Source: Limosilactobacillus antri DSM 16041 (GTDB lineage Bacteria > Bacillota > Bacilli > Lactobacillales > Lactobacillaceae). Taken from it: DNA of 64,000 nt. The notes under the pieces are model-generated. The model saw only the letters and a list, made by a program, of their open reading frames with translations. It made no database searches and was not told the DNA's origin. Position numbers and translations under genes: made by a program. The stretch is taken from contig NZ_GG700732.1 of the NCBI RefSeq assembly GCF_000160835.1, forward strand, positions 16,183 through 80,182. Reading direction: 5' to 3'. Of this stretch, positions 1 through 64,000 are shown piece after piece (position 1 is the first letter of the stretch; every line of letters starts with the position of its first letter).

Positions 1-734
1 TGATAAAGCGCTAATTCCGTCACACCTTTTGCTTTTAACAGAGCAAAAAGATCATCGAAATGGAAACGGAAATGTCCAAGGTAATGCCCATCTGATCCAA
101 CACTAAACAAGGTATCACCACGTGAAAGATATAAATCGATGACATATTCATATAACGCTAAATTGTCATACAAGTAAGCGCTCTTAGCATTTAATTCGAA
201 TGCCAATTTATTTTTGATTACTTGATCTAGAATCGGTAAAAACTGCGCTTCATATTGTTTAAATTCAGCAACGGATAGACCAAATACCCGAAAACCATAG
301 TCAAAATGAGCAAAGACATCTGCTTCTATAACAACTAGTGCTTCTGAAAGTTGTTCAAAATACTGAGGAATCACAATAGCAGGATCCATATCTTTGACTT
401 CGTCATCTAAATAATCAAATTGACCATTATGATGCACACTGAGTAATTTTAAATCGTAATCTTTATCGGCTAAATAGTCGATGATCCGATCCTTTTCAGA
501 AGCGATGTAACCGATTTCGATGCCTTTTAAAACACGATTGCCAAAACGCTTATTTAAGTTATCGATTGTTTGACTGTACATTTCATAATCGGGGATATCA
601 TCGACTTTAGTAACAGGATTGGCTAAGTCAAAATGTTCAGTTGTCACGACGTAACCATCGTAGTTTGTTAAATAGTCCTCATTTCTTGGGAGTTTTGAGA
701 CTACTATATGCGTTTTTTGTTGATTTACCAACAT
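1..734 (-). CDS. PHP-domain hydrolase, histidinol-phosphatase-like (partial)
   Basis: The frame runs from an ATG at 734-732 off the left edge, giving at least 244 residues; the family is only slightly longer, so little is missing. Visible PHP-type blocks are the TTEHFD stretch near residue 30, SVHHNG, AHFDYG and GSDGHYLGH, whose His and Asp residues bind metals in this phosphoesterase superfamily. The N-terminus lacks the usual H-x-H metal pair and reads NQQKTHIVV instead, so activity is uncertain. An AGAGG lies 12-13 nt before the start. The gene is much richer in A and T than everything to its right, which suggests different ancestry. The substrate is unknown; it could be histidinol phosphate or another phosphoester. 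Confidence 0.75.
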   Translation of the reverse strand, partial: MLVNQQKTHIVVSKLPRNEDYLTNYDGYVVTTEHFDLANPVTKVDDIPDYEMYSQTIDNLNKRFGNRVLKGIEIGYIASEKDRIIDYLADKDYDLKLLSVHHNGQFDYLDDEVKDMDPAIVIPQYFEQLSEALVVIEADVFAHFDYGFRVFGLSVAEFKQYEAQFLPILDQVIKNKLAFELNAKSAYLYDNLALYEYVIDLYLSRGDTLFSVGSDGHYLGHFRFHFDDLFALLKAKGVTELALY

Positions 735-789
735 GTTTAGACATTTTCCTCTAGGAAAAAATTAACTAGCATCACGGGTATACTAGTAA

Positions 790-1812
790 TTAGTTGAAGC
801 GTTGAACACAGACTGGTTCGGGGCAGGCAACGTCCTTTTGCAGGAGGGTTAGCTTGCCGGTTTCGGCATCCCGACGGTAGAGAGTCAGGTTATCGGTGTT
901 CTGGTTGGAAGCCAGCAGGTAGGATTCATCAGCATTGAGGTTGAAATCCCGGGGGAAGTCGCCCTCGGTGGAGATGGATTGGACGTGCTTGACCGTAAAG
1001 TCCGGTTGAACCGCAAAGACGGCAATGGTGTTTTCACCCCGGTTAGAGGTGTAGATGAACTTGCCGTCCTTAGACATCCGGATGGCGGCAGCCCCGTTGT
1101 GGGCGGTCCAGTCAGCCGGAATGGTCTTAATTGTTTGGAGGTGGTCAAAACTAGCGTCGGCGGCGTTATACTTCAGGACCGCAAGCTTGCTGGACAGTTC
1201 GCCGAGGACGTAGACGTACTTGCCATTCGGGTGGAAGATCAAATGGCGGGTCCCGAAGCCGGGTTCAAACTTGAAGCGGGAAACGGCCGTCAGCTTGCCG
1301 TCGGCGCTCACGTCGTAAACAACGATCAGGTCCATTCCCAAGTCGCAAACGATTAACCGCTGGTCGGGGGTCAGGTCGGCGTAGTGGACGTGCGGCGCCT
1401 CCTGTTCAGGTTCGGGGCCGGTTTCACCCTGGTGGGTTACCACGTCGGTCCGGGTCAGGGTCCCGTCAGCAGCAACTTTGAACACTTCCACGTTGGCGGT
1501 GTGGTAGTTGGCGCTGTACAGCAGGTGCCGTTGTTCGTCAAGGCCAACGTAGGCCGGCGCCGGGCCTTCTTCCATGAAGGTACTTAGAGTTTCAGCCTGG
1601 CCACCGTTAAGGTCGTAGCTTGCTACTCCGGCCTGGTCGCCATCCTGCTTAACGGCGTAGACCCGCTGGTCGGCGCCAACTTGCAGGTAGGCGGGCTTTT
1701 GTGAAGGGATGGCGAGCTTGACGTCGGTCAGCTTGCCATTGTCCAGGGTTGCCATGTAAGCACCCTTGCTATCTTTTTTAGTATACGTTCCAATCAAAAA
1801 CTGTTCACTCAA
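790..1812 (-). CDS. Lactonase-family beta-propeller protein (6-phosphogluconolactonase-like)
   Basis: The 340-residue soluble protein has repeated blade motifs such as YLLASNQNTDNLTLY, FIYTSNRGENTIAVF and YVYVLGELSSKLAVL. These are typical of the seven-bladed YbhE/Pgl lactonase family, which hydrolyses 6-phosphogluconolactone in the pentose phosphate or phosphoketolase branch. PHVHYADL near residue 140 carries the conserved His region. There is no signal peptide. The start is TTG at 1812-1810, 8 nt after a strong AAGGAGG on the minus strand. It stands alone between the AT-rich PHP gene and a divergent surface-protein gene. The family assignment is firm; the exact sugar lactone is inferred. 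Confidence 0.85.
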   Translation of the reverse strand: MSEQFLIGTYTKKDSKGAYMATLDNGKLTDVKLAIPSQKPAYLQVGADQRVYAVKQDGDQAGVASYDLNGGQAETLSTFMEEGPAPAYVGLDEQRHLLYSANYHTANVEVFKVAADGTLTRTDVVTHQGETGPEPEQEAPHVHYADLTPDQRLIVCDLGMDLIVVYDVSADGKLTAVSRFKFEPGFGTRHLIFHPNGKYVYVLGELSSKLAVLKYNAADASFDHLQTIKTIPADWTAHNGAAAIRMSKDGKFIYTSNRGENTIAVFAVQPDFTVKHVQSISTEGDFPRDFNLNADESYLLASNQNTDNLTLYRRDAETGKLTLLQKDVACPEPVCVQRFN

Positions 1813-2229
1813 AATCAGTTCCTCCTTTGAAAATGCTTACTGCTATCATAACAATTCAGATTGATTAATTCTAGTTAGTATTCGGTCACCAGCACTAATA
1901 AAGGCTGCGGGTAAGAATCATCCTGAGATTTGATATACAAAACCCGGGTCAGCAGTTATATAATGAAATAGTCAAATCTACTATAATTGGAGGAGTATAA
2001 ATTTGAAAGAACATAAGAAGATGTATAAGGCGGGGAAACTCTGGCTGACGGCCACCCTGGCTACCGTGACGGGTGCAATGCTGTTGACGAGCCCAGCCTT
2101 CGCAGATGAAATAAACTCAACGCAGAGTATGCCACAGGCAACGACAAGCACCAGCAGCACGACTACCGTAGCCGGTAACGCCGCTCTAGCACCTGCCGGA
2201 ACGGTAAGCAACCAGGGACAAACCAACCT

Positions 2230-2238
2230 GGGGGGGGG
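2230..2238 (+). repeat. Nine-G homopolymer at frameshift site
   Basis: The run of nine G lies about 75 codons into the surface-protein gene. Removing one G, or adding two, joins the signal-peptide frame to the long downstream frame. Such tracts are classic sites of slipped-strand mispairing. It is also a position prone to sequencing error, so the lesion needs read-level confirmation. Confidence 0.9.
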
Positions 2239-3680
2239 CAGAACCGGCGCCTAGTCAACCTAGTAAGCAGGGCCAGCCAAGTACTTTTGTCGCTCAGCAA
2301 AATGCCCCAGTTAAATTAGCGACGAGCACACTGGAATGGGAGTACCGCCTTAGTGCAGATTCAGGGGTGATTCAAGATTATACTGGTCATTTTTCGCTGC
2401 AGACTTTTGATGCGTCGCAGATTCACGTTGATTTAGGATGGGGTAATCAGTCTTGTGTGTTGGACCGGGACTGTTATTCATTTTTTGATATGATGACTGG
2501 CCAGGAGTTACCAATCGTAAATCCGATGAAGGCTGGTCCTTATTACATTAACCTTAATGCAAGGGGGCTTGCACGGCTAAATGCTCGCGGTGACGGCATT
2601 TACAAATTTAACAACACGAGTTATATTGCTGTGTACCTGTCGGATTTGGACCAGGCATATATCAAGACTAAATTTATCGATGGTGCCGGTAGCAAGCAGT
2701 ACGCTAAGAGCGACCAACCGCTTCCGGTAGATGACCAAAATGTTCAGGTGACGGTCAGTGATTATTCTAATCAGCTGGGAACCTATGTGCCAAGACCAGG
2801 TGACCTTGAATATCTCGACAAACACGGGAAGCTGGTTGACCCCCAAGTGGTGGGAACCATCGGTGATTCGTTCGGACAGGCATATTATATTTACCTGAGC
2901 CCCCAGGGGATGCGTAATTTGCAGGCAGCACTCCCGTATGTTAAGGGCTTTGCGTCACCCTCAACGATTGATTTAGCTAAAATTACAGTCATTGGACCAG
3001 CAAAACCGGTGACCCTGGGACGGATTGTGATTAGCGATGACGAGAATCATTGGTCGAGCTTTGTGGGGGAAGACACCACGAATAACCTGGCGCACTTTAA
3101 GGTCCAACGGATGGATGAAAACCGCAATTGGTCGACGGTGGAGCTCCAACCGGGAGACTTAGTGTTTTATGACTTGCAGGGCAACCGCGTTACGCCAGAC
3201 CACGTCAGCTGGTACAATGTAAACGTCAGCCCGCAGTTGCTTAACCGTTTAAACTCGACGATGCCTTATGCAAATTTTTACAGCCTCCAACGCTCATCAG
3301 GCTGCCTGTACTACGTCATGGGACGGGCGACCGCACAAGTGGTGGGGCCGCAGCGGATTAGCTGGCGTGATGCCCGCCACCTGGAAAAAATGGGCTATCA
3401 GGTAAACGTGACCTACAATGGGCGGACCATTATTTCTGACTACCATCCGATTAAATGGGACCTCGAATTAGTTGACGACGCTGGTAACGTCGTCACTGAC
3501 CCACATACCAGCGGTAACTACCGGGTGCGGCTCAGTAAGCAGGGGTACCTTAGTGTGGGATTGAGTAAGAAGGACTTTGCAACGCATTACAAGGTGACCG
3601 CGGACATTCCGCAAGCCGTCCAACTCTACCAGCCATACGACCCGACCCCGGCGGACTACCAGCAAAACTATGGCAACTTG

Positions 3681-4011
3681 GATAGTTATTCACTGCGGCC
3701 GGTTTCAGACAGCCAGGCGGCCCTTCACGTTGCCGGCTGGCATGCCAGCGGGGCATCGGCGGTCCTTTCGAATGGCTACTTGATTGTCTTTGATAACACC
3801 TTGGGAAATGAAATCAAGCGGGTGGCAATCAAGCCGGTCAACCGGCCAGACGTCCGGGCGGCCTACCAAAACGTTTATGGCAGCCTGGAATCTGGTTTCG
3901 ACCAGGATATTCTCATCCCGCTCGCTAACGCTGGCGATGACCTGACCGTGATTGCCCGCTACTCTGATGATCCCGTCGGTGGTGAAGGCCAGCGGATTGA
4001 TCACTGGTTTG
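3681..4011 (+). repeat. Protein repeat copy 1 (GWHA/RPDV module)
   Basis: This is the first of four modules in the surface protein. It reads V-A-GWHA, then a YLIVFD strand, EIKRV, RPDVRAAY, SGFD, IARYSDDP and ends at IDHWF. Period to the next copy is about 365 bases. Confidence 0.8.
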
Positions 4012-4047
4012 CGCGGATCAACGCCGACCACGGTAACCACGCCTGGA

Positions 4048-4366
4048 TTGACAGTGTGCAGTACGTCGACGGTCACTTCCGGGTTAACGGCTGGCACGCG
4101 ACAAACCAGGCCCTGGGCAAGGGCCACCACACCCTGATTGTCTGGGATGCCAGTCAGGGCAAGGAGTTAACCCGGATCACTGAGCTTCCGGCGGTTGCCC
4201 GGCCCGACCTGGTCAAGGCCTTCCCGACAATTCTGGGGGCGGACCACGCCGGCTTTAGTGTTGATATTCCTCTCCTGACGGCGATGACTACGGATAAGAT
4301 TCAGTTCATTAGCCGCTACTCCAGCATGGCGGACGCCAACCGGGACTACATCGACTACTGGTTTGC
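4048..4366 (+). repeat. Protein repeat copy 2 (GWHA/RPDV module)
   Basis: The second copy has the same order of motifs: VNGWHA, HTLIVWD, ELTRI, RPDLVKAFP, AGFSVD, ISRYSS and IDYWF. It is clearly homologous to copies 1 and 3 at protein level. Confidence 0.8.
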
Positions 4367-4407
4367 CCCACAGCAGTTATTCAGCGACTTAGCTAACCGG
4401 GCGAACC

Positions 4408-4725
4408 TCGATAGTTGGGGTGTCCAAGGGCGGACGCTGCACGCGGCTGGCTGGCACGCTACCAGCCAGTCGGCTGGGCGGCCGTACCACTACCTAATCC
4501 TCTTCGACCAGACGACCCAGCGAGAAATCAAGCGGGTCCGGGTGACCGCCAACAGTGCCCGGCCTGACGTTGCCGGGGCCTTTCCGGGAGTCTACAATGC
4601 TGGTGATGCGGGCTTTGATGTTAGCTTCAAGTTAAATTCAAGGACCAATGGTCACCGTTTGACGATCCTGAGCCGGTGGACCAGTGATCCGGCCGGCAAT
4701 GGAAACGCAATCGACTACTGGTTCG
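4408..4725 (+). repeat. Protein repeat copy 3 (GWHA/RPDV module)
   Basis: The third copy has AAGWHA, YLILFD, EIKRVRV, RPDVAGAFP, AGFDVS, LSRWTSDP and IDYWFG. It is the closest match to copy 1. Confidence 0.8.
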
Positions 4726-4811
4726 GCAGCATGCTGGCGCCGGAACTCTCACTGGTACCGACGTCAGGGAAGAATTCACCGGCTGACCACGATGTTGAAA
4801 AGGCCTTCCAC

Positions 4812-5234
4812 ATTGATAACGTTAGCGTTGTTAGGACAAAACAGGATCCTCAAATTCAAATTAGCGGGTGGGCGGCAAGCAACTACTGCGCAGACTGGAA
4901 CCGACAAATGACGGGGGATCCACAAGTTGATTCCGAGATTCTACAGCAAGCTCGAACCGTGGAAGTAATCTTTGGTGGCTTTGAGGGTAATCAGGGCTGG
5001 GCGGCTGGTTACCAGTACGGTAATGGAAACGGTGACGTTAATGGAATGAGTCAAATTATACGTCCAGACGTGGCAGCGGCGTACCCAGAAATCTGGGGAA
5101 GTCGGTACAGTGGCTTTACGTTTATTGTTGACTCTAGCATAGAGCCGAGCGAGGACTGCCGATTTACCATCAGCTTTTATGCTCCCGATGGAAAACAACA
5201 CGATGCCATGGTAAGCCCGGTTTACCACTTTGAT
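4812..5234 (+). repeat. Divergent protein repeat copy 4 with insertion
   Basis: ISGWAAS, VEVIFGG, RPDVAAAYP, SGFTF and a final YHFD keep the module order, but the copy is longer and carries a Gly/Asn-rich insertion around 5010-5050 and two extra Cys. It closes the protein. Confidence 0.6.
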
Positions 5235-5297
5235 GTCGAAAATCAAACCTACACGGTGGAAGCAGCGGAGTAGTTGACATCCATAAAAATAAGTGAG

Positions 5298-5341
5298 GTC
5301 AGCTGTGCTATTTGCAATCAAATAGCACAGCTGGCTTTTTT
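5298..5341 (+). terminator. Rho-independent terminator after surface protein
   Basis: A near-perfect 17-bp stem (5298-5314 with 5319-5335, one G-T pair) with a CAAT loop is followed by six T. It ends the surface-protein transcript before rlmA. Confidence 0.92.
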
Positions 5342-5410
5342 ATTACCCAGCGAAGCAGTCGCGGCTGCTTTGTGCTAAACTGAAGGGAGCATAGACGGAG
5401 GGAAAATTAA

Positions 5411-6268
5411 ATGAAAAAGAGTGAACGTCAACGCCAGTTTGTCCGGGAGCACCTGGAGTTATTCCGCTGTCCCAGCTGTCAGGCCCCGATGACGGCGGTG
5501 GTTGACAATAGTATCAGTTGTGCCAATGGGCATCGAATCGACTTCAACCGCCATGGCTACCTGCATTTTCTAAACGGGGCCGCGGATACTGAGTACGGTC
5601 GAGAAATGTTTCTGGCCCGGCGGCAGCTGCTCGCCGCGGGATTGTTTAAACCCATTGTTGCGGCAGTGGCTGACCGTCTGCCGGCCCAGCCGCAGAATAT
5701 TTTGGACGTCGGTACCGGTGAGGGGACGCCCCTGCTCCAACTAGCGGTACAGCGCCAGCAGGCTCATGATACCTTGATCGGCTTTGACATTTCCAAGGCC
5801 GGCGTAACCCTTGCCACCCAGCTGGACTTGACCGCCTTTTTCTGCGTGGCCGATTTGCGCCAGCTGCCGTTCAACGACGAGAGTTTTGATAGCCTGATTG
5901 AGCTCTTTTCGCCGTCGGACTATGGGGAATTCAAGCGGGTATTAAAATCCGGCGGGCGGTTGATCAAGGTTGTCCCCAACAGTGACTACTTAGTTGAACT
6001 CCGCCGCCTCCTGTATGGGCGGGACCAGGTCCGCTCCCACTATGATAACCAGCAGGTGGTCGACCTCTTCCGCCGTCACTACCCGGACACCCGCGTTGAC
6101 CGGGTGCGCTACCAATTTGCGATTCCGGACGGGCTCCAGGCACCGTTGGTGGAAATGACGCCACTCCATTGGGGCAGGGGAGCAAAGCGGCTGACCGCCC
6201 GGGATTTACAAACGTTGACCGCCATCACGGTCGATGTAAGTGTCCTAACCGGGACGAAGGCAAAATAA
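5411..6268 (+). CDS. rlmA: 23S rRNA (guanine-N1)-methyltransferase RlmA family
   Basis: The 285-residue protein begins with a zinc-finger region (Cys20, Cys23, Cys37, His41) followed by a Rossmann methyltransferase fold with the SAM motif LDVGTGEGTP near residue 97. This is the RlmA layout; members methylate G745 or G748 of 23S rRNA, the latter influencing tylosin resistance in Gram-positives. The start is ATG at 5411 after GGAGGGAAAATTAA. It is flanked by terminators on both sides, so it is probably monocistronic. Which G is modified cannot be told from this sequence. Confidence 0.88.
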   Translation: MKKSERQRQFVREHLELFRCPSCQAPMTAVVDNSISCANGHRIDFNRHGYLHFLNGAADTEYGREMFLARRQLLAAGLFKPIVAAVADRLPAQPQNILDVGTGEGTPLLQLAVQRQQAHDTLIGFDISKAGVTLATQLDLTAFFCVADLRQLPFNDESFDSLIELFSPSDYGEFKRVLKSGGRLIKVVPNSDYLVELRRLLYGRDQVRSHYDNQQVVDLFRRHYPDTRVDRVRYQFAIPDGLQAPLVEMTPLHWGRGAKRLTARDLQTLTAITVDVSVLTGTKAK

Positions 6269-6271
6269 TAT

Positions 6272-6300
6272 TTGCACTTTCTTAATATTCGTGCTAAATT
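6272..6300 (+). promoter_or_regulatory. Sigma-A promoter upstream of trmL leader
   Basis: TTGCAC (6272-6277), a 17-bp spacer and TAAATT (6295-6300) lie just after the rlmA stop. Transcription would start near 6307, leaving a leader of about 110 nt that ends in a terminator before the trmL ribosome site. Confidence 0.6.
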
Positions 6301-6306
6301 ATTATT

Positions 6307-6418
6307 CAGAAATCGTTTAGCAATTGATATCGAACAGCGTCGTTAGTAATTGCTAAGGAGTACTTCACTAAAGCAGCGTTTCGCCGTGCCCACACCGAGA
6401 CCCTGCTTTTTTATTTTT
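6307..6418 (+). ncRNA. Candidate small RNA or attenuated leader before trmL
   Basis: The interval contains a 9-bp inverted repeat TTAGCAATT/AATTGCTAA (6317-6325 with 6348-6356) enclosing a 22-nt loop, an AAGGAG right after it, and then a strong terminator hairpin. With the promoter just upstream, it looks like a discrete RNA of about 110 nt, or a leader with conditional termination in front of trmL. I do not recognise a known riboswitch or T-box motif in it. Confidence 0.45.
6370..6418 (+). terminator. Terminator in front of trmL
   Basis: The stem 6370-6383 pairs with 6396-6409 (14 positions, one C-C mismatch, one G-T pair) and runs into a T-rich tail. It sits between a promoter and trmL, so it may attenuate trmL rather than end rlmA. 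Confidence 0.8.
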
Positions 6419-6434
6419 GTGAGGAGAATTAATC

Positions 6435-6944
6435 ATGACTAACCACATTGTCTTATTTGAACCCCTTTTTCCGGCCAATACTGGCAACATTGCCCGAACC
6501 TGTGCGGGAACCAATACCGAATTACACCTGATTAAACCGCTGGGCTTTTCCACCGATGACAAGCATATGAAGCGGGCGGGCCTTGATTACTGGGATAAGG
6601 TCAAAATTACCTATCACGATGACCTGCCAGCCTTTTTGGCGACGATTCCAGACATGAAGAAGCTCTACATTGTGTCGAAGTTTGCCAGCCGTGACTATAC
6701 CGACGTGGACTACACCGGGACGGGCGACCACTACTTCTTGTTCGGCAAGGAAACCACCGGCCTGCCGGAAGCCTTTATGCGCAAGTATCCGGAAAATGCC
6801 GTCCGGATCCCGCAAAATGATGACAACATCCGGGCCCTGAACTTGTCAAACAGTGCGGCCATTGTTATCTACGAAGCCCTGCGGCAGCAAAGTTTCCCGA
6901 ACCTGGCGCGGGTTCATACCTACCAGCACGATAAGCTGAAGTAA
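6435..6944 (+). CDS. trmL: tRNA (cytidine/uridine-34 2'-O)-methyltransferase
   Basis: The 169-residue SPOUT-class methyltransferase has the three conserved blocks: PANTGNIARTC near residue 15, LFGKETTGLP near residue 100 and IRALNLSNSAAIVIYEAL near residue 135, which form the SAM-binding trefoil knot. TrmL methylates the wobble ribose of tRNA-Leu. The start is ATG at 6435 after GAGGAG. It is 12 nt upstream of ftsK and is likely cotranscribed with it. Length matches the family. Confidence 0.92.
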   Translation: MTNHIVLFEPLFPANTGNIARTCAGTNTELHLIKPLGFSTDDKHMKRAGLDYWDKVKITYHDDLPAFLATIPDMKKLYIVSKFASRDYTDVDYTGTGDHYFLFGKETTGLPEAFMRKYPENAVRIPQNDDNIRALNLSNSAAIVIYEALRQQSFPNLARVHTYQHDKLK

Positions 6945-6956
6945 GGGGGATTAATA

Positions 6957-9296
6957 ATGGGGCGAAGAAAACGGTCGACGAGCCGGCGCACGGCGAAGAC
7001 GAAGGGCCGGCGCAGCAGCCAGGCAAAGAAAGAAGCCCGTCTGGTGAATAACTTGGTCGGGCTGATCGTTAGTTTACTGATGCTCCTTGGCTTAACCAGC
7101 CTGGGCAGTCTGGGAACTTTTATTGCGAACTGCTTCCGGGTCCTGGTGGGCGCAAGCTACCCGCTCGCCATCATTACCGTAATGCTGTTCTCACTCTCCT
7201 ATACTTTGTATGCTCAGGCGCCGCGGTTTAAACTGCGCTGGATCCTCGGCTACCTGGTAACGTATGCCGGTCTCTTGTTATGGCTCCATGTTTTGATGGT
7301 TAGCCGGCAAAACGTCCATGCTAACTTTATCCCGGTCACCTGGAGCAACCTCAGCCGGGTCCTCTTCAATGGGGACAGTACGGTTCCGATTGGCGGGGGG
7401 ATGCTCGGGGCCTACCTATATAACGGGAGCGATTTCCTGGTCTCTCGGGTAGGCACGGGGATCCTCGCCTGGCTGTTAATGGTGGCGGGGCTAGTAATCT
7501 TTTTTGCCCTGCCGTGGCGGCAGTTTTTGGCGCTCACCGGCCGTGGAATTCAGCAGCTGGGCCGGGGGATCCGGGCAATGGGGCAAAAAGTGCGCGATTA
7601 CGCTGACCGGCCCGCGGTTACGGCGACAACTAGCAAGTCTCCGGCTGCCGCGGTGCCACCGGAAGAAGAAAAACCGGCAGCACCGGTCGAACCAGCGCTG
7701 CCAGCCCAAACGGCGACTCCTCCGGTGGTTGAAGCAGCCCAGCCCCAGCCAGCACCGAAGATTACCGTGGCCAGCAGCAAGCAGGAGGACGAGCCGGCGC
7801 CAAGTGAGCAGGCCGATGGCGAACTGCCAATGACGGGAATTACGGCGCAGGAGGATAAGGACTACCGGTTGCCGCCATTAGACCTGCTGACGAAGGTCCC
7901 CGCGATGGACCAGCAGGGGGACCTGAAAAACATTCAGCAGAATACGAAGACCCTGCAGACGACCCTGCAGTCATTTGGGGTCGAAGCGACGGTGGAAAAC
8001 GTCAACCTTGGCCCGTCCGTCACCAAGTACGAGCTGCGGCCCGCGGTTGGGGTCAAGGTGAGCCGGATTACCCACCTGGCGGACGACCTTGCCCTCGCTC
8101 TCGCCGCGAAGGATATTCGGATTGAGGCGCCGATTCCGGGTAAGTCGTTGATTGGGATCGAGGTCCCGAATAAGCAGGTGGCGACCGTCGGCTTCCGCAA
8201 TATGTTTGAAGCGGCGCCCGCGGACGACCACCCCCTGAACGTGCCATTAGGGCGAACGGTGACCGGCGACGTCGAGATGGCGGACTTGACCAAGATGCCC
8301 CACCTCCTGATTGCCGGGGCGACCGGGAGTGGGAAGTCGGTGGCCATCAACGTTATTTTGACCAGCATCCTCCTCAAGGCCAAGCCCCACCAGGTCAAGT
8401 TGCTGCTGATCGACCCGAAAAAGGTGGAGCTGAGCGTTTATAACGGAATTCCCCACCTGCTCAGCCCGGTCGTTTCGGAACCGAAGAAGGCGGCCCGGGC
8501 CCTGGGCAAGGTGGTGGCCGAAATGGAACGCCGTTATGAGCTATTTGCGAAGTTCGGCGTGCGGAACCTGGCCGGTTACAACAAGCTGGTCCAGGATCAC
8601 AACAGCCAGGAGGACAGTACGGACCAGCCGAGTCTGCCCCTGATCCTGGTGGTCGTCGACGAACTGGCCGACCTGATGATGACTGTTTCCAATGATGTTG
8701 AAGACGCGATTGTCCGGATTGCCCAAATGGGCCGGGCCGCTGGAATTCACATGATTCTTGCTACCCAGCGGCCGTCGGTGGATGTCATTACCGGCCTGAT
8801 CAAGGCCAACGTTCCCTCCCGGATTGCCTTTGCCGTTTCTAGTGGTATCGATTCCCGGACGATCATTGACACTAACGGGGCCGAAAAACTGCTGGGGCGG
8901 GGTGATATGCTCTTTGAACCGATTGACCAAAACAAGCCGACTCGGGTCCAGGGGGCCTTCATCTCTGACCACGATGTCGAAGCGGTGGTTGACTACATCA
9001 AGCAGGAACAGCCAGCGGAATATGACGAAAGCATGGTGGTAACTGACCAGGAGATGGCAGCTGAAGAGGAGCAGGAAGATGAGGACGAACTGTTCCCAGA
9101 AGCCCTTAAATTCGTGGCGGCGGAGCAAAAAGCCTCGACTTCATTGATTCAGCGGCGTTTTCGGATTGGTTATAACCGGGCGGCCCGGATCATCGACGAC
9201 TTGGAGCAGCGGGGCTACATTGGGCCCGCGAACGGCTCCAAGCCCCGGGAAGTGTTTAAGCAGCCGGATGATGAACAGCAGCCGCCAGCAGAATAG
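6957..9296 (+). CDS. ftsK: DNA translocase FtsK/SpoIIIE
   Basis: The 779-residue protein has a basic N-terminal tail, about four transmembrane helices (residues about 28-185), a Pro/Ala/Glu-rich linker (about 220-290), and a RecA-like motor with Walker A GATGSGKS near residue 455 and Walker [13 protein letters not shown] near 560. It ends in a winged-helix gamma domain ([18 protein letters not shown]) that reads KOPS/SRS sequences. It pumps chromosome termini through the closing septum and fits its place beside the division cluster. Start ATG 6957 follows AAGGGGG. It ends before a strong terminator. Confidence 0.95.
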
Positions 9297-9301
9297 AACT
9301 A

Positions 9302-9358
9302 AAAAACTCGCAACCCAACTACCGGCTCAAAAGGCCGACAAGTTGATTGCGAGTTTTT
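9302..9358. terminator. Bidirectional terminator between ftsK and DUF4044 gene
   Basis: The outer stem AAAAACTCGCAA/TTGCGAGTTTTT (9302-9313 with 9347-9358) encloses a second CAACT/AGTTG stem. A and T runs on both sides let it work for both convergent genes. Confidence 0.88.
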
Positions 9359-9384
9359 AATTTGTATTGATTGCTGTTTGGACC

Positions 9385-9504
9385 CTAGTTTCCCATTAGC
9401 GAAACGACCGCGCTGAAAATCAGCGAGCCGAGCATGGCAATCAGCATCAGCCAAATCGCCACCATCGTTATTTTTTGAAACCGGGTTTTCTTTTTGTGTT
9501 GCAT
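9385..9504 (-). CDS. DUF4044 membrane miniprotein
   Basis: The minus-strand ORF of 39 codons starts with ATG at 9504-9502, preceded by AGGCGG. It encodes a basic head (MQHKKKTRFQKI) followed by one hydrophobic helix and ends in SLMGN. This matches the DUF4044 family found near ftsK or the dcw cluster in Lactobacillaceae. Its function is not known. It lies alone and antisense to its neighbours, converging on the ftsK terminator. Confidence 0.75.
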   Translation of the reverse strand: MQHKKKTRFQKITMVAIWLMLIAMLGSLIFSAVVSLMGN

Positions 9505-9629
9505 GAAATTTCCGCCTTTCGCTATCTAAACTCCTTGTAGTTTACCTCAATTCCCTGGTCAATTTCAAACGAACCGCCGGCCGTTATGGTAAACTGGAAC
9601 AAAATGACATAATGGGGAAGGAATGCAGT

Positions 9630-9983
9630 GTGACGATTAATTACCAGCGGACCCTTTTGCAGGTCCTAATAATCCTAATTTTTATCGGGGTGAAGTACCT
9701 GAGCAGCCGGTTTGCCCAGGGGAAGAAGCACCCAACGTTCTGGTGGGCCCTCACCGCCATCCTGTTCTGGCTGCTGGCCTGGTGGAATTTTGGTCTCTAT
9801 TGGAGCGCCTATCCGGTTGCGGTGTGGATGGTCCTGGCACTCGTGCTGATTGTTATCCAGTTGGTGCACAATCACGAGTTCTTGTACCGCCGCTACTGGC
9901 CGCCGTTTTGGCGCGGTTCGGCCTGGCTAGCGATTATTTCATTTGGCTTATCCTTGTTTGCCGGGATGCTGCCTCTGGTTTGA
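9630..9983 (+). CDS. DUF3397 family membrane protein
   Basis: The 117-residue protein is almost entirely hydrophobic with about four transmembrane helices and no catalytic motif. Its place just upstream of mraZ is typical of DUF3397 proteins in lactobacilli and relatives. I chose GTG at 9630 because AAGGA lies 7 nt upstream. An in-frame ATG at 9612 would place this ribosome site inside the gene. A terminator follows, so it is transcribed apart from the mraZ operon. Function is unknown. Confidence 0.7.
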   Translation: MTINYQRTLLQVLIILIFIGVKYLSSRFAQGKKHPTFWWALTAILFWLLAWWNFGLYWSAYPVAVWMVLALVLIVIQLVHNHEFLYRRYWPPFWRGSAWLAIISFGLSLFAGMLPLV

Positions 9984-10011
9984 TCCATTATTTGCATAAG
10001 GAACTTTGTTG

Positions 10012-10047
10012 ACGATAATCGCGGTCCGCCCGGTTATCGTTTTTTAT
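10012..10047 (+). terminator. Terminator after DUF3397 gene
   Basis: ACGATAA (10012-10018) pairs with TTATCGT (10034-10040) around a GC-rich loop and is followed by a run of T. It separates the DUF3397 gene from the mraZ operon. Confidence 0.8.
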
Positions 10048-10057
10048 TTGAATTCAC

Positions 10058-10103
10058 GTGGTGAGAAGTGGGGGAATGTGGTAGACTATTCCTATAAAGT
10101 GGT
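10058..10103 (+). promoter_or_regulatory. MraZ operator and dcw promoter region
   Basis: GTGG(T/G) occurs at 10058, 10068, 10078 and 10099. The first three are spaced exactly 10 bp apart and the fourth 21 bp on, so all lie on one face of the helix. Direct TGGG/GTGG repeats with 10-bp phase upstream of mraZ are the known binding site of the MraZ ring, which represses its own operon. Possible -10 elements TAGACT (10082) and TATAAA (10093) lie within the array. Confidence 0.8.
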
Positions 10104-10120
10104 AAAAGGGGGGATCGGCC

Positions 10121-10549
10121 GTGCTGATGGGTGAATATAATCACGTGATTGACGCCAAGGGACGCCTGATTATCCCCGCCAAATTTCGTGACCAGCTCGG
10201 CGCCGCCTTCGTTATCACCCGTGGCCTGGATGGTTGCCTTTTTGGCTACCCGCAAGCGGAGTGGCAGCGGCTCGAAGCGAAGCTAACCAGCCTGCCGCTG
10301 ACGAAGCGGGACGCCCGGGCCTTTGTCCGTTTCTTGTATTCGGCAGCAACGGAGTGCGAGCTTGACCGCCAGGGACGGGTTAACATTCCCGCAATTTTAC
10401 GACAGCACGCGGCTCTGCAAAAGGACTGCGTGATTATTGGCGTTTCCAACCGTTTTGAAATTTGGAGTGCCGACCGGTGGAACGATTACTCAACGACCAC
10501 CGCGGATAACTTTGATGAAATTGCCGAAGACCTGCAGATTGACTTTTAG
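10121..10549 (+). CDS. mraZ: Transcriptional regulator MraZ
   Basis: The 142-residue protein has two AbrB/SpoVT-like halves ([20 protein letters not shown] at the N-terminus, and [16 protein letters not shown] near residue 88). MraZ forms octameric or dodecameric rings, binds repeats before its own gene and controls the dcw operon. I take GTG at 10121 (MLMGEYNH), 7 nt after a six-G ribosome site; ATG at 10127 is the alternative. It heads the operon. Confidence 0.95.
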
Positions 10550-10564
10550 GGAAAGGGGGCTTAA

Positions 10565-11518
10565 ATGGCGATGGCCGAGTTTAACCACGTAACAGTGCTA
10601 TTAAAAGAAGCCGTAGCCGGACTGAATATCCGGCCAACGGGAACCTACGTTGATGGGACCCTTGGTGGTGGCGGCCACACTAGCGCCATCTTGGGCCAGC
10701 TCACCACCGGTCATTTGTATTCCTTTGACCAGGATGAAACCGCGATTGATTACAACCGCGACCAGCTTAACGACGCAATTGCGGCTGGCAAGTTGACCCT
10801 GGTCGAGGATAATTTCCGGCACCTCCAGCAGGCGTTAGCCGCGCACGGGGTCCGAAGGGTCGACGGGGTCTTGTACGACTTGGGGGTTTCGTCGCCACAG
10901 TTTGATGATGCCCAGCGGGGCTTTAGCTACAAACTCGATGCCCCGCTGGATATGCGGATGAACCAGGACCAATCCCTATCGGCGATGGAAGTGGTGAACG
11001 AGTGGCCCTACGAACGGCTCGTCCGGATCCTCTATCGTTACGGTGAGGAACGGTTTGCCAAGCAGATTGCTCGCAAAATCGAGCAGCGGCGCCAACGGGA
11101 ACCAATCCGGACGACCTTTGAACTGGTTGACGTCATTAAGGAGGCCATCCCGGCGGCAGCCCGCCGCCACGGCGGGCACCCGGCCAAGAAGAGTTTTCAA
11201 GCGGTTCGAATCGCGGTCAACGATGAACTGGGGGCGCTTGAAGAATCTTTGGAGCAGGCATTGGCAATGCTGACCGTCGGCGGGCGGATCAGCGTCATTA
11301 CCTTTCAGTCACTGGAGGACCGCCTCGTTAAGACGCTCTTTAGGGAAAAGTCATCGCTCAGCGCGGACTTGCCCCAGGGACTTCCGGTAATTCCGGCGGG
11401 GATGAGCCCGGACTTTAAGCTAATTAACCGGAAACCAATTCTGCCCAGCGCACAGGAATTGGCGGCTAACCACCGTGCGCACAGTGCCAAGTTACGGATT
11501 ATTGAAAAGATTAAATAG
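10565..11518 (+). CDS. rsmH: 16S rRNA (cytosine-1402 N4)-methyltransferase
   Basis: The 317-residue protein has the SAM-binding motif [11 protein letters not shown] near residue 30, [12 protein letters not shown] near 105 and the conserved [15 protein letters not shown] near 205, all RsmH/MraW hallmarks. It methylates C1402 in the decoding centre. It is 15 nt after mraZ and is preceded by AAAGGGGG. Start ATG 10565 or 10571 would both serve. Length is normal. Confidence 0.95.
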
Positions 11519-11538
11519 AGTAAGGTAGTGTTTTAATA

Positions 11539-11895
11539 ATGGTTTCTAATGCAGCAAGGAAATACGAAGAAGAACAAGCGCAGGTGCTGCCTGCAGACCA
11601 GCCCGGGACAGTTGTTCAACCGGTTCGCTGGTCACGGTTTGAACGGTTATTAATGGTTGTCGGGAGTGCGGTAACCCTATTGTTGATTATTGCCCTGCTT
11701 TCCACTAAAATTTCAATTAATACGCGTCAGCATAACTTGCAGGACCTACAATCCAAGGTTGCCCAAGTAAAGAATAATAACGCCAGCGACCGGCAGGAGA
11801 TTGCCGATTTAACCAGTCAGGGCAACTTAAAAAAGGTTGCTCACCAGTATGGCCTCTCTGACAAAAATTCAAACGTAAGGAACGTTAATAAATAA
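11539..11895 (+). CDS. ftsL: Cell division protein FtsL
   Basis: The 118-residue protein has a short cytoplasmic head, one transmembrane helix (about residues 35-57) and an extracellular coiled-coil segment (INTRQHNLQDLQSKVAQVKNN). Sequence is poorly conserved in this family, so the call rests on topology and place between rsmH and the PBP gene. It forms a complex with DivIB and DivIC at the septum. Its stop overlaps the next start by one base, so translation is coupled. Confidence 0.88.
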   Translation: MVSNAARKYEEEQAQVLPADQPGTVVQPVRWSRFERLLMVVGSAVTLLLIIALLSTKISINTRQHNLQDLQSKVAQVKNNNASDRQEIADLTSQGNLKKVAHQYGLSDKNSNVRNVNK

Positions 11896-14027
11896 TGAAC
11901 AACGAGTCACAACGAGCGAAAACTAAGAAAAATAATAGCAATCGGGGGAATTTCGGTAAGTGGTTATTCTTCATCACGGTTGGATTGTTTCTCTTATTTT
12001 TCGTTCGTTTTGCTTATATTGCGATTAACCGGGATATTCAGCACGTTAACCTGCAATCACAGGCGGAACAAATCTATACCCAGCGCCGGACGATCCAGGC
12101 CAAGCGGGGGAACATTTACGATAACAAGGGTGGCGTGATAGCCACCGACACCAGCAAGTATACGGTCTATGCGGTCGTGGACAAGACGCAGCATTCGACC
12201 AGCGGGAAGCCGCTCTACGTGCAAAATAAGCAAAAGACTGCCCGAGTCCTGGCCCGCTACATCAACCTGCCGGAAGATAAAATCCTCAAGCAGCTTAAGA
12301 CCAAGAGTCAGGTGTACCAAGTTGAATTTGGTCCTGCCGGGAGCAACCTCTCAGTCGCGACCATGCAGAAAATCAAAAAGGAGCACCTGCAGGGAATCGG
12401 CTTTATGGCAACGCCGGCCCGGCAATATCCGGAAGGCGAATTTGCCTCCCAGATTATTGGTTTGGCGTCACCGATTACTAACCAGCGGGGCCAGACCAAC
12501 CTGAAGGGACAGGTCGGTTTGGAAAGCTACTTTGACAAGCGCTTGACCGGGACCAACGGGATGCGGCAGGACAAGCGGGACCTTTATGGCTACCGTTTAG
12601 CCAATTCCAAGGCCGTGACCAAGCCGGCCGTCAACGGGGATAATGTCTACACGACAATTGACCCCCAGACCCAGCAGCTGCTGGAAAACAAGGTCAACCA
12701 CGTCTACAAGGACGGGAAGCCCAATTCGGTAACCGCGATTGTCATGGATGCCAAGACTGGCCGGATTGTTGCGGCCACCCAGCGGCCGACCCTAAATTCC
12801 AGCCAGCCCGTCTGGCGGAATATGTTTGTGCAGGATGCCTATGAACCCGGGTCAACGATGAAGATTTTGGCCCTGAGCGCGGCAATTGACACCGGCCACT
12901 TTGACCCGAAGGCAACTTTCCAGTCGGGGACCTGGTCAATGGGCGGCGGTAAGATTGTCGATTGGTCAAGTACCGGTTGGGGAACCATCAGCTATAAAGA
13001 TGCCTTTGATATGTCCAGTAACGTCGGGTTCGCCCACGTGGAGCAGAATATGGGGGCCAAGACCTGGATGAAGTATATCCGGCGCTTCGGCCTGCTGAAA
13101 AAAGTCAACGTGGTCGGGATGGACAATGAGGTCTCCGGATTCACCCAGTTTAAGGGAATCCTAGAACAGGCCAATACGGCCTTTGGTCAGGGGATTACCG
13201 TCAACGAAATGCAGATGCTGCGGGCCATCGGGGCCGTGGCCAATAACGGAAAAATGATGCAGCCATACATCATTAAAAAGGTTGAAACGGCTAACGGAAA
13301 GGTGGTCAAGGCCACCCAGCCGACTGCGGTTGGCCAGCCGATTAAAGCCAGCACCGCCAAACAGGTTCGCAAGTATATGGAAGGGGTGGTTTACGACCAG
13401 AAGGGGCTCGGCCACGACTTCCAAATCAAGGGCTACCGGGTTGCCGGGAAGACCGGGACGGCCCAGATTGGTGGAGCGAATGGTTACAGCAAGGGTGATA
13501 CCAACTACCTGTATTCCTTTGCTGGAATGGCGCCGGCGAAGAACCCGCGCTACGTGATGTACGTAACGCTGCGCCAGCCCCAAAATTTGAGCACTTCGGC
13601 GACTAAGCAGATGGCCTCAATCTTTAATCCGGTAATGGAGATGCTCCTAGAGAAGAACCAGCCGGCTGGCTCGAGCGTTGCCAAAATGCCCGAACTGGTC
13701 GGGCAAAACCGGGATGACGCGGCAAAACAGCTCAGCGGGCTGAAGATTCAACCGGTAGTAATTGGCAATGGCAAGACGATCCGGAGCCAATCGATTCCGG
13801 CGGGGGACCAACTCTTGAGAAACCAGCGGGTAATTCTAGACGCCGGGGGCAGCTACCAGATGCCGGATCTCAACGGTTGGAGTTCTGCAGACGTCCAAGA
13901 ACTGGCAACCCTGCTCCACTTGAAGCTTAAAGAGCAGGGCAGCGGCTATGTTAACAAGCAGAGCATTAGCGCCAACAGCAAGCTTAGCAAGGGCCAGACC
14001 CTAACGGTTACCTATGCGCAACACTAA
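11895..14027 (+). CDS. Class B penicillin-binding protein with PASTA domains (PBP2X/FtsI-type)
   Basis: The 710-residue transpeptidase has an N-terminal membrane anchor (about residues 23-45), a pedestal domain with QAKRGNIYDNKG, and a catalytic domain with active Ser in GSTMK (about 320), SSN (about 375) and KTGTAQ (about 518). Two PASTA domains follow (about 596-652 and 655-709). It crosslinks septal peptidoglycan with FtsW. The position after ftsL and the PASTA tail identify it as the division-specific PBP (pbpX/pbpB group). ATG 11895 overlaps the ftsL stop. Confidence 0.94.
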   Translation: MNNESQRAKTKKNNSNRGNFGKWLFFITVGLFLLFFVRFAYIAINRDIQHVNLQSQAEQIYTQRRTIQAKRGNIYDNKGGVIATDTSKYTVYAVVDKTQHSTSGKPLYVQNKQKTARVLARYINLPEDKILKQLKTKSQVYQVEFGPAGSNLSVATMQKIKKEHLQGIGFMATPARQYPEGEFASQIIGLASPITNQRGQTNLKGQVGLESYFDKRLTGTNGMRQDKRDLYGYRLANSKAVTKPAVNGDNVYTTIDPQTQQLLENKVNHVYKDGKPNSVTAIVMDAKTGRIVAATQRPTLNSSQPVWRNMFVQDAYEPGSTMKILALSAAIDTGHFDPKATFQSGTWSMGGGKIVDWSSTGWGTISYKDAFDMSSNVGFAHVEQNMGAKTWMKYIRRFGLLKKVNVVGMDNEVSGFTQFKGILEQANTAFGQGITVNEMQMLRAIGAVANNGKMMQPYIIKKVETANGKVVKATQPTAVGQPIKASTAKQVRKYMEGVVYDQKGLGHDFQIKGYRVAGKTGTAQIGGANGYSKGDTNYLYSFAGMAPAKNPRYVMYVTLRQPQNLSTSATKQMASIFNPVMEMLLEKNQPAGSSVAKMPELVGQNRDDAAKQLSGLKIQPVVIGNGKTIRSQSIPAGDQLLRNQRVILDAGGSYQMPDLNGWSSADVQELATLLHLKLKEQGSGYVNKQSISANSKLSKGQTLTVTYAQH

Positions 14028-14042
14028 AACAGGAGGAAAACA

Positions 14043-14999
14043 ATGCACATTGCGGCGATTATTTTAACGTTAATCAGTTCATTTCTTATTACCTTTTTGC
14101 TGATGCCGGGTTTAATTCGGTATTTTCGCGCCAAAAAGGAGGGCCAGCAGATTCGGGAAGAAGGCCCTAAGTGGCACGCTAAAAAGGCGGGGACGCCGAC
14201 GATGGGCGGCCTGCTCTTCATTATCTCGGCGGTCATTACCGTTTTATGGGTCGCGGCCTGGCAGGGCTTATTAAATAATACCCTCTGGGCGTTGCTCTTT
14301 GTCCTCGTTGTGTATGGTCTGATTGGAATGTGGGACGACAGCATTAAGATTTTTCACCACCAAAACGAAGGGTTTAAGGCCTGGCAAAAAGCGCTTTGCC
14401 AGGTTATCGCGGCAATGGTCTTTACCGTAATTTACCAACACGAAGGCTATCAAATGGGCTTTGGCAGCAATCAGTACGGCTGGCTGTACGGCCTCTTTAT
14501 CATTTTCTGGATTGTCGGCTTTTCTAACGCGGTCAACCTGACTGACGGTCTGGATGGTTTGGTCAGCGGGCTGGGAATTATCTCCTTTTTGGCCTACTTC
14601 ATCATTGCCCTCTGGAGCGGCTACGCCGAAGTGGCCCTCTTCTGCTTGGCGATGATCGGGACCCTGGCCGGGTTCTTCCCGTATAACCACAAGCCGGCGA
14701 AGATTTTCATGGGCGATATGGGCTCGTTAGCGATCGGGGCGTCACTAGCGGCGGTGTCCCTCTTGCTGCACCACGAATGGTCGCTGCTGGTGATCGGGAT
14801 TGTCTACGTTTGTGAAACGGCCAGTGTAATGCTGCAGGTGGCCTCGTTTAAGCTGACGGGGAAGCGGATTTTTAAGATGAGTCCGATCCATCACCACTTT
14901 GAGATGTGCGGCTGGAGCGAGTGGAAGATTGACATTGTCTTCTGGAGCGTCGGCCTGGTCGCAGCCATTATTGCAGTAGCAACGATTATCCTGGCATAG
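14043..14999 (+). CDS. mraY: Phospho-MurNAc-pentapeptide transferase
   Basis: The 318-residue integral membrane enzyme has about ten helices. It moves phospho-MurNAc-pentapeptide from UDP to undecaprenyl phosphate, making lipid I. Visible family motifs are [10 protein letters not shown] near residue 50, [14 protein letters not shown] near 160 with the Mg-binding Asp residues, and [13 protein letters not shown] near 280. The start ATG 14043 follows AGGAGG. It lies 15 nt after the PBP gene. Confidence 0.97.
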
Positions 15000-15021
15000 T
15001 CCGTTGAGGAAAGGTTCGAGC

Positions 15022-16401
15022 ATGATGAAAAAGATTACGAAGTATCAAGGAAAAGACGTATTGGTGATTGGCTTTGGCATTAGCGGGCTGAACGCTGCCC
15101 GTCTGCTGGTCAAGCTTGGGGCGCGGGTCACCGCAAATGATCTGAAGGCCCCCAAGGACCCAGCGGTGGTCGCCGGCTTAAAGGAAGCTGGGATTGAAGT
15201 AATTACCGGCAGTAACCCCTTAAGCCTGGCCGACCGGGACTTTGCTGTTGTTGTTAAGAACCCGGGGATTCCCTACGATAACCCCCTGGTGGCGAAGTTT
15301 GTGGAAAAGGGTACCCCAATTATCACCGAGGCGGAACTGGGCTGGGAAATTTTTGCCGGGCACCTGGTCAGCGTTACCGGGAGCAACGGGAAGACCACCA
15401 CGACCACTTTGACCCAGTTGATGCTGGCGAAGAGTTCGACCCATAACGTAAAGTATGCCGGCAACATCGGGGTATCGTTCAGCAAGGTGGCAGAAGACCT
15501 GGGGCCGGACGATACGCTGGTGACGGAGCTGTCTAGTTTCCAGCTGCTGGGGGCACCGACGATCCACCCGCATATTGCAATTATTACTAATATTTTTTCC
15601 AACCACCTCGACTATCACAAGACGCGGGAAAACTACATCAATGCCAAGCTCAATATTACCCGCAACCAGACGCCTGATGACTTTTTGATTATGAACTGGG
15701 ACCGGGACGAGTGGCAAGAAATCGCTCGGCGGACCCGGGCCACGGTGGTCCCGTTCTCCCGGCAGAACAAGAGCCAGGCGGGCGCCTATGAAGAAGACGG
15801 TGTGATTTATTGGCGCGGGGAACGGATCATGGCGGCGAAGGATATCCGCCTGATCGGCCCGCAAAACGTGGAAAATGCCCTGGCGGCCGTTGCAGCGGCT
15901 AAGCTGAGCGGGGTCAGCAACGCGGATATTGTGAGCGTACTGACGACCTTTAGTGGGGTCCGCCACCGCTTGCAATACGTGCTGGATTACCAGGGGCGGC
16001 GCTTCTACAATGATTCAAAGTCGACCGACATCGAAGCGACAGAGGTGGCCCTGCAAGGCTTTGAGCAACCGGTAATCCTGCTGGCCGGCGGTCTGGACCG
16101 TGGCTACACCTTTGAACGGCTGGTGCCGTACTTTAAGCAGCACGTAAAGGGGATTATCGTCTTTGGCCAATGCAAGGATAAGATGAAGAATGCGGCTGAA
16201 CAGGCCGGCATTCCTACCATCATTGAGAGTGAGAATGCCGTGACGGCGGTTCCGGAAGCCTGGAAGATCAGTGCACCGGGTGACGTTATCCTGCTGTCTC
16301 CAGCTAACGCCAGCTGGGACCAGTTCCCGAGCTTTGAGGTGCGGGGCGACCGGTTTATCGAAGCAGTTGAAAAGTTAACGGGTAAAAAGGAGAAGGATTA
16401 A
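15022..16401 (+). CDS. murD: UDP-N-acetylmuramoylalanine--D-glutamate ligase
   Basis: The 459-residue Mur ligase adds D-Glu to UDP-MurNAc-L-Ala. It has an N-terminal Rossmann part ([17 protein letters not shown]), the ATP loop GSNGKTTTT near residue 120, and a C-terminal domain with FYNDSKSTD near 325. I chose ATG 15022 because GAGGAAAGG ends 7 nt upstream; an in-frame TTG at 15004 would put that site inside the gene. Its stop overlaps murG by one base. Confidence 0.96.
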
Positions 16402-17504
16402 TGCGGTTATTAGTTTCTGGTGGCGGGACTGGCGGTCATATCTACCCAGCCCTGGCCTTAATTGAACGTTTGAAACAGGTTGAACCGGATACGGAGGTCC
16501 TCTACGTTGGGACCACCCGGGGCTTGGAAAATAAGATTGTCCCGGATGCCGGGATCAAGCTGGAAACGATGAAAATGCAGGGCTTTAAGCGTTCCCTTTC
16601 TTTGGAAAACGTGAAGACGGTGTACCTTTTCTTAAACTCGGTTCACCGGGCCAAGAAAATTATCCGGGACTTCAAGCCGGACGTGGTGTTGGGAACCGGG
16701 GGCTACGTCAGTGGGGCCGTCCTGTACGCGGCTGCCAAGCACCATGTTCCAACGGTCATTCATGAGCAGAACAGCGTGGTCGGGATCACCAACAAGTTTT
16801 TAAGCCGCTACGTGGACCAGATTGCGATCGCCTTTGAAGCGGCCCGGGCCCAGTTCCCCGCTGAGAAGGTGACGATGGTCGGCAACCCGCGGGCCCAGCA
16901 AGTGGCCGCCCAGGCGGACAGCGACTTTTCCTGGTCAACCTACGGCCTGAAAGATGACGTGCCAACACTGATGATTTTTGGCGGCAGCCAGGGCGCACCC
17001 AAGATCAACCAAACGGTTGTAGACGCGCTCCCGGAGTTTAACCGCCGCCATTACCAGGTACTGTTTGCAACCGGTCAGAAGCGCTATGACCACATCAAGC
17101 AGGAACTAGCGGATGTGAAGATTGGCGACAACGTCAAAGTGGTTCCCTACATCAAGGATATGCCGGCAAAGATGCCCAAGGTAGCGGCGCTGGTTTCACG
17201 GGCGGGGGCAACCACCATTGCCGAAGTAACCGCTTTGGGAGTTCCCACCATCCTGATCCCCAGCCCGTACGTGACGGCTAACCACCAGGTGAAAAATGCC
17301 CAGGCACTGGTCCGGAAGAACGCTGCGGTGATGATTACGGAAGACCACCTCGATGCCCGGACACTGCTTTTGCAGGCGGATAAGATTATGGAGAATAACG
17401 AATTACGTGGTGAAATGGCAACGGCTGCCAAGCAGCTCGGCAAGCCGGACGCAGCGGACCACCTGATTAAGGTCCTTCACCAGGCAATTGATGAGCACCG
17501 TTAA
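16401..17504 (+). CDS. murG: UDP-GlcNAc--lipid I N-acetylglucosaminyltransferase
   Basis: The 367-residue GT-B enzyme makes lipid II from lipid I at the inner face of the membrane. The N-terminal [13 protein letters not shown] (residues 7-19), the [12 protein letters not shown] region near 118 and the C-terminal [10 protein letters not shown] and [11 protein letters not shown] motifs are clear MurG signatures. ATG overlaps the murD stop. A gene for MurC is not present nearby, which is usual for lactobacilli. Confidence 0.97.
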
Positions 17505-17524
17505 AGCGGAAAGGGGGGGCAGCC

Positions 17525-18361
17525 TTGGCACAAGATGATTTGTTTTCTGAACATCAGCGCTATTCACAGCGGTTGTCGGAAGTGGAAGAGCGCCGGGCCA
17601 AAAGTGCGCAGCCGGATCAGCCGCAAGAACGGATTGGGCACAAGAACCGGGGAATTAAAGTCTACCGGTACCTAACCAATGGCGAACGGGTGCTCAAGCT
17701 GATCCTCTTGTTTGGCGGCGTGCTGCTCCTGATGCTTTACGTGATTTCACCGCTGAGCAAAATTGACCGGGTGACGGTCAGGGGCAACCATGACCTCAGT
17801 GCAGCTGCGGTTGAGCAGGCGACCCGGGTCCAGCCGGGCCGGTACATCTGGGGCGTGATGCTGTCCCAACGGTCAGCCAGCCGGCAGGCCAACCGGCGGA
17901 ATCCCCAGGTGGCCACGGTCAGTTATCACCTGCGCGGGCCGCGGGCGGTCCAGATTGTGGTTCGGGAGAACCCCGTCGTGGGCACGGTTGAGATTGGCCA
18001 GCGCGATTATAACGTTTTGGCGAATGGTCAGCTGAAGGCTGCTAAGGGTGACCAGAGTAAGATCCAGTATCAGGACTTTGACCACCACCGCCAGCAGCTG
18101 AAAACCACGGCCATGCAGCTTGGCCAGCTTAAGCCGGTCGTCCGGAACGGTATTTCCACGGTCTGCTACCGGCCGCAGAAGAATGCGCCGAACCGGCTGG
18201 TGATTTATATGCGCGATGGCAATACCGTTTATGCGAACCTCAACACGGTTGGCAAGAAGCTGGCTTACTACCCCGCAATTGCGGCAACGATGAAGGAGCC
18301 GGGGGTAGTAGACCTGCAGGTAGGGGCCTTTTCGTACAGCTATAAATCACGTGAACAGTGA
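17525..18361 (+). CDS. divIB: Cell division protein DivIB/FtsQ
   Basis: The 278-residue protein has a charged cytoplasmic head (about 55 residues), one transmembrane helix (about 60-80), and an extracellular POTRA domain beginning ISKIDRVTVRGNHDLS, followed by the beta domain. It belongs to the DivIB-DivIC-FtsL complex that activates the septal PBP. The start is TTG at 17525 behind GGAAAGGGGGG. The following gap holds a new promoter. Confidence 0.92.
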   Translation: MAQDDLFSEHQRYSQRLSEVEERRAKSAQPDQPQERIGHKNRGIKVYRYLTNGERVLKLILLFGGVLLLMLYVISPLSKIDRVTVRGNHDLSAAAVEQATRVQPGRYIWGVMLSQRSASRQANRRNPQVATVSYHLRGPRAVQIVVRENPVVGTVEIGQRDYNVLANGQLKAAKGDQSKIQYQDFDHHRQQLKTTAMQLGQLKPVVRNGISTVCYRPQKNAPNRLVIYMRDGNTVYANLNTVGKKLAYYPAIAATMKEPGVVDLQVGAFSYSYKSREQ

Positions 18362-18396
18362 TTTTCAGAAAAAGCGTTTTTGAACGAGCAAAGATG

Positions 18397-18405
18397 TGGT
18401 AAAAT
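18397..18405 (+). promoter_or_regulatory. Extended -10 promoter for ftsA-ftsZ
   Basis: TGG followed by TAAAAT (18400-18405) lies in the AT-rich 117-bp gap between divIB and ftsA, with a weak TTTTTG 17 bp upstream. It would add ftsAZ transcription independent of the mraZ promoter. Confidence 0.5.
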
Positions 18406-18478
18406 CGATTTTAGATGTAAATAAAACACAATTTTTTTAATTAAGTATAATTGTTGCTTTTAGGAGGGTGCCGTTCAG

Positions 18479-19843
18479 ATGGATAATTCAGAAGTATTTG
18501 TCGGGTTAGATATTGGAAGCACCTCGATTAAGGCACTGGTTTGCGAGAATGTAAAGGGCCAGTTAAAAGTCGTTGGCGTAGGGATTGCACCCTCTACCGG
18601 ACTAAATCATGGCGTAATAGTTGATATTGATAAAACTGCCCACGCGATTTCACAAGCGGTTGCCCAAGCCGAGGAAAAATCAAATCTGACCATTAAAAAA
18701 CTGATTGTGGGACTACCGGCGAACTACCTGCGGATGCAAAAGGTGCATGGGATGATTACGATTGCGTCGCAAGGTCAGTCACGGGAAATCGTCAACCGGG
18801 ATGTGATTGACGTCGCTAAGGAAACGCTGACCCAAAACATTCCACCGGAGCGGACCGTCCTGGACCTGGTCCCGACTGAGTTTTCGGTCGATGGCTTTGG
18901 CGGGATTAAGGACCCCCGCGGGATGGTGAGTGTTCGGCTGGAGATGAAGGCAACCCTATATACCGGTCCCAAGACGATCATTCACAACACTAAGAAGGCG
19001 GTGCAGCGCGCTGGTTACGAGATTAAAGATTTTGTAATCGCCCCGATTGCGACCGATTTTAACCTCCTCAATGACGGGGAGCAGGATTTTGGGACGGTGG
19101 TAATCGACCTCGGGGGTGGCCAAACAACGACCAGTATTATCCACGACCACCAGCTCAAGTACACCTTTGTCGACCCTGAAGGTGGCCAATACGTCACCAA
19201 GGATATTTCCACGGTCCTCAACACCTCGTTTAAGAATGCCGAGCAGCTCAAACTGAACCATGGCTATGCGGACCATAGTTTAGCCGACGCGGACGCCAAC
19301 ATTAACGTCAACGTTGTCGGTAAAGACGAACCGGAACAGTTTACGGAAGAGTATTTGGCAGAGGTCATCGAGGCGCGGCTGCGGCAGATCTTTGAACGGG
19401 TTCACCAGCGTTTGCAGGCGATCCATGCGCCGGAGCTGCCTGGTGGGGTAACCATTATCGGTGGCGGCGCGGCAATGCCCGGTGTCAAGGAGCTGGCCCA
19501 GGAATACTTTGCCGGCAGTATCAAGGTTTACTCACCGCAACAGATGGGAATCCGGCACCCGGGCTATGCGACCGGGCTGGCTTTAGCAATGTACGAAAAT
19601 CAGTTATCGGATGTTGACAAGTTAATAAAGCAAACAATTCAACAACCTGATATAATAGAAAGTCCAAGGGAAGAACCGGCAGCAAAGAACAATAGCCGCC
19701 AGTTGGTTCACCAGTGGTCTAATCAGCCACAACAGCGTTCTGGGGAGGATCGTTCCAAGAAGAAACGGTCAGCAGGACCAAAAGAAAACAAGCACTCATT
19801 TGGCAATAAACTCAAGGGTATGTTTGATAACCTATTTGACTAA
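18479..19843 (+). CDS. ftsA: Cell division protein FtsA
   Basis: The 454-residue actin-like ATPase tethers FtsZ to the membrane. [15 protein letters not shown] at residues 7-21 and [14 protein letters not shown] near 207 are phosphate-binding loops, and [14 protein letters not shown] near 320 binds adenosine. The tail ends in an amphipathic helix ([13 protein letters not shown]) typical of the membrane-targeting sequence, after a variable linker. The start ATG follows AGGAGG at 10-12 nt. It is 20 nt before ftsZ. Confidence 0.96.
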
Positions 19844-19863
19844 TTTCACGGAGGAAAGATTCT

Positions 19864-21123
19864 ATGGACAACGAGACAAGTACAATGGAGAACGAATTTG
19901 CTGGTGCACGGATTAAGGTAATCGGTGTCGGCGGCGGTGGCGGCAACGCGGTTAACCGGATGATTACCGAAAAGGTGCAGGGGGTTGACTTTATCGTTGC
20001 CAATACTGATTTGCAGGCTTTAAACAGCTCCAAGGCATCCACCAAGATCCAACTGGGACCAAAGCTGACCAAGGGACTGGGCGCCGGCTCAAACCCCGAA
20101 GTTGGTGAAAAGGCCGCTCAGGAGAGCGAAGAAGCGATTAAAAAGGTCCTCGAAGGGGCCGACATGGTCTTTATCACTGCTGGAATGGGCGGTGGTACCG
20201 GTACTGGTGCCGCTCCAGTGGTTGCTAAACTGGCAAAGGACAGTGGGGCACTGACCGTTGGGGTTGTTACCCGGCCCTTCTCCTTTGAAGGACCACGCCG
20301 GGGCAAGTTTGCCATTGAGGGCTTAGACAAGCTCAAGGCCAACGTTGATACCCTGATTATCGTTGCCAACAACCGCCTGCTGGAAATGATTGATAAGAAG
20401 ACGCCGATGATGGAAGCCTTTAAGGAGGCCGACAACGTTCTCCGTCAGGGTGTGCAGGGGATCTCTGATTTGATTGTGACCCCTGGATACATCAACCTGG
20501 ACTTTGCGGACATTAAGACGCTGATGTCCAACCAGGGGGCCGCTTTGATGGGGGTTGGTTCTTCCACTGGCGAAAACCGGGCAACGGAAGCAACGAAGAA
20601 GGCGATTTCCTCGCCACTGCTGGAACTGTCCATTGACGGGGCTCAGCACGTCCTGATGGACATTACTGGTAGCGAGGATATGGCAATGTACGAAGCCCAA
20701 GAGGCGTCTGACGTCATCAAGCAGGCGGCGGGGACCAACGTCGATATCTCCTTTGGGATGTCCCTGGATAAGAACATGGGGGACGAGGTCCGGGTAACGG
20801 TAATTGCTACCGGAATCGATAAGCCGAAGAAGAGCCCGGCCCGGCCCGCTGCGCAAGCTAGTCGCCCGGCCCCGCAACAAGCGGCGGCGCCAAGCAGCAG
20901 CCAGCAGGAAACTAGTGAAAATCAGCCGGCTAATGACCCGTTTGACGGTTGGAACGACCCGACGGCAGACGTTAATAACAACACTAACGAGAACGTTGAT
21001 AACCAGTTTTCACACGTTGACAAGCCCGAATTCAATGTCTTCAACGATGATACGGCTAATACAGACGACGGTGATGGTGCTAACTTATCAACCCCACCAT
21101 TCTTTAAGAATCGGCGGAAATAG
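19864..21123 (+). CDS. ftsZ: Cell division GTPase FtsZ
   Basis: The 419-residue tubulin homologue forms the Z ring. It has [16 protein letters not shown] near residue 20, the tubulin signature [11 protein letters not shown] near 108 and the T7-loop [11 protein letters not shown] near 205. A Pro/Ala/Gln and Asn/Asp-rich linker (about 318-405) leads to the C-terminal peptide [10 protein letters not shown] that binds FtsA and SepF. Start ATG 19864 follows GGAGGAAAG. Confidence 0.98.
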
Positions 21124-21132
21124 TTAATATGC

Positions 21133-21178
21133 AAAGGGGGAGTGGTTTAACGATCGGTTAGATTACAGCCCCCTTTTT
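21133..21178 (+). terminator. Attenuating hairpin between ftsZ and sepF
   Basis: AAAGGGGG (21133-21140) pairs with CCCCCTTT (21169-21176), followed by T residues, and a small TAAC/GTTA stem sits in the loop. It lies between two cotranscribed genes, so it probably lowers rather than stops transcription into sepF. Confidence 0.65.
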
Positions 21179-21201
21179 GCGATTAGGAGGGAGAAAGCAC
21201 A

Positions 21202-21630
21202 ATGGCAGCAAACTTTTTGAAGAGCTTATTTGGTGACGATGACCTGGACCAGCAGGAGGAATACTACGAGAATTCCCAACCAGCGGGTCGCCAGGGGAAT
21301 AATAAGGTTGTGTCCTTTAGCGAGGGCCAGGCTAGTCGTGCGGGCCAGATGACCAGTAAGATTTCTCTGTACGAACCACGGATGTATGCTGACGTGAAGC
21401 AAATTGCCTCCCAGCTGCTCGCTGACCGGGCGATTGTCGTCAACTTTACCCAGATGGATCCCAAAGCCGCGGCTCGGATGGTCGATTTCCTAAACGGGAC
21501 GGTTTTTGCAATCAAGGGTGAAATGAAACGAATCGGTAAGGAAATCTTTTTATGTGCGCCGAACAACTTTGAGGTTTCCGGCAACCTCTCAAGCAATTTA
21601 AAGACCGAGAGCGACCACTTTAACGACTAA
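21202..21630 (+). CDS. sepF: Cell division protein SepF
   Basis: The 142-residue protein has an N-terminal membrane-binding helix ([14 protein letters not shown]), an acidic linker, and a C-terminal domain with [20 protein letters not shown] and the [10 protein letters not shown] segment of the SepF/YlmF fold. It polymerises into rings that align FtsZ filaments and can replace FtsA as membrane anchor. Start ATG follows AGGAGGG. It lies before ylmG, the standard order. Confidence 0.95.
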
Positions 21631-21640
21631 GGAGAATGCG

Positions 21641-21904
21641 ATGCTGTTTGTACTCGGGGTGGTCAACACCCTTATCAATGCCTATATTTGGGTAATCGTA
21701 ATTTGGTGCCTCTTATCATGGTTCCCGAATGCGCGGGGGACGCGCCTGGGCGAAATCATTAACCGCCTGGTGGAACCGTATATGCGCTGGTTTGACTTTA
21801 TCCCACCCCTGGGTGGGATCAGTTTCTCGCCAGTTGTTGCGATTTTCGTGCTGTACCTTGTACAAAACGGAATTACTGCTCTGGGGCACCTGTTTGGTGT
21901 GTAG
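21641..21904 (+). CDS. YggT family membrane protein YlmG
   Basis: The 87-residue protein has two hydrophobic helices and the YggT signature around residues 20-50 (ARGTRLGEIINRLVEPYMRWF, PPLGGISFSPVVA). The gene sits 10 nt after sepF and 9 nt before ylmH, as in most Firmicutes. The family is linked to division and to membrane organisation, but its biochemical role is not established. Confidence 0.9.
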   Translation: MLFVLGVVNTLINAYIWVIVIWCLLSWFPNARGTRLGEIINRLVEPYMRWFDFIPPLGGISFSPVVAIFVLYLVQNGITALGHLFGV

Positions 21905-21913
21905 GATTAGCTG

Positions 21914-22696
21914 ATGGAAGAAAATATTAAGCAACACTTCCGGCCGAATGAAGGGCCCTTCATCGACCAGGTAGCGGACTGGATTAGTACGGCCAGCAGC
22001 CAGTACCGGCCCGTGCTCACCGTATTTTTGAATCCGCGGCAGCGCTACATTGCACGGACAATGGCGAACGCAGCCGACGAGGTGAAGATGGCGAGTGCCG
22101 GGGGCTGGTCTGGTGCCGAGATGCAGCGGGTCCTGTTTTACCCGGCTTACTACCAGCCGACTGCGGCCGACTTCGAGCTGCGGGTGCTGGAGGTTAACTA
22201 CCCGACTAAGTTTACGGAGCTCCACCACCGGCAGATTATGGGAACGCTGATTGGCGAAGGACTGGAGCGGTCGGCCTTTGGGGATATCCTCGGCGACCAG
22301 GGCCGCTGGCAGGTGGTCGTGACCACGGCGATGGCGAAGTATTTACAGGCGAACGTCAACCATATCGGCCGGGCCAAAATCAAGTGGCGGCCGGTAGAAA
22401 CGGCGGACGTTCTCCATCCGGTTGAAGATTGGGAAGCCCTGACCACCACCGTTTCGTCCCTGCGTCTGGATGCGGTTGTGGCAGCGGGCTTTAATTATTC
22501 ACGCAACCGGGCTAAGCAGCTGGTGGAACACGGTCAGGTCCGCCTAAATTGGGAAGAAGTTGACCGGCCGGATGAGCAGGTCGTAGTGCACGACCTGATT
22601 TCGGTCCGCCACGGCGGCCGGATCCGCCTGGATGAGACTCATGGCGTAACGCGCAAGGGCAAGGAAAGAGTAAGTTTATCTGTGGTTCATGCATAA
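21914..22696 (+). CDS. S4-domain RNA-binding protein YlmH
   Basis: The 260-residue protein has an N-terminal mixed domain (YRPVLTVFLNPRQRYIA near residue 32) and a C-terminal S4 RNA-binding domain (LRLDAVVAAGFNYSRNRAKQ, then VRLNWEEVD) at about 182-240. YlmH is a homologue of the S4 ribosome-rescue factors and lies in the sepF-ylmG-ylmH-divIVA string. Start ATG 21914 is preceded by a weak GGATTAG. Its role in translation rescue is from family knowledge. Confidence 0.9.
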   Translation: MEENIKQHFRPNEGPFIDQVADWISTASSQYRPVLTVFLNPRQRYIARTMANAADEVKMASAGGWSGAEMQRVLFYPAYYQPTAADFELRVLEVNYPTKFTELHHRQIMGTLIGEGLERSAFGDILGDQGRWQVVVTTAMAKYLQANVNHIGRAKIKWRPVETADVLHPVEDWEALTTTVSSLRLDAVVAAGFNYSRNRAKQLVEHGQVRLNWEEVDRPDEQVVVHDLISVRHGGRIRLDETHGVTRKGKERVSLSVVHA

Positions 22697-22711
22697 AATG
22701 GAGGAATAATA

Positions 22712-23467
22712 ATGGGGTTAACTGTCGAACAAATCAACAAGCAAGAGTTTTCAACCAAGATGCGGGGTTACAACCAAAACGAGGTTCAGCAATTTATGGC
22801 GACGGTGGCGCAGACCGTCCAAGAATTGACGGAGGAAAACCACGCCCTCAAGGAAACCGTTAAGGCAGACGAGGGCAAGCTGAAGTATTTCAGTGAACTG
22901 AAGGATTCCCTGAACAAGTCCATCCTGGTTGCCCAGGAGGCGGCGGATAAGGTCAAAAACAACGCTAAACGGGAAGCGGACATCATGATTCGTGAGGCCC
23001 AGAAGCAGGCCACCGACATTGTTTCGGAAGCCAACGAAAAGGCCAACCAGGTGATTGAACACAGCACCGAAGAAACCCGCAAGTTGACGACTGAAACTAA
23101 TGATTTGAAGAAGCAGACCCGGATTTTCCGCCAGCGGCTCCAGGTAATGCTGGAATCCCAACTTGAGGTTGTCAAGAGCGAAGAATGGGACAAGCTCCTG
23201 GCCGATGAGGACATGGACCAGTACAATGAAATCCAAAAGATTTTGGGAAAGAGTCTTGACAAGGATTCCTCTGAAAGTGTAGAATCAACTGCAATTAGTT
23301 CAGACACTGATCAAGAGCAAGCGGTGATGGCCCAACAACCCGCAGTTGAACAAGCAGCTGCCGACGGTGATCCGGCTCCCGCTGCACCGGAAGCCGACCA
23401 GTCAGTACCGGCTGACGCGGGTAAAACGGTGGTTGTCTTCCCTGACAGTGACCAGAAGAAGGACTAG
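22712..23467 (+). CDS. divIVA: Cell division initiation protein DivIVA
   Basis: The 251-residue protein begins with the conserved lipid-binding domain (LTVEQINKQEFSTKMRGYN, residues 3-21), followed by a long coiled coil to about residue 165, and an acidic Ala/Asp-rich tail. DivIVA senses negative membrane curvature and marks septa and poles. Start ATG follows GGAGG at 7-8 nt. It closes the dcw string before the ileS T-box. Confidence 0.95.
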   Translation: MGLTVEQINKQEFSTKMRGYNQNEVQQFMATVAQTVQELTEENHALKETVKADEGKLKYFSELKDSLNKSILVAQEAADKVKNNAKREADIMIREAQKQATDIVSEANEKANQVIEHSTEETRKLTTETNDLKKQTRIFRQRLQVMLESQLEVVKSEEWDKLLADEDMDQYNEIQKILGKSLDKDSSESVESTAISSDTDQEQAVMAQQPAVEQAAADGDPAPAAPEADQSVPADAGKTVVVFPDSDQKKD

Positions 23468-23496
23468 CAAACAACGAAATTACGCTAATAAAATGT

Positions 23497-23719
23497 TGAA
23501 GAGAAGTGAAGTGCCGGTACGGTACCACAGCGAGTCAGTGCTTGGTGGAAGACTGACGGATCCCCGACGCTTCTAATCATCTCAGAGTGCCAGACTGAAG
23601 TTAGTAGGCTGGCCGGCCCATGACCGTTATTCAATGATCTGAGGAGGCCCACCTGTTGGGCCTCGAAAATGGGTGGTACCACGTCAAGCTTCGTCCCTGT
23701 TTGGGGATGGAGCTTTTTT
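23497..23719 (+). promoter_or_regulatory. T-box riboswitch of ileS
   Basis: The leader contains a Stem I with GGTGGAAG, a likely Ile specifier ATC at about 23576-23581 just before CTCAGAGTGCC, the T-box core GGGTGGTACCACG (23671-23683), and a terminator (23686-23719, AAGCT...AGCTT then seven T). Uncharged tRNA-Ile would bind the specifier and the T-box bulge and favour the antiterminator. The specifier codon matches the downstream gene. Confidence 0.92.
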
Positions 23720-23762
23720 ATTAGGGTCAAGATTAGTTGTGAACGAGAGAGGAGTAGATGTT

Positions 23763-26558
23763 ATGCGGGTAAAGGATACGTTAAACTTAGGCCGGACCAA
23801 GTTTCCCATGCGCGGGAAGCTACCGGTTACTGAAGCGCAGCGTGAACAGCTGTGGGAGGAAAACAAGGTCTATCAGTTACGGCAGAAATTAAACGAGGGG
23901 AAGCCGTCGTTCGTGCTTCATGATGGCCCTCCGTACGCCAACGGGAATATTCACATTGGTCACGCGATGAACAAGATTTCCAAGGATTTTATCGTCCGCT
24001 ACAAGTCAATGTCTGGCTACCGGGCACCTTACGTTCCGGGCTGGGACACCCACGGTCTGCCAATCGAACACCAGCTGACCAAGTCCGGCTATGACCGCAA
24101 GAAGATGTCCACGTCGGAATTCCGGGACCTCTGTCGGAAGTATGCCCTGGAGCAGGTTGACAAGCAGCGGACCGACTTCAAGCGGCTCGGGGTTAGCGGC
24201 GAGTGGGACCACCCGTACCTGACTCTGGACAAGGAGTTTGAAGCGGCGCAGATCCGGGTCTTTGGCGAGTTTGCCAAGAAGGGCCTGCTCTACCAAGCGA
24301 AGAAGCCGGTGTACTGGTCATGGTCTTCCGAGTCCGCCCTGGCGGAAGCCGAAGTTGAATACCATGACGTGGTTGCCAAGACGGCCTTCTTCGCGGAACA
24401 GGTTAAGGATGGCAAGGGCCGTCTGGACGACAACACCTACCTGGTAGTCTGGACGACGACCCCGTGGACTGTTCCAGCATCGGAAGCCGTAGCGGTGAAC
24501 GCCAAGTTTGATTACTCCGTGGTTAAGCCAGCTAATGATGACCGTCAGTTCGTTGTCGCAACCGACCTGCTCGATGGCGTGGCTGACAAGCTGGGCTGGG
24601 AAGACTTTGAAGTGGTCGACCACTTCTCCGGGGCCGCCCTGGACGGAATGGTTACCAAGCACCCCTACCTTGACCGCGACATCCTGGTTGGGACGGCGGA
24701 CTACGTTACGGCAGACGCCGGGACCGGTCTGGTCCACACGGCACCGGGTTATGGGGACGATGACTACCACTTTGGTCTTGAACACAACCTGCCGATTTTT
24801 GCACCAATCAACGACCAGGGGGTTCTGTCAAAGGAAAACGGGGCCGACTTCGCCGGCGTCTTCTACCAGGATGCCGATGACATTTCCCTAAAGAAGCTGG
24901 AGGAAACGGGTTCCCTGCTCCTGGAAGAACCGTTAAAGCACTCCTACCCATTTGACTGGCGGACCAAGAAGCCGATCATCTTCCGGGCGACCGACCAGTG
25001 GTTCGTTTCCATCGACAAGATGCGCCAGGACATCCTCGATGCCTTAGAAGACGTTAAATACCAGCCATCCTGGGGGAAGACGCGCCTGCGCAACATGATT
25101 CGGGACCGTGGCGACTGGGTAATTTCCCGGCAACGGGTCTGGGGTGTGCCGCTCCCAATCTTCTATGCCGAAGACGGGACACCAATCATGGAAGAAGAAA
25201 CCATCAACCACGTGGCCGACCTCTTTGCCAAGTATGGTTCCAACGTCTGGTTTGACCGGGATGCCAAGGACCTCCTGCCAGAAGGCTACACGAATGAACA
25301 CTCGCCCCACGGCAAGTTTACTAAGGAAACCGACATCATGGACGTTTGGTTCGACTCCGGTTCTTCCCACCAAGGGGTATTAGCCGAACGCGACTACCTG
25401 ACCTACCCGGCCGACCTCTACCTGGAAGGTTCGGACCAGTACCGGGGCTGGTTTAACTCCAGTCTGATCACCAGTGTCGTTTGTTCCGGCAAGGCGCCGT
25501 ACAAGGGGATTGTTTCCCAAGGCTTTACCCTCGATAAGAAGGGGAAGAAGATGTCGAAGTCAATGGGGAACGTCATTGATCCGAACAAGGTGGTCAAGCA
25601 GATGGGGGCCGAAATTATCCGTCTCTGGGTCATGAGTGCCGATACTTCTGCCGATGTCCGGGTTTCCATGGGAACCTTCCAACAGATTTCGGAAGCTTAC
25701 CGGAAGCTGCGGAACACCTTCCGTTTCCTGCTGGCGAACACCAGTGACTTCAAGCCGACGGATGACACGGTTTCCTACGAGAAGCTGAACAGCGTTGACC
25801 AGTACATGCTGGTCAAGCTCAACCACTTCCTGAAGCAGATGCGGGCCGACTTTGACAATTACGACTTCCTGGACGCTTACAAGCTCCTGATCAACTTCGT
25901 CAATAACGACCTGTCCGCCTTCTACATGAACCTGGCCAAGGATGTCCTGTACATCGAACCAGCGGACTCCCACGCCCGCCGGTCCATGCAGACGGTCTTC
26001 TACAACATTCTGCTGACGATGGTTAAGCTGCTGACACCGATCCTGCCGCACACTGCCGAAGAGGTATGGGAGTACATGGACGAACCGGAAGACTTCGTTC
26101 AGCTGACGGAAATTCCGGATCCACAAAACTTTGCGAACGAAGCGGCCTTGCTGGAACAGTGGGACCGGTTTATGGATGTCCGTTCCCACGTTCTCAAGGG
26201 ACTGGAAGAGGCCCGGAACGCTAAGCAAATCGGGAAGTCTTTGGAGGCGCAAGTAGACCTCTACCTCGATGACCAGCAGCAACAGCTGTTGACGGACCTT
26301 GATGAGGACGTTGCTCTGCTGCTCGGCGTTTCCGCGTTGCATGTTCACCCATTGGATGAAGCACCGGAAGCTGCTGACCACTACGACGATGGGGTTGCTG
26401 TCCAGGTAGCTCCGGCGGCTGGTGAGACCTGTGCCCGTTGCCGGATGGTCAAGGAAGACGTTGGCAGTGATGACGCCTACCCAATGCTTTGTGCTCGTTG
26501 TGCAAAGATCGTCCGGGAGCACTTCCCCGAAACGGTGGATGAAGGACTGGAAAAGTAA
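23763..26558 (+). CDS. ileS: Isoleucyl-tRNA synthetase
   Basis: The 931-residue class I synthetase charges tRNA-Ile. It shows [12 protein letters not shown] near residue 58 (HIGH), the editing domain ([13 protein letters not shown] near 232), KKMSKSMGN near 597 (KMSKS) and a C-terminal zinc finger with two Cys-x-x-Cys pairs (CARC and CARC). I chose ATG 23763, which has GAGAGGAG upstream, rather than an in-frame ATG at 23673 that lies inside the T-box. Expression is set by the T-box. Confidence 0.97.
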
Positions 26559-26619
26559 AGTTTATTTATAATCAGTGCTAGAAAGTGGTCAATCGATGAC
26601 AGGGGAATTCTAGCGGTGT

Positions 26620-26653
26620 AAAATACCAAGTGACGTTCGTTGCTTGGTATTTT
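26620..26653 (+). terminator. Perfect hairpin between ileS and csp
   Basis: AAAATACCAAG (26620-26630) pairs fully with CTTGGTATTTT (26643-26653), with a 12-nt loop, and is followed by ATTTAG. It may end ileS transcription, or lie in the csp 5' leader, since it ends only 17 nt before the csp start. Confidence 0.6.
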
Positions 26654-26670
26654 ATTTAGTAGGTGAAAAC

Positions 26671-26874
26671 ATGCTTGAAGGTAAAGTAAAGAGCTTTGAT
26701 GAGCAAAAGGGCTGGGGATTCATTACGGTTCCCCAGGAAGGCGAAATTTTTGTTCATTATAGCGGTATTGAGGGCCAGCACCGGCGGGTCCTCCATCCCG
26801 GCGATCGGGTTTCCCTGGTCGTGGTTCAGGGGAAGCGGGGCCCCCAGGCGGCCCACGTTCAGGTGATGAGCTAA
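26671..26874 (+). CDS. Cold-shock domain protein
   Basis: The 67-residue protein is a single cold-shock domain with RNP1-like KGWGFI (residues 13-18) and RNP2-like EIFVHYSGI (27-35), which bind single-stranded RNA or DNA. I chose ATG 26671 (MLEGKVKSFD), as all Csp proteins start near this residue; the site TAGGTGA lies just upstream. The perfect hairpin right before it is of interest for regulation. It is 12 nt upstream of nudF. Confidence 0.9.
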   Translation: MLEGKVKSFDEQKGWGFITVPQEGEIFVHYSGIEGQHRRVLHPGDRVSLVVVQGKRGPQAAHVQVMS

Positions 26875-26886
26875 GGAGGAACGGAA

Positions 26887-27435
26887 ATGCAGTTTGAAGA
26901 ACGACCGGTAAGCAGTGAGACCGTATTTCGCGGGCACTTAATCGAAGTAGAAGTCCAAACGGTGCTGACCCCCCAAGGCCGGCAGGCTCAGCGGGAAATC
27001 GTCCACCACGCCCCAGCGGTTGCCTTGCTAGCCCTGACCGCCGACAAGCAGATGATTTTGGAGAAGCAATGGCGGGCCCCAATTGCCAAGACCACCCTGG
27101 AAATTCCGGCCGGCAAGGTTGATTCACGCGACCAGGCGAGTGCAGATCACGCCGCCGTTCGGGAGCTGAATGAGGAAACCCGTTACCAGGCGGACCGGTT
27201 GACGAAGATTGCCGGTTTCTATACCTCGGTGGGCTGCATGGACGAATATATGACCCTTTACTTGGCGACCGGTTTGCGGCCGGTTGACCACGAGCTGCCT
27301 CAGGATGCCGATGAACAGCTCGCCCTGCAGACGGTGACACTGGACCAGGCCCTGGCGATGATTGACCGGGGCGAGATTGAGGACGCTAAGACCATCATGG
27401 CAATTTACTACTGGCGAGGGATGAAAAATGACTGA
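26887..27435 (+). CDS. nudF: Nudix hydrolase, ADP-ribose pyrophosphatase
   Basis: The 182-residue protein has a Nudix box around residues 78-103 (GKVDSRDQ...AAVRELNEETRYQA), the metal-binding REUxEE core being intact. It has an N-terminal beta part typical of ADP-ribose pyrophosphatases, which split ADP-ribose to AMP and ribose 5-phosphate. The Gly after EE is replaced by Arg. Start ATG follows AAGGAGGA. Its end overlaps the next gene by 8 bases. The substrate is inferred from family resemblance. Confidence 0.85.
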   Translation: MQFEERPVSSETVFRGHLIEVEVQTVLTPQGRQAQREIVHHAPAVALLALTADKQMILEKQWRAPIAKTTLEIPAGKVDSRDQASADHAAVRELNEETRYQADRLTKIAGFYTSVGCMDEYMTLYLATGLRPVDHELPQDADEQLALQTVTLDQALAMIDRGEIEDAKTIMAIYYWRGMKND

Positions 27436-27715
27436 AGATAAGCAGCAATCATTTAGCGAGCGGCCCCTATCCCGCCGTGAATACCGGGAGCAGCTGGCCC
27501 GTCAGCAGCGTCAGGCGGGAAACGACCAGCCGGCAGCTGATGAAACACCGGTGGAGCCGGCGTCAAATATCGGCCGGCAACAGTTTGCAGACGAGCAAAA
27601 GCAGCTGACCGCGGAACAGAAAACGGCGGTGCTAAAACGGAAGCTCAATATTGCAATCATTATTTTGCTTGCGGCGATTATTGCCGTGTACTTGATTTTA
27701 TTTTTTGTAGGCTAA
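27428..27715 (+). CDS. Unknown tail-anchored small protein
   Basis: I do not recognise this 95-residue protein. It has a long, polar, Gln/Glu/Arg-rich cytoplasmic part (RPLSRREYREQLARQQRQ) and a single hydrophobic helix at the very C-terminus (about residues 73-94), so it looks tail-anchored with N-in topology. It overlaps nudF by 8 bases and lies 14 nt before mtnN, implying translational coupling and cotranscription. Confidence 0.75.
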   Translation: MTEDKQQSFSERPLSRREYREQLARQQRQAGNDQPAADETPVEPASNIGRQQFADEQKQLTAEQKTAVLKRKLNIAIIILLAAIIAVYLILFFVG

Positions 27716-27729
27716 AGAGGAGTGGAAAA

Positions 27730-28425
27730 ATGCGATTTGGAATTATCTGCGCGATGCCCGAAGAAATTAAAGAACTGAAAGCGCAACTGACGAATGAACG
27801 GGTCAAGAAGATTGGCGGCAAAGAATATTACTTTGGCCAAATCAGCGGGCAGGACGTGGTACTGGTTGAATCTGGAATCGGCAAGGTCGAAGCCGGGATT
27901 ACAACCGAACACCTGATTACTGACTGTGGTGCCGATGTGGTTATCAACTCCGGTTCGGCCGGCGGAATTGGCGAAGGGCTTCACGTGGGGGACGTCGTGA
28001 TTTCAACGGCGACTGCCTATCACGACGTTGACGCGACGGCCTTTGACTACCAGTACGGCCAGCTGCCGGGAAAGGAAGCCCGGTTCACCGCCTCTAAGAA
28101 GTGGGGGGCGGCCCTGGCCAAGGCGGGGGAACAAACCGGCTTGACAATCAAGCAGGGCTTGATTGTTTCCGGTGACCAGTTCATCGCCAGCCAGGATGCG
28201 ATCCAGCGTATTTTACGCCACTTCCCGGATGCCCTCTCCAGTGAGATGGAAGGGGCCGCTGTCGGTCAGGTAGCCACTGACCACCATGTGCCATACGTGG
28301 TGGTCCGGGCGATGTCGGATACCGGTGACGAAGGGGCCGGGGTCAGCTTTGACGAGTTTATCATTGACGCCGGAAAGCGGTCGGCGGCCATGCTGCTGCA
28401 GCTCTTTAAGGACCTCGCAGCTTAG
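27730..28425 (+). CDS. mtnN: 5'-methylthioadenosine/S-adenosylhomocysteine nucleosidase
   Basis: The 231-residue enzyme hydrolyses methylthioadenosine and S-adenosylhomocysteine to adenine and the thioribose or ribosyl-homocysteine. Visible motifs are ICAMPEEIKEL at the start, VINSGSAGGIG near residue 75 and SEMEGAAVGQVA near 172, with the catalytic Asp in RAMSDTGDE near 197. Start ATG follows AGAGGAG. It recycles the by-products of the many SAM-dependent methylases and leads into the sulfur-transfer genes. Confidence 0.95.
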   Translation: MRFGIICAMPEEIKELKAQLTNERVKKIGGKEYYFGQISGQDVVLVESGIGKVEAGITTEHLITDCGADVVINSGSAGGIGEGLHVGDVVISTATAYHDVDATAFDYQYGQLPGKEARFTASKKWGAALAKAGEQTGLTIKQGLIVSGDQFIASQDAIQRILRHFPDALSSEMEGAAVGQVATDHHVPYVVVRAMSDTGDEGAGVSFDEFIIDAGKRSAAMLLQLFKDLAA

Positions 28426-28442
28426 AGAAAGGAACGGGACTG

Positions 28443-29609
28443 ATGAAGGAAGTATACTTGGATAACGCGGCCACGACGCCGATGACGCCGGCCGTAATTG
28501 ATGAGATGACCACTCAGATGAAGGAGAGCTGGGGAAACGCCTCGACCGGCTACTCCTATGGTCGGGAAGCAAAGCTAGTTTTGGAAAATAGCCGGCACGT
28601 CCTGGCCCAGAGCATCAACGCAGCTGATAACGAGATCGTGCTGACCAGCGGGGGAACGGAGGGCGACAATACCGCGATTATTCAGACGGCCATGACCCGG
28701 CAAAATCTGGGTAAGCACATCATCACCACCGCCATTGAACACGAGGCCGTCTTAAAACCACTTCATTTCCTGGAAGAACAGGGCTTTGAGGTCACTTACC
28801 TGCCCGTTGACGAGAACGGGAATATTTCATTGGCTGACTTCAAGGCGGCCCTGCGTGACGACACGATCCTGGTCACGATTATGTCCGGCAATAACGAGGT
28901 GGGCAGCCGGATGCCAATCCACGAAATCGGCGCAATCTTGCAGGACCACCAGGCCTGGTTCCATACGGACGCGGTGCAGGCGTACGGCTTGCTGCCAATT
29001 GACGTTAAGCGGGACCACATTGACCTCCTGTCGACCTCGGCCCATAAGCTTAACGGGCCCAAGATGATGGGCTTCCTCTACCGGCGGGACGGGATCAGCT
29101 TCCCGAGCTACCTCAAGGGTGGCGACCAGGAGACCAAACGTCGGGCGGGGACCGAAAACGTCCCGGCGGTCGCGGCCTTTGCCAAGGCAGTGGCTATTGA
29201 TAACCCGGCAGAAAAGCGACAACGCCAAGAACGGTTCTACCATTTCAAGCAAAAGATTATCCAGGGCTTGCGGGACAACGGAATCGACTTTGCAGTCAAC
29301 GGGGAAGTCAAGCCGGATAACCTCAACCAAATTTTGAATCTCTGGTTTAAGGGGATTTCCACTTACATCATGCAGACCGACCTGGATCTGGCGGGGATTG
29401 CCGTTTCCGGCGGTTCGGCATGTACGGCGGGAAGTATCGAGCCTTCCCACGTCCTGACCGCCATGTTTGGCGCGGACAGTCCGCGGATCAGCGAATCGAT
29501 CCGGATCAGCTTTGGCGCCGTGAACACTGAAGAGGACATTGACAAGCTGGTTGCGGCCATCGTTAAGATTGTCAACCAGCTCAAGCAAACGAAGAAGGAG
29601 GCTGACTAG
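28443..29609 (+). CDS. Cysteine desulfurase (IscS/NifS family)
   Basis: The 388-residue PLP enzyme releases sulfur from cysteine as a persulfide. YLDNAATTPM at residues 4-13, PLP Lys in TSAHKLNGPK near 202 and the active Cys in SGGSACTAGS near 327 are clear. It lies with DUF1831 and mnmA, so its main task is probably to feed sulfur to MnmA for tRNA 2-thiouridine. Start ATG 28443 follows AGAAAGGAACGGGACTG. One base separates its stop from the next start. Confidence 0.93.
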   Translation: MKEVYLDNAATTPMTPAVIDEMTTQMKESWGNASTGYSYGREAKLVLENSRHVLAQSINAADNEIVLTSGGTEGDNTAIIQTAMTRQNLGKHIITTAIEHEAVLKPLHFLEEQGFEVTYLPVDENGNISLADFKAALRDDTILVTIMSGNNEVGSRMPIHEIGAILQDHQAWFHTDAVQAYGLLPIDVKRDHIDLLSTSAHKLNGPKMMGFLYRRDGISFPSYLKGGDQETKRRAGTENVPAVAAFAKAVAIDNPAEKRQRQERFYHFKQKIIQGLRDNGIDFAVNGEVKPDNLNQILNLWFKGISTYIMQTDLDLAGIAVSGGSACTAGSIEPSHVLTAMFGADSPRISESIRISFGAVNTEEDIDKLVAAIVKIVNQLKQTKKEAD

Positions 29610-29610
29610 G

Positions 29611-29961
29611 ATGGAATTTACCAAGAGTGTTCGCCTGCCGGGGGATGCGGATACCTACACCCTGAGTCCAGAAGTTAAGAAGTATACCCTGACCGACCTG
29701 GGCTTTGAGGAAACCCGGCGGGGCAACTTTGAATACAAGGGGAGCCTCGACACGGACAACCCCTTTAAGCCGGTGGCCCGCCTGCGGATTTTGGTCAATG
29801 CGGACCTGACGGGCTTTAAGATGGAGACGGTAACGGGGAACGGGGCCCGGCGGATTAACATCTTTACCCACCAGCGGGCAGCGGAGTTTGTCGAACAATA
29901 TCACTTTATTTTAGACGAAATGTTGAAAAGAAACGTCTTTATTAGTAGCCGGGCAGATTAA
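29611..29961 (+). CDS. DUF1831 family protein
   Basis: The 116-residue soluble protein starts at ATG 29611, one base after the desulfurase stop, with GAAGGAGG upstream. Features are KYTLTDLGFEETRRGNFEY and a C-terminal helix. DUF1831 genes sit between a cysteine desulfurase and mnmA in lactobacilli, which suggests an accessory role in sulfur relay. No Cys is visible, so it is unlikely to carry sulfur itself. Confidence 0.8.
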   Translation: MEFTKSVRLPGDADTYTLSPEVKKYTLTDLGFEETRRGNFEYKGSLDTDNPFKPVARLRILVNADLTGFKMETVTGNGARRINIFTHQRAAEFVEQYHFILDEMLKRNVFISSRAD

Positions 29962-29985
29962 ATTGGTGCAGCTGCTGGTGGACTT

Positions 29986-29994
29986 TGATACAAT
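29986..29994 (+). promoter_or_regulatory. Extended -10 promoter of mnmA
   Basis: TGA precedes TACAAT (29989-29994) in the 106-bp gap before mnmA. No good -35 is seen, which is common for extended -10 promoters. Confidence 0.45.
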
Positions 29995-30064
29995 AAGCAC
30001 TACTGGATGCATGCGACCTTCAATCGTAGATTATTCCAGAATCTATTTGAAATGATGGTGATAA

Positions 30065-31201
<1,137 letters not shown>

Positions 31202-31222
31202 CGGCTAGCGACATATTTGATG

Positions 31223-31241
31223 GGGAGGTTGAAGGCCTCCC
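31223..31241 (+). terminator. Short hairpin after mnmA
   Basis: GGGAGG (31223-31228) pairs with CCTCCC (31236-31241), but only a short GGTTT tail follows. It may be a weak terminator or an RNA 3' end stabiliser. Confidence 0.4.
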
Positions 31242-31284
31242 GGTTTACATATCTAAAACAAGTATGAACAATTATAATTTTTTC

Positions 31285-31293
31285 TGGTAAGAT
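31285..31293 (+). promoter_or_regulatory. Extended -10 promoter of histidine phosphatase gene
   Basis: TGG followed by TAAGAT (31288-31293) lies in an AT-rich stretch 28 nt before the ATG at 31321. Confidence 0.45.
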
Positions 31294-31320
31294 ATTAAGT
31301 AAAAAGGTCTGCGATAAATA

Positions 31321-31977
31321 ATGACAAAAGTGTACTTGATTCGTCACGGAAAAACTGAATGGAACCTTGAATCCCGCTACCAGGGAGCCCATGGCGATTC
31401 CCCCCTGCTGGCGGCCAGTTACCAGGAAATCGCCTTGCTTGCAGACTCGCTGCGTGGGACCCAGTTTGCCCACGCCTACGCCAGTCCGTTAAAGCGGGCA
31501 CGGGTAACCGCCCAAAAGCTGCTGGACCACCTGGAACAACCGGTCCCGCTAACAATTGATAGCCGGTTAATGGAGTTTAACCTGGGGAAGATGGAAGGGA
31601 TGCACTTTGCGGACGTTGCGGCTAAATGGCCGGAAGCACTGCACAACTTCCGCCACCACCCGGACCGGTACGATGAACGGGTGACCGGGAGTGAGAGCTT
31701 TAGCCAGGTGATTGACCGTGTCGGTTCCGCAATTAAGGAGTATTGCCGGCTGAACCCTGCCGCCAATATTCTGGTAGTTTCTCATGGGGCTGCCCTCAAC
31801 GCCACGATTAACGCCCTCATCGGGACGCCGCTGCCGCACCTAAAGGACCGCGGCGGTCTAAGCAATACTTCCACGACCATCCTGGCGACCAGTGACGCGA
31901 ACCACTTTGAACTGGAGCGGTGGAACGATACTTCCTATTTGCACAAGACAAAATTAGACCCAACCGATACCATTTAA
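31321..31977 (+). CDS. Histidine phosphatase family protein
   Basis: The 218-residue protein has the phosphohistidine motif YLIRHGKTEWN (residues 5-15), the second-half SPLKRAR near 57, an acid/base region EFNLGKMEGM, and VVSHGAALNA near 153. It belongs to the phosphoglycerate mutase-like branch, most being phosphatases of small substrates. The substrate cannot be told. AAAAGG precedes the ATG. The TPR gene follows after 13 nt. Confidence 0.88.
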   Translation: MTKVYLIRHGKTEWNLESRYQGAHGDSPLLAASYQEIALLADSLRGTQFAHAYASPLKRARVTAQKLLDHLEQPVPLTIDSRLMEFNLGKMEGMHFADVAAKWPEALHNFRHHPDRYDERVTGSESFSQVIDRVGSAIKEYCRLNPAANILVVSHGAALNATINALIGTPLPHLKDRGGLSNTSTTILATSDANHFELERWNDTSYLHKTKLDPTDTI

Positions 31978-31990
31978 CGAGGTGATTGTG

Positions 31991-32668
31991 ATGAATAACG
32001 AAGAATTTCAAGCAAAACAAAAACGGGAAACCGAAAAACTGGTCCACAAACTGATCCGCGCGATTGACGAGCACCCCGAGAAGGTGAATAACTATTACGA
32101 CCTGGGATCGCTGCTGACCCGGCTAAACGACTACCAGCAGGCCGAAGAACTCTTTATGAAGGCCCTGGGGATTTTTGAAGCCAAGGGTGACCAGGGGGCC
32201 ATTGACCTCTTGAACTATGGCCTTGGCAACCTGTACTACGAGGTTGGCAAGCCTAACGCGGCCATCAAACTCTATGACAAGATCGGGGATCCAAAGATTA
32301 AGGCGGACTCCTATTTGATGCTGGCCCAGAGCTATATGAAGAAGGGCCAGCATAAGCAGGCGGTGGCCTACGGGGTGACGGCTCATGAACTACGGCCAGC
32401 AGACCCGGAAATCAACCAGGTCCTGGGCGATTCTTTACTAGCCCTCGGTGAATTTACCGCGGCGAAGAAGTATTATGACGCAATTCTCAAACGGCACCCC
32501 GGTCGGGCAGACACCCAGTTTAACCGGGGAATTGTCGCAATGGTCTTAGGGGAGCCTTACCATGACTACCTGACCCAGGCCCAGCAACTGGACCCGGCCT
32601 ATTACAAGAAGAGCGAACAACGCCTGGCGGAGATTGAAAAGACCCTGCAGGCGACCAAAAAGAAATAA
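31991..32668 (+). CDS. Tetratricopeptide-repeat protein
   Basis: The 225-residue soluble protein has about five TPR helical pairs, for example NNYYDLGSLLTRLNDYQQAEEL and LLNYGLGNLYYEVGKPNAAIKL, then YLMLAQSYMKKGQHKQAV. TPR arrays hold partner proteins; no catalytic site is visible. I chose ATG 31991, 6 nt after GAGGTG, over GTG 31982. It lies just before recD2, a common pairing in lactobacilli, but its partner is unknown. Confidence 0.85.
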   Translation: MNNEEFQAKQKRETEKLVHKLIRAIDEHPEKVNNYYDLGSLLTRLNDYQQAEELFMKALGIFEAKGDQGAIDLLNYGLGNLYYEVGKPNAAIKLYDKIGDPKIKADSYLMLAQSYMKKGQHKQAVAYGVTAHELRPADPEINQVLGDSLLALGEFTAAKKYYDAILKRHPGRADTQFNRGIVAMVLGEPYHDYLTQAQQLDPAYYKKSEQRLAEIEKTLQATKKK

Positions 32669-32688
32669 AGTGGGAAGGGATGACTTCA

Positions 32689-35112
32689 ATGGCAACTGAG
32701 CTAGACCTATTTAAGACGCCAACGGAGCCGTCTTTTTTTGTTGGTCAGGTCCAGTCGGAAATTTTCTCGAGCCCGGACTCCTTTTTTAAAGTCCTGGTGG
32801 TTTCGGTAGAAGAAGCGAACTTTGACTGGCCGGAGGGTGAAATTACGGTGACGGGCAGCTTCGGCGACCTGAGCGACGACCAGACGTACCGCTTTGAGGG
32901 AAAGCTGGTTGAGCACCCGCGTTACGGTCAGCAGTTTCAGGCGAGCTCCTACCACGTTAACCAGCCGACCAGCCGGAACGGGCTGGTGGAATTTTTGGCT
33001 GGCAAACAGTTTCCGGGCGTCGGCCAAAAAACGGCCGAAAAGGTGGTTGATGCCCTGGGCACGGCGGCAATTGATAAGATTAGCGCGGACCCCCACGTCT
33101 TGGATGGGCTAAAGTTGCGTTCTGCAGTAAAAAAGTCAATTATTGATAACCTGCAGGCTAACCAGGGGCTGGACCAGGTGATTATTGGCCTGAACGACTA
33201 TGGCTTTGGCAGCAACCTGATCAGTACAATTGTTGACCGCTATGGTGAGGATGCGCTCCATATCATCAGTGAAAATCCTTACCAGCTGGCGGCGGAAATT
33301 GACGGGATCAGCTTTAAGCGCGCTGATCAGGTCGCCGCTAAACTAGGAATTGCCGGCGATGATCCCCGGCGGATCACGGCGGCGATTATCCAGTCGCTGG
33401 ATGACCTCACGATGGCAACCGGTGACACTTACACGAGCGCCAAACCGTTGCTGGTAAATGCGCAGCGCCTGCTTAATGAGGGCCGCCATGGCCAGGTCGC
33501 CGCACCGGTGATTGCGGACCAGATCGTGACGATGGAAAAGCAGCACCAGATTAGTTATGATGATGAACGCCTTTACCCGACGGCGCTGTACCAGGCTGAA
33601 TACCAGATTGCTGACCACCTGGACCGGCTGGTAAAGGCAAAAGCGGACCCGGTCCCCCCGGCAACGATTCAAAAGACCCTCGGCCGTGTAGAGCAGGAAA
33701 CCGGGATTAAGTATGATCGGGTCCAGGTCAGTGCAATTGAAACGGCCCTTAACAATAAACTAATGCTGCTAACCGGGGGCCCGGGAACCGGGAAGACGAC
33801 GATTATCCGGGGAATTGTGGAGTGTTACGCCAAGGTTCACCAGCTTTCGCTAGATATTGACGACTACCGGGATAAACCCTTTCCGGTACTGTTAGCGGCA
33901 CCAACGGGACGGGCGGCGAAGCGGATGAGCGAAGCAACCGACCTGCCCGCCAGCACGATTCACCGCCTGCTCGGCTTAAATGGCCGGGAACTGCCAACGG
34001 ATATTAACGTCCGGGATCTGAAGGGGGCCTTGTTAATTGTCGACGAAATGTCGATGGTCGATACCCTGCTTTTTAAGACCCTCGTTCAGGCAGTCCCGAC
34101 CGCGATGCAGGTGGTGCTGGTTGGCGATAAGGACCAGCTACCGTCGGTGAGGCCGGGTCAGGTCTTTCATGACCTCCTGGCCTTTGCCGAGCTGCCAAAG
34201 GTAGAGCTGACGAATATTCACCGGCAGGCGGCCGACTCTACCATTATCCCGCTCGCCCACGCAGTTAAGGCGGGACGGGTCCCGGCCGACCTAATGGCTA
34301 AGAAAGCCGACCGGTCATTTATTCCCTGCCAGGCTTGGCAGGTGCCGGACGTGGTGGAACAAATTATCAGTTTAAGCCGGCAGCGGGGCTATACCGCCCA
34401 GGATGTCCAGATTCTCGCGCCGATGTACCGTGGTGCTGCCGGGGTCGACAATCTGAATGAATTGGCCCAGGCGGTTTATAATCCCCCGACCAAGGACAAG
34501 CAGGAGGTAGAATTCCGCGGCCAGGTCTTCCGGGTTGGCGATAAGGTGCTGCAGCTGGTTAATAGCCCCGAGAATAACGTTTTTAACGGGGACATTGGCC
34601 AAATCACCGCCATCGAAACCAAGAAGGGTGCTAAGGGGGCCACCATCACGATTGACTTTGATGGCAATGAGGTCAACTACCACCGGATGGAGTGGAGCCA
34701 AATTCAGTTGGCCTACGCCATTTCAATTCATAAGTCGCAGGGGAGCCAGTTTAAGATGGTCCTGATGCCAGTGGTGCGGCAATTCAGCCGGATGCTCCAG
34801 CGGAACTTAGTATATACCGCAATTACCCGGGCGGCCGCCAAGCTGGTCCTGCTGGGGGAGGCCCAGGCAATGGCCCAGGCGGTTCATAACGTGGGGACCA
34901 ACCGGCGGACGAGCCTGTTGCAACGCTTAAAGGAAAAATGGCAACCAGCGGGAGCGGCGGCTGATACTGACCACGCGCCAGCTGCTGTTGCGGAAGCGGA
35001 CCCGGCGGCCGTATCCCCAGCTGGGCCCCACGTGCTGACGGCAGCGCTGATTGCCGAGCAGGCGGTGGACCCGCTGATTGGAATGGTGGGAATTAAGCCG
35101 CAGGACTTATAA
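32689..35112 (+). CDS. recD2: ATP-dependent DNA helicase RecD2
   Basis: The 807-residue SF1B helicase has an N-terminal OB-like and HhH part (EFLAGKQFPGVGQKTAEKVV near residue 105), Walker A LTGGPGTGKTT near 360, Walker B LLIVDEMSMVD near 450 and the C-terminal VAYAIS-type motif AYAISIHKSQGSQF near 675. RecD2 works without RecBC in Firmicutes repair. I chose ATG 32689, since GGGAAGGG abuts the in-frame ATG at 32680. The C-terminal 70 residues are Ala/Pro-rich and variable. Confidence 0.93.
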   Translation: MATELDLFKTPTEPSFFVGQVQSEIFSSPDSFFKVLVVSVEEANFDWPEGEITVTGSFGDLSDDQTYRFEGKLVEHPRYGQQFQASSYHVNQPTSRNGLVEFLAGKQFPGVGQKTAEKVVDALGTAAIDKISADPHVLDGLKLRSAVKKSIIDNLQANQGLDQVIIGLNDYGFGSNLISTIVDRYGEDALHIISENPYQLAAEIDGISFKRADQVAAKLGIAGDDPRRITAAIIQSLDDLTMATGDTYTSAKPLLVNAQRLLNEGRHGQVAAPVIADQIVTMEKQHQISYDDERLYPTALYQAEYQIADHLDRLVKAKADPVPPATIQKTLGRVEQETGIKYDRVQVSAIETALNNKLMLLTGGPGTGKTTIIRGIVECYAKVHQLSLDIDDYRDKPFPVLLAAPTGRAAKRMSEATDLPASTIHRLLGLNGRELPTDINVRDLKGALLIVDEMSMVDTLLFKTLVQAVPTAMQVVLVGDKDQLPSVRPGQVFHDLLAFAELPKVELTNIHRQAADSTIIPLAHAVKAGRVPADLMAKKADRSFIPCQAWQVPDVVEQIISLSRQRGYTAQDVQILAPMYRGAAGVDNLNELAQAVYNPPTKDKQEVEFRGQVFRVGDKVLQLVNSPENNVFNGDIGQITAIETKKGAKGATITIDFDGNEVNYHRMEWSQIQLAYAISIHKSQGSQFKMVLMPVVRQFSRMLQRNLVYTAITRAAAKLVLLGEAQAMAQAVHNVGTNRRTSLLQRLKEKWQPAGAAADTDHAPAAVAEADPAAVSPAGPHVLTAALIAEQAVDPLIGMVGIKPQDL

Positions 35113-35116
35113 GGAC

Positions 35117-35145
35117 TTGATTGCAGGGGAAAATGTTGCGATAAT
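35117..35145 (+). promoter_or_regulatory. Promoter of prs
   Basis: TTGATT (35117-35122), a 17-bp spacer and GATAAT (35140-35145) lie in the 69-bp gap between recD2 and prs. Confidence 0.55.
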
Positions 35146-35181
35146 AAACGGTATACTGCTAGTTAAGATAAAGGAAGTACA

Positions 35182-36159
35182 ATGATGACGCAGATTAAGA
35201 ATGCTCAAAACGTCCGGTTATTTGCCTTAAACTCAAATCAGCCGTTAGCAAACGCCATTGCCGATAAGGTCGGCTTGCCGCTTAGCAAGGCCTCCGTTAA
35301 CCACTTCGCTGATGGTGAAATTAAGATCACCATCGACGAAAGTGTCCGGGGGTGTGAAGTATACGTAATTCAGTCCGTTTGTGACCCGGTCAATACCAAC
35401 CTGATGGAACTATTGATTATGGTGGATGCCCTGCGGCGGGCTAGTGCGGCGAAGATCAACGTGGTAATGCCGTACTACGGTTATGCACGGCAGGACCGCA
35501 AGGCGCGGAGCCGGGAACCGATTACCGCTAAGCTGATTGCGAACCTCTTGGAAATGGACCAGATTGATCGCTTGGTAACGATTGACTTGCACGCAGCCCA
35601 AGTCCAAGGCTTCTTTGACATTCCGGTCGACCACCTGCAGACGACCAGCTTGTTTGCGGATTACTTTGCCAAGCACAACCTGATTAACGAAGAGACCGTG
35701 GTGGTCGCGCCGGACCATGCCGGGGTCAGTTTCGCCCGCAAGTTTGCGGAACGGATCAAGGCGCCCATCGCGATTATCGATAACCGGGCGGACGAGGTCC
35801 GGGAACAGACGAACCAAAAGGTGCCTGAATACGTCATTGGGGATGTGAAGTGCAAGACCGCGCTCGTGGTCGATGATATTGTGGATACTGGTGTGCGGAT
35901 GAAGCTGTCCGCACAGGCCCTGGCCAAGTTTGGTGCCAAAAAGATCTATGGGGTTGCAACTCACCCGGTCTTGTCTGCCAATGCGGTCGAAACATTGCAG
36001 AATTCCCTCCTGGAAAAACTGGTGGTCACTGATACGATTCACCTGCCGGAGGAAAAGCAATTTCCTAAGCTGGTCCAGCTCTCGGTTGCTGACCTGCTGA
36101 AGGAGGCAATTGTCCGCATCCATAACCACCAATCAATTGACACCCTGTTTAATCGTTAA
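35182..36159 (+). CDS. prs: Ribose-phosphate pyrophosphokinase
   Basis: The 325-residue enzyme makes PRPP from ribose 5-phosphate and ATP for nucleotide, histidine and NAD synthesis. Signature regions are the flexible-loop GYARQDRKARSREPI near residue 100, TIDLHAAQVQGFFDIPVDHL near 133 and the PRPP-binding VVDDIVDTGVRM near 230. Start ATG follows AAAGGAAGTACA. It ends before a bidirectional hairpin that faces the convergent dapF. Confidence 0.97.
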   Translation: MMTQIKNAQNVRLFALNSNQPLANAIADKVGLPLSKASVNHFADGEIKITIDESVRGCEVYVIQSVCDPVNTNLMELLIMVDALRRASAAKINVVMPYYGYARQDRKARSREPITAKLIANLLEMDQIDRLVTIDLHAAQVQGFFDIPVDHLQTTSLFADYFAKHNLINEETVVVAPDHAGVSFARKFAERIKAPIAIIDNRADEVREQTNQKVPEYVIGDVKCKTALVVDDIVDTGVRMKLSAQALAKFGAKKIYGVATHPVLSANAVETLQNSLLEKLVVTDTIHLPEEKQFPKLVQLSVADLLKEAIVRIHNHQSIDTLFNR

Positions 36160-36166
36160 TCGGTAC

Positions 36167-36205
36167 AAATCGGGCCTGCGACAATCTTTGCCGCAGGCCC
36201 GATTT
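36167..36205. terminator. Bidirectional hairpin between prs and dapF
   Basis: A perfect 14-bp stem (36167-36180 with 36192-36205) with A-rich and T-rich ends separates the convergent prs and dapF genes. Confidence 0.85.
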
Positions 36206-36247
36206 GTTGTTATAAAGTTTTTAAGGATATTACGTGACTCCCCAGGT

Positions 36248-37252
36248 CTAGTTTACGCTTAAATTGAAGTGGGGGAGCTGGTGGACAAAGTTTTGGTAAG
36301 CTTCCTGCTCTCCGGTAGCCGTAATCTTCGCGTCATGGGCGGCCACCTTCCCCTGGTGGAGGAGTTCTTCGGCCACTTGAATGCGGTGGGTAAAGGTCGC
36401 GTTGCCGATCAATTCAATCCAGTAGTGCTGGTGGGTAAAGTGGGCAATGGTTTTAACCATCCCCCCCGGATTGTAGACAGTGATTGGTTCGTCAAAGGCG
36501 GCACTAGCGGGATGGAGCAGGGCAAAGGCCAGGCTGGTGGCTGACATCCCGGTTCCGCAAGCGTTTGTAAAGCCGACGCCCCGTTCGTAGGTTCGGACAA
36601 ACAGCTTCTGGGGTCCAAGAATTTGGGCGAAGTTGATGTTAACCCCGTCACTGAAGTAGGGGTTATCACCGTTAAGGTAGGGGCCGAGTTCCCCCAGGAG
36701 CGGGCCCTCAATGGTCTGCTGACTGACAAAGCTGATCAGGTGGGGGTTGGGAACCGCCAGGGTGGTAAAGGTTAATCCCGGCGCCAGTTCCGGTACCGGG
36801 GTGCCCAGCAGACGGTCGTGGCCCAGGTTGTCAAAGGGGAGGGCCGTCTTATCAAAGCGGACCGGTGAGATTTCGACAGCAAAGGCCAGAACACCGGGGG
36901 CCAGTTCGGTAGCTTGCCGGACCTGTAAGCTGCTGTCCATGGTGTCAACTTTGAACGTCGTCTGCCCATCGCGCTCCGCTACGTAACGGGCGACGGTCCG
37001 TAAACCATTGCCACACATTGAGGCTTCGCTGCCGTCGGCGTTGATTACCCGCATTTGGGCAACGGCTCCCGGACGGGTTGGCCGGTCAACGACGAGCAGG
37101 CCGTCCGCACCGCCCAGGAGGCCGTTGTGGCTGTCAGTCAACCCTTGGGCCAGCTGCCGCAGTTCACCATCGGCTAGCGGCTGGGCTAGTTTGGTCTGGT
37201 CGAGAATGAAAAAACTGTTTTGCGAACCGTGTACTTTTAGTAGTTGTGCCAT
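36248..37252 (-). CDS. dapF: Diaminopimelate epimerase
   Basis: The 334-residue enzyme converts LL-DAP to meso-DAP. The paired catalytic Cys lie in ASMCGNGLRTVARY near residue 80 and TNACGTGMSAT near 240. I chose the start at 37252 (MAQLLKVHGSQNSF), directly after AGGAGGATCA; a longer frame reaches back into lysC. It follows lysC by 10 nt on the minus strand and completes the DAP pathway encoded divergently to its right. It is somewhat longer than the E. coli enzyme (274 residues). Confidence 0.93.
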   Translation of the reverse strand: MAQLLKVHGSQNSFFILDQTKLAQPLADGELRQLAQGLTDSHNGLLGGADGLLVVDRPTRPGAVAQMRVINADGSEASMCGNGLRTVARYVAERDGQTTFKVDTMDSSLQVRQATELAPGVLAFAVEISPVRFDKTALPFDNLGHDRLLGTPVPELAPGLTFTTLAVPNPHLISFVSQQTIEGPLLGELGPYLNGDNPYFSDGVNINFAQILGPQKLFVRTYERGVGFTNACGTGMSATSLAFALLHPASAAFDEPITVYNPGGMVKTIAHFTHQHYWIELIGNATFTHRIQVAEELLHQGKVAAHDAKITATGEQEAYQNFVHQLPHFNLSVN

Positions 37253-37262
37253 ATTGATCCTC

Positions 37263-38621
37263 CTAGTTAGCAAAAAAACGGTGGTAAATTGCGCGGACGG
37301 CATTATCCGCATCCCGGTCATAGGTTCCAATCATAATCGAAATCCGTGACGCCCCCTGGTTGATAATCGGGACGGGAATCCCCTGGTCCGCCAGCGGGGC
37401 GAGGATGTCGTTGATTACCCCAATCCGGTTGCGCATCCCTTCGCCAACCACCATGGTGATGGCGTAATTATCAATCCACTCCAGCTGGTCGGGGTTGATT
37501 TCTTCCTGAATTTCGTTGCAGATGGTGTCCACCAGCTGGTCGTCAACTTGGTTTTTATCCAGGATGATGGTGATATCATCAATCCCCGATGGCATATGTT
37601 CGTAAGAAACGTTGTGCCGGGCCAGGATGTTTAGGATCCGCAGGGTAAAGCCGGTTTCCTTGTTGAGCAGGTACTTGTGGAGGTAGATCGCGGCAAAATG
37701 CTTGCCACTGACGACCCCGGTCACGATATCAGCGGGCTGAAAATCCTTATCGGGGACGATCAGGGTGCCGGGCTTTTCGGGGTGCTGAGTATTCTTAACG
37801 TTAATCGGGACGTTACCCTGGATTGCCGGGATGAGGGCCTCATCATGGAAAACCGAGAAGCCGGCATACGATAACTCCCGCATCTCCCGGTAGGTCATTT
37901 TGGCAATCGGCTGGGGATGGTCAACGACCGCCGGGTTGGCCGCGTAGATTGCGTCGACGTCGGTAAAGTTTTCGTAGCATTCGGCATGGAGACCCCGGGC
38001 CAGGATCGCTCCGGTAATGTCAGAACCGCCCCGGGAAAAGGTGGCCAGGTGGCCAGCAAGGGTGATGCCGTAAAAGCCGGGGAAAACCAGCAGTTCGCTG
38101 TCATTAAAAGCAAACCGGTCCAGGAGCGAATAAGCTTCTGGGGTGACGCTGGCGTTATTCGGAGTTCCGGTGACCCGGAGTCCAACCTGCTCCGGAGTGA
38201 CAAAGCGCGCTTCGTAGCCCAACTGGCGCAGGATGATCGTCATCAACTGGGCGTTGAGCCGTTCGCCATGAGCCTTAAACGCCGCAAGCAGGTAGTTGTT
38301 ATTGGGAAAACGCCAGCTGGGAAGCTCGTTAAGCCGCTTGGCCAGCGGCACCAGCTGGTCCTGCGGCACGTTGAAATAGTCGGCGATTGCGGTGTAGCGG
38401 TTGATAATTTGGTCAACGGTTTTTTGGAACGGCTGGCCGGCGATCACCTGCTGGGCGTATTTAATCAGGAGGTCGGTTACCTTGGTGTCATCCGCCGTCC
38501 GCTTGCCCGGCGCCGAAGTAACGATCACCCGGCGCTGCGGATCGGCGGTAATAATTTTAATCGCCTGGTCAAAGTGTTCGCCGTCCGCTAGCGAACTGCC
38601 ACCAAATTTAACGACTTTCAT
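37263..38621 (-). CDS. lysC: Aspartate kinase
   Basis: The 452-residue enzyme commits aspartate to the lysine and threonine pathways. KVVKFGGSSLADG is at residues 2-14, FSRGGSDITGAIL near 195 and two C-terminal ACT domains (about 305-452, including TMVVGEGMRNRIGV) suggest feedback inhibition. It is a single kinase without a homoserine dehydrogenase domain. Start ATG follows AAAGGAG. It heads a two-gene unit with dapF, divergent from lysA. No lysine riboswitch is seen on its own leader. Confidence 0.95.
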   Translation of the reverse strand: MKVVKFGGSSLADGEHFDQAIKIITADPQRRVIVTSAPGKRTADDTKVTDLLIKYAQQVIAGQPFQKTVDQIINRYTAIADYFNVPQDQLVPLAKRLNELPSWRFPNNNYLLAAFKAHGERLNAQLMTIILRQLGYEARFVTPEQVGLRVTGTPNNASVTPEAYSLLDRFAFNDSELLVFPGFYGITLAGHLATFSRGGSDITGAILARGLHAECYENFTDVDAIYAANPAVVDHPQPIAKMTYREMRELSYAGFSVFHDEALIPAIQGNVPINVKNTQHPEKPGTLIVPDKDFQPADIVTGVVSGKHFAAIYLHKYLLNKETGFTLRILNILARHNVSYEHMPSGIDDITIILDKNQVDDQLVDTICNEIQEEINPDQLEWIDNYAITMVVGEGMRNRIGVINDILAPLADQGIPVPIINQGASRISIMIGTYDRDADNAVRAIYHRFFAN

Positions 38622-38684
38622 TTTTTAAGCACTCCTTTGGGAAAATGCCATTTTCGCTCATTTCCCGTAAATAAATTTAACCGA

Positions 38685-38712
38685 ATTCTAACATGTTTAA
38701 GAAATCTTGCAA
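38685..38712 (-). promoter_or_regulatory. Promoter of lysC-dapF
   Basis: On the minus strand TTGCAA, a 16-bp spacer with TGT and TAGAAT (38690-38685) form a good extended promoter about 64 nt before lysC. The leader is short and shows no lysine aptamer. Confidence 0.6.
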
Positions 38713-38796
38713 GCACCGAAATTAAAAATTTGCTTTGGCCGGGGAAGCTAACCGACCGCCGCTCAGCGCTTGCTAGGTGCTGAATTAATTTTGCTA

Positions 38797-38825
38797 TTGA
38801 CTTTCTAATTGATTTTTTATAAACT
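38797..38825 (+). promoter_or_regulatory. Promoter of lysA-dap operon
   Basis: TTGACT (38797-38802), a 17-bp spacer and TAAACT (38820-38825) lie a few bases before the lysine riboswitch. The 488-bp gap between lysC and lysA thus holds two divergent promoters and the riboswitch; 38720-38790 shows nothing recognisable. Confidence 0.75.
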
Positions 38826-38835
38826 AATTACAACA

Positions 38836-39069
38836 AATCGAAGAGGCGCAGCCAACACCAGTAAGCTGGGGGAGTTCCTGCCGGACGTTGATCCCTCCTG
38901 AACAGGGCGGCTGCCGAAGCGCTTAACCGGGCGGCGGTTAGGTAGCTGGGGCGTGGTTGAATAAATCACGGACTGTCGCAGGACGGATCAGAGCCTGCGT
39001 TGCGCTATCGACAGATAAAATGGGTATTGCTTCCACTATTTGTTTTTGCGCAAATAGTGGATTTTTTTA
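38836..39069 (+). promoter_or_regulatory. Lysine riboswitch (L box) with terminator
   Basis: The leader carries L-box landmarks in order: AGAGGCGC (38842), CAGTAAGC, GCCGAAGC, GTAGCTGGGG, TTGAATAAAT, GGACTGTCGC and GCGCTATCGACAG (ends about 39014). An expression platform follows: a perfect terminator, CCACTATTTG (39033-39042) with CAAATAGTGG (39051-39060), and seven T. Lysine binding to the aptamer should favour termination before lysA. Confidence 0.93.
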
Positions 39070-39109
39070 TCCGGTCGTTTTCCCCTTAGTCGAATTGGAG
39101 GAATTAGTG

Positions 39110-40426
39110 ATGAATGAACAAATTTCAGCAAGTCAGCTTAACGCGGCTGGCCACTTGATGATCGGTGGCTGTGACAGCTTAGATCTGGCTCAGCAGTACG
39201 GCACGCCCCTGGTGGTTTATGACGTCAGCCGAATCCGCCAGCAGATCCGGGCGTTTAAGCGGGTCTTTGAGGATAACCAGGTTGATTATGCGGTCAGTTA
39301 CGCCAGCAAGGCCTTTGCGGCAATTGCGATGTACCAGCTTGCTGACCAGGAAGGCGCCCACGTGGACGTGGTTTCCGGCGGGGAGATGTATACAGCATTA
39401 AAAGCGGACTTCCCGCTATCACACGCCAGCTTTCATGGCAATAACAAGTCGTATGACGAGTTAGTGTTAGCAGTTAAGAATAATATCGGCGTGGTGGTCG
39501 TTGATAACTTTTATGAGATCACGTTGTTAAACCAAGTGCTGGCTGACTTGGACGCCCACGTCAAGGTCATGCTCCGAATCACGCCGGGGATTTCGGCCCA
39601 CACTAATAAGTACATCCAGACCGGCCAGGTTGACAGCAAGTTTGGCTTCGACTTGGAATCCGGTCAGGCGGACCGGGCACTGGAAGCCGTCCTGGCGTCG
39701 CCACGGATGACGATGGTTGGCCTTCACGCCCACATCGGTTCCCAAATTTTTGAACTGGCGGGGTTTGAAGGGGTTGCCAATAAGCTAGTGGCGGTGGCCA
39801 GCCATTGGCAGCAGAAGTATGACTACCAGGCTCAGGTGATTAACGTTGGCGGGGGCTTTGGGATCCGTTACACGAAAGCCGACCAGCCGCTGCGCCCCGA
39901 AGAGTTTGTTGATGCCATCATCAAAGCAATCAAGGCGGCAGTTACCCCGACCGCCCTGGAGATGCCGGCCATCTGGATCGAGCCGGGACGGTCAATCGTG
40001 GGTCCCGCCGGTTTCAACCTCTACACGGTTGGTTCCCGGAAGGACTTGCCCGGCTACCGGCCGTTTGTAACCGTTGACGGGGGGATGGGGGATAACATCC
40101 GGCCCGCCCTGTACCAGGCAGAGTATGAAACGGTCCTGGCAAGGGATCCGCAAGCACCATTGACGGAACACGTTCGTCTGGCTGGTAAATATTGCGAAAG
40201 CGGCGATATTTTGAGCCAAGACCAGGCGCTGCCGGCGACGAAGCCGGGCGACGTTCTCGCGATGCTGGATACTGGAGCCTATGGTTACGCGATGGCCTCC
40301 AATTACAACCGGAACCCCCGGCCAGCGGTCGTCTTTGCCGAAAATGGGCATTCCCAGCTGGTAATCGAACGGGAAAGCTATGAAGACCTGGTTCGCTTAG
40401 ACCGGCCGTACACCGCAAATAATTAA
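39110..40426 (+). CDS. lysA: Diaminopimelate decarboxylase
   Basis: The 438-residue PLP enzyme converts meso-DAP to lysine. The PLP Lys is in VSYASKAFAA near residue 65, HAHIGSQIF near 207, the phosphate loop GGGFGIRY near 247 and EPGRSIVG near 295. CESGDIL near 363 contains the Cys that completes the partner active site. I chose ATG 39110 after GGAGGAATTAGTG; upstream in-frame starts lie inside the riboswitch. First gene of the lysine-controlled operon. Confidence 0.96.
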   Translation: MNEQISASQLNAAGHLMIGGCDSLDLAQQYGTPLVVYDVSRIRQQIRAFKRVFEDNQVDYAVSYASKAFAAIAMYQLADQEGAHVDVVSGGEMYTALKADFPLSHASFHGNNKSYDELVLAVKNNIGVVVVDNFYEITLLNQVLADLDAHVKVMLRITPGISAHTNKYIQTGQVDSKFGFDLESGQADRALEAVLASPRMTMVGLHAHIGSQIFELAGFEGVANKLVAVASHWQQKYDYQAQVINVGGGFGIRYTKADQPLRPEEFVDAIIKAIKAAVTPTALEMPAIWIEPGRSIVGPAGFNLYTVGSRKDLPGYRPFVTVDGGMGDNIRPALYQAEYETVLARDPQAPLTEHVRLAGKYCESGDILSQDQALPATKPGDVLAMLDTGAYGYAMASNYNRNPRPAVVFAENGHSQLVIERESYEDLVRLDRPYTANN

Positions 40427-40456
40427 CGTATATTATAGGAAGAAAGAGTGATTAGA

Positions 40457-41167
40457 ATGGCAGAATTAGACGCGCAAGCAATCATTAACTACATTGGCAA
40501 TGCACCTAAGAAGACCCCGGTGAAGGTGCTGCTAAAGGGGGCCGTTGACCAGTTGAATTTCCCAGCTGATGTCCAGGCCTTTGCGGAAGAAAAGACGGCC
40601 ACCCTTTACGGTGACTGGGCGGTTATTAAGCCGTTCTTAGCCGCAAACGACGACCGGATTGAAGACTATCACGTTGAAAATGATGCCCGTAATTCGGCAG
40701 TGCCCCTGCTGAACCTTAAGGAAATCAACGCGCGGATTGAACCCGGGGCGATTATCCGGGACAAGGTGTTGATCGGCGATAATGCCGTTATCATGATGGG
40801 GGCAATTATCAATATCGGTGCGGAAATCGGTGCCGACTCCATGATTGACATGGGGGCGGTCCTCGGCGGCCGGGCGATTGTCGGCAAGCACTGCCACATT
40901 GGTGCGGGAACGGTCCTGGCCGGGGTTGTGGAGCCAGCCAGTGCCCAACCGGTGCGGATTGACGACGACGTCCTGATCGGGGCTAATGCGGTGGTTATCG
41001 AAGGGGTACACGTTGGTAAAGGGGCCGTAGTGGCGGCCGGAGCAATCGTTACCCACGACGTTGAAGCTGGGACAATGGTCGCCGGGGTTCCCGCCAAGTT
41101 TATTAAGCGGGTCGACCAGCAGACCAGTGACAAGACCGCTTTGGAAGACGACTTGAGGAAGTTATAA
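40457..41167 (+). CDS. dapH: Tetrahydrodipicolinate N-acetyltransferase
   Basis: The 236-residue acetyltransferase starts the acetyl branch of DAP synthesis. The N-terminal [11 protein letters not shown] region and a left-handed beta helix of hexapeptide repeats ([18 protein letters not shown] onward, about residues 95-205) identify DapH/DapD. The start is taken at ATG 40457 ([10 protein letters not shown]); GTG 40448 is possible, with AGGA at a better distance. Its stop overlaps the next start by one base. Confidence 0.94.
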
Positions 41168-42321
41168 TGGTATTAGATGAAGAACAACTCATTCAGATCC
41201 GGCGGCACCTGCACACGATCCCAGAGCTAGCCCTCCACGAAACGATGACCCACGAATACCTGCTCCAGGTGGTCAGGAGTTTTAAGCAGGACTACCTAGA
41301 AATTAGGGAAACCCCTGAATTGCCGACTGCCCTATTCGTGCGGGTAAAGGGGACGGCACCCCAGCGGACGATCGGCTACCGGACGGACATTGACGCTTTA
41401 CCGATTACTGAACAGACGGGCCTGCCCTTTGCGTCGCAGCATCCTGGTGTGATGCACGCGTGCGGCCATGATATTCACATGACGGTGGCCCTGGGGGTTT
41501 TAAACTACTTTGCAGAACACCAGCCGCAGGATAACCTGCTCTTCTTCTTCCAGCCGGCTGAAGAGAGTGATTATGGCGGCAAGCGGGCCTACGAAGCCGG
41601 CTTGTTTGCTGGTAAGTGGCGGCCGGATGAATTTTATGGCCTGCATGACAACCCGGACTTGCCGGCTGGGGCGATCGGCTGCCGGATGGGGACCCTCTTT
41701 GCCGGGACTACGGAGGTCAACATTGACCTTGAGGGTCAGGGCGGCCACGCGGCCTATCCCCAGGATGCTAACGATACGGTGGTTGCGGCGGCGGCACTGA
41801 TCATGCAGGTGCAGACGGTCATTTCCCGCAGTATTGACCCGATCCAAAGCGGGGTCGTTACCCTCGGCAAGATTCGCGGTGGTGAGATCCGCAACGTCAT
41901 TGCTGGTCACACCCGGATCGAGGGGACGATTCGCGGCCTTACCCAGGCGATGATTGAAAGCATTGATGACCGTTTGCGGGATCTCTGTGCGGGAATTGGC
42001 CGCAGCTTTAATATGAAAGTCAACCTGGAGTTAAACCAGGGGGGCTACTGGCCGGTTGAGAATAATCCGCAATTGACCAAGTTCTTCATTAACTATATGA
42101 AGCAGGCCCCGAACGTGGACTTCGTAGAAACCGCGCCCGCAATGACGGGTGAGGACTTTGGCTTCTTACTGGCGAAATTCCCCGGTACGATGTTTTGGCT
42201 GGGGGTCGATGACGACTCGCAGCTGCACTCGGCAACGCTGACCCCCCAAGAGTCAGCAATTAAGCGAGGCGTTGACGCCATTACTGGTTTTATGGAAGCA
42301 AGGATGAATAAGGAGGAATAG
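41167..42321 (+). CDS. N-acetyldiaminopimelate deacetylase (M20 family)
   Basis: The 384-residue M20 metallopeptidase-like hydrolase has RTDIDALPI near residue 72, HACGHDIHM near 97 with metal ligands, EES near 134 and [11 protein letters not shown] near 193. In this operon it should remove the acetyl group from N-acetyl-LL-DAP, releasing LL-DAP for DapF. Its ATG overlaps the dapH stop. Family members alone can act on other N-acyl amino acids; the context settles the call. Confidence 0.92.
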
Positions 42322-42323
42322 TT

Positions 42324-43244
42324 ATGCGCTTAGCAGATGCGGACCTTTTAACGGCGATTGTCACGCCCTTTGACGACCAGGGGCAAATTGACCTGGCCAG
42401 CCTTGAGAAGCTGACCAACTACCTGATTGATCAGGGAAGCAATGGCTTTGTGATCGGTGGGACGACGGGTGAAACGCCAACCCTGACCCACGATGAAAAG
42501 ATTAAATTATACACGGAGTTTGGAAAGATTGTTGCAGGCCGGGTTCCGGTAATTGCCGGGACGGGGAGCAACAACACTGCCGAAACGATCCGCTTTACCA
42601 ATGAGGTTGCGGCAATCCCGGGAATCGACTACGCCCTGGTAGTTGTTCCGCCGTACAACAAGCCGAACCAGCGGGGGATGAAAGCGCACTTTACCGCGGT
42701 GGCGGACCAGTCCCAGCTGCCGATTGTGATGTATAACATTCCCGGCCGGACGGGGGTCAAGATGACTGCCCAAACAATTGTTGAGCTCTCGCAGCACCCC
42801 AACATTGCAGCGGTTAAACAGTGTGCTTCGTTAGAGGAACTGGAAGCGATCGTCGAAGGACGCGCGGACGATTTTGCCGTCTTTACCGGCGAGGATGCCC
42901 AAGCCCTGACCGCCCGGGTGCTCGGGGCTAACGGGGTGATTTCGGTGGCGGCTCACAGCTATGCTCCCCAAATGCGGCGGATGTACGATGCCCTTTACCA
43001 GGGTGATTACCAGGAGGCTGGCCGGCTGCAACGCTGGCTGACCCCACGGATGGCGGCCCTCTTCATGTACCCATCACCGTCGCCGGTGAAAGCGGTCTTA
43101 AATGCCCAGGGCTTTCGGACGGGCACTTGCCGCTTGCCGATTCTGCCGCTGGACGAGGAAGAACAGCGGTCGCTGGCGGCAGCATTATCCCTGCCGGCAG
43201 ACCAGTTGCTAAAGAAGCAGTTGCCACTTAACTTGGGGGAATAG
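42324..43244 (+). CDS. dapA: 4-hydroxy-tetrahydrodipicolinate synthase
   Basis: The 306-residue aldolase joins pyruvate and aspartate semialdehyde. [10 protein letters not shown] near residue 45, catalytic Tyr in [10 protein letters not shown] near 136 and the Schiff-base Lys in AAVKQCAS near 164 are visible. Start ATG 42324 lies behind AAGGAGG, 2 nt after the deacetylase stop. Its stop directly abuts the dapB start. Confidence 0.96.
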
Positions 43245-44027
43245 ATGATGAAGAAAGTATTGATTGCGGGTGCCGCTGGTGCGATGGGGCAAAAAGCGGT
43301 GGCTCTGGTAAACAGCCTGACGGACGTTGAATTAACCGCGGTCCTGGCGCCCCACGCTACGGCAGACCAGCGCGCCCAGCTCCAACTCGGGCCCCAAGTA
43401 AAGCTCTACCAAGACCGCGCTCAAATTGATCCTAAGGTGGCAGACATCTGGCTGGACTTCACCGTTCCGGCGGCCGTTTACGAAAACGTCCGCTTTGCGC
43501 TTGATCATGGCATGGCACCGGTGGTCGGCACCACGGGATTAACTGACGAGCAGGAAGCTCAGCTGGTTGCGGAAAGCAAGGAGAAGCACCTTGGCGGGGT
43601 AATTGCGCCCAACTTTGGAATGTCGGCGGTCCTGCTAATGAAGTTTGCCCGGGAGGCCGCTAAATACTTCCCGGACGTTGAAATAATTGAAATGCACCAC
43701 GCTGATAAGAAGGACGCGCCATCAGGGACCGCCCTGAGTACTGCTAAACTGATCGACCAGGTGCGGCCAAAACACGAAAGCAGCCCGGACGAAGTAACCA
43801 CCCTTGATCACGTGCGCGGTGGCGATTACCACGGGATTAAGGTTCACTCCGTCCGCCTGCCGGGCTACGTTGCCCATGAGCAGGTCCTCTTTGGCGGCAC
43901 GGGGGAGGCGCTAACGCTTCGCCAGGATTCCTTCGACCGCCAGTCATTTATGAGTGGGGTCAAGGTGGCCCTGGAAAAGGTCCTCGACCTGGATGAATTA
44001 GTAATCGGTCTGGAAAACATCTTATAG
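43245..44027 (+). CDS. dapB: 4-hydroxy-tetrahydrodipicolinate reductase
   Basis: The 260-residue NAD(P)H-dependent enzyme reduces the DapA product. IAGAAGAMGQKAV (residues 7-19) is the nucleotide loop. EMHHADKKDAPSGTA near 147 holds the catalytic His and Lys. Two adjacent ATG codons (43245 and 43248) can start it; the first abuts the dapA stop. Length is slightly below the E. coli enzyme. Confidence 0.96.
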   Translation: MMKKVLIAGAAGAMGQKAVALVNSLTDVELTAVLAPHATADQRAQLQLGPQVKLYQDRAQIDPKVADIWLDFTVPAAVYENVRFALDHGMAPVVGTTGLTDEQEAQLVAESKEKHLGGVIAPNFGMSAVLLMKFAREAAKYFPDVEIIEMHHADKKDAPSGTALSTAKLIDQVRPKHESSPDEVTTLDHVRGGDYHGIKVHSVRLPGYVAHEQVLFGGTGEALTLRQDSFDRQSFMSGVKVALEKVLDLDELVIGLENIL

Positions 44028-44038
44028 GAGGCGACACG

Positions 44039-45226
44039 ATGCCAACATTACCAACAGTACTGCAGGGAGTCGTCAATAAGCGGATTGCCGGCTTGCCACC
44101 TGCCCAAATTCGGGCCTTTGATGATGAAATCTCCGGGGTACCGGGGATCGTTAAGCTGACCCTTGGGGAACCGGATTTTAACGTTCCAGAGCACGTTAAG
44201 CACGCCGCGGTGGAAAGTATTCAACAGGATGATTCCCACTACTCAGCTAGTCGGGGGACAATGGAGCTGCGCCGAGCGATTAGCGACTACCTCAAGGCCA
44301 GCCGGCAGGTTAATTACGACCCGGCGACGGAGATCATTGTGACCGTAGGGGCCACAGAAGCAATTACGGCGACGACCTTTGCCCTGTTGAATCCCGGTGA
44401 TAAGGTGATCGTGCCGACCCCAATTTATTCCCAGTATTTTTCCAGTATTGCCCTAACCGGGGCACAGGCGGTAATCGTTAACACGGCGCCGGATGGTTTC
44501 TTGCTGACTGCGGACCGCTTGCGAAAGGCGCTGGCACAAGCGGGTGCTGGGGTCAAGGCGGTCGTCCTTAACTACCCGAATAATCCAACCGGGCGGAGCT
44601 ATTCCGCAGCTGAAATCGCGGAACTGGCGGCGGTATTGGCGGACCACCAGCTGATTGCAATTGCGGACGAAATTTATAGCGAGCTGGTCTATGACCGCCA
44701 GTTTAGCTCCCTGGCTAGTCAGCTACCTGGGCAAACGGTGCTGATTAACGGCCTCTCGAAGTCCCATGCCATGACCGGCTACCGGCTCGGCTACCTGGCT
44801 GCCCCAGCTGCCCTGGTGGAACAAATTTCCAAGATGCACTCCTTTATGGTGACGGCGGCCAACGATACCGCCCAAGCGGCGGCACTAGAAGCCTTGACCA
44901 ACGGGCGGGATGACCCGGCAATCTACCGTCAGCAATATCAGCAGCGCCGGGATCGTTTAGCAGCTGCAATGCGGGCGCTGGGCTTTGAAATTGCAATTCC
45001 AGACGGGGCCTTTTACCTGTTTGCAAAGATTCCTGCTCAGTACGGGGATGATGACTTCCGGTTTGCCCGCGACCTTGCCCAGCAGGCCCGGGTAGGGGTC
45101 ATCCCTGGTAGCGCGTTCGGCCCTGGTGGTGAAGGCCATATCCGCCTGTCTTACGCCGCTTCCGATCGCCAGATTGCGACGGTGATTGAACGCCTGCAGA
45201 CCTTCATGGCAAAGATTAATAAGTAG
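44039..45226 (+). CDS. patA: N-acetyl-LL-diaminopimelate aminotransferase (class I/II)
   Basis: The 395-residue fold-type I aminotransferase has VTVGATEAIT near residue 103, YPNNPTGRSYS near 180, IADEIYSELVY near 205 and the PLP Lys in NGLSKSHAMTGYRLGYL near 240. As the last gene of the DAP operon it should transaminate N-acetyl-2-amino-6-oxopimelate, the step between DapH and the deacetylase. Start ATG follows AGGAGGCGACACG. Confidence 0.9.
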   Translation: MPTLPTVLQGVVNKRIAGLPPAQIRAFDDEISGVPGIVKLTLGEPDFNVPEHVKHAAVESIQQDDSHYSASRGTMELRRAISDYLKASRQVNYDPATEIIVTVGATEAITATTFALLNPGDKVIVPTPIYSQYFSSIALTGAQAVIVNTAPDGFLLTADRLRKALAQAGAGVKAVVLNYPNNPTGRSYSAAEIAELAAVLADHQLIAIADEIYSELVYDRQFSSLASQLPGQTVLINGLSKSHAMTGYRLGYLAAPAALVEQISKMHSFMVTAANDTAQAAALEALTNGRDDPAIYRQQYQQRRDRLAAAMRALGFEIAIPDGAFYLFAKIPAQYGDDDFRFARDLAQQARVGVIPGSAFGPGGEGHIRLSYAASDRQIATVIERLQTFMAKINK

Positions 45227-45398
45227 TAAAATGGCTGCTCAGCCGCAAGTTTCTTCAAGAAGGTTAAATGAGAAAACTTTCATCGGAAAGTAACCGAGAT
45301 GTAAAATAGAAAGGGTTAACTTTTGTTTAATTTCGTGATACCTTGGCAGTATGCAATTGATGATTGCTTTAAATATTACTGAAACGGGAGTGTTTAAA

Positions 45399-45605
45399 GT
45401 GAGCAATAAACACGAAATTGAAGAAGAGCTGGCGCAAGCGGAGAGCCAACTGGCGACCCTTTGTCAAAGTGAGCAGCACCCGGTTGCCGATAGTGCGGAG
45501 ACGGTTACTATTCAGCCGACCTGCGGGGAGCAAATGACTTCGTTGCGGGAAGAATGCAGTCAGCTGCGAATTATCTTAGAAGCGATGGAAGCATCGGAAG
45601 ACTAA
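45399..45605 (+). CDS. Unknown small acidic protein
   Basis: The 68-residue protein (SNKHEIEEELAQAESQLATL...) is rich in Glu and Gln and is probably helical, with two Cys. I do not recognise a family. I chose GTG 45399, 8 nt after GGGAG, over an in-frame ATG at 45351. It is isolated between the DAP operon and a terminator. Confidence 0.55.
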   Translation: MSNKHEIEEELAQAESQLATLCQSEQHPVADSAETVTIQPTCGEQMTSLREECSQLRIILEAMEASED

Positions 45606-45634
45606 CGACTTAAATTTTAATAATGAATGAAAAG

Positions 45635-45658
45635 GGTGTGTGGCAATTGCCGCGCACC
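45635..45658. repeat. Short inverted repeat
   Basis: A 10-bp stem with two G-T pairs around an AATT loop lies just before the strong terminator that separates the convergent small gene and lipid kinase gene. Confidence 0.5.
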
Positions 45659-45666
45659 ATAAGCAT

Positions 45667-45711
45667 AAACACCCTCCAGCATTCGGCTTTGCCGAGTACT
45701 GGAGGGTGTTT
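45667..45711. terminator. Strong terminator between convergent genes
   Basis: A 13-bp perfect stem (45667-45679 with 45699-45711) contains a second TCGGC/GCCGA stem. The A-rich and T-rich ends allow use from both sides. Confidence 0.8.
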
Positions 45712-45733
45712 GTGTACTGTCCGATTCGCTTCC

Positions 45734-46666
45734 TTAGTGTTGCTGGCAGAAGGGGTAGCTGGCAGAAGTGATCGTCATGTCGAGAAACCGGTTTCCCAAG
45801 TTTTCGCCGTCGACCTGGCAAAATTCCAGTGAGGTTGTGGTCAGGTGAAGTTTTTCTCCTGACTGGTGGAGGGCCCAGCGTGAACCAGCAAGGCGGCCAT
45901 GATAAAACTGGCGGAGCTGCCACAGAGTGAGGGGCCAACCGTGTCGTTCAGCCACAATTAGGTCTAGGTCGGCCTTCTGAAGGCTGTTCGTAGTGGTCAT
46001 TTGAATGCGGCTGTCGGTAAAGGAGTGGTTGGCGACCAGCGCAATGTAGGCGGCTGGTGCTAATGTACGGCCAGCCGGCCCGTTGACCATCAGTTTGAAG
46101 GGTTGCTGGTTGTAAAGAATGGCACTTGCCTGGCTGAGAAAGGCTAGCCGCCCCCACCGGAATTTTGACCGCTTGGGCTGCTTGCGCTGGTTCAATAGTG
46201 CGGCGTCAAAGCCAATTCCGATGCTGTTTAAAAAGTAGCCGTCGTCGCCTTTGATGGCGTCATGGTAATGACCGATGTGGACTCGTTCGACAGCGTCAGC
46301 GGCGAGAACCTGCTGCAGGGCTGTGGTGGGCTCGAGGTCAATCCCGTAGGCGCGGGCGAAGCGGCTAAGCTTGCTGACCGGAATGTAGGCTAAGGGGAGC
46401 TGCTGGGCAGTTGCTGGTGTATTCTTGATGAGACCGTTCAAGACGTCGTGCAGGGTCCCGTCACCCCCGATTACCAGGACCGTCGTATCCGCTGTGGGGT
46501 GGGCAGCAGCCAACCGGCGGGCAAAATAGGCCGCACTGCTTGCATCCTTGGTAGCTTGCATTGAAAAGGCCGTCTGATTTTGCACTAGCTGTTGTTGGAT
46601 GGCCGGCCAGACCCGGGCACCGTTGCCGTTGCCAGCAGCTGGATTAAGAATAATTGAATAGTGCAT
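45734..46666 (-). CDS. Diacylglycerol kinase-family lipid kinase
   Basis: The 310-residue protein has NPAAGNGNG at residues 8-16 and VIGGDGTLHDVLNGL near 68, the nucleotide-binding signature of the YegS/DgkB/BmrU lipid kinase family, plus a beta-sandwich C-terminus. It may phosphorylate diacylglycerol or a related lipid. ATG 46666-46664 follows AGAGGAA at 8 nt; the in-frame TTG two codons earlier is too near the site. It is downstream of rpoY, separated by a terminator. Confidence 0.85.
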   Translation of the reverse strand: MHYSIILNPAAGNGNGARVWPAIQQQLVQNQTAFSMQATKDASSAAYFARRLAAAHPTADTTVLVIGGDGTLHDVLNGLIKNTPATAQQLPLAYIPVSKLSRFARAYGIDLEPTTALQQVLAADAVERVHIGHYHDAIKGDDGYFLNSIGIGFDAALLNQRKQPKRSKFRWGRLAFLSQASAILYNQQPFKLMVNGPAGRTLAPAAYIALVANHSFTDSRIQMTTTNSLQKADLDLIVAERHGWPLTLWQLRQFYHGRLAGSRWALHQSGEKLHLTTTSLEFCQVDGENLGNRFLDMTITSASYPFCQQH

Positions 46667-46697
46667 AAGCAATGTTCCTCTTTAGATGATGAGCAAG

Positions 46698-46731
46698 ACA
46701 AAAAAAGGGGCTGAGTTATTTTCCCAGCCCC
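46698..46731 (-). terminator. Terminator of rpoY
   Basis: On the minus strand GGGGCTG (46731-46725) pairs with CAGCCCC (46713-46707), with an inner loop, followed by seven T. Confidence 0.85.
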
Positions 46732-46743
46732 TGACAATCCTAA

Positions 46744-46956
46744 TTAAAATGTCGTGATTTTGAAGTTAGGATTTTGCTTCTCGTATTCCAGCGCTTTCGT
46801 GTCGAGTTGTTCAACGTATTCAATGTTGTAATCGGTATTGTGCTCAACCATTAATAACGCTTCCGCTTCGGAGTCCGCTTCGACGTAAATCGACCGCGTA
46901 TTTTCACGAACGGGGCGTTTGGCATTATCTGGTTGGAAGTATACTTTAAAAGTCAT
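46744..46956 (-). CDS. rpoY: RNA polymerase epsilon subunit
   Basis: The 70-residue protein FKVYFQPDNAKRPVREN, IYVEADSEAEA, YNIEYVEQLDTKALEYE, NFKITTF fits RpoY (YkzG, DUF1447), the small RNA polymerase subunit of Firmicutes that resembles phage Gp2. Start ATG 46956-46954 follows AAGGAG at 11 nt. It is its own transcription unit with a terminator downstream. Confidence 0.9.
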   Translation of the reverse strand: MTFKVYFQPDNAKRPVRENTRSIYVEADSEAEALLMVEHNTDYNIEYVEQLDTKALEYEKQNPNFKITTF

Positions 46957-47011
46957 TCTACTAAAAACTCCTTAATAGTAATGATGTTATGTTCTGTGAT
47001 TTACTTAAACT

Positions 47012-47020
47012 ATTTTAGCA
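47012..47020 (-). promoter_or_regulatory. Extended -10 promoter of rpoY
   Basis: On the minus strand TGC is followed by TAAAAT (47017-47012), about 55 nt before the rpoY start. Confidence 0.4.
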
Positions 47021-47097
47021 CATCTCCGGAGGGCTGTCTTAATAATTAGCAACATGGTATTATAATTTTAGTAAAGACAGGAGTGGGGGTCTGGTGG

Positions 47098-47544
47098 ATG
47101 AAAGTATTTTTAATTTGTTTGATTGCGGTCGTTTTGGTCGCGGGACTCTATGTGTGGGTGCACCGGATTTTGATTAACCGGGCCACAATCATGCTGCGGA
47201 AGCGGGCCCAACAGGTCACGGACCGCGCCGTTAACCAGTGCCTGCAGGACGACCTTGCCTGGAACCGAACGCTACAATCGGAACTGGTGGCCGACGTCTG
47301 GGGCAAGGGGGTCCTGGCGTTTGAATACCACTTCCCAGCGGCGGAACTCGCGGCAATGACGAGGGAACGATTGGAGAAGGAGCTCAATGCTTACGCCAGC
47401 AGCCACCAGCTGTCCAGCGATGGAAACTGCTTTGTTGTGACCGACTGGTGGCAGTATGAACAGGTTCAGCACGTTGACGTTGCCTACCTTTTAAATGAGG
47501 CAACTAAGGAATACGTTGCCGATTTAAAGAAAATTGACCATTAA
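47098..47544 (+). CDS. Unknown protein with N-terminal membrane anchor
   Basis: The 148-residue protein has a short hydrophobic N-terminal helix (KVFLICLIAVVLVAGLYVWV) that could be an uncleaved signal anchor, followed by a soluble helical part with WW and WQYEQVQHVDVAYLL. I do not recognise a family. ATG 47098 is chosen; GTG 47083 is possible, since AGGAG lies nearer to it. A TATAAT-like box is at 47061. It converges on def. Confidence 0.6.
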   Translation: MKVFLICLIAVVLVAGLYVWVHRILINRATIMLRKRAQQVTDRAVNQCLQDDLAWNRTLQSELVADVWGKGVLAFEYHFPAAELAAMTRERLEKELNAYASSHQLSSDGNCFVVTDWWQYEQVQHVDVAYLLNEATKEYVADLKKIDH

Positions 47545-47545
47545 T

Positions 47546-47623
47546 AAAGGGGATTACGCGTCGTTGTCAGCGCTCGCCCGGGAATCATTTCCGGGTGGCT
47601 GCCGCAGACGGGCAATCCCTTTT
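47546..47623. terminator. Compound hairpin between convergent gene pair
   Basis: An outer 10-bp stem (47546-47555 with 47614-47623) encloses an inner 8-bp CCCGGGAA stem (47577-47584 with 47588-47595). Short T runs flank it on both strands. It probably terminates the unknown gene and def. Confidence 0.6.
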
Positions 47624-47626
47624 GCT

Positions 47627-48187
47627 TTAGCTAATCATAATCGTATCGGCTGGGGCCTCAAAAGGCTGCTGCTTATTAATGTGGTCGTAGAAGAGCATCC
47701 CATGCAGGTGGTCAATTTCGTGCTGGCAGACAATTGCTGGGTAGTTCTTCAGGCGTACCTGGTGCTGCTCGCCGTTCGTGTCCTGGTAACGGAGGGTGAT
47801 CCGGTCGTGTCGGGGAACGTAGCCGGGGACGTCCTTATCTACGGATAAGCAGCCTTCACCCTCCGTTAGCGCACCGTATTGGACTGACTCGCTGACGATT
47901 ACCGGGTTGATGATTACGTCCTTGAATTCTGGCTTGCCGTCCTCTTCAGTTGCGGGAACCAACACGGCCGCCATCTGCTTGGATACGCCAACCTGGGGTG
48001 CCGCTAGCCCGACGCCCGCCCGGAGCTTGTACTTTTCGCAAAGCTGGGGATCCTGGCTGACTTCCAAGTATTCCATCATTTTTTTTGCAAGCGTCTGGTC
48101 TTCATCAGAGAGTGGAAAACTGACCTTTGCTGCTCGCTTCCGAAGAACGGGGTCACCGTCACGGACAATATCCTTCATCAAAAACAA
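47627..48187 (-). CDS. def: Peptide deformylase
   Basis: The 186-residue metalloenzyme removes the formyl group from nascent proteins. Motif 1 [10 protein letters not shown] near residue 58, EGCLSV near 109 with metal Cys, and HEIDHLHG near 155 with two metal His are intact. I chose TTG 48187-48185 ([11 protein letters not shown]) since GGAGGCGGAAAG is 8 nt away and family members begin MxxMKDI; an in-frame ATG at 48217 is upstream of that site. Confidence 0.94.
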
Positions 48188-48277
48188 ACTTTCCGCCTCC
48201 AAATAATTTATTCTCATTAGCTAGTCTACCATTAACCACCAATCCGTGCATGAATAATTTACGGCGTCAATTGGTGG

Positions 48278-48291
48278 TGACAACGTTTACA
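48278..48291 (+). promoter_or_regulatory. Upstream cre-like site of pdh operon
   Basis: TGACAACGTTTACA matches 13 of 14 positions of the cre consensus TGWAARCGYTWNCW bound by CcpA. It lies about 50 bp upstream of a second site. Confidence 0.7.
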
Positions 48292-48330
48292 TTTGCGCGT
48301 TTTCTAGTCATTATCTGCTCAAAAAGTCTA

Positions 48331-48367
48331 TGAAAGCGCTTGTATTATGGTGAAAAATCGGTATACT
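48331..48367 (+). promoter_or_regulatory. pdhA promoter overlapped by second cre site
   Basis: TTGTAT (48340-48345), a 16-bp spacer and TATACT (48362-48367) form the promoter. TGAAAGCGCTTGTA (48331-48344) matches 13 of 14 cre positions and covers the -35, so CcpA bound here would be expected to repress. Confidence 0.75.
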
Positions 48368-48431
48368 AGAAACTGTAAGTAGGCAATCGCTTATATATGA
48401 TGTTAATTGGATTTGGAAAGGGATGTTTATA

Positions 48432-49538
48432 ATGGCCGATGCCAAAGCTGTAGACTTTGCTAAGATTAAAGCCGAAGAAGGCGCTGCGTTCGCAAAGCCC
48501 GTTCAAATTCTGGATAACGATGGAAAAGTCGTTAATAAGGAATTGATGGCTAACTTTACTGATGACCAACTTGTAGACTTGATGAAGAAGATGGTTTGGG
48601 AACGCGCTCTGCACGAACAGACCATGAGCTTTTCCCAACAGGGTCGGCTAGGCTTCTACGCACCAACCTGGGGTGAAGAGGCCTCCGAAATGGGGACCGC
48701 CGCTGCGTTCAAGAAGCAGGACTTTATGTTCCCGGCATACCGTGACCTGCCACAATTGATCCAACACGGTGCAACCGTTGCGCAGATGTACTTATGGTCC
48801 AAGGGCCATGTCAAGGGGAACCTCTTTGATGCCCGTGCACTGCGGCCGCAAATCATTATCGGTGCCCAAATGGTCGAAATGGCCGGGGGTGCTTTGGGAA
48901 TCAAGAAGAACGGCGAAAAGGACACCGTCGCATATGCCTACACCGGTGAAGGTGGTTCTTCACAGGGTGACACCTACGAAGGGATGAACTTTGCCGGGGT
49001 CTTCCAGGCACCCGCTGTCTTTATTATTCAAAACAATGGTTGGGCCATTTCCTACCCACGGAAGCTCCAAACCGAAGCGGAAACCATTGCTCAGAAGGGG
49101 GTTGCAGCCGGAATTCCTGCCGTTCAGGTTGACGGGATGGATGTCCTGGCATGTTACGAAGTTGCCAAGGAAGCTCGTGAATTTGCGGCAGCCGGCAATG
49201 GCCCTGTCCTGATCGAAACGTTAACTTACCGGTTCGGTGCCCACAGTTCTGCTGGTGATGACCCTAGTCGTTACCGGACCAAGGACGAAGAAAAGCCATG
49301 GTTCGACAAAGACCCATTGATTCGGCTTCGCAAGTACTTGACTGAAAAGAAGCTCTGGTCGGAAGACGAAGAGGAAAAGTACGTTGCTGAATGCAAGGAT
49401 GACTTCAAGAAGGCCATGAAGGAAGCTGATTCCGTAGAACCAGAAAAGGTTTCTGATATGCTTAAGCGGACCTTTGAAGTACCAACCCCAGATATTAAAG
49501 AACAAATTAAGAAGTACGAAGCAAAGGAGTCGAAGTAA
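48432..49538 (+). CDS. pdhA: Pyruvate dehydrogenase E1 alpha subunit
   Basis: The 368-residue protein forms the E1 heterotetramer with PdhB and decarboxylates pyruvate with thiamine diphosphate. The TPP motif GEGGSSQGDTYEGMNFA (about residue 175) with IQNNGWAIS about 30 residues on, and phosphorylation-loop region FGAHSSAGDDPSRYR near 270 are visible. I chose ATG 48432, 9 nt after GGAAAGGG. First gene of the operon. Confidence 0.96.
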   Translation: MADAKAVDFAKIKAEEGAAFAKPVQILDNDGKVVNKELMANFTDDQLVDLMKKMVWERALHEQTMSFSQQGRLGFYAPTWGEEASEMGTAAAFKKQDFMFPAYRDLPQLIQHGATVAQMYLWSKGHVKGNLFDARALRPQIIIGAQMVEMAGGALGIKKNGEKDTVAYAYTGEGGSSQGDTYEGMNFAGVFQAPAVFIIQNNGWAISYPRKLQTEAETIAQKGVAAGIPAVQVDGMDVLACYEVAKEAREFAAAGNGPVLIETLTYRFGAHSSAGDDPSRYRTKDEEKPWFDKDPLIRLRKYLTEKKLWSEDEEEKYVAECKDDFKKAMKEADSVEPEKVSDMLKRTFEVPTPDIKEQIKKYEAKESK

Positions 49539-49540
49539 TC

Positions 49541-50518
49541 ATGGCTAAGAAGACTTATATCAAAGCTATTACTGAAGGTATTGACATTGCTTTAGCTGAA
49601 GATCCTAAGACCCTGGTTTTTGGTGAAGATGTCGGTAAAAACGGTGGTGTGTTCCGGGCTACTAACGGCCTGCAGGAAAAGTACGGCAAGGACCGGGTCT
49701 TCAGTACCCCGCTTGCTGAATCTGGAATTTTAGGGCTGTCGATTGGGTTAGCAGTAACTGGCTGGCGGCCGGTTCCAGAAATCCAATTCAGCGGTTTTAT
49801 CTTTGAAGCGCTGGACTCGATTGTTTCTCAAATGTCACGGATTCGTTTCCAATACAATGGCACTAAGAACGCGCCAATCACGATTCGGACACCATATGGT
49901 GGTGGAACTCACACCGCAGAACTTCACGGGGATAACTTTGAAAACTTTGTCATTGGTGTACCAGGCTTGCGGGTAGTTACCCCAAGTTCCGCTTATGACG
50001 CTAAGGGTCTGATTATTTCCGCGATTGAAAACAACGACCCAGTGGTCTTCCTAGAAAACCTGCGTCTATACCGTTCTGTTAAGGGTGAGGTTCCTGACGA
50101 CAAGTACACGGTTCCGTTGGACAAGGCTAACGTTGTTCAAGAAGGTAGCGACGTCACGATCATCGCCTACGGTGGTGAAGTTTCAGAAGCCCAGAAGGCT
50201 GCTAAGAAGCTTGCCAAGGACAATATCTCTGCGGAAATTATCGACTTACGGTCCCTCTATCCGCTGGATACTGACACGATTTTTGAATCCATTAAGAAGA
50301 CGCACCACGTGGTAATTGTGCAGGAAGCACAAAAGCAGGCGGGAGTCGGTGCTGAAGTTGCTTCGGCAATTTCCGAAGGTGCCATCATGTACCTGGACGC
50401 TCCAATTACCCGGGTAGCGGCACCAAACTCTGTTTACCCATTCCCACAAGCAGAAAACGTTTGGATTCCAGCATCTAAGGACATCGAAGATGCAGTTCGT
50501 GAAGTAGTTAATTATTAA
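49541..50518 (+). CDS. pdhB: Pyruvate dehydrogenase E1 beta subunit
   Basis: The 325-residue subunit shows LVFGEDVGKNGGVFRAT near residue 25, FSTPLAESGILGLSIG near 55 and RTPYGGGTHTAELH near 118. It pairs with PdhA, which ends 3 nt upstream, so the two are translated together. AAGGAG lies in the pdhA tail. Length is standard. Confidence 0.97.
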   Translation: MAKKTYIKAITEGIDIALAEDPKTLVFGEDVGKNGGVFRATNGLQEKYGKDRVFSTPLAESGILGLSIGLAVTGWRPVPEIQFSGFIFEALDSIVSQMSRIRFQYNGTKNAPITIRTPYGGGTHTAELHGDNFENFVIGVPGLRVVTPSSAYDAKGLIISAIENNDPVVFLENLRLYRSVKGEVPDDKYTVPLDKANVVQEGSDVTIIAYGGEVSEAQKAAKKLAKDNISAEIIDLRSLYPLDTDTIFESIKKTHHVVIVQEAQKQAGVGAEVASAISEGAIMYLDAPITRVAAPNSVYPFPQAENVWIPASKDIEDAVREVVNY

Positions 50519-50559
50519 TCGTTAACCAGTTAACGGTTATGAAAGGAAGTTAATACGAT

Positions 50560-51876
50560 ATGGCATACAAATTCAAACTACCAGAGATGGGTGAAGGACT
50601 GACCGAAGGGGATGTTGCTTCATGGTTGGTTAAGGAAGGCGACCAGATCAAGGCCGACGATCCATTAATCGAAATTCAAACTGATAAGTCAACCACGCAG
50701 CTGGTTTCTCCGGTTGACGGGACGGTCAAGACCCTGAACGTTAAGGAAGACGACCACGTTGAAAAGGGTGACGACCTGCTCTTAATTGATGATGGTAAGG
50801 ACGCCGTCAGCACCAACGTTGAGAGCGACGACGATGACGAGCCAGCTGCTGATGACGGTGCGGAAGAAGCTGCTGCGCCAGCAGATGGCAAAAAGGAAGA
50901 AGCCGCGCCTGCTCAAGGCGGGGTTGCTCCATTAGCTGAACCAAACAAGCTGGTTATGGCAATGCCGTCCGTTCGTCAATACGCTCGTGATAAGGGCGTT
51001 GATATTTCACTTGTTCAACCAAGTGGTAAGCATGGTCAAGTCCTCAAGGCTGACATTGATAACTTCAATGGTGCGGCCCCGGCTGCTGCCTCTAAGCCAG
51101 CCGCTGCTGCTCCAGCTGCTCCTGCCCAGGCTGCTGGCAACTCCATCAAGCCTTACAAGGGAGCTGGTGAAGACGCTGAAACCCGTGAACCATTGTCAGC
51201 AATGCGGAAGATCATTGCGAAGAACATGCGGAAGTCCGTTGACATTAGTCCGATGATCACCCTCTTCGATGACGTTGAAGTTTCTGCGCTGATGACGAAC
51301 CGGAAGAAGTACAAGGCGGTTGCCGCTGACCAGGGAATTCACCTGACCTTCCTGCCGTACGTTGTCAAGGCCTTAGTTGCCACCATGAAGAAGTTCCCAG
51401 AACTGAACTGCTCAATTGACGACAGTACGATGGAACTGGTTCAAAAGCACTACTACAACATCGGGATTGCTACCAACACTGACCACGGTTTGTACGTTCC
51501 AAACATTAAGAAGGCAGATTCAAAGAGCATGTTTAACATTGCCAAGGAAATTGCCGATAATGCCCAGGCTGCTGAAGATAACAAGCTGAGTCCAGACTCC
51601 ATGGCGGGGACTTCAATGACCATCAGCAACATTGGCTCAATGCGTGGCAAGTGGTTTACCCCAATTATTAACCAGCCAGAAGTTGCCATCCTTGGGGTGG
51701 GAACGATTGCCACTGAACCAATTGTTAATGACAAGGGCGAAATTGTTGTTGGCCACATGATGAAGTTATCATTGACCGTTGATCACCGGTTGATTGATGG
51801 TGGTTTGGCACAAAACGCCATGAACTACATGAAGAAGTTATTACACGATCCTGAATTGCTTGCGTTGGAGGCTTAA
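50560..51876 (+). CDS. pdhC: Dihydrolipoamide acetyltransferase (E2)
   Basis: The 438-residue E2 core has one N-terminal lipoyl domain with Lys in IQTDKSTTQ near residue 43, an Asp/Glu/Ala-rich linker, an E1/E3-binding domain ([16 protein letters not shown], about 130-165), a second Ala/Pro linker, and a catalytic domain ending in [13 protein letters not shown] near 410 with His and Asp. It transfers acetyl to CoA. Start ATG follows AAAGGAAG. Confidence 0.97.
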
Positions 51877-51882
51877 TTAGAT

Positions 51883-53310
51883 ATGGCTGAAGTTGAACAA
51901 AAAGATACTGTTGTTGTTGGTGGCGGCCCTGGTGGCTATGTAGCTGCGATTCGGGCTTCTGAATTGGGGCAAAAGGTGACCCTGATTGAAAAGGGCGATC
52001 CTGGTCTTGGCGGCGTTTGCCTGAACGTCGGCTGTGTGCCGTCGAAAGCCCTGATCGCTGCTGGACACCGGCTCCAGGAAGCGAAGGACTCTTCCACCTA
52101 CGGGGTTTCTAAGACCGACGCAACCATCGACTTTAAGAAGACCCAGGAATGGAAGAATAAGAAGGTCGTTGAACGGATGACCCGTGGGGTTGAAATGCTC
52201 TTGAAGAAGCACAAGGTTGAAATCATTAATGGTGAAGCCATTTTGGATAACGACCACCAGCTCCGGGTAATCAAGCCAGGTCCTAAGCAATTTATGGACA
52301 ATGATACTGGCCGGACCATTACCTGGAAGAACCTGATTTTGGCTACCGGTTCTCGGCCAGTTGAAATTCCGCACTTTAAGTTTGAAGGTCGGGTCATTGA
52401 CTCAACTGGTGGCTTGAACTTGCCAGAAATTCCAAAGGAACTGATTGTTATTGGTGGTGGGTACATCGGCTCAGAACTGGCCGGAGCCTACGCTAACCTT
52501 GGTTCCCACGTAACGATCCTGGAAGGTCTGCCTTCAATTCTGAATGGCTTTGACGACGACATGGTCAAGGTCGTTGAAAAGAACATGAAGAAGAAGGGGA
52601 TTGACATCATTACCGGGGCGATGGCGAAGAACTCCGAACAGGACGACTCCAGCGTCACAGTTACCTACGAGGTTGATGGCAAGGAACAGACAATTAAAGC
52701 TGATTACTGCATGGTTTCCGTTGGCCGGAAGCCAAACACCGACAACTTTGGCCTGGACATGACCAGCGTTAAGCTGAATGATCACCATCAGGTAATTGTT
52801 GACCAGCAAGGCCGGACCAACGTTGATGGCATCTGGGCAATTGGTGACATTGTTCCCGGCCCAGCCCTGGCCCACAAGGCCTTCTTTGAAGCAAAGACGG
52901 CTGCAGGTGCCATTGCCGGTAAGAACACCGCTAATGACTGGGTTGGTGTCCCGGCAGTCTGCTTTACCGACCCAGAAATGGCCGAGGTCGGCATGAACAA
53001 GGAACAAGCTAAGGAGAAGGGAATTGAAGTGGCTACTGCCCAATTCCCATTTGCCGGGAACGCCCGGGCGGTTTCCTTAGACCAGCCGGATGGTTTTGTT
53101 CGCCTCGTTTACACAAAGGACGAGAAGAACGTCGTTGGTGCCCAAATCGTTGGTCCTGGTGCCAGTGATATGGCCGGTGAATTATCGTTAATTGTTAACT
53201 GCGGTATGAACGTTGAGGACGTTGACCTGACGATCCACCCGCACCCAACCTTGAATGAACCAATTCAAGAAGCTGCTGATATTGCTTTGGGCTTCCCAAC
53301 CCATATCTAA
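51883..53310 (+). CDS. pdhD: Dihydrolipoyl dehydrogenase (E3)
   Basis: The 475-residue flavoprotein reoxidises the lipoyl arm and makes NADH. GGGPGGYVAAIRA near residue 14 binds FAD, GGVCLNVGCVPSKAL near 46 has the redox Cys pair, IGGGYIGSELA near 192 binds NAD, and IHPHPTLNE near 450 has the catalytic His. It ends the operon before a terminator. Confidence 0.97.
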   Translation: MAEVEQKDTVVVGGGPGGYVAAIRASELGQKVTLIEKGDPGLGGVCLNVGCVPSKALIAAGHRLQEAKDSSTYGVSKTDATIDFKKTQEWKNKKVVERMTRGVEMLLKKHKVEIINGEAILDNDHQLRVIKPGPKQFMDNDTGRTITWKNLILATGSRPVEIPHFKFEGRVIDSTGGLNLPEIPKELIVIGGGYIGSELAGAYANLGSHVTILEGLPSILNGFDDDMVKVVEKNMKKKGIDIITGAMAKNSEQDDSSVTVTYEVDGKEQTIKADYCMVSVGRKPNTDNFGLDMTSVKLNDHHQVIVDQQGRTNVDGIWAIGDIVPGPALAHKAFFEAKTAAGAIAGKNTANDWVGVPAVCFTDPEMAEVGMNKEQAKEKGIEVATAQFPFAGNARAVSLDQPDGFVRLVYTKDEKNVVGAQIVGPGASDMAGELSLIVNCGMNVEDVDLTIHPHPTLNEPIQEAADIALGFPTHI

Positions 53311-53360
53311 GCGTCGGCTTCCCCGCGTCAGTTAGCGGAAAGCCAATCTTTACAATCGCA

Positions 53361-53402
53361 AAAGCCGTCCAAGCCGCTTGCGTATGCTTGGGCGGCTTTT
53401 TT
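53361..53402 (+). terminator. Terminator of pdh operon
   Basis: A 14-position stem (53361-53374 with 53386-53399, one G-T pair) is followed by T residues. Confidence 0.9.
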
Positions 53403-53495
53403 GTGCTTGTACTGGGCGGGGCTGGCCAGACTTAGCTCGCCAATTTGTACTGAGCACGGTATAATAAAAGCAGTGTGAACGAACGGGGGATAATG

Positions 53496-53786
53496 ATGAG
53501 AAATCAAAACTATGCTTACCCATTGGAAAGCCACTGGTCAATTTCTGAAATGGACACGGTGATTGCCTTCTGGCGCGCAGTTGAGGATGCGTACGAGACT
53601 GGAGTCAGCCGCCAAACAGTGCTGAGCCGCTATCAAGCTTTTAAGGCGGTCGTTCCCAGCAAAATGGAAGAAAAGCAGCTGGGGCGGCAATTTGCCCGGG
53701 TATCCGGTTATGAACCATACCCCGTCCTTCAGCAAGCGCGGGAGTCACAAGCAAAATTTATTAAGATGGTTGGCGATGAAAAGTGA
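53496..53786 (+). CDS. UPF0223 family protein
   Basis: The 96-residue helical protein with YPLESHWSISEMDTVIAFW and FKAVVPSKMEEKQLGRQF matches UPF0223 (B. subtilis YktA). Function is not known. ATG 53496 is chosen, 5 nt after GGGGGA. Its last codon overlaps the GTG of the phosphatase gene, so the two are coupled, as in many Firmicutes. Confidence 0.85.
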   Translation: MRNQNYAYPLESHWSISEMDTVIAFWRAVEDAYETGVSRQTVLSRYQAFKAVVPSKMEEKQLGRQFARVSGYEPYPVLQQARESQAKFIKMVGDEK

Positions 53787-54550
53787 TTGATGAATTAGAT
53801 AAACAGGTAATCGAAATGCTCTGGCGGCTTAACCAGCAGACCCTGCACCGGATGCAGGAGCCTTTCCAAGTTGCTACAAAGACCAATTACAACGACCTGG
53901 TGACGTCCGTTGACAAGCAGAATGAGCGGGAGATTGACGGCTACTTGCGGCAGATCGACCCTGGCTGCCAGATCCTTAGTGAAGAGGGCTTTGGCAGTCA
54001 AGGGATTACTGATCCAGCTGGGCACCTGTGGATTGTTGACCCGATTGATGGCACGCTGAATTTTGTTAAGCAGCGGGACCATTTTGGCATTATGCTGGCC
54101 CTTTATGTTGATGGCCAGCCAACATTAGGCTACATTATGGACTGTATGAATAAGCGTTTGTACCATGGCGGTCCTGGCCGGGGCGTTTTTGTTAACGACC
54201 AGCGGCTGAGTGCGCCCGCCGACCTTTCACTGCGGGAAGGGCTGGTTTCGATTAGCAGCCCGCTGATCTTGGGAAACGTCAACCAGTTGCCGACGGTTGC
54301 CAAGGCGGCCAGCGGCTTGCGGATGTACGGCAGTGCTGCCATGGAAATGATTGGGATGCTGACTGGGGAACTGGTCGGCTACGTTTCTCACCTGCACCCC
54401 TGGGACCTAGCGGCGGGCCGGGTGATGGCAGAAGAATTAGGCTTAGTGGTTAAATCGATTGACGGGACGACACCAGATGTGCTATCATCTAACCTTGTAT
54501 TGATAGCTACAAAACAAGTTAGCCGGGAGATTGCTGAGCTTACTGACTAA
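53783..54550 (+). CDS. Inositol monophosphatase family protein
   Basis: The 255-residue Mg-dependent phosphatase has SEEGFG near residue 70, WIVDPIDGTLNFVKQ near 90 with metal Asp residues, and HPWDLAAGRV near 200. Substrates in the family range from inositol phosphate to sugar phosphates and PAP; SuhB also acts in rRNA transcription. The start is GTG overlapping the UPF0223 stop (GTGA). A terminator follows. Confidence 0.9.
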   Translation: MIDELDKQVIEMLWRLNQQTLHRMQEPFQVATKTNYNDLVTSVDKQNEREIDGYLRQIDPGCQILSEEGFGSQGITDPAGHLWIVDPIDGTLNFVKQRDHFGIMLALYVDGQPTLGYIMDCMNKRLYHGGPGRGVFVNDQRLSAPADLSLREGLVSISSPLILGNVNQLPTVAKAASGLRMYGSAAMEMIGMLTGELVGYVSHLHPWDLAAGRVMAEELGLVVKSIDGTTPDVLSSNLVLIATKQVSREIAELTD

Positions 54551-54559
54551 TTGTTAAAG

Positions 54560-54586
54560 CTGTGACGAAATGGTCACAGTTTTTTT
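54560..54586 (+). terminator. Terminator before typA
   Basis: CTGTGAC (54560-54566) pairs with GTCACAG (54573-54579), followed by seven T. Confidence 0.88.
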
Positions 54587-54654
54587 ATGAAATCAACCCG
54601 AAATGAGTGTATACTAATTCAGGAGAATGGATTGTAGAAAGGAAGAATCGAACT

Positions 54655-56499
54655 TTGAAAACACGTGACGACATTCGTAACATTGCGATTATTGCCCACG
54701 TTGACCACGGTAAGACGACCCTGGTTAATGAAATGTTAAAGCAGTCTGACACTTTGCCGGAGCACTTCTCAATCGAAGACCGGGCGATGGATACCAACGC
54801 GATCGAACGTGAACGGGGAATTACTATTCTCTCCAAGAACACGGCCGTTAAGTATGGCAAGTACCAGATCAATATCCTGGATACTCCAGGACACGCGGAC
54901 TTCGGTGGTGAAGTTGAGCGGGTGATGAAGATGGTCGATGGGGTCCTCCTGGTTGTGGATGCCTTTGAAGGAACGATGCCGCAGACCCGGTTTGTTTTAC
55001 AAAAGGCCCTTGAACAACACCTTACCCCCATCGTTGTGATTAACAAGGTTGACCGGAAGGGTGCCCGTCCGGAAGAAGTTGTCGACGAAGTCCTGGACCT
55101 CTTTATCGAATTAGGGGCGGACGAAGATCAGCTGGACTTCCCAGTTGTCTACACTTCGGCAATGAACGGGACTTCTAGTTATGATTCTGATATTTCTACG
55201 CAGGAACACACGATGAAGCCGCTCTTTGACACCATCGTCAAGACGATTCCGGCACCGGTTGACAACTCCGATGAACCACTGCAATTCCAAGTGGCCATTT
55301 TGGATTACAACGACTTTGTTGGCCGGATCGGGATTGGTCGGGTTGTTCGTGGTAAGATCAAGGTCGGCGATAACGTCACCCTGCTCAAGCTGGACGGCTC
55401 GAAGAAGAACTTCCGGGTTACCAAGCTGTTTGGTTTCTTCGGACTAAAGCGGTTGGAAATTCAGGAAGCCAAGGCTGGAGACCTAATTGCGGTTTCTGGA
55501 ATGGAAGACATCAACGTCGGTGAAACGGTTGCTGATTCTGACCACCCTGAAGCCCTGACACCATTGCGGATCGATCCGCCGACGTTGCAAATGACTTTCC
55601 GGACTAATGACTCACCGTTCGCGGGCCGGGAAGGAAAATTTGTCACGGCGCGGCAGTTGGAAGACCGGCTGAAGCGGGAAATGCAGACTGACGTTTCCCT
55701 GAAAGTTGAAGATACCGACGATCCGGGTGCCTGGACCGTTTCCGGTCGTGGTGAATTGCACCTGTCAATCCTGATTGAAACCTTGCGGCGGGAAGGCTAC
55801 GAACTGTCCGTTTCCCGGCCACAGGTTATTTACCGGGAAATTGACGGGGTCATGAGCGAACCATTTGAAGAAGTGCAGATTGACACTCCTGATGAATACA
55901 CTGGTTCCGTCATTGACAGTCTTTCCAAGCGGAAGGGTGAAATGCAAAACATGGAACCAAGTGAAAACGGCCAGACCCGGCTGATTTTCTTGGCACCATC
56001 ACGGGGCTTGATTGGTTACTCAACCGAGTTTATGACCCTGACCCGGGGATACGGAATCATGAACCATACCTTTGAAAAGTACGCTCCAGTGATTAAGAAC
56101 TGGAACCCAGGGCGGCAAAAGGGTACGCTTGTATCGATGAACGCCGGCAAGGCAACCACTTACGCTATGATGGGGATTGAAAGTCGTGGCCAGCTCCTGA
56201 TTGACCCTGGTACGGAAGTTTACGAGGGCATGATCGTTGGTGAAAACAGCCGGGAAAATGATATTACGGTTAACATCACCAAGGGGAAGAACCTGACGAA
56301 CGTGCGGGCGGCCGGTTCCGATGAAATGGCCCACATTAAGACGCCAACCCACTTCTCCCTGGAAGAGTCACTTGAATTCTTAAACGAAGATGAATACTGT
56401 GAAGTTACACCGGAAAACATTCGTTTGCGGAAGCAGATCTTGAACACCAACGCGCGGGAAAAGGCTGCTAAGCGGCGCAAGGCAGCTTCGCGGAAGTAA
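54655..56499 (+). CDS. typA: Ribosome-associated GTPase TypA/BipA
   Basis: The 614-residue translational GTPase has G1 AHVDHGKTT (residues 13-21), G2 ERGITI, G3 DTPGHADFGGEVERV near 80 and NKVD near 135, then EF-G-like domains and the BipA-specific C-terminus. It helps ribosome assembly and stress or cold response. The start is TTG 54655, behind AAAGGAAG. It stands alone between two terminators. Confidence 0.96.
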   Translation: MKTRDDIRNIAIIAHVDHGKTTLVNEMLKQSDTLPEHFSIEDRAMDTNAIERERGITILSKNTAVKYGKYQINILDTPGHADFGGEVERVMKMVDGVLLVVDAFEGTMPQTRFVLQKALEQHLTPIVVINKVDRKGARPEEVVDEVLDLFIELGADEDQLDFPVVYTSAMNGTSSYDSDISTQEHTMKPLFDTIVKTIPAPVDNSDEPLQFQVAILDYNDFVGRIGIGRVVRGKIKVGDNVTLLKLDGSKKNFRVTKLFGFFGLKRLEIQEAKAGDLIAVSGMEDINVGETVADSDHPEALTPLRIDPPTLQMTFRTNDSPFAGREGKFVTARQLEDRLKREMQTDVSLKVEDTDDPGAWTVSGRGELHLSILIETLRREGYELSVSRPQVIYREIDGVMSEPFEEVQIDTPDEYTGSVIDSLSKRKGEMQNMEPSENGQTRLIFLAPSRGLIGYSTEFMTLTRGYGIMNHTFEKYAPVIKNWNPGRQKGTLVSMNAGKATTYAMMGIESRGQLLIDPGTEVYEGMIVGENSRENDITVNITKGKNLTNVRAAGSDEMAHIKTPTHFSLEESLEFLNEDEYCEVTPENIRLRKQILNTNAREKAAKRRKAASRK

Positions 56500-56513
56500 T
56501 TGAACAGTTTACT

Positions 56514-56557
56514 AAAGGCCGCGGTGCGGGATGCTTGCTCTCGTGCGGGCCTTTTTT
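56514..56557 (+). terminator. Terminator of typA
   Basis: AAAGGCC (56514-56520) pairs with GGCCTTT (56548-56554), with partial pairing in the loop and a T run. Confidence 0.82.
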
Positions 56558-56589
56558 ATTGTCTTTTAAAGCAATGATTAAGTCGATAA

Positions 56590-56598
56590 TGGTATAAT
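56590..56598 (+). promoter_or_regulatory. Extended -10 promoter of ftsW-type gene
   Basis: TGG followed by TATAAT (56593-56598) lies 44 nt before the ATG; no clear -35 is seen. Confidence 0.55.
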
Positions 56599-56641
56599 GG
56601 GCCTTGTATTTTACTGATAGAGTTAGGTGGCAATTATCAAC

Positions 56642-57862
56642 ATGAAAAAAATATCGATTCGACCAGTGCCGTTCCGGGCCGCCTGGCACAATCTGCGCTA
56701 TTGGGACTATTACTTGCTGATCCCCTACCTGTTATTGTGCCTGACCGGGATTGTAATGGTATATTCCGCCAGTGCGGGGATTGAAATGCAAAACGGCGGT
56801 AGTCCGCGTGGCTATTTAATCAAACAGACCCTTTATGCGGTCCTGGGCTGTGGCTGTGTCTTCTTTTTTGCCAATTTGGCAATGCGGTATTTGCGAACGC
56901 GGCGTTTTCTCAAGTACTCCACCTTCATAATGTTTGGCCTGTTGGCAATTGTGCTGGTAGTCGGTCGTGCGGTTAACGGGGCTAAGGGCTGGTTATCGTT
57001 AGGGCCAATCAACATCCAGCCGGCGGAATTTTGCAAGCTTTACTTTATCCTGTACTTAGCCGACCGAATGGCCCGGGCCCGGCAGCGGGGAACCCACTTC
57101 CTCGATTCAAGTGCGGCGGTTGGCCCCCTGATGTTTGCGGCCATCTTCCTAATTTTAATCTTGCTGCAGCCAGATACCGGAGGGTTTGCAATCAACCTGG
57201 CGATTATTATTGTGATGCTGCTGGCCTGTGATTTTAAATGGGGGTACGGGATTGCCATTATCGTTGGGGGACCAACGATCCTCTACTTCCTGCTGGAAAA
57301 GGCAGTCGAGAGCGGCCTCTTCCACGGCGGCTACCGTGCCCAGCGGTTTATTGCCTTCATGAACCCGTTTGGCAACGCCAGCGGGTCGGGGAGCCAGCTG
57401 GTCAACTCCTACTACGCGATTAGTAATGGGGGAATCTTTGGCGTGGGCCTCGGCAACAGTATTCAAAAAATGGGCTACCTGCCCGAACCGAATACGGACT
57501 TTATCATGTCAATTGCCAGCGAGGAACTGGGCCTCGTCGGGGTCAGCCTCATTTTAGGACTATTGCTATGCCTGATTTGCCGGATTATCTTGGTTGGAGT
57601 GCGGAGCCGGTTACTCTACCAGACCCTGATTTGCTACGGAACGGCCACCTTTATGATGGTGGAAACCTTCTTTAACATTGGCGGGGTTCTCGGCCTGCTG
57701 CCGATCACCGGGGTGACCTTTCCCTTCATTAGTTACGGGGGCTCCAGTATGCTGGTCCTCTCCAGTGCGGTTGGAATCGTGATGAACATCAGCATTCAGC
57801 AAAACAAAGAACAGTTGCAGATGGGTCAGCCGTTCCTCTCAGCCGAAGGGAGTGGTAATTAA
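56642..57862 (+). CDS. ftsW: SEDS peptidoglycan glycosyltransferase FtsW/RodA family
   Basis: The 406-residue membrane protein has about ten helices. IMVYSASAG-like start (residues 36-44), GAKGWLSLGPINIQPAEFCKL near 118, and the C-terminal GVTFPFISYGGSSM near 358 are SEDS signatures. It polymerises lipid II, probably with the PASTA PBP of the dcw cluster. The place before ylbG-rsmD-coaD is the usual FtsW locus. ATG 56642 is chosen; GTG 56627 is in frame. A one-base overlap couples it to ylbG. Confidence 0.9.
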   Translation: MKKISIRPVPFRAAWHNLRYWDYYLLIPYLLLCLTGIVMVYSASAGIEMQNGGSPRGYLIKQTLYAVLGCGCVFFFANLAMRYLRTRRFLKYSTFIMFGLLAIVLVVGRAVNGAKGWLSLGPINIQPAEFCKLYFILYLADRMARARQRGTHFLDSSAAVGPLMFAAIFLILILLQPDTGGFAINLAIIIVMLLACDFKWGYGIAIIVGGPTILYFLLEKAVESGLFHGGYRAQRFIAFMNPFGNASGSGSQLVNSYYAISNGGIFGVGLGNSIQKMGYLPEPNTDFIMSIASEELGLVGVSLILGLLLCLICRIILVGVRSRLLYQTLICYGTATFMMVETFFNIGGVLGLLPITGVTFPFISYGGSSMLVLSSAVGIVMNISIQQNKEQLQMGQPFLSAEGSGN

Positions 57863-58146
57863 TGTTTGAGCTAGTTTCCCGGCGGGCACTGATTGTTCGG
57901 ATCAATAGCAACCGGGTGATTCGGAGCTTGCGGCGCTACGGGCTGGTGCGCTATGTTTCCCGCCATATGCACTATGTGGTGCTGTACGTCAACCAGGACG
58001 AGGTAGAAACGGTGACGGGCCAGCTAGAAAAGCTCCGGGCGGTCCGCTACGTCAAACCGTCTTATCGTCCGGACCTGGATCCGACGCTGACGGACCTTGA
58101 AATGAGCGGAGTCTACAAATTACATGATGAGGATGATAAGAAATGA
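57862..58146 (+). CDS. YlbG family protein (DUF2129)
   Basis: The 94-residue protein (VRINSNRVIRSLRRYGLVRYVSR, then YVNQDEVETV and VRYVKPSYRPDLD) matches YlbG/UPF0298. It has no known activity. Its ATG overlaps the stop of the ftsW gene and its end overlaps rsmD by 4 bases, so it is translationally tied to both. Confidence 0.88.
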   Translation: MFELVSRRALIVRINSNRVIRSLRRYGLVRYVSRHMHYVVLYVNQDEVETVTGQLEKLRAVRYVKPSYRPDLDPTLTDLEMSGVYKLHDEDDKK

Positions 58147-58706
58147 GAATTGTCGCGGGTAAATTCGGTGGCCGGCGGTTGAGCGCAGTCCCCGGCATGG
58201 CAACCCGGCCCACCACGGATAAGGTTAAGGAGGCCCTATTTAATATTATCGGCCCGTACTTTGATGGTGGCACGAGCCTAGACCTTTTTGCGGGCAGTGG
58301 CGGGCTGAGCATCGAGGCCGTATCGCGGGGGATGGCCAATGCTGTCCTGATTGACCGCCAGTACCAAGCAGTCAAGACGATCAAGAAAAACATTGCGGTG
58401 ACTAAGCACCCGGAGCAGTTTACGGTTTATAAAATGGACGCCCATAAGGCCCTGGGAATACTTGCCAAAAAAGGGTGCCGTTTCCAGCTGGTCTTTTTGG
58501 ATCCTCCCTATGCCAAGCAGCAAATCGTCAAGGATATGGCGGCAATGGCGGAGCGGGAGTTGCTAGCGGACGGCGCCATCGTGGTTGCCGAAACTGACCA
58601 GGCGGCTCAGCTGCCGACTAGTGATTGGGAGCAGTTTAACTTTATCAAACAGCAGACCTACGGGATTACCGTATTGACTATTTATCGTTATCAAAAGGAG
58701 TTGTAA
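58143..58706 (+). CDS. rsmD: 16S rRNA (guanine-966 N2)-methyltransferase RsmD
   Basis: The 187-residue enzyme shows RIVAGKFGGRRL at the N-terminus, TRPTTDKVKEALFN near 25, LDLFAGSGGLSIEA near 47 (SAM loop) and the catalytic LDPPYAK near 120. It methylates G966 in 16S rRNA. Its ATG overlaps ylbG. coaD follows after 3 nt, the usual pairing. Confidence 0.95.
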   Translation: MRIVAGKFGGRRLSAVPGMATRPTTDKVKEALFNIIGPYFDGGTSLDLFAGSGGLSIEAVSRGMANAVLIDRQYQAVKTIKKNIAVTKHPEQFTVYKMDAHKALGILAKKGCRFQLVFLDPPYAKQQIVKDMAAMAERELLADGAIVVAETDQAAQLPTSDWEQFNFIKQQTYGITVLTIYRYQKEL

Positions 58707-58709
58707 CTT

Positions 58710-59231
58710 ATGAAAGTGGCATTGTTTCCCGGGACGTTTGATCCCCTGACATTAGGACACCTGGACTTGATTAAGCGGGGGAGCGCCCTGTTTGATCAAC
58801 TGGCGGTTGCGGTGATGACGAACGAAAACAAAAATCCGCTCTTTACGGTTGACGAACGGGTGGCACAAGTTAAGGAAGCGGTAAGCGGCCTCAGTAATGT
58901 TTCGGTGATCACCGCTGAGGGGTTAACCGTCAACTTGATGAATCAAATTGGTGCCGATTACCTGATGCGGGGCTTGCGGAATACGGCTGATTTTCGTTAT
59001 GAACGTGATATCTCAGCGATGAACAACTTCTTAGATGACCAGTGCGAGACAATCTTCTTCCTCGCCAAGCCAGAGTACCAGCACCTTTCCAGCAGCCTCC
59101 TCAAGGAAGTAACGTCGGCTGGCGGAGATATTTCTGCCTATTTGCCGGCGAACATCAATAACGCCTTGAAGAAACGGTTGGAAGAACGTCAGCTAATGCA
59201 GGTGAAGAAAGATAATGAAAAGACAAGATAG
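58710..59231 (+). CDS. coaD: Pantetheine-phosphate adenylyltransferase
   Basis: The 173-residue nucleotidyltransferase makes dephospho-CoA. FPGTFDPLTLGHLDLIKR at residues 6-23 has the HxGH-like T/HxGH motif (LGHLD). GLRNTADFRYE near 90 and the ISxTxxR-like SSSLLKEV near 130 follow. Start ATG follows AAAGGAG. Its end overlaps the next gene by 17 bases. Confidence 0.96.
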   Translation: MKVALFPGTFDPLTLGHLDLIKRGSALFDQLAVAVMTNENKNPLFTVDERVAQVKEAVSGLSNVSVITAEGLTVNLMNQIGADYLMRGLRNTADFRYERDISAMNNFLDDQCETIFFLAKPEYQHLSSSLLKEVTSAGGDISAYLPANINNALKKRLEERQLMQVKKDNEKTR

Positions 59232-60264
59232 AAAAGTAGCGCGGTGGATTGGGATTGCCCTGGCGGCAGTCCTTTTTATCGCTTGGGCCTTGCTCTGGCC
59301 GCTCAATTCATATGTTGAGGCCCCGGGAAGTGCAAGCAATCTGCGCTCCTTTGTTCAGGTCAAGGGACACCCGGATAAGGGGAAGGGGAGCTTCATGATT
59401 ACCTCGGTTGCCCTTCAGCAGGCCCGGCCGGCAACCTACGTAATGGCCAAACTGGTGCCCTATATGTCGATCGAGAGCGCAGACGATGTCACCGGTGGGC
59501 AAAATAGCGCCACCTTTGACCGGGTCCAAAAGTTCTATATGCAGAGTTCAATTAACGAAGCGATTGCGGTTGCCTACCAGGCGGCCCACCAGCCGGTCAG
59601 CAAAAAGTACTTGGGCATCTACGTTTTACAGGTACAGCCCAATTCCCAGTTTAAACGGGCCCTTCAAGTCGGGGATACCATTACGAAGGTTAACGGCCGC
59701 CACTTCAACACCGCACAGGGCTACCAGAAGTATATTGGCCGCCAAAAGGTGGGGTCGCCGTTGACCGTCACTTACCAGCGCGATGGCAAGACCCGCACGA
59801 CGACCCATAAGCTGGTCAAATTGACCGGAAGCCGTGCCGGAATCGGCATCATGCTGACTAATAATATGAAGGTGACGACCGAGACGCCGGTTAAGGTTAA
59901 CCCCGGCCAGCTGGGGGGACCATCTGGCGGGTTGATGTTTACCCTGCAGATTTACCAGCAAATCAGCGGTCACGACCTGCAGAAGGGGCGGAAGATTGCC
60001 GGGACAGGAACGATCGATGCTGATGGGCAGGTAGGCGAGATCGGCGGAATTGACAAGAAGGTAATTGCTGCCCACCGTGCTGGGGCGACGATCTTCTTTG
60101 CGCCCTACGTCAAGCCGACAAAACTGCTTCTCAAATATGAAGAGGGGCACCAGACCAACTACCAGCTGGCTAAGAAGACGGCCAAAAAGTACGCGCCGGG
60201 AATGAAAGTTGTCCCGGTGACGAGCTTTGACCAGGCCGTGCATTACCTTGAAACAAGTAAATAG
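59215..60264 (+). CDS. SepM/YlbL-type membrane PDZ-Lon serine protease
   Basis: The 349-residue protein has one N-terminal transmembrane helix (about residues 12-32), a PDZ domain (GIYVLQVQPNSQF onward, about 140-205), and a C-terminal Lon-like domain with catalytic Ser in GPSGGLMF near 240 and Lys in GGIDKKVIAA near 285. In streptococci SepM trims a competence peptide; in B. subtilis YlbL shapes the SOS division response. It overlaps coaD by 17 bases and ends at a terminator. Confidence 0.92.
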   Translation: MKRQDRKVARWIGIALAAVLFIAWALLWPLNSYVEAPGSASNLRSFVQVKGHPDKGKGSFMITSVALQQARPATYVMAKLVPYMSIESADDVTGGQNSATFDRVQKFYMQSSINEAIAVAYQAAHQPVSKKYLGIYVLQVQPNSQFKRALQVGDTITKVNGRHFNTAQGYQKYIGRQKVGSPLTVTYQRDGKTRTTTHKLVKLTGSRAGIGIMLTNNMKVTTETPVKVNPGQLGGPSGGLMFTLQIYQQISGHDLQKGRKIAGTGTIDADGQVGEIGGIDKKVIAAHRAGATIFFAPYVKPTKLLLKYEEGHQTNYQLAKKTAKKYAPGMKVVPVTSFDQAVHYLETSK

Positions 60265-60271
60265 GTTCGCT

Positions 60272-60309
60272 AAAGTCACGATTGCCCAAAAACAATCGTG
60301 GCTTTTTTT
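60272..60309 (+). terminator. Terminator before comEA
   Basis: AAAGTCACGATTG (60272-60284) pairs with CAATCGTGGCTTT (60293-60305), one G-T pair, and a T run. Confidence 0.9.
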
Positions 60310-60338
60310 GCGTATTTAAATAACAGGAGGGGAATTGG

Positions 60339-60968
60339 ATGGAAAAGTTTAAGGAACTCTGGTTAATGTATCGCTATCAGATTATCGTCGGGGCGACGGT
60401 CCTTTTCGGTGGACTGCTGCTTGGCTACCATGCCATTAAACCCGCCTCCGCCCCGGAAACACCAAGCTTTTCGTCTGCTGCTGGCTCGTCGCTTGCAACC
60501 AGCGTGAGCACGGCGGGTAGTAGTCAGTCAGCGCGGGTCTGTGTCGACGTCAAGGGGGCGGTTCAAAAGCCGGGAGTATATACTTTCAAGCGTGGCGCCC
60601 GTGTCCAAGAGGCAATTCGTGCAGCGGGCGGGATCCTGCCCAATGCCGCGATGAAGGATGTAAGCCTCGCCAAGGAGCTGGCTGACCAACAGATAATCTA
60701 CATCCCGACAGTGGGTGAACAAGTTGCAACGCCGGAAACGGGCAGCCCGGCGAACAGCGACGCCACAGCAGGGAAAGCGCCGGTTAACCTTAACACGGCC
60801 ACCAAAGAGCAGCTGTGTCAGATTACCGGAATTGGCGATAAAAAGGCCGACTTAATATTAGAGTACCGGCAGCAGCATGGTCAGTTTAAGACCGTCGATG
60901 AGTTAATGCAGGTTTCCGGTTTTGGCGAAAAGACCGTTGCCAAGATCAAAGAGCAAGTTGCCGTCTAA
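60339..60968 (+). CDS. comEA: Competence DNA receptor ComEA
   Basis: The 209-residue protein has an N-terminal transmembrane helix (about 15-35), a Ser-rich linker, an SLBB domain (VCVDVKGAVQKPGVYTF near 67), and a C-terminal double helix-hairpin-helix (NLNTATKEQLCQITGIGDKKA near 150) that binds dsDNA at the cell surface. Start ATG follows AGGAGGGG. First gene of the late competence group. Confidence 0.95.
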   Translation: MEKFKELWLMYRYQIIVGATVLFGGLLLGYHAIKPASAPETPSFSSAAGSSLATSVSTAGSSQSARVCVDVKGAVQKPGVYTFKRGARVQEAIRAAGGILPNAAMKDVSLAKELADQQIIYIPTVGEQVATPETGSPANSDATAGKAPVNLNTATKEQLCQITGIGDKKADLILEYRQQHGQFKTVDELMQVSGFGEKTVAKIKEQVAV

Positions 60969-60972
60969 ATAT

Positions 60973-61000
60973 TTGGCAGTTCATCATTATTTGCTATACT
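60973..61000 (+). promoter_or_regulatory. Promoter of comEB-comEC
   Basis: TTGGCA (60973-60978), a 16-bp spacer ending in TGC and TATACT (60995-61000) form a good vegetative promoter between comEA and comEB. It gives comEB, comEC and holA a supply apart from comEA. Confidence 0.65.
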
Positions 61001-61025
61001 AAAGCTAACGTAAGGGAGTGATTAG

Positions 61026-61517
61026 ATGAAAAAACGAATTGATTGGGACCAGTATTTCATGATTCAGGCGGCCCTGCTAGCATCGCGGAGCACCTGCAAG
61101 CGTCTCTCGGTCGGGGCAGTTCTGGTCCGCGATAAGCGAATTATTGCGGGCGGCTATAACGGGTCCGTTTCCGGTGACGACCACTGCATTGATGAAGGCT
61201 GCTACCTGCGCGACGGACACTGCGTTCGGACCATCCATGCCGAAATGAACGCCATCCTGCAATGCGCCCGCTTTGGAATATCGACGGATGGCGCGAGTCT
61301 TTACGTGACCGACTTTCCCTGTTTGCAATGCACAAAGAGCTTGCTCCAGGCAGGGATTAAGGAAATCAATTATATTCGCAACTACCATAATGATGACTAC
61401 GCAATGAAGCTGATTAAGCTGAAGCATGTCCGCTTATGCCAAATTAATTTAGACCAAGATATTTTAGGCCAAGTCCACCTGGACCAGTACATTGATCCCC
61501 AGGTGGCCCCAGACTAA
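61026..61517 (+). CDS. comEB: dCMP deaminase ComEB
   Basis: The 163-residue zinc deaminase turns dCMP to dUMP for dTMP synthesis. Zinc motif HAEMNAILQC near residue 75 and PCLQC near 100 are intact, with an N-terminal GAVLVRDKRIIAGGYNG. Start ATG follows AAGGGAG. The stop is in the same frame as comEC and only 15 nt before the first GTG of comEC. Confidence 0.93.
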   Translation: MKKRIDWDQYFMIQAALLASRSTCKRLSVGAVLVRDKRIIAGGYNGSVSGDDHCIDEGCYLRDGHCVRTIHAEMNAILQCARFGISTDGASLYVTDFPCLQCTKSLLQAGIKEINYIRNYHNDDYAMKLIKLKHVRLCQINLDQDILGQVHLDQYIDPQVAPD

Positions 61518-63791
61518 ATTCGTCATTACTGGGTGTTCCCGGCGCTATTTGCCGGGCTCTTGGCAACGGTTATTACCTTTCCGCGTCCGCTCCTGTTACT
61601 GCTAACGCTGTGGATGCTGGTGCGGATTATCAGCCTTGCCCAGCCGCGAATATTGCTGGCAACGCTCCTGGTCGCCAGTATGATTGCGGGGGTGGCTGCA
61701 TTTAACCACCAGTGGGCAGTTCGCCAACGGCTAACACAGGCAGCAGAAGTCCGGCAAACCTTGCTGGTAATGCCGGATGAGGTTCACGTTAATGGCAACC
61801 TGGTAACGATGACGGCGGTAGACCAACAGTCGCGGGCAAGGGAAACCGTGATGGTCAGGGCCCGGCAGCCAGCTGAATTGCAGAGGATTGAAGCGGTTGA
61901 CCGGCCAGCGCTTTGGCAGGTCGCGGGGACCTTGCAGCCGCTGTTGCCAGCAACCAATGACCAGCAGTTTGATCGCCGCTTTTACTACCAGCAGCATCAT
62001 ATTTATAATGAGTTGCGGGTCAAGGAGGTGCAGGACCTTCGACCGCAACCCGTGCGAGGCTGGCGGGCAGGATGTCACGTGCTTCGTTACCGGCTGATTG
62101 CGTATTTTAAAACAATGCCCCAGCCACTGGGTGGTTACTGCCAGCAGCTGCTGGTTGGCGATCATGGGAGTGACAATCTAGACTTGACCCAGGCGGTCAA
62201 GCGGTTAGGAATTATTCACCTCTTCTGTATCTCGGGGATGCACATCATTTTGCTGACCAGTTTGACCCGTTTGCTGGGCGGCTACTTGTGGCTGGAACGT
62301 GAACAGCTTGATTGGATTCTGATTATTGGGTTGCCGCTTTACCTCATTATCGGCGGTGGTTCGGCTAGCTTGATCCGGGCGGTAATTATGGCTGAGGTAA
62401 CACTAGGCCACCGGCTATTGAAGATGGATGCGCTTGACGGGTGGGCCATTAGTCTAATCGTCGGTTTACTGTGGAACCCCTACCTGCTATTCACCCTTGG
62501 CGGCCAGCTGAGCTACCTCCTGTCGCTACTCCTGCAGGTGATGACGGAGCGGGAAGGGGAGCTAAAACGGTGCTGGTTGCTGGGCCTGCTCAGCCTCCCC
62601 GCAATCCTCAACCGGACTTTTGAATTTCACCTCTTGAGCCTGGTGGCCAGCTATGTCATGATCCCCTTGTTTTCAGTGGTGATTTTCCCCCTGGTGATTA
62701 TCAGTGCCGCGTCTTATTGGCTGCTTCCGTTACCGGGGGAGCTGGTAAATACTTTCCTATGTATTTTTCAGCGGATTCTCCACTGGCTGGCTGCCCTTCC
62801 GGGGGAGATCCACTTTGGCAAACCGCCGGGCTACTTTGCACTGCTGCTCTTTTTGGCAACCCTGTGGCTGGTTCAACGGCCCCGACCGGCACGTTACGTA
62901 GTCTTATTCTCACTGTACGCGTGCTGCTTTTTTCAAATTCACTTTCCACCATTTGGTGAAGTTGTTTTTACTGATATCGGGCAGGGGGACAGTATTATTA
63001 TCCGCACCCCCTTTAACCGGCAAGTCTTGCTAATTGACACTGGTGGAAAGGTACAATTTGAGCAGCCGCGCTGGGCCCAGGTAGCGAATCACGAGGATCT
63101 TGCCCAAAAGACCAGCATTAACTACCTTAAGAGCTGTGGGCTTTCCCGCATCGATACGGTTTACTTGAGCCACCATGATGCCGACCATATCGGCTATTTG
63201 CCATCCGTGTTGGAAGCGATGACCGTAAAGCAAATTGTGGTCCCGGCCGGAATGGAAAACCAGCCGGCATTACAGAAACGGCTGGCAGCACAACAATATC
63301 AGGGGAAACTGCAAGGGGTCACTGACCGCGCGCAGCCGCCGAGCCAGCAATTGCGGGTTGTGCACCCCTTTGCTCCGGGAGCGGCGAAGAACGAAGATTC
63401 GCTGGTCCTGGCGGGGCGGTTCGGAGGGCAGGACTTCCTCTTTACCGGCGACCTTGACCGGGCTGGCGAGCTGGCGGTTGTGGCGCGGTATCCGGGACTG
63501 CGTGCAACGGTGTTAAAGCTAGGCCACCACGGTAGCAAGACCGCTAGCGATCCGCGCTTTTTGCGCCAGTTAGGTGTCAAAACAGCGATTATTTCCGCGG
63601 GCCGGTTCAACCGCTACCACCACCCGAGCGATGAGGTCGTGGCCGCGTTGAAGCAGGCCCGCATTTCGTCCCTTTCCACTCAGCAGTACGGGATGATAAA
63701 ATATCATTATTATGGTAGCCATGGCTACTGGCAGACGACATTAAAGGGGGATGAACTTCGGTGGACGTTACCGAACTCGCTAAACAACTAA
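61518..63791 (+). CDS. comEC: DNA uptake channel ComEC/Rec2
   Basis: The protein of about 757 residues moves single-stranded DNA across the membrane in transformation. It has an N-terminal DUF4131 region, the competence channel domain (GDHGSDNLDLTQAVKRLGI near 214, FCISGMH) with many helices, and a C-terminal metallo-beta-lactamase domain (DIGQGDSIII near 487, SHHDADHIGYL near 553). The first standard start is GTG 61533, which has no ribosome site. ATT 61518, 11 nt after AGGTGG, gives RHYWVFPALF and looks better; I list the gene from there. It overlaps holA by 31 bases. Confidence 0.9.
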   Translation: MRHYWVFPALFAGLLATVITFPRPLLLLLTLWMLVRIISLAQPRILLATLLVASMIAGVAAFNHQWAVRQRLTQAAEVRQTLLVMPDEVHVNGNLVTMTAVDQQSRARETVMVRARQPAELQRIEAVDRPALWQVAGTLQPLLPATNDQQFDRRFYYQQHHIYNELRVKEVQDLRPQPVRGWRAGCHVLRYRLIAYFKTMPQPLGGYCQQLLVGDHGSDNLDLTQAVKRLGIIHLFCISGMHIILLTSLTRLLGGYLWLEREQLDWILIIGLPLYLIIGGGSASLIRAVIMAEVTLGHRLLKMDALDGWAISLIVGLLWNPYLLFTLGGQLSYLLSLLLQVMTEREGELKRCWLLGLLSLPAILNRTFEFHLLSLVASYVMIPLFSVVIFPLVIISAASYWLLPLPGELVNTFLCIFQRILHWLAALPGEIHFGKPPGYFALLLFLATLWLVQRPRPARYVVLFSLYACCFFQIHFPPFGEVVFTDIGQGDSIIIRTPFNRQVLLIDTGGKVQFEQPRWAQVANHEDLAQKTSINYLKSCGLSRIDTVYLSHHDADHIGYLPSVLEAMTVKQIVVPAGMENQPALQKRLAAQQYQGKLQGVTDRAQPPSQQLRVVHPFAPGAAKNEDSLVLAGRFGGQDFLFTGDLDRAGELAVVARYPGLRATVLKLGHHGSKTASDPRFLRQLGVKTAIISAGRFNRYHHPSDEVVAALKQARISSLSTQQYGMIKYHYYGSHGYWQTTLKGDELRWTLPNSLNN

Positions 63792-64000
63792 AAACAAAGG
63801 CGCCAGCAATGGTGTACCTGGTCCTTGGTACCCAGCAGGTGTTACAGGAGGCTGCGTTGACCGCTTTTATGTCGCTGATTCCTGAAGACCAGCGGGTCAT
63901 GAACGTTGGCCGCTACGATATGGAAGTTACCCCGCTAGCAAGTGCACTTGCCGATGCGGTCTCGGCACCGTTCTTTGGCGAGCGGCGGCTGGTGGTGGTT
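63761..64000 (+). CDS. holA: DNA polymerase III delta subunit (partial)
   Basis: An open frame from GTG 63761, 10 nt after AAAGGGGG, gives 80 residues before the edge (MDVTELAKQLKTKAPAMVYL, VLGTQQVLQEAAL). This matches the N-terminus of HolA, the clamp-loader delta subunit, which follows comEC in most Firmicutes. It overlaps the comEC end by 31 bases. The C-terminal three quarters are outside the window. Confidence 0.9.
   Translation, partial: MDVTELAKQLKTKAPAMVYLVLGTQQVLQEAALTAFMSLIPEDQRVMNVGRYDMEVTPLASALADAVSAPFFGERRLVVV

What the first reader, a model, noticed from the sequence alone, without database searches (positions are those of the whole stretch)
2230..2238. G9 tract as a possible phase switch for a large surface protein
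Nine G break the frame after the signal peptide of a KxYKxGKxW protein. Eight G would restore about 1089 codons, and the downstream 1000 codons are intact, which is unlikely for an old pseudogene. Long homopolymers near the start of adhesin genes are known slip sites in other bacteria; it would be notable in lactobacilli.
Basis: partly seen in the sequence, partly recalled or inferred. Interest (0 to 1): 0.7.

Follow-up and report, generated by a model that had tools for sequence, protein, structure and literature searches.

The report
Slippery G-tract switching lactobacillus surface proteins
A run of nine Gs puts the signal peptide of a large lactobacillus surface protein out of frame with the rest of its gene, and because similar G-runs sit at the start of surface genes in related lactobacilli, two of which are known in both in-frame and out-of-frame versions, it is probably a random ON/OFF switch rather than a mistake.

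Summary
G9 at 2230-2238 separates an 83-codon TTG ORF with a KxYKxGKxW signal peptide from an otherwise intact ~1,010-codon frame with MBG domains and repeats, so the gene as sequenced is OFF. The window comes from a close relative of Limosilactobacillus oris. L. oris DSM 4864 lacks the gene at this site; a more distant relative has an intact orthologue without a tract. One other L. oris protein record begins at the same internal codon, suggesting it is also OFF; no ON copy of this gene was found. Genus-wide, 50 Limosilactobacillus genomes hold 61 G>=9 tracts; 4 lie within 300 nt after a KxYKxGKxW motif on the coding strand (0.04 expected under a uniform model), and 5 more surface-gene loci carry one. 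Two out-of-frame genes have near-identical in-frame counterparts: an L. caviae mucin-binding protein (1 difference in 892 aa) and L. reuteri GtfW (7 in 1,452 aa). Out-of-frame alleles deviate in both directions, as slippage predicts. The GtfW case may explain why L. reuteri DSM 20016 GtfW was reported without a signal sequence. Best explanation: slipped-strand phase variation, a known mechanism for which my searches found no report in lactobacilli. Switching itself was not shown.

The parts
1989..1995 (+). GGAGGAG, likely ribosome-binding site
   Evidence: read directly; 7 bases before TTG 2003
2003..2254 (+). upstream ORF (TTG start, 83 codons, stop TAG 2252-2254): OFF-state product, a signal peptide plus a short tail
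2006..2092 (+). KxYKxGKxW signal peptide
   Evidence: PF19258 E 2.5e-10, TIGR03715 E 8.4e-10
2230..2238 (+). G9 tract, proposed slip site; the two frames part here
2239..5273 (+). main coding part in the other frame, no stop before 5271-5273 (frame open from 2208)
2367..2369 (+). GTG, start of the downstream ORF as listed; the public protein P0001 begins at the equivalent codon
2679..2933 (+). best-scoring MBG stretch (PF17883; 3 stretches pass in all)
3729..4740 (+). region of about 118-120 codon repeats (GWHA motif at 3729, 4083 and 4443; right-hand limit approximate)
   Evidence: P0001 has an insertion of about 120 aa in this region
5295..5338 (+). terminator-like hairpin (20 pairs) followed by T run; gene likely monocistronic
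   Evidence: 4 terminator-like sites found in the region, 3.5 expected in shuffles; this is the longest stem

Best explanation
The G9 is a slipped-strand phase-variation site. During replication the G run gains or loses a base, joining or separating the KxYKxGKxW signal peptide and the MBG/repeat surface protein. In frame (ON) the cell exports a roughly 1,089-residue surface protein; with nine G (OFF, as sequenced) translation ends after 83 codons and nothing large is exported. Shown: the frame break, the otherwise intact gene, the recurrence of such tracts at the start of surface genes in Limosilactobacillus, and near-identical in-frame and out-of-frame alleles of two other tract genes. Inferred: reversible switching in this strain, and an adhesin or cell-wall role.
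For: (1) About 1,010 codons without a stop on one side and an intact signal and likely ribosome-binding site on the other. (2) In 50 Limosilactobacillus genomes 61 G>=9 tracts exist (regions; recounted). Four lie 65-183 nt after a KxYKxGKxW motif with G on the coding strand; with 408 such signals the uniform expectation is 0.04 within 300 nt (P about 1e-7), 0.08 within 600 nt (P about 2e-6) and 0.14 within 1,000 nt (P about 1e-5). Five further surface-gene loci have G>=9 tracts: three with other signal peptides, a family member in L. oris DSM 4864, and an LPXTG gene apparently split between two contigs at its G10. (3) Among the listed part of the KxYKxGKxW hits, five very short open frames do not lie at a contig end; four of the five break at a G7-G9 tract. 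(4) In-frame alleles exist: P0185 (L. caviae, 1 difference in 892 aa, with PF19258) against out-of-frame L094, and P0064 (L. reuteri subsp. suis, 7 differences in 1,452 aa) against out-of-frame L152. (5) Out-of-frame alleles deviate in both directions: L148 opposite to the window, L094 and L152. (6) Two DNA-methyltransferase genes, a classic phase-variable class, also carry frame-breaking G10/G11. (7) Of 69 compared frames from relative G029, 68 match the window in a single frame, so the assembly is not generally error-ridden.
Against: No ON allele of this gene was found: of 63 homologues (only the 7,978 candidates sharing most words were scored), the near-identical ones are P0002, a 915-aa internal-start record that is apparently the window's own, and P0001, which also begins at the internal start. 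No reads or isolates were available to show mixed lengths. The orthologue in G029 has no tract and L. oris DSM 4864 lacks the gene at this site. Two other tract genes carry a second lesion (L093, L051), so some tract genes may be decaying. About 39 of the 61 tracts are in no long reading frame by the criteria, and only 10 of 61 belong to the nine surface-gene loci. The 300-nt distance was chosen after seeing the data, the uniform model ignores glycine-rich signal peptides, and L093/L131 and L152/L153 are homologous pairs, so the cases are not all independent. The in-frame/out-of-frame pairs could partly reflect sequencing differences.
Confidence: 0.66

Rival explanations
1. Assembly or base-calling error: the true tract is a constant in-frame length and the gene is always ON.
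For: Long G runs are a known weak point of sequencing (recalled). The window's source and read technology are not given. The L. caviae pair could be two assemblies of one strain (contigs of 38,799 and 38,687 bases).
Against: Frames elsewhere in the window are intact (68 of 69 compared). P0001, a different strain by sequence, also lacks the signal. Random errors would not concentrate behind KxYKxGKxW signals.
Confidence: 0.14
2. Fixed loss of function: the tract expanded once and the gene is now a young pseudogene.
For: P0001 also starts internally. Some tract genes have a second lesion. The gene is absent at this site in L. oris DSM 4864.
Against: About 1,010 codons have no further stop or shift, although P0001 has already diverged by about 2-5% over its first 600 residues. 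Against the G029 orthologue the best-conserved 200 codons have dN 0.05 and dS 0.51, but that mostly reflects shared history. The tract itself is slip-prone (established for such runs elsewhere; not measured here).
Confidence: 0.14
3. Programmed transcriptional slippage or ribosomal frameshifting at the G run makes some full-length protein from the OFF sequence without any DNA change.
For: Homopolymers of 8 or more are often transcriptional-slippage sites (PMC3711429, passage read).
Against: The same source names runs of A or T as the characteristic motifs. Out-of-frame alleles in different genes deviate in both directions, and in-frame alleles exist in DNA-derived proteins, which a programmed shift does not require.
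Confidence: 0.06

Closest known systems
Bifidobacterium breve UCC2003 sortase-pilus G-tract switch (PMC9187656; abstract and passages read)
   Same: Intragenic G-tract in the first gene of surface (pilus) clusters of a Gram-positive gut commensal; frames joined by tract length; a range of tract lengths in the population shown there
   Different: Pilin operons in Actinobacteria; slippage measured by maximum-depth sequencing. Here single large KxYKxGKxW proteins in lactobacilli, inferred from sequence only
Poly-G/C contingency loci of Campylobacter and Neisseria (PMC6321876, PMC4965091, PMC3786947; search listing and start of abstract only)
   Same: Homopolymer in the reading frame, surface genes, several loci per genome
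   Different: Gram-negative and long established (C. jejuni NCTC11168 has 29 poly-G/C loci of 7 or more by the PMC4965091 abstract); here few G>=9 tracts per genome
Gardnerella phase-variable colony variants (PMC11287997; search listing and start of abstract only)
   Same: Phase variation, with homopolymeric tracts and slipped-strand mispairing among the paper's terms, in a mucosal organism of the Bifidobacterium family (family placement recalled)
   Different: Different genes; colony phenotype observed there
KxYKxGKxW surface proteins (TIGR03715/PF19258) with MBG domains
   Same: Signal peptide and MBG both over the curated cut-offs
   Different: Signal and body are in different frames here

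Membership tests
Slipped-strand phase-variable (contingency) locus | Homopolymer of about 7 or more inside or just before the coding region | tested here: met
   G9 at 2230-2238, 227 nt into the ORF
Slipped-strand phase-variable (contingency) locus | Tract is the only visible lesion; the rest of the gene is intact | tested here: met
   about 1,010 codons open, signal and likely RBS intact
Slipped-strand phase-variable (contingency) locus | In-frame and out-of-frame alleles of the same gene in different isolates | tested here: inconclusive
   this gene: only OFF-like records seen; both states seen for two other tract genes of the genus
Slipped-strand phase-variable (contingency) locus | Tracts enriched in surface or DNA-modification genes of the genus | tested here: met
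   4 of 61 within 300 nt after a KxYKxGKxW motif, 0.04 expected under a uniform model; two methyltransferase genes, enrichment of that class not computed
Slipped-strand phase-variable (contingency) locus | Reversible high-frequency switching in a clonal population | not testable with these tools
   needs reads or cultures
KxYKxGKxW signal-peptide protein | TIGR03715/PF19258 over cut-off at the N-terminus | tested here: met
   38.0 bits against cut-off 18; 40.5 bits against cut-off 23.6
KxYKxGKxW signal-peptide protein | Export through accessory Sec (SecA2/SecY2), known for some members (recalled) | not tested
   not searched
LPXTG wall-anchored protein | C-terminal LPXTG anchor | tested here: not met
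   no PF00746 hit at E up to 1; C-terminus reads ...DVENQTYTVEAAE

The most novel reading that the evidence does not exclude
Limosilactobacillus has a genus-wide phasome: poly-G tracts placed in or just after signal peptides stochastically switch export of adhesins, mucin-binding proteins and the glucan-making enzyme GtfW, with poly-G-switched DNA methyltransferases alongside. The sequenced L. reuteri DSM 20016 would simply be a phase-OFF clone for GtfW, which would account for its missing signal sequence and its unexpected failure to make isomalto/malto-polysaccharides.
Probability: 0.5. Interest if true: 0.76.

Novelty: new member of a known kind. Interest (0 to 1): 0.6.

Why it matters
Limosilactobacillus strains are widely used and studied as probiotics and gut colonisers, usually as if a strain had one fixed surface. 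A slip switch at the signal peptide would make adhesion, aggregation and exopolysaccharide traits vary between stocks of one strain, would make annotated 'pseudogenes' functional in part of the population, and is directly testable by amplicon sequencing. It offers a simple candidate explanation for a reported oddity of a well-studied enzyme (GtfW).

Tried and rejected
The window gene's DNA has no match in the plasmid collection. The genome-contig scan returned one locus, a paralogue in L. oris DSM 4864, not the orthologue. The promoter scan gave 5 sites against 3.2 expected, so no promoter is claimed. dN/dS against the G029 orthologue is saturated over most of the gene and cannot separate an OFF-switched gene from a young pseudogene. 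One of five short-frame KxYKxGKxW hits, L151, has no G-tract and another cause, so it was not counted as support. One of five matches to the signal-peptide tract pattern, L159, lies in an unrelated reading frame. In a family-wide sample of 396 genomes the G8+ form of that pattern matched only two genomes, both Limosilactobacillus already seen, while the reversed control pattern matched three other genomes; the narrow pattern therefore says little beyond the genus. A -1 ribosomal frameshift was rejected for the window because the shift needed is +1 (frames). Paper searches for phase variation by G-tracts in lactobacilli found none in their listings (open-licence PMC papers only, lists capped); other papers may exist outside that library.

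Full report
WHAT IS THERE. Nine G lie at 2230-2238. Upstream, GGAGGAG and a TTG at 2003 open an ORF whose product starts with KEHKKMYKAGKLW after the start residue, a KxYKxGKxW signal peptide over the curated cut-offs of PF19258 and TIGR03715. It stops at TAG 2252-2254 after 83 codons. The next frame is open from 2208 to 5273 and encodes MBG domains and about 118-120-codon repeats with a GWHA motif, followed by a 20-pair terminator-like hairpin at 5295-5338. No LPXTG anchor is found. Read as it stands, the large protein has no signal peptide: the gene is OFF.

CHANCE AND ASSEMBLY QUALITY. Apart from this tract the window's G/C runs of 6 or more number ten of 6 and two of 7; a first-order Markov model of the same sequence would give about 40, 11, 3.6 and 1.2 runs of 6, 7, 8 and 9. 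Real sequence avoids such runs, so the G9 stands out locally, but a single 9-mer is not improbable from composition. For assembly quality I compared 82 stop-to-stop frames (150 aa or more, real genes and others alike) of the syntenic region of relative G029 with the window: 12 had no match, 70 matched; of these 1 was set aside for identity under 55%, 68 matched in a single frame and 1 in two frames (minus strand, 21280-21826; not followed up). The window is not generally frameshifted.

WHOSE GENE. Flanking DNA is 87-89% identical to L. oris DSM 4864 (G001; named by the record title, linked), where the matches to the pgl-like and rlmA-like flanks lie 126 bases apart without this gene between them. 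G029 (81-84% in the flanks) has an in-frame ORF of 1,396 aa at the same place, without a G-tract. Among 63 homologous proteins (7,978 candidates scored) P0001, an NCBI L. oris MAG protein, is 95-98.5% identical over its first 600 residues, has an insertion of about 120 aa in the repeat region, and begins at the codon equivalent to the window's GTG 2367. Its lack of a signal peptide suggests that it too is out of frame upstream, but its DNA was not in hand. P0002 (915 aa, 100%) starts at a later internal ATG and appears to be the window's own record. No ON allele of this gene was seen.

GENUS-WIDE TEST. I listed every G>=9 tract in 50 Limosilactobacillus genomes (27 of 50 have any). Overlapping rows merge to 61 tracts in 60 regions (32 of length 9, 21 of 10, 7 of 11, 1 of 14), all fetched and read in all frames on both strands. 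Four follow a KxYKxGKxW motif by 65-183 nt, with G on the coding strand: L091 (in frame), L094 and L131 (out of frame, with 892 and 1,747 codons open after the tract) and L093 (out of frame, plus a second shift shortly after); L093 and L131 are homologous. With 408 TIGR03715 matches in the same genomes (sum) and 91.3 Mb, 0.04 are expected within 300 nt on the coding strand (P about 1e-7), 0.08 within 600 nt and 0.14 within 1,000 nt (P about 1e-5). The distance was chosen after seeing the data and the model is uniform; it does not correct for glycine-rich signal peptides, although encoded glycine cannot explain out-of-frame tracts. Five further surface-gene loci carry a tract: L096 (YSIRK-like signal, a recalled name; out of frame, LPQTG end), L143 and L109 (YSIRK-like, open through the tract, although the L109 signal looks odd), a further L. 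oris DSM 4864 family member (L051, out of frame and also shifted inside the signal), and an LPXTG gene of G039 that appears split between contigs C56 and C34 at a G10. These nine loci account for 10 of the 61 tracts. About 39 lie in no long frame by the criteria. The rest include a DNA methylase gene (L098, G11, N6_N4_Mtase; part of its upstream sequence reads N) and an MmeI-type restriction-modification gene (L125, G10), both out of frame, and a ROK-family gene (L120).

SHORTER TRACTS. Among the listed TIGR03715 hits (the list was truncated) eight have open frames of at most 53 aa. Three lie at contig ends by their coordinates; of the other five, four break at a G-tract in the signal-peptide region: L094 (G9), L148 (G7), L152 (G8) and its orthologue L153 (G8). 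The fifth, L151, has another cause. A pattern for a G7+ run followed by a signal-peptidase-like site matched five places in 50 genomes, four of them these genes and one unrelated, with no match for the reversed control. In 396 genomes sampled from the family, the G8+ form matched only G008 and G034, both from this genus, against three matches of the reversed control.

ALLELE PAIRS. For two out-of-frame genes the protein database holds in-frame counterparts. P0185, 'mucin-binding protein [L. caviae]', differs from the 892-aa downstream part of L094 at one residue and carries the signal peptide. P0064, a GH70 protein of L. reuteri subsp. suis, carries the signal peptide seen in L152 and differs from it at 7 of 1,452 residues after the tract. 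So the same genes exist in and out of frame. L148, with 1,548 codons open after its tract, is displaced in the opposite direction to L094, L152 and the window. Both directions are what slippage produces and what a programmed frameshift would not.

A LINK TO PUBLISHED BIOLOGY. L152 is a gtfW locus: a published gtfW primer matches it, and its 1,999,618-base contig has the size I recall for L. reuteri DSM 20016. The paper that characterised GtfW from DSM 20016 states that no N-terminal signal sequence is predicted (PMC3536977, passages read). A 2025 screen reports that DSM 20016 unexpectedly formed no isomalto/malto-polysaccharides, while citing earlier work with low yields (PMC11803698, passages read). 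Both fit an OFF allele in the sequenced and tested stocks; the connection is my inference, and the authors suggest fermentation conditions instead.

MECHANISM. Most likely the G-run slips during replication, switching signal-peptide continuity and hence export of the large protein. The nearest demonstrated case that I found in a Gram-positive commensal is the pilus G-tract switch of Bifidobacterium breve (PMC9187656; abstract and passages read). What this study adds is recurrence at one functional spot, in or just after the signal peptide, in a genus where my searches found no report. What it lacks is population data: no reads, no isolates of this lineage and no protein detection. The switch reading for the window therefore rests on anatomy plus genus-level analogy.

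VERDICT.

Noticed in passing
L152 (G034:C1:1397000-1403000) and L153 (G050:C95:500-6471): The gtfW-type GH70 gene is out of frame at a G8 in the signal peptide in two species representatives, while P0064 is an in-frame L. reuteri subsp. suis allele. L153 shows a further frame interruption after residue 925 of its main ORF.
   Followed up: partly
L098 around 4001 (G009:C9) and L125 around 4001 (G037:C3): A DNA methylase gene with G11 and an MmeI-type restriction-modification gene with G10, both out of frame at the tract: possible phase-variable DNA modification in Limosilactobacillus.
   Followed up: partly
L156 end and L157 start (G039 contigs C56 and C34): Two contigs end and begin in a G10 that may link a signal peptide to an LPXTG surface protein; the assembly break itself may reflect mixed tract lengths.
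   Followed up: partly
L111 (G023:C60, tract 1531-1540) and L154 (G042:C1:2068136-2068145): G10 tracts about 190-230 nt upstream of KxYKxGKxW motifs, possibly promoter-spacing switches.
   Followed up: no
window 300-780 (ORF 3-734, minus strand): DNA 98-99% identical to places in several other Limosilactobacillus genomes (G029, G035, G038, G049), far above the flanks: probably a recently moved insertion element.
   Followed up: no
window 3729-4740: P0001 has an insertion of about 120 aa relative to the window in the repeat region, so this gene probably also varies in repeat number.
   Followed up: no
G004, G028, G033 (L089, L112, L122 around 4001): A tract with similar flanks in three genomes has 9, 10 and 10 G, outside long frames: a possible intergenic length polymorphism.
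   Followed up: no
window 21280-21826: The one G029 frame that matches the window in two frames (minus strand; possibly an antisense, non-gene frame).
   Followed up: no
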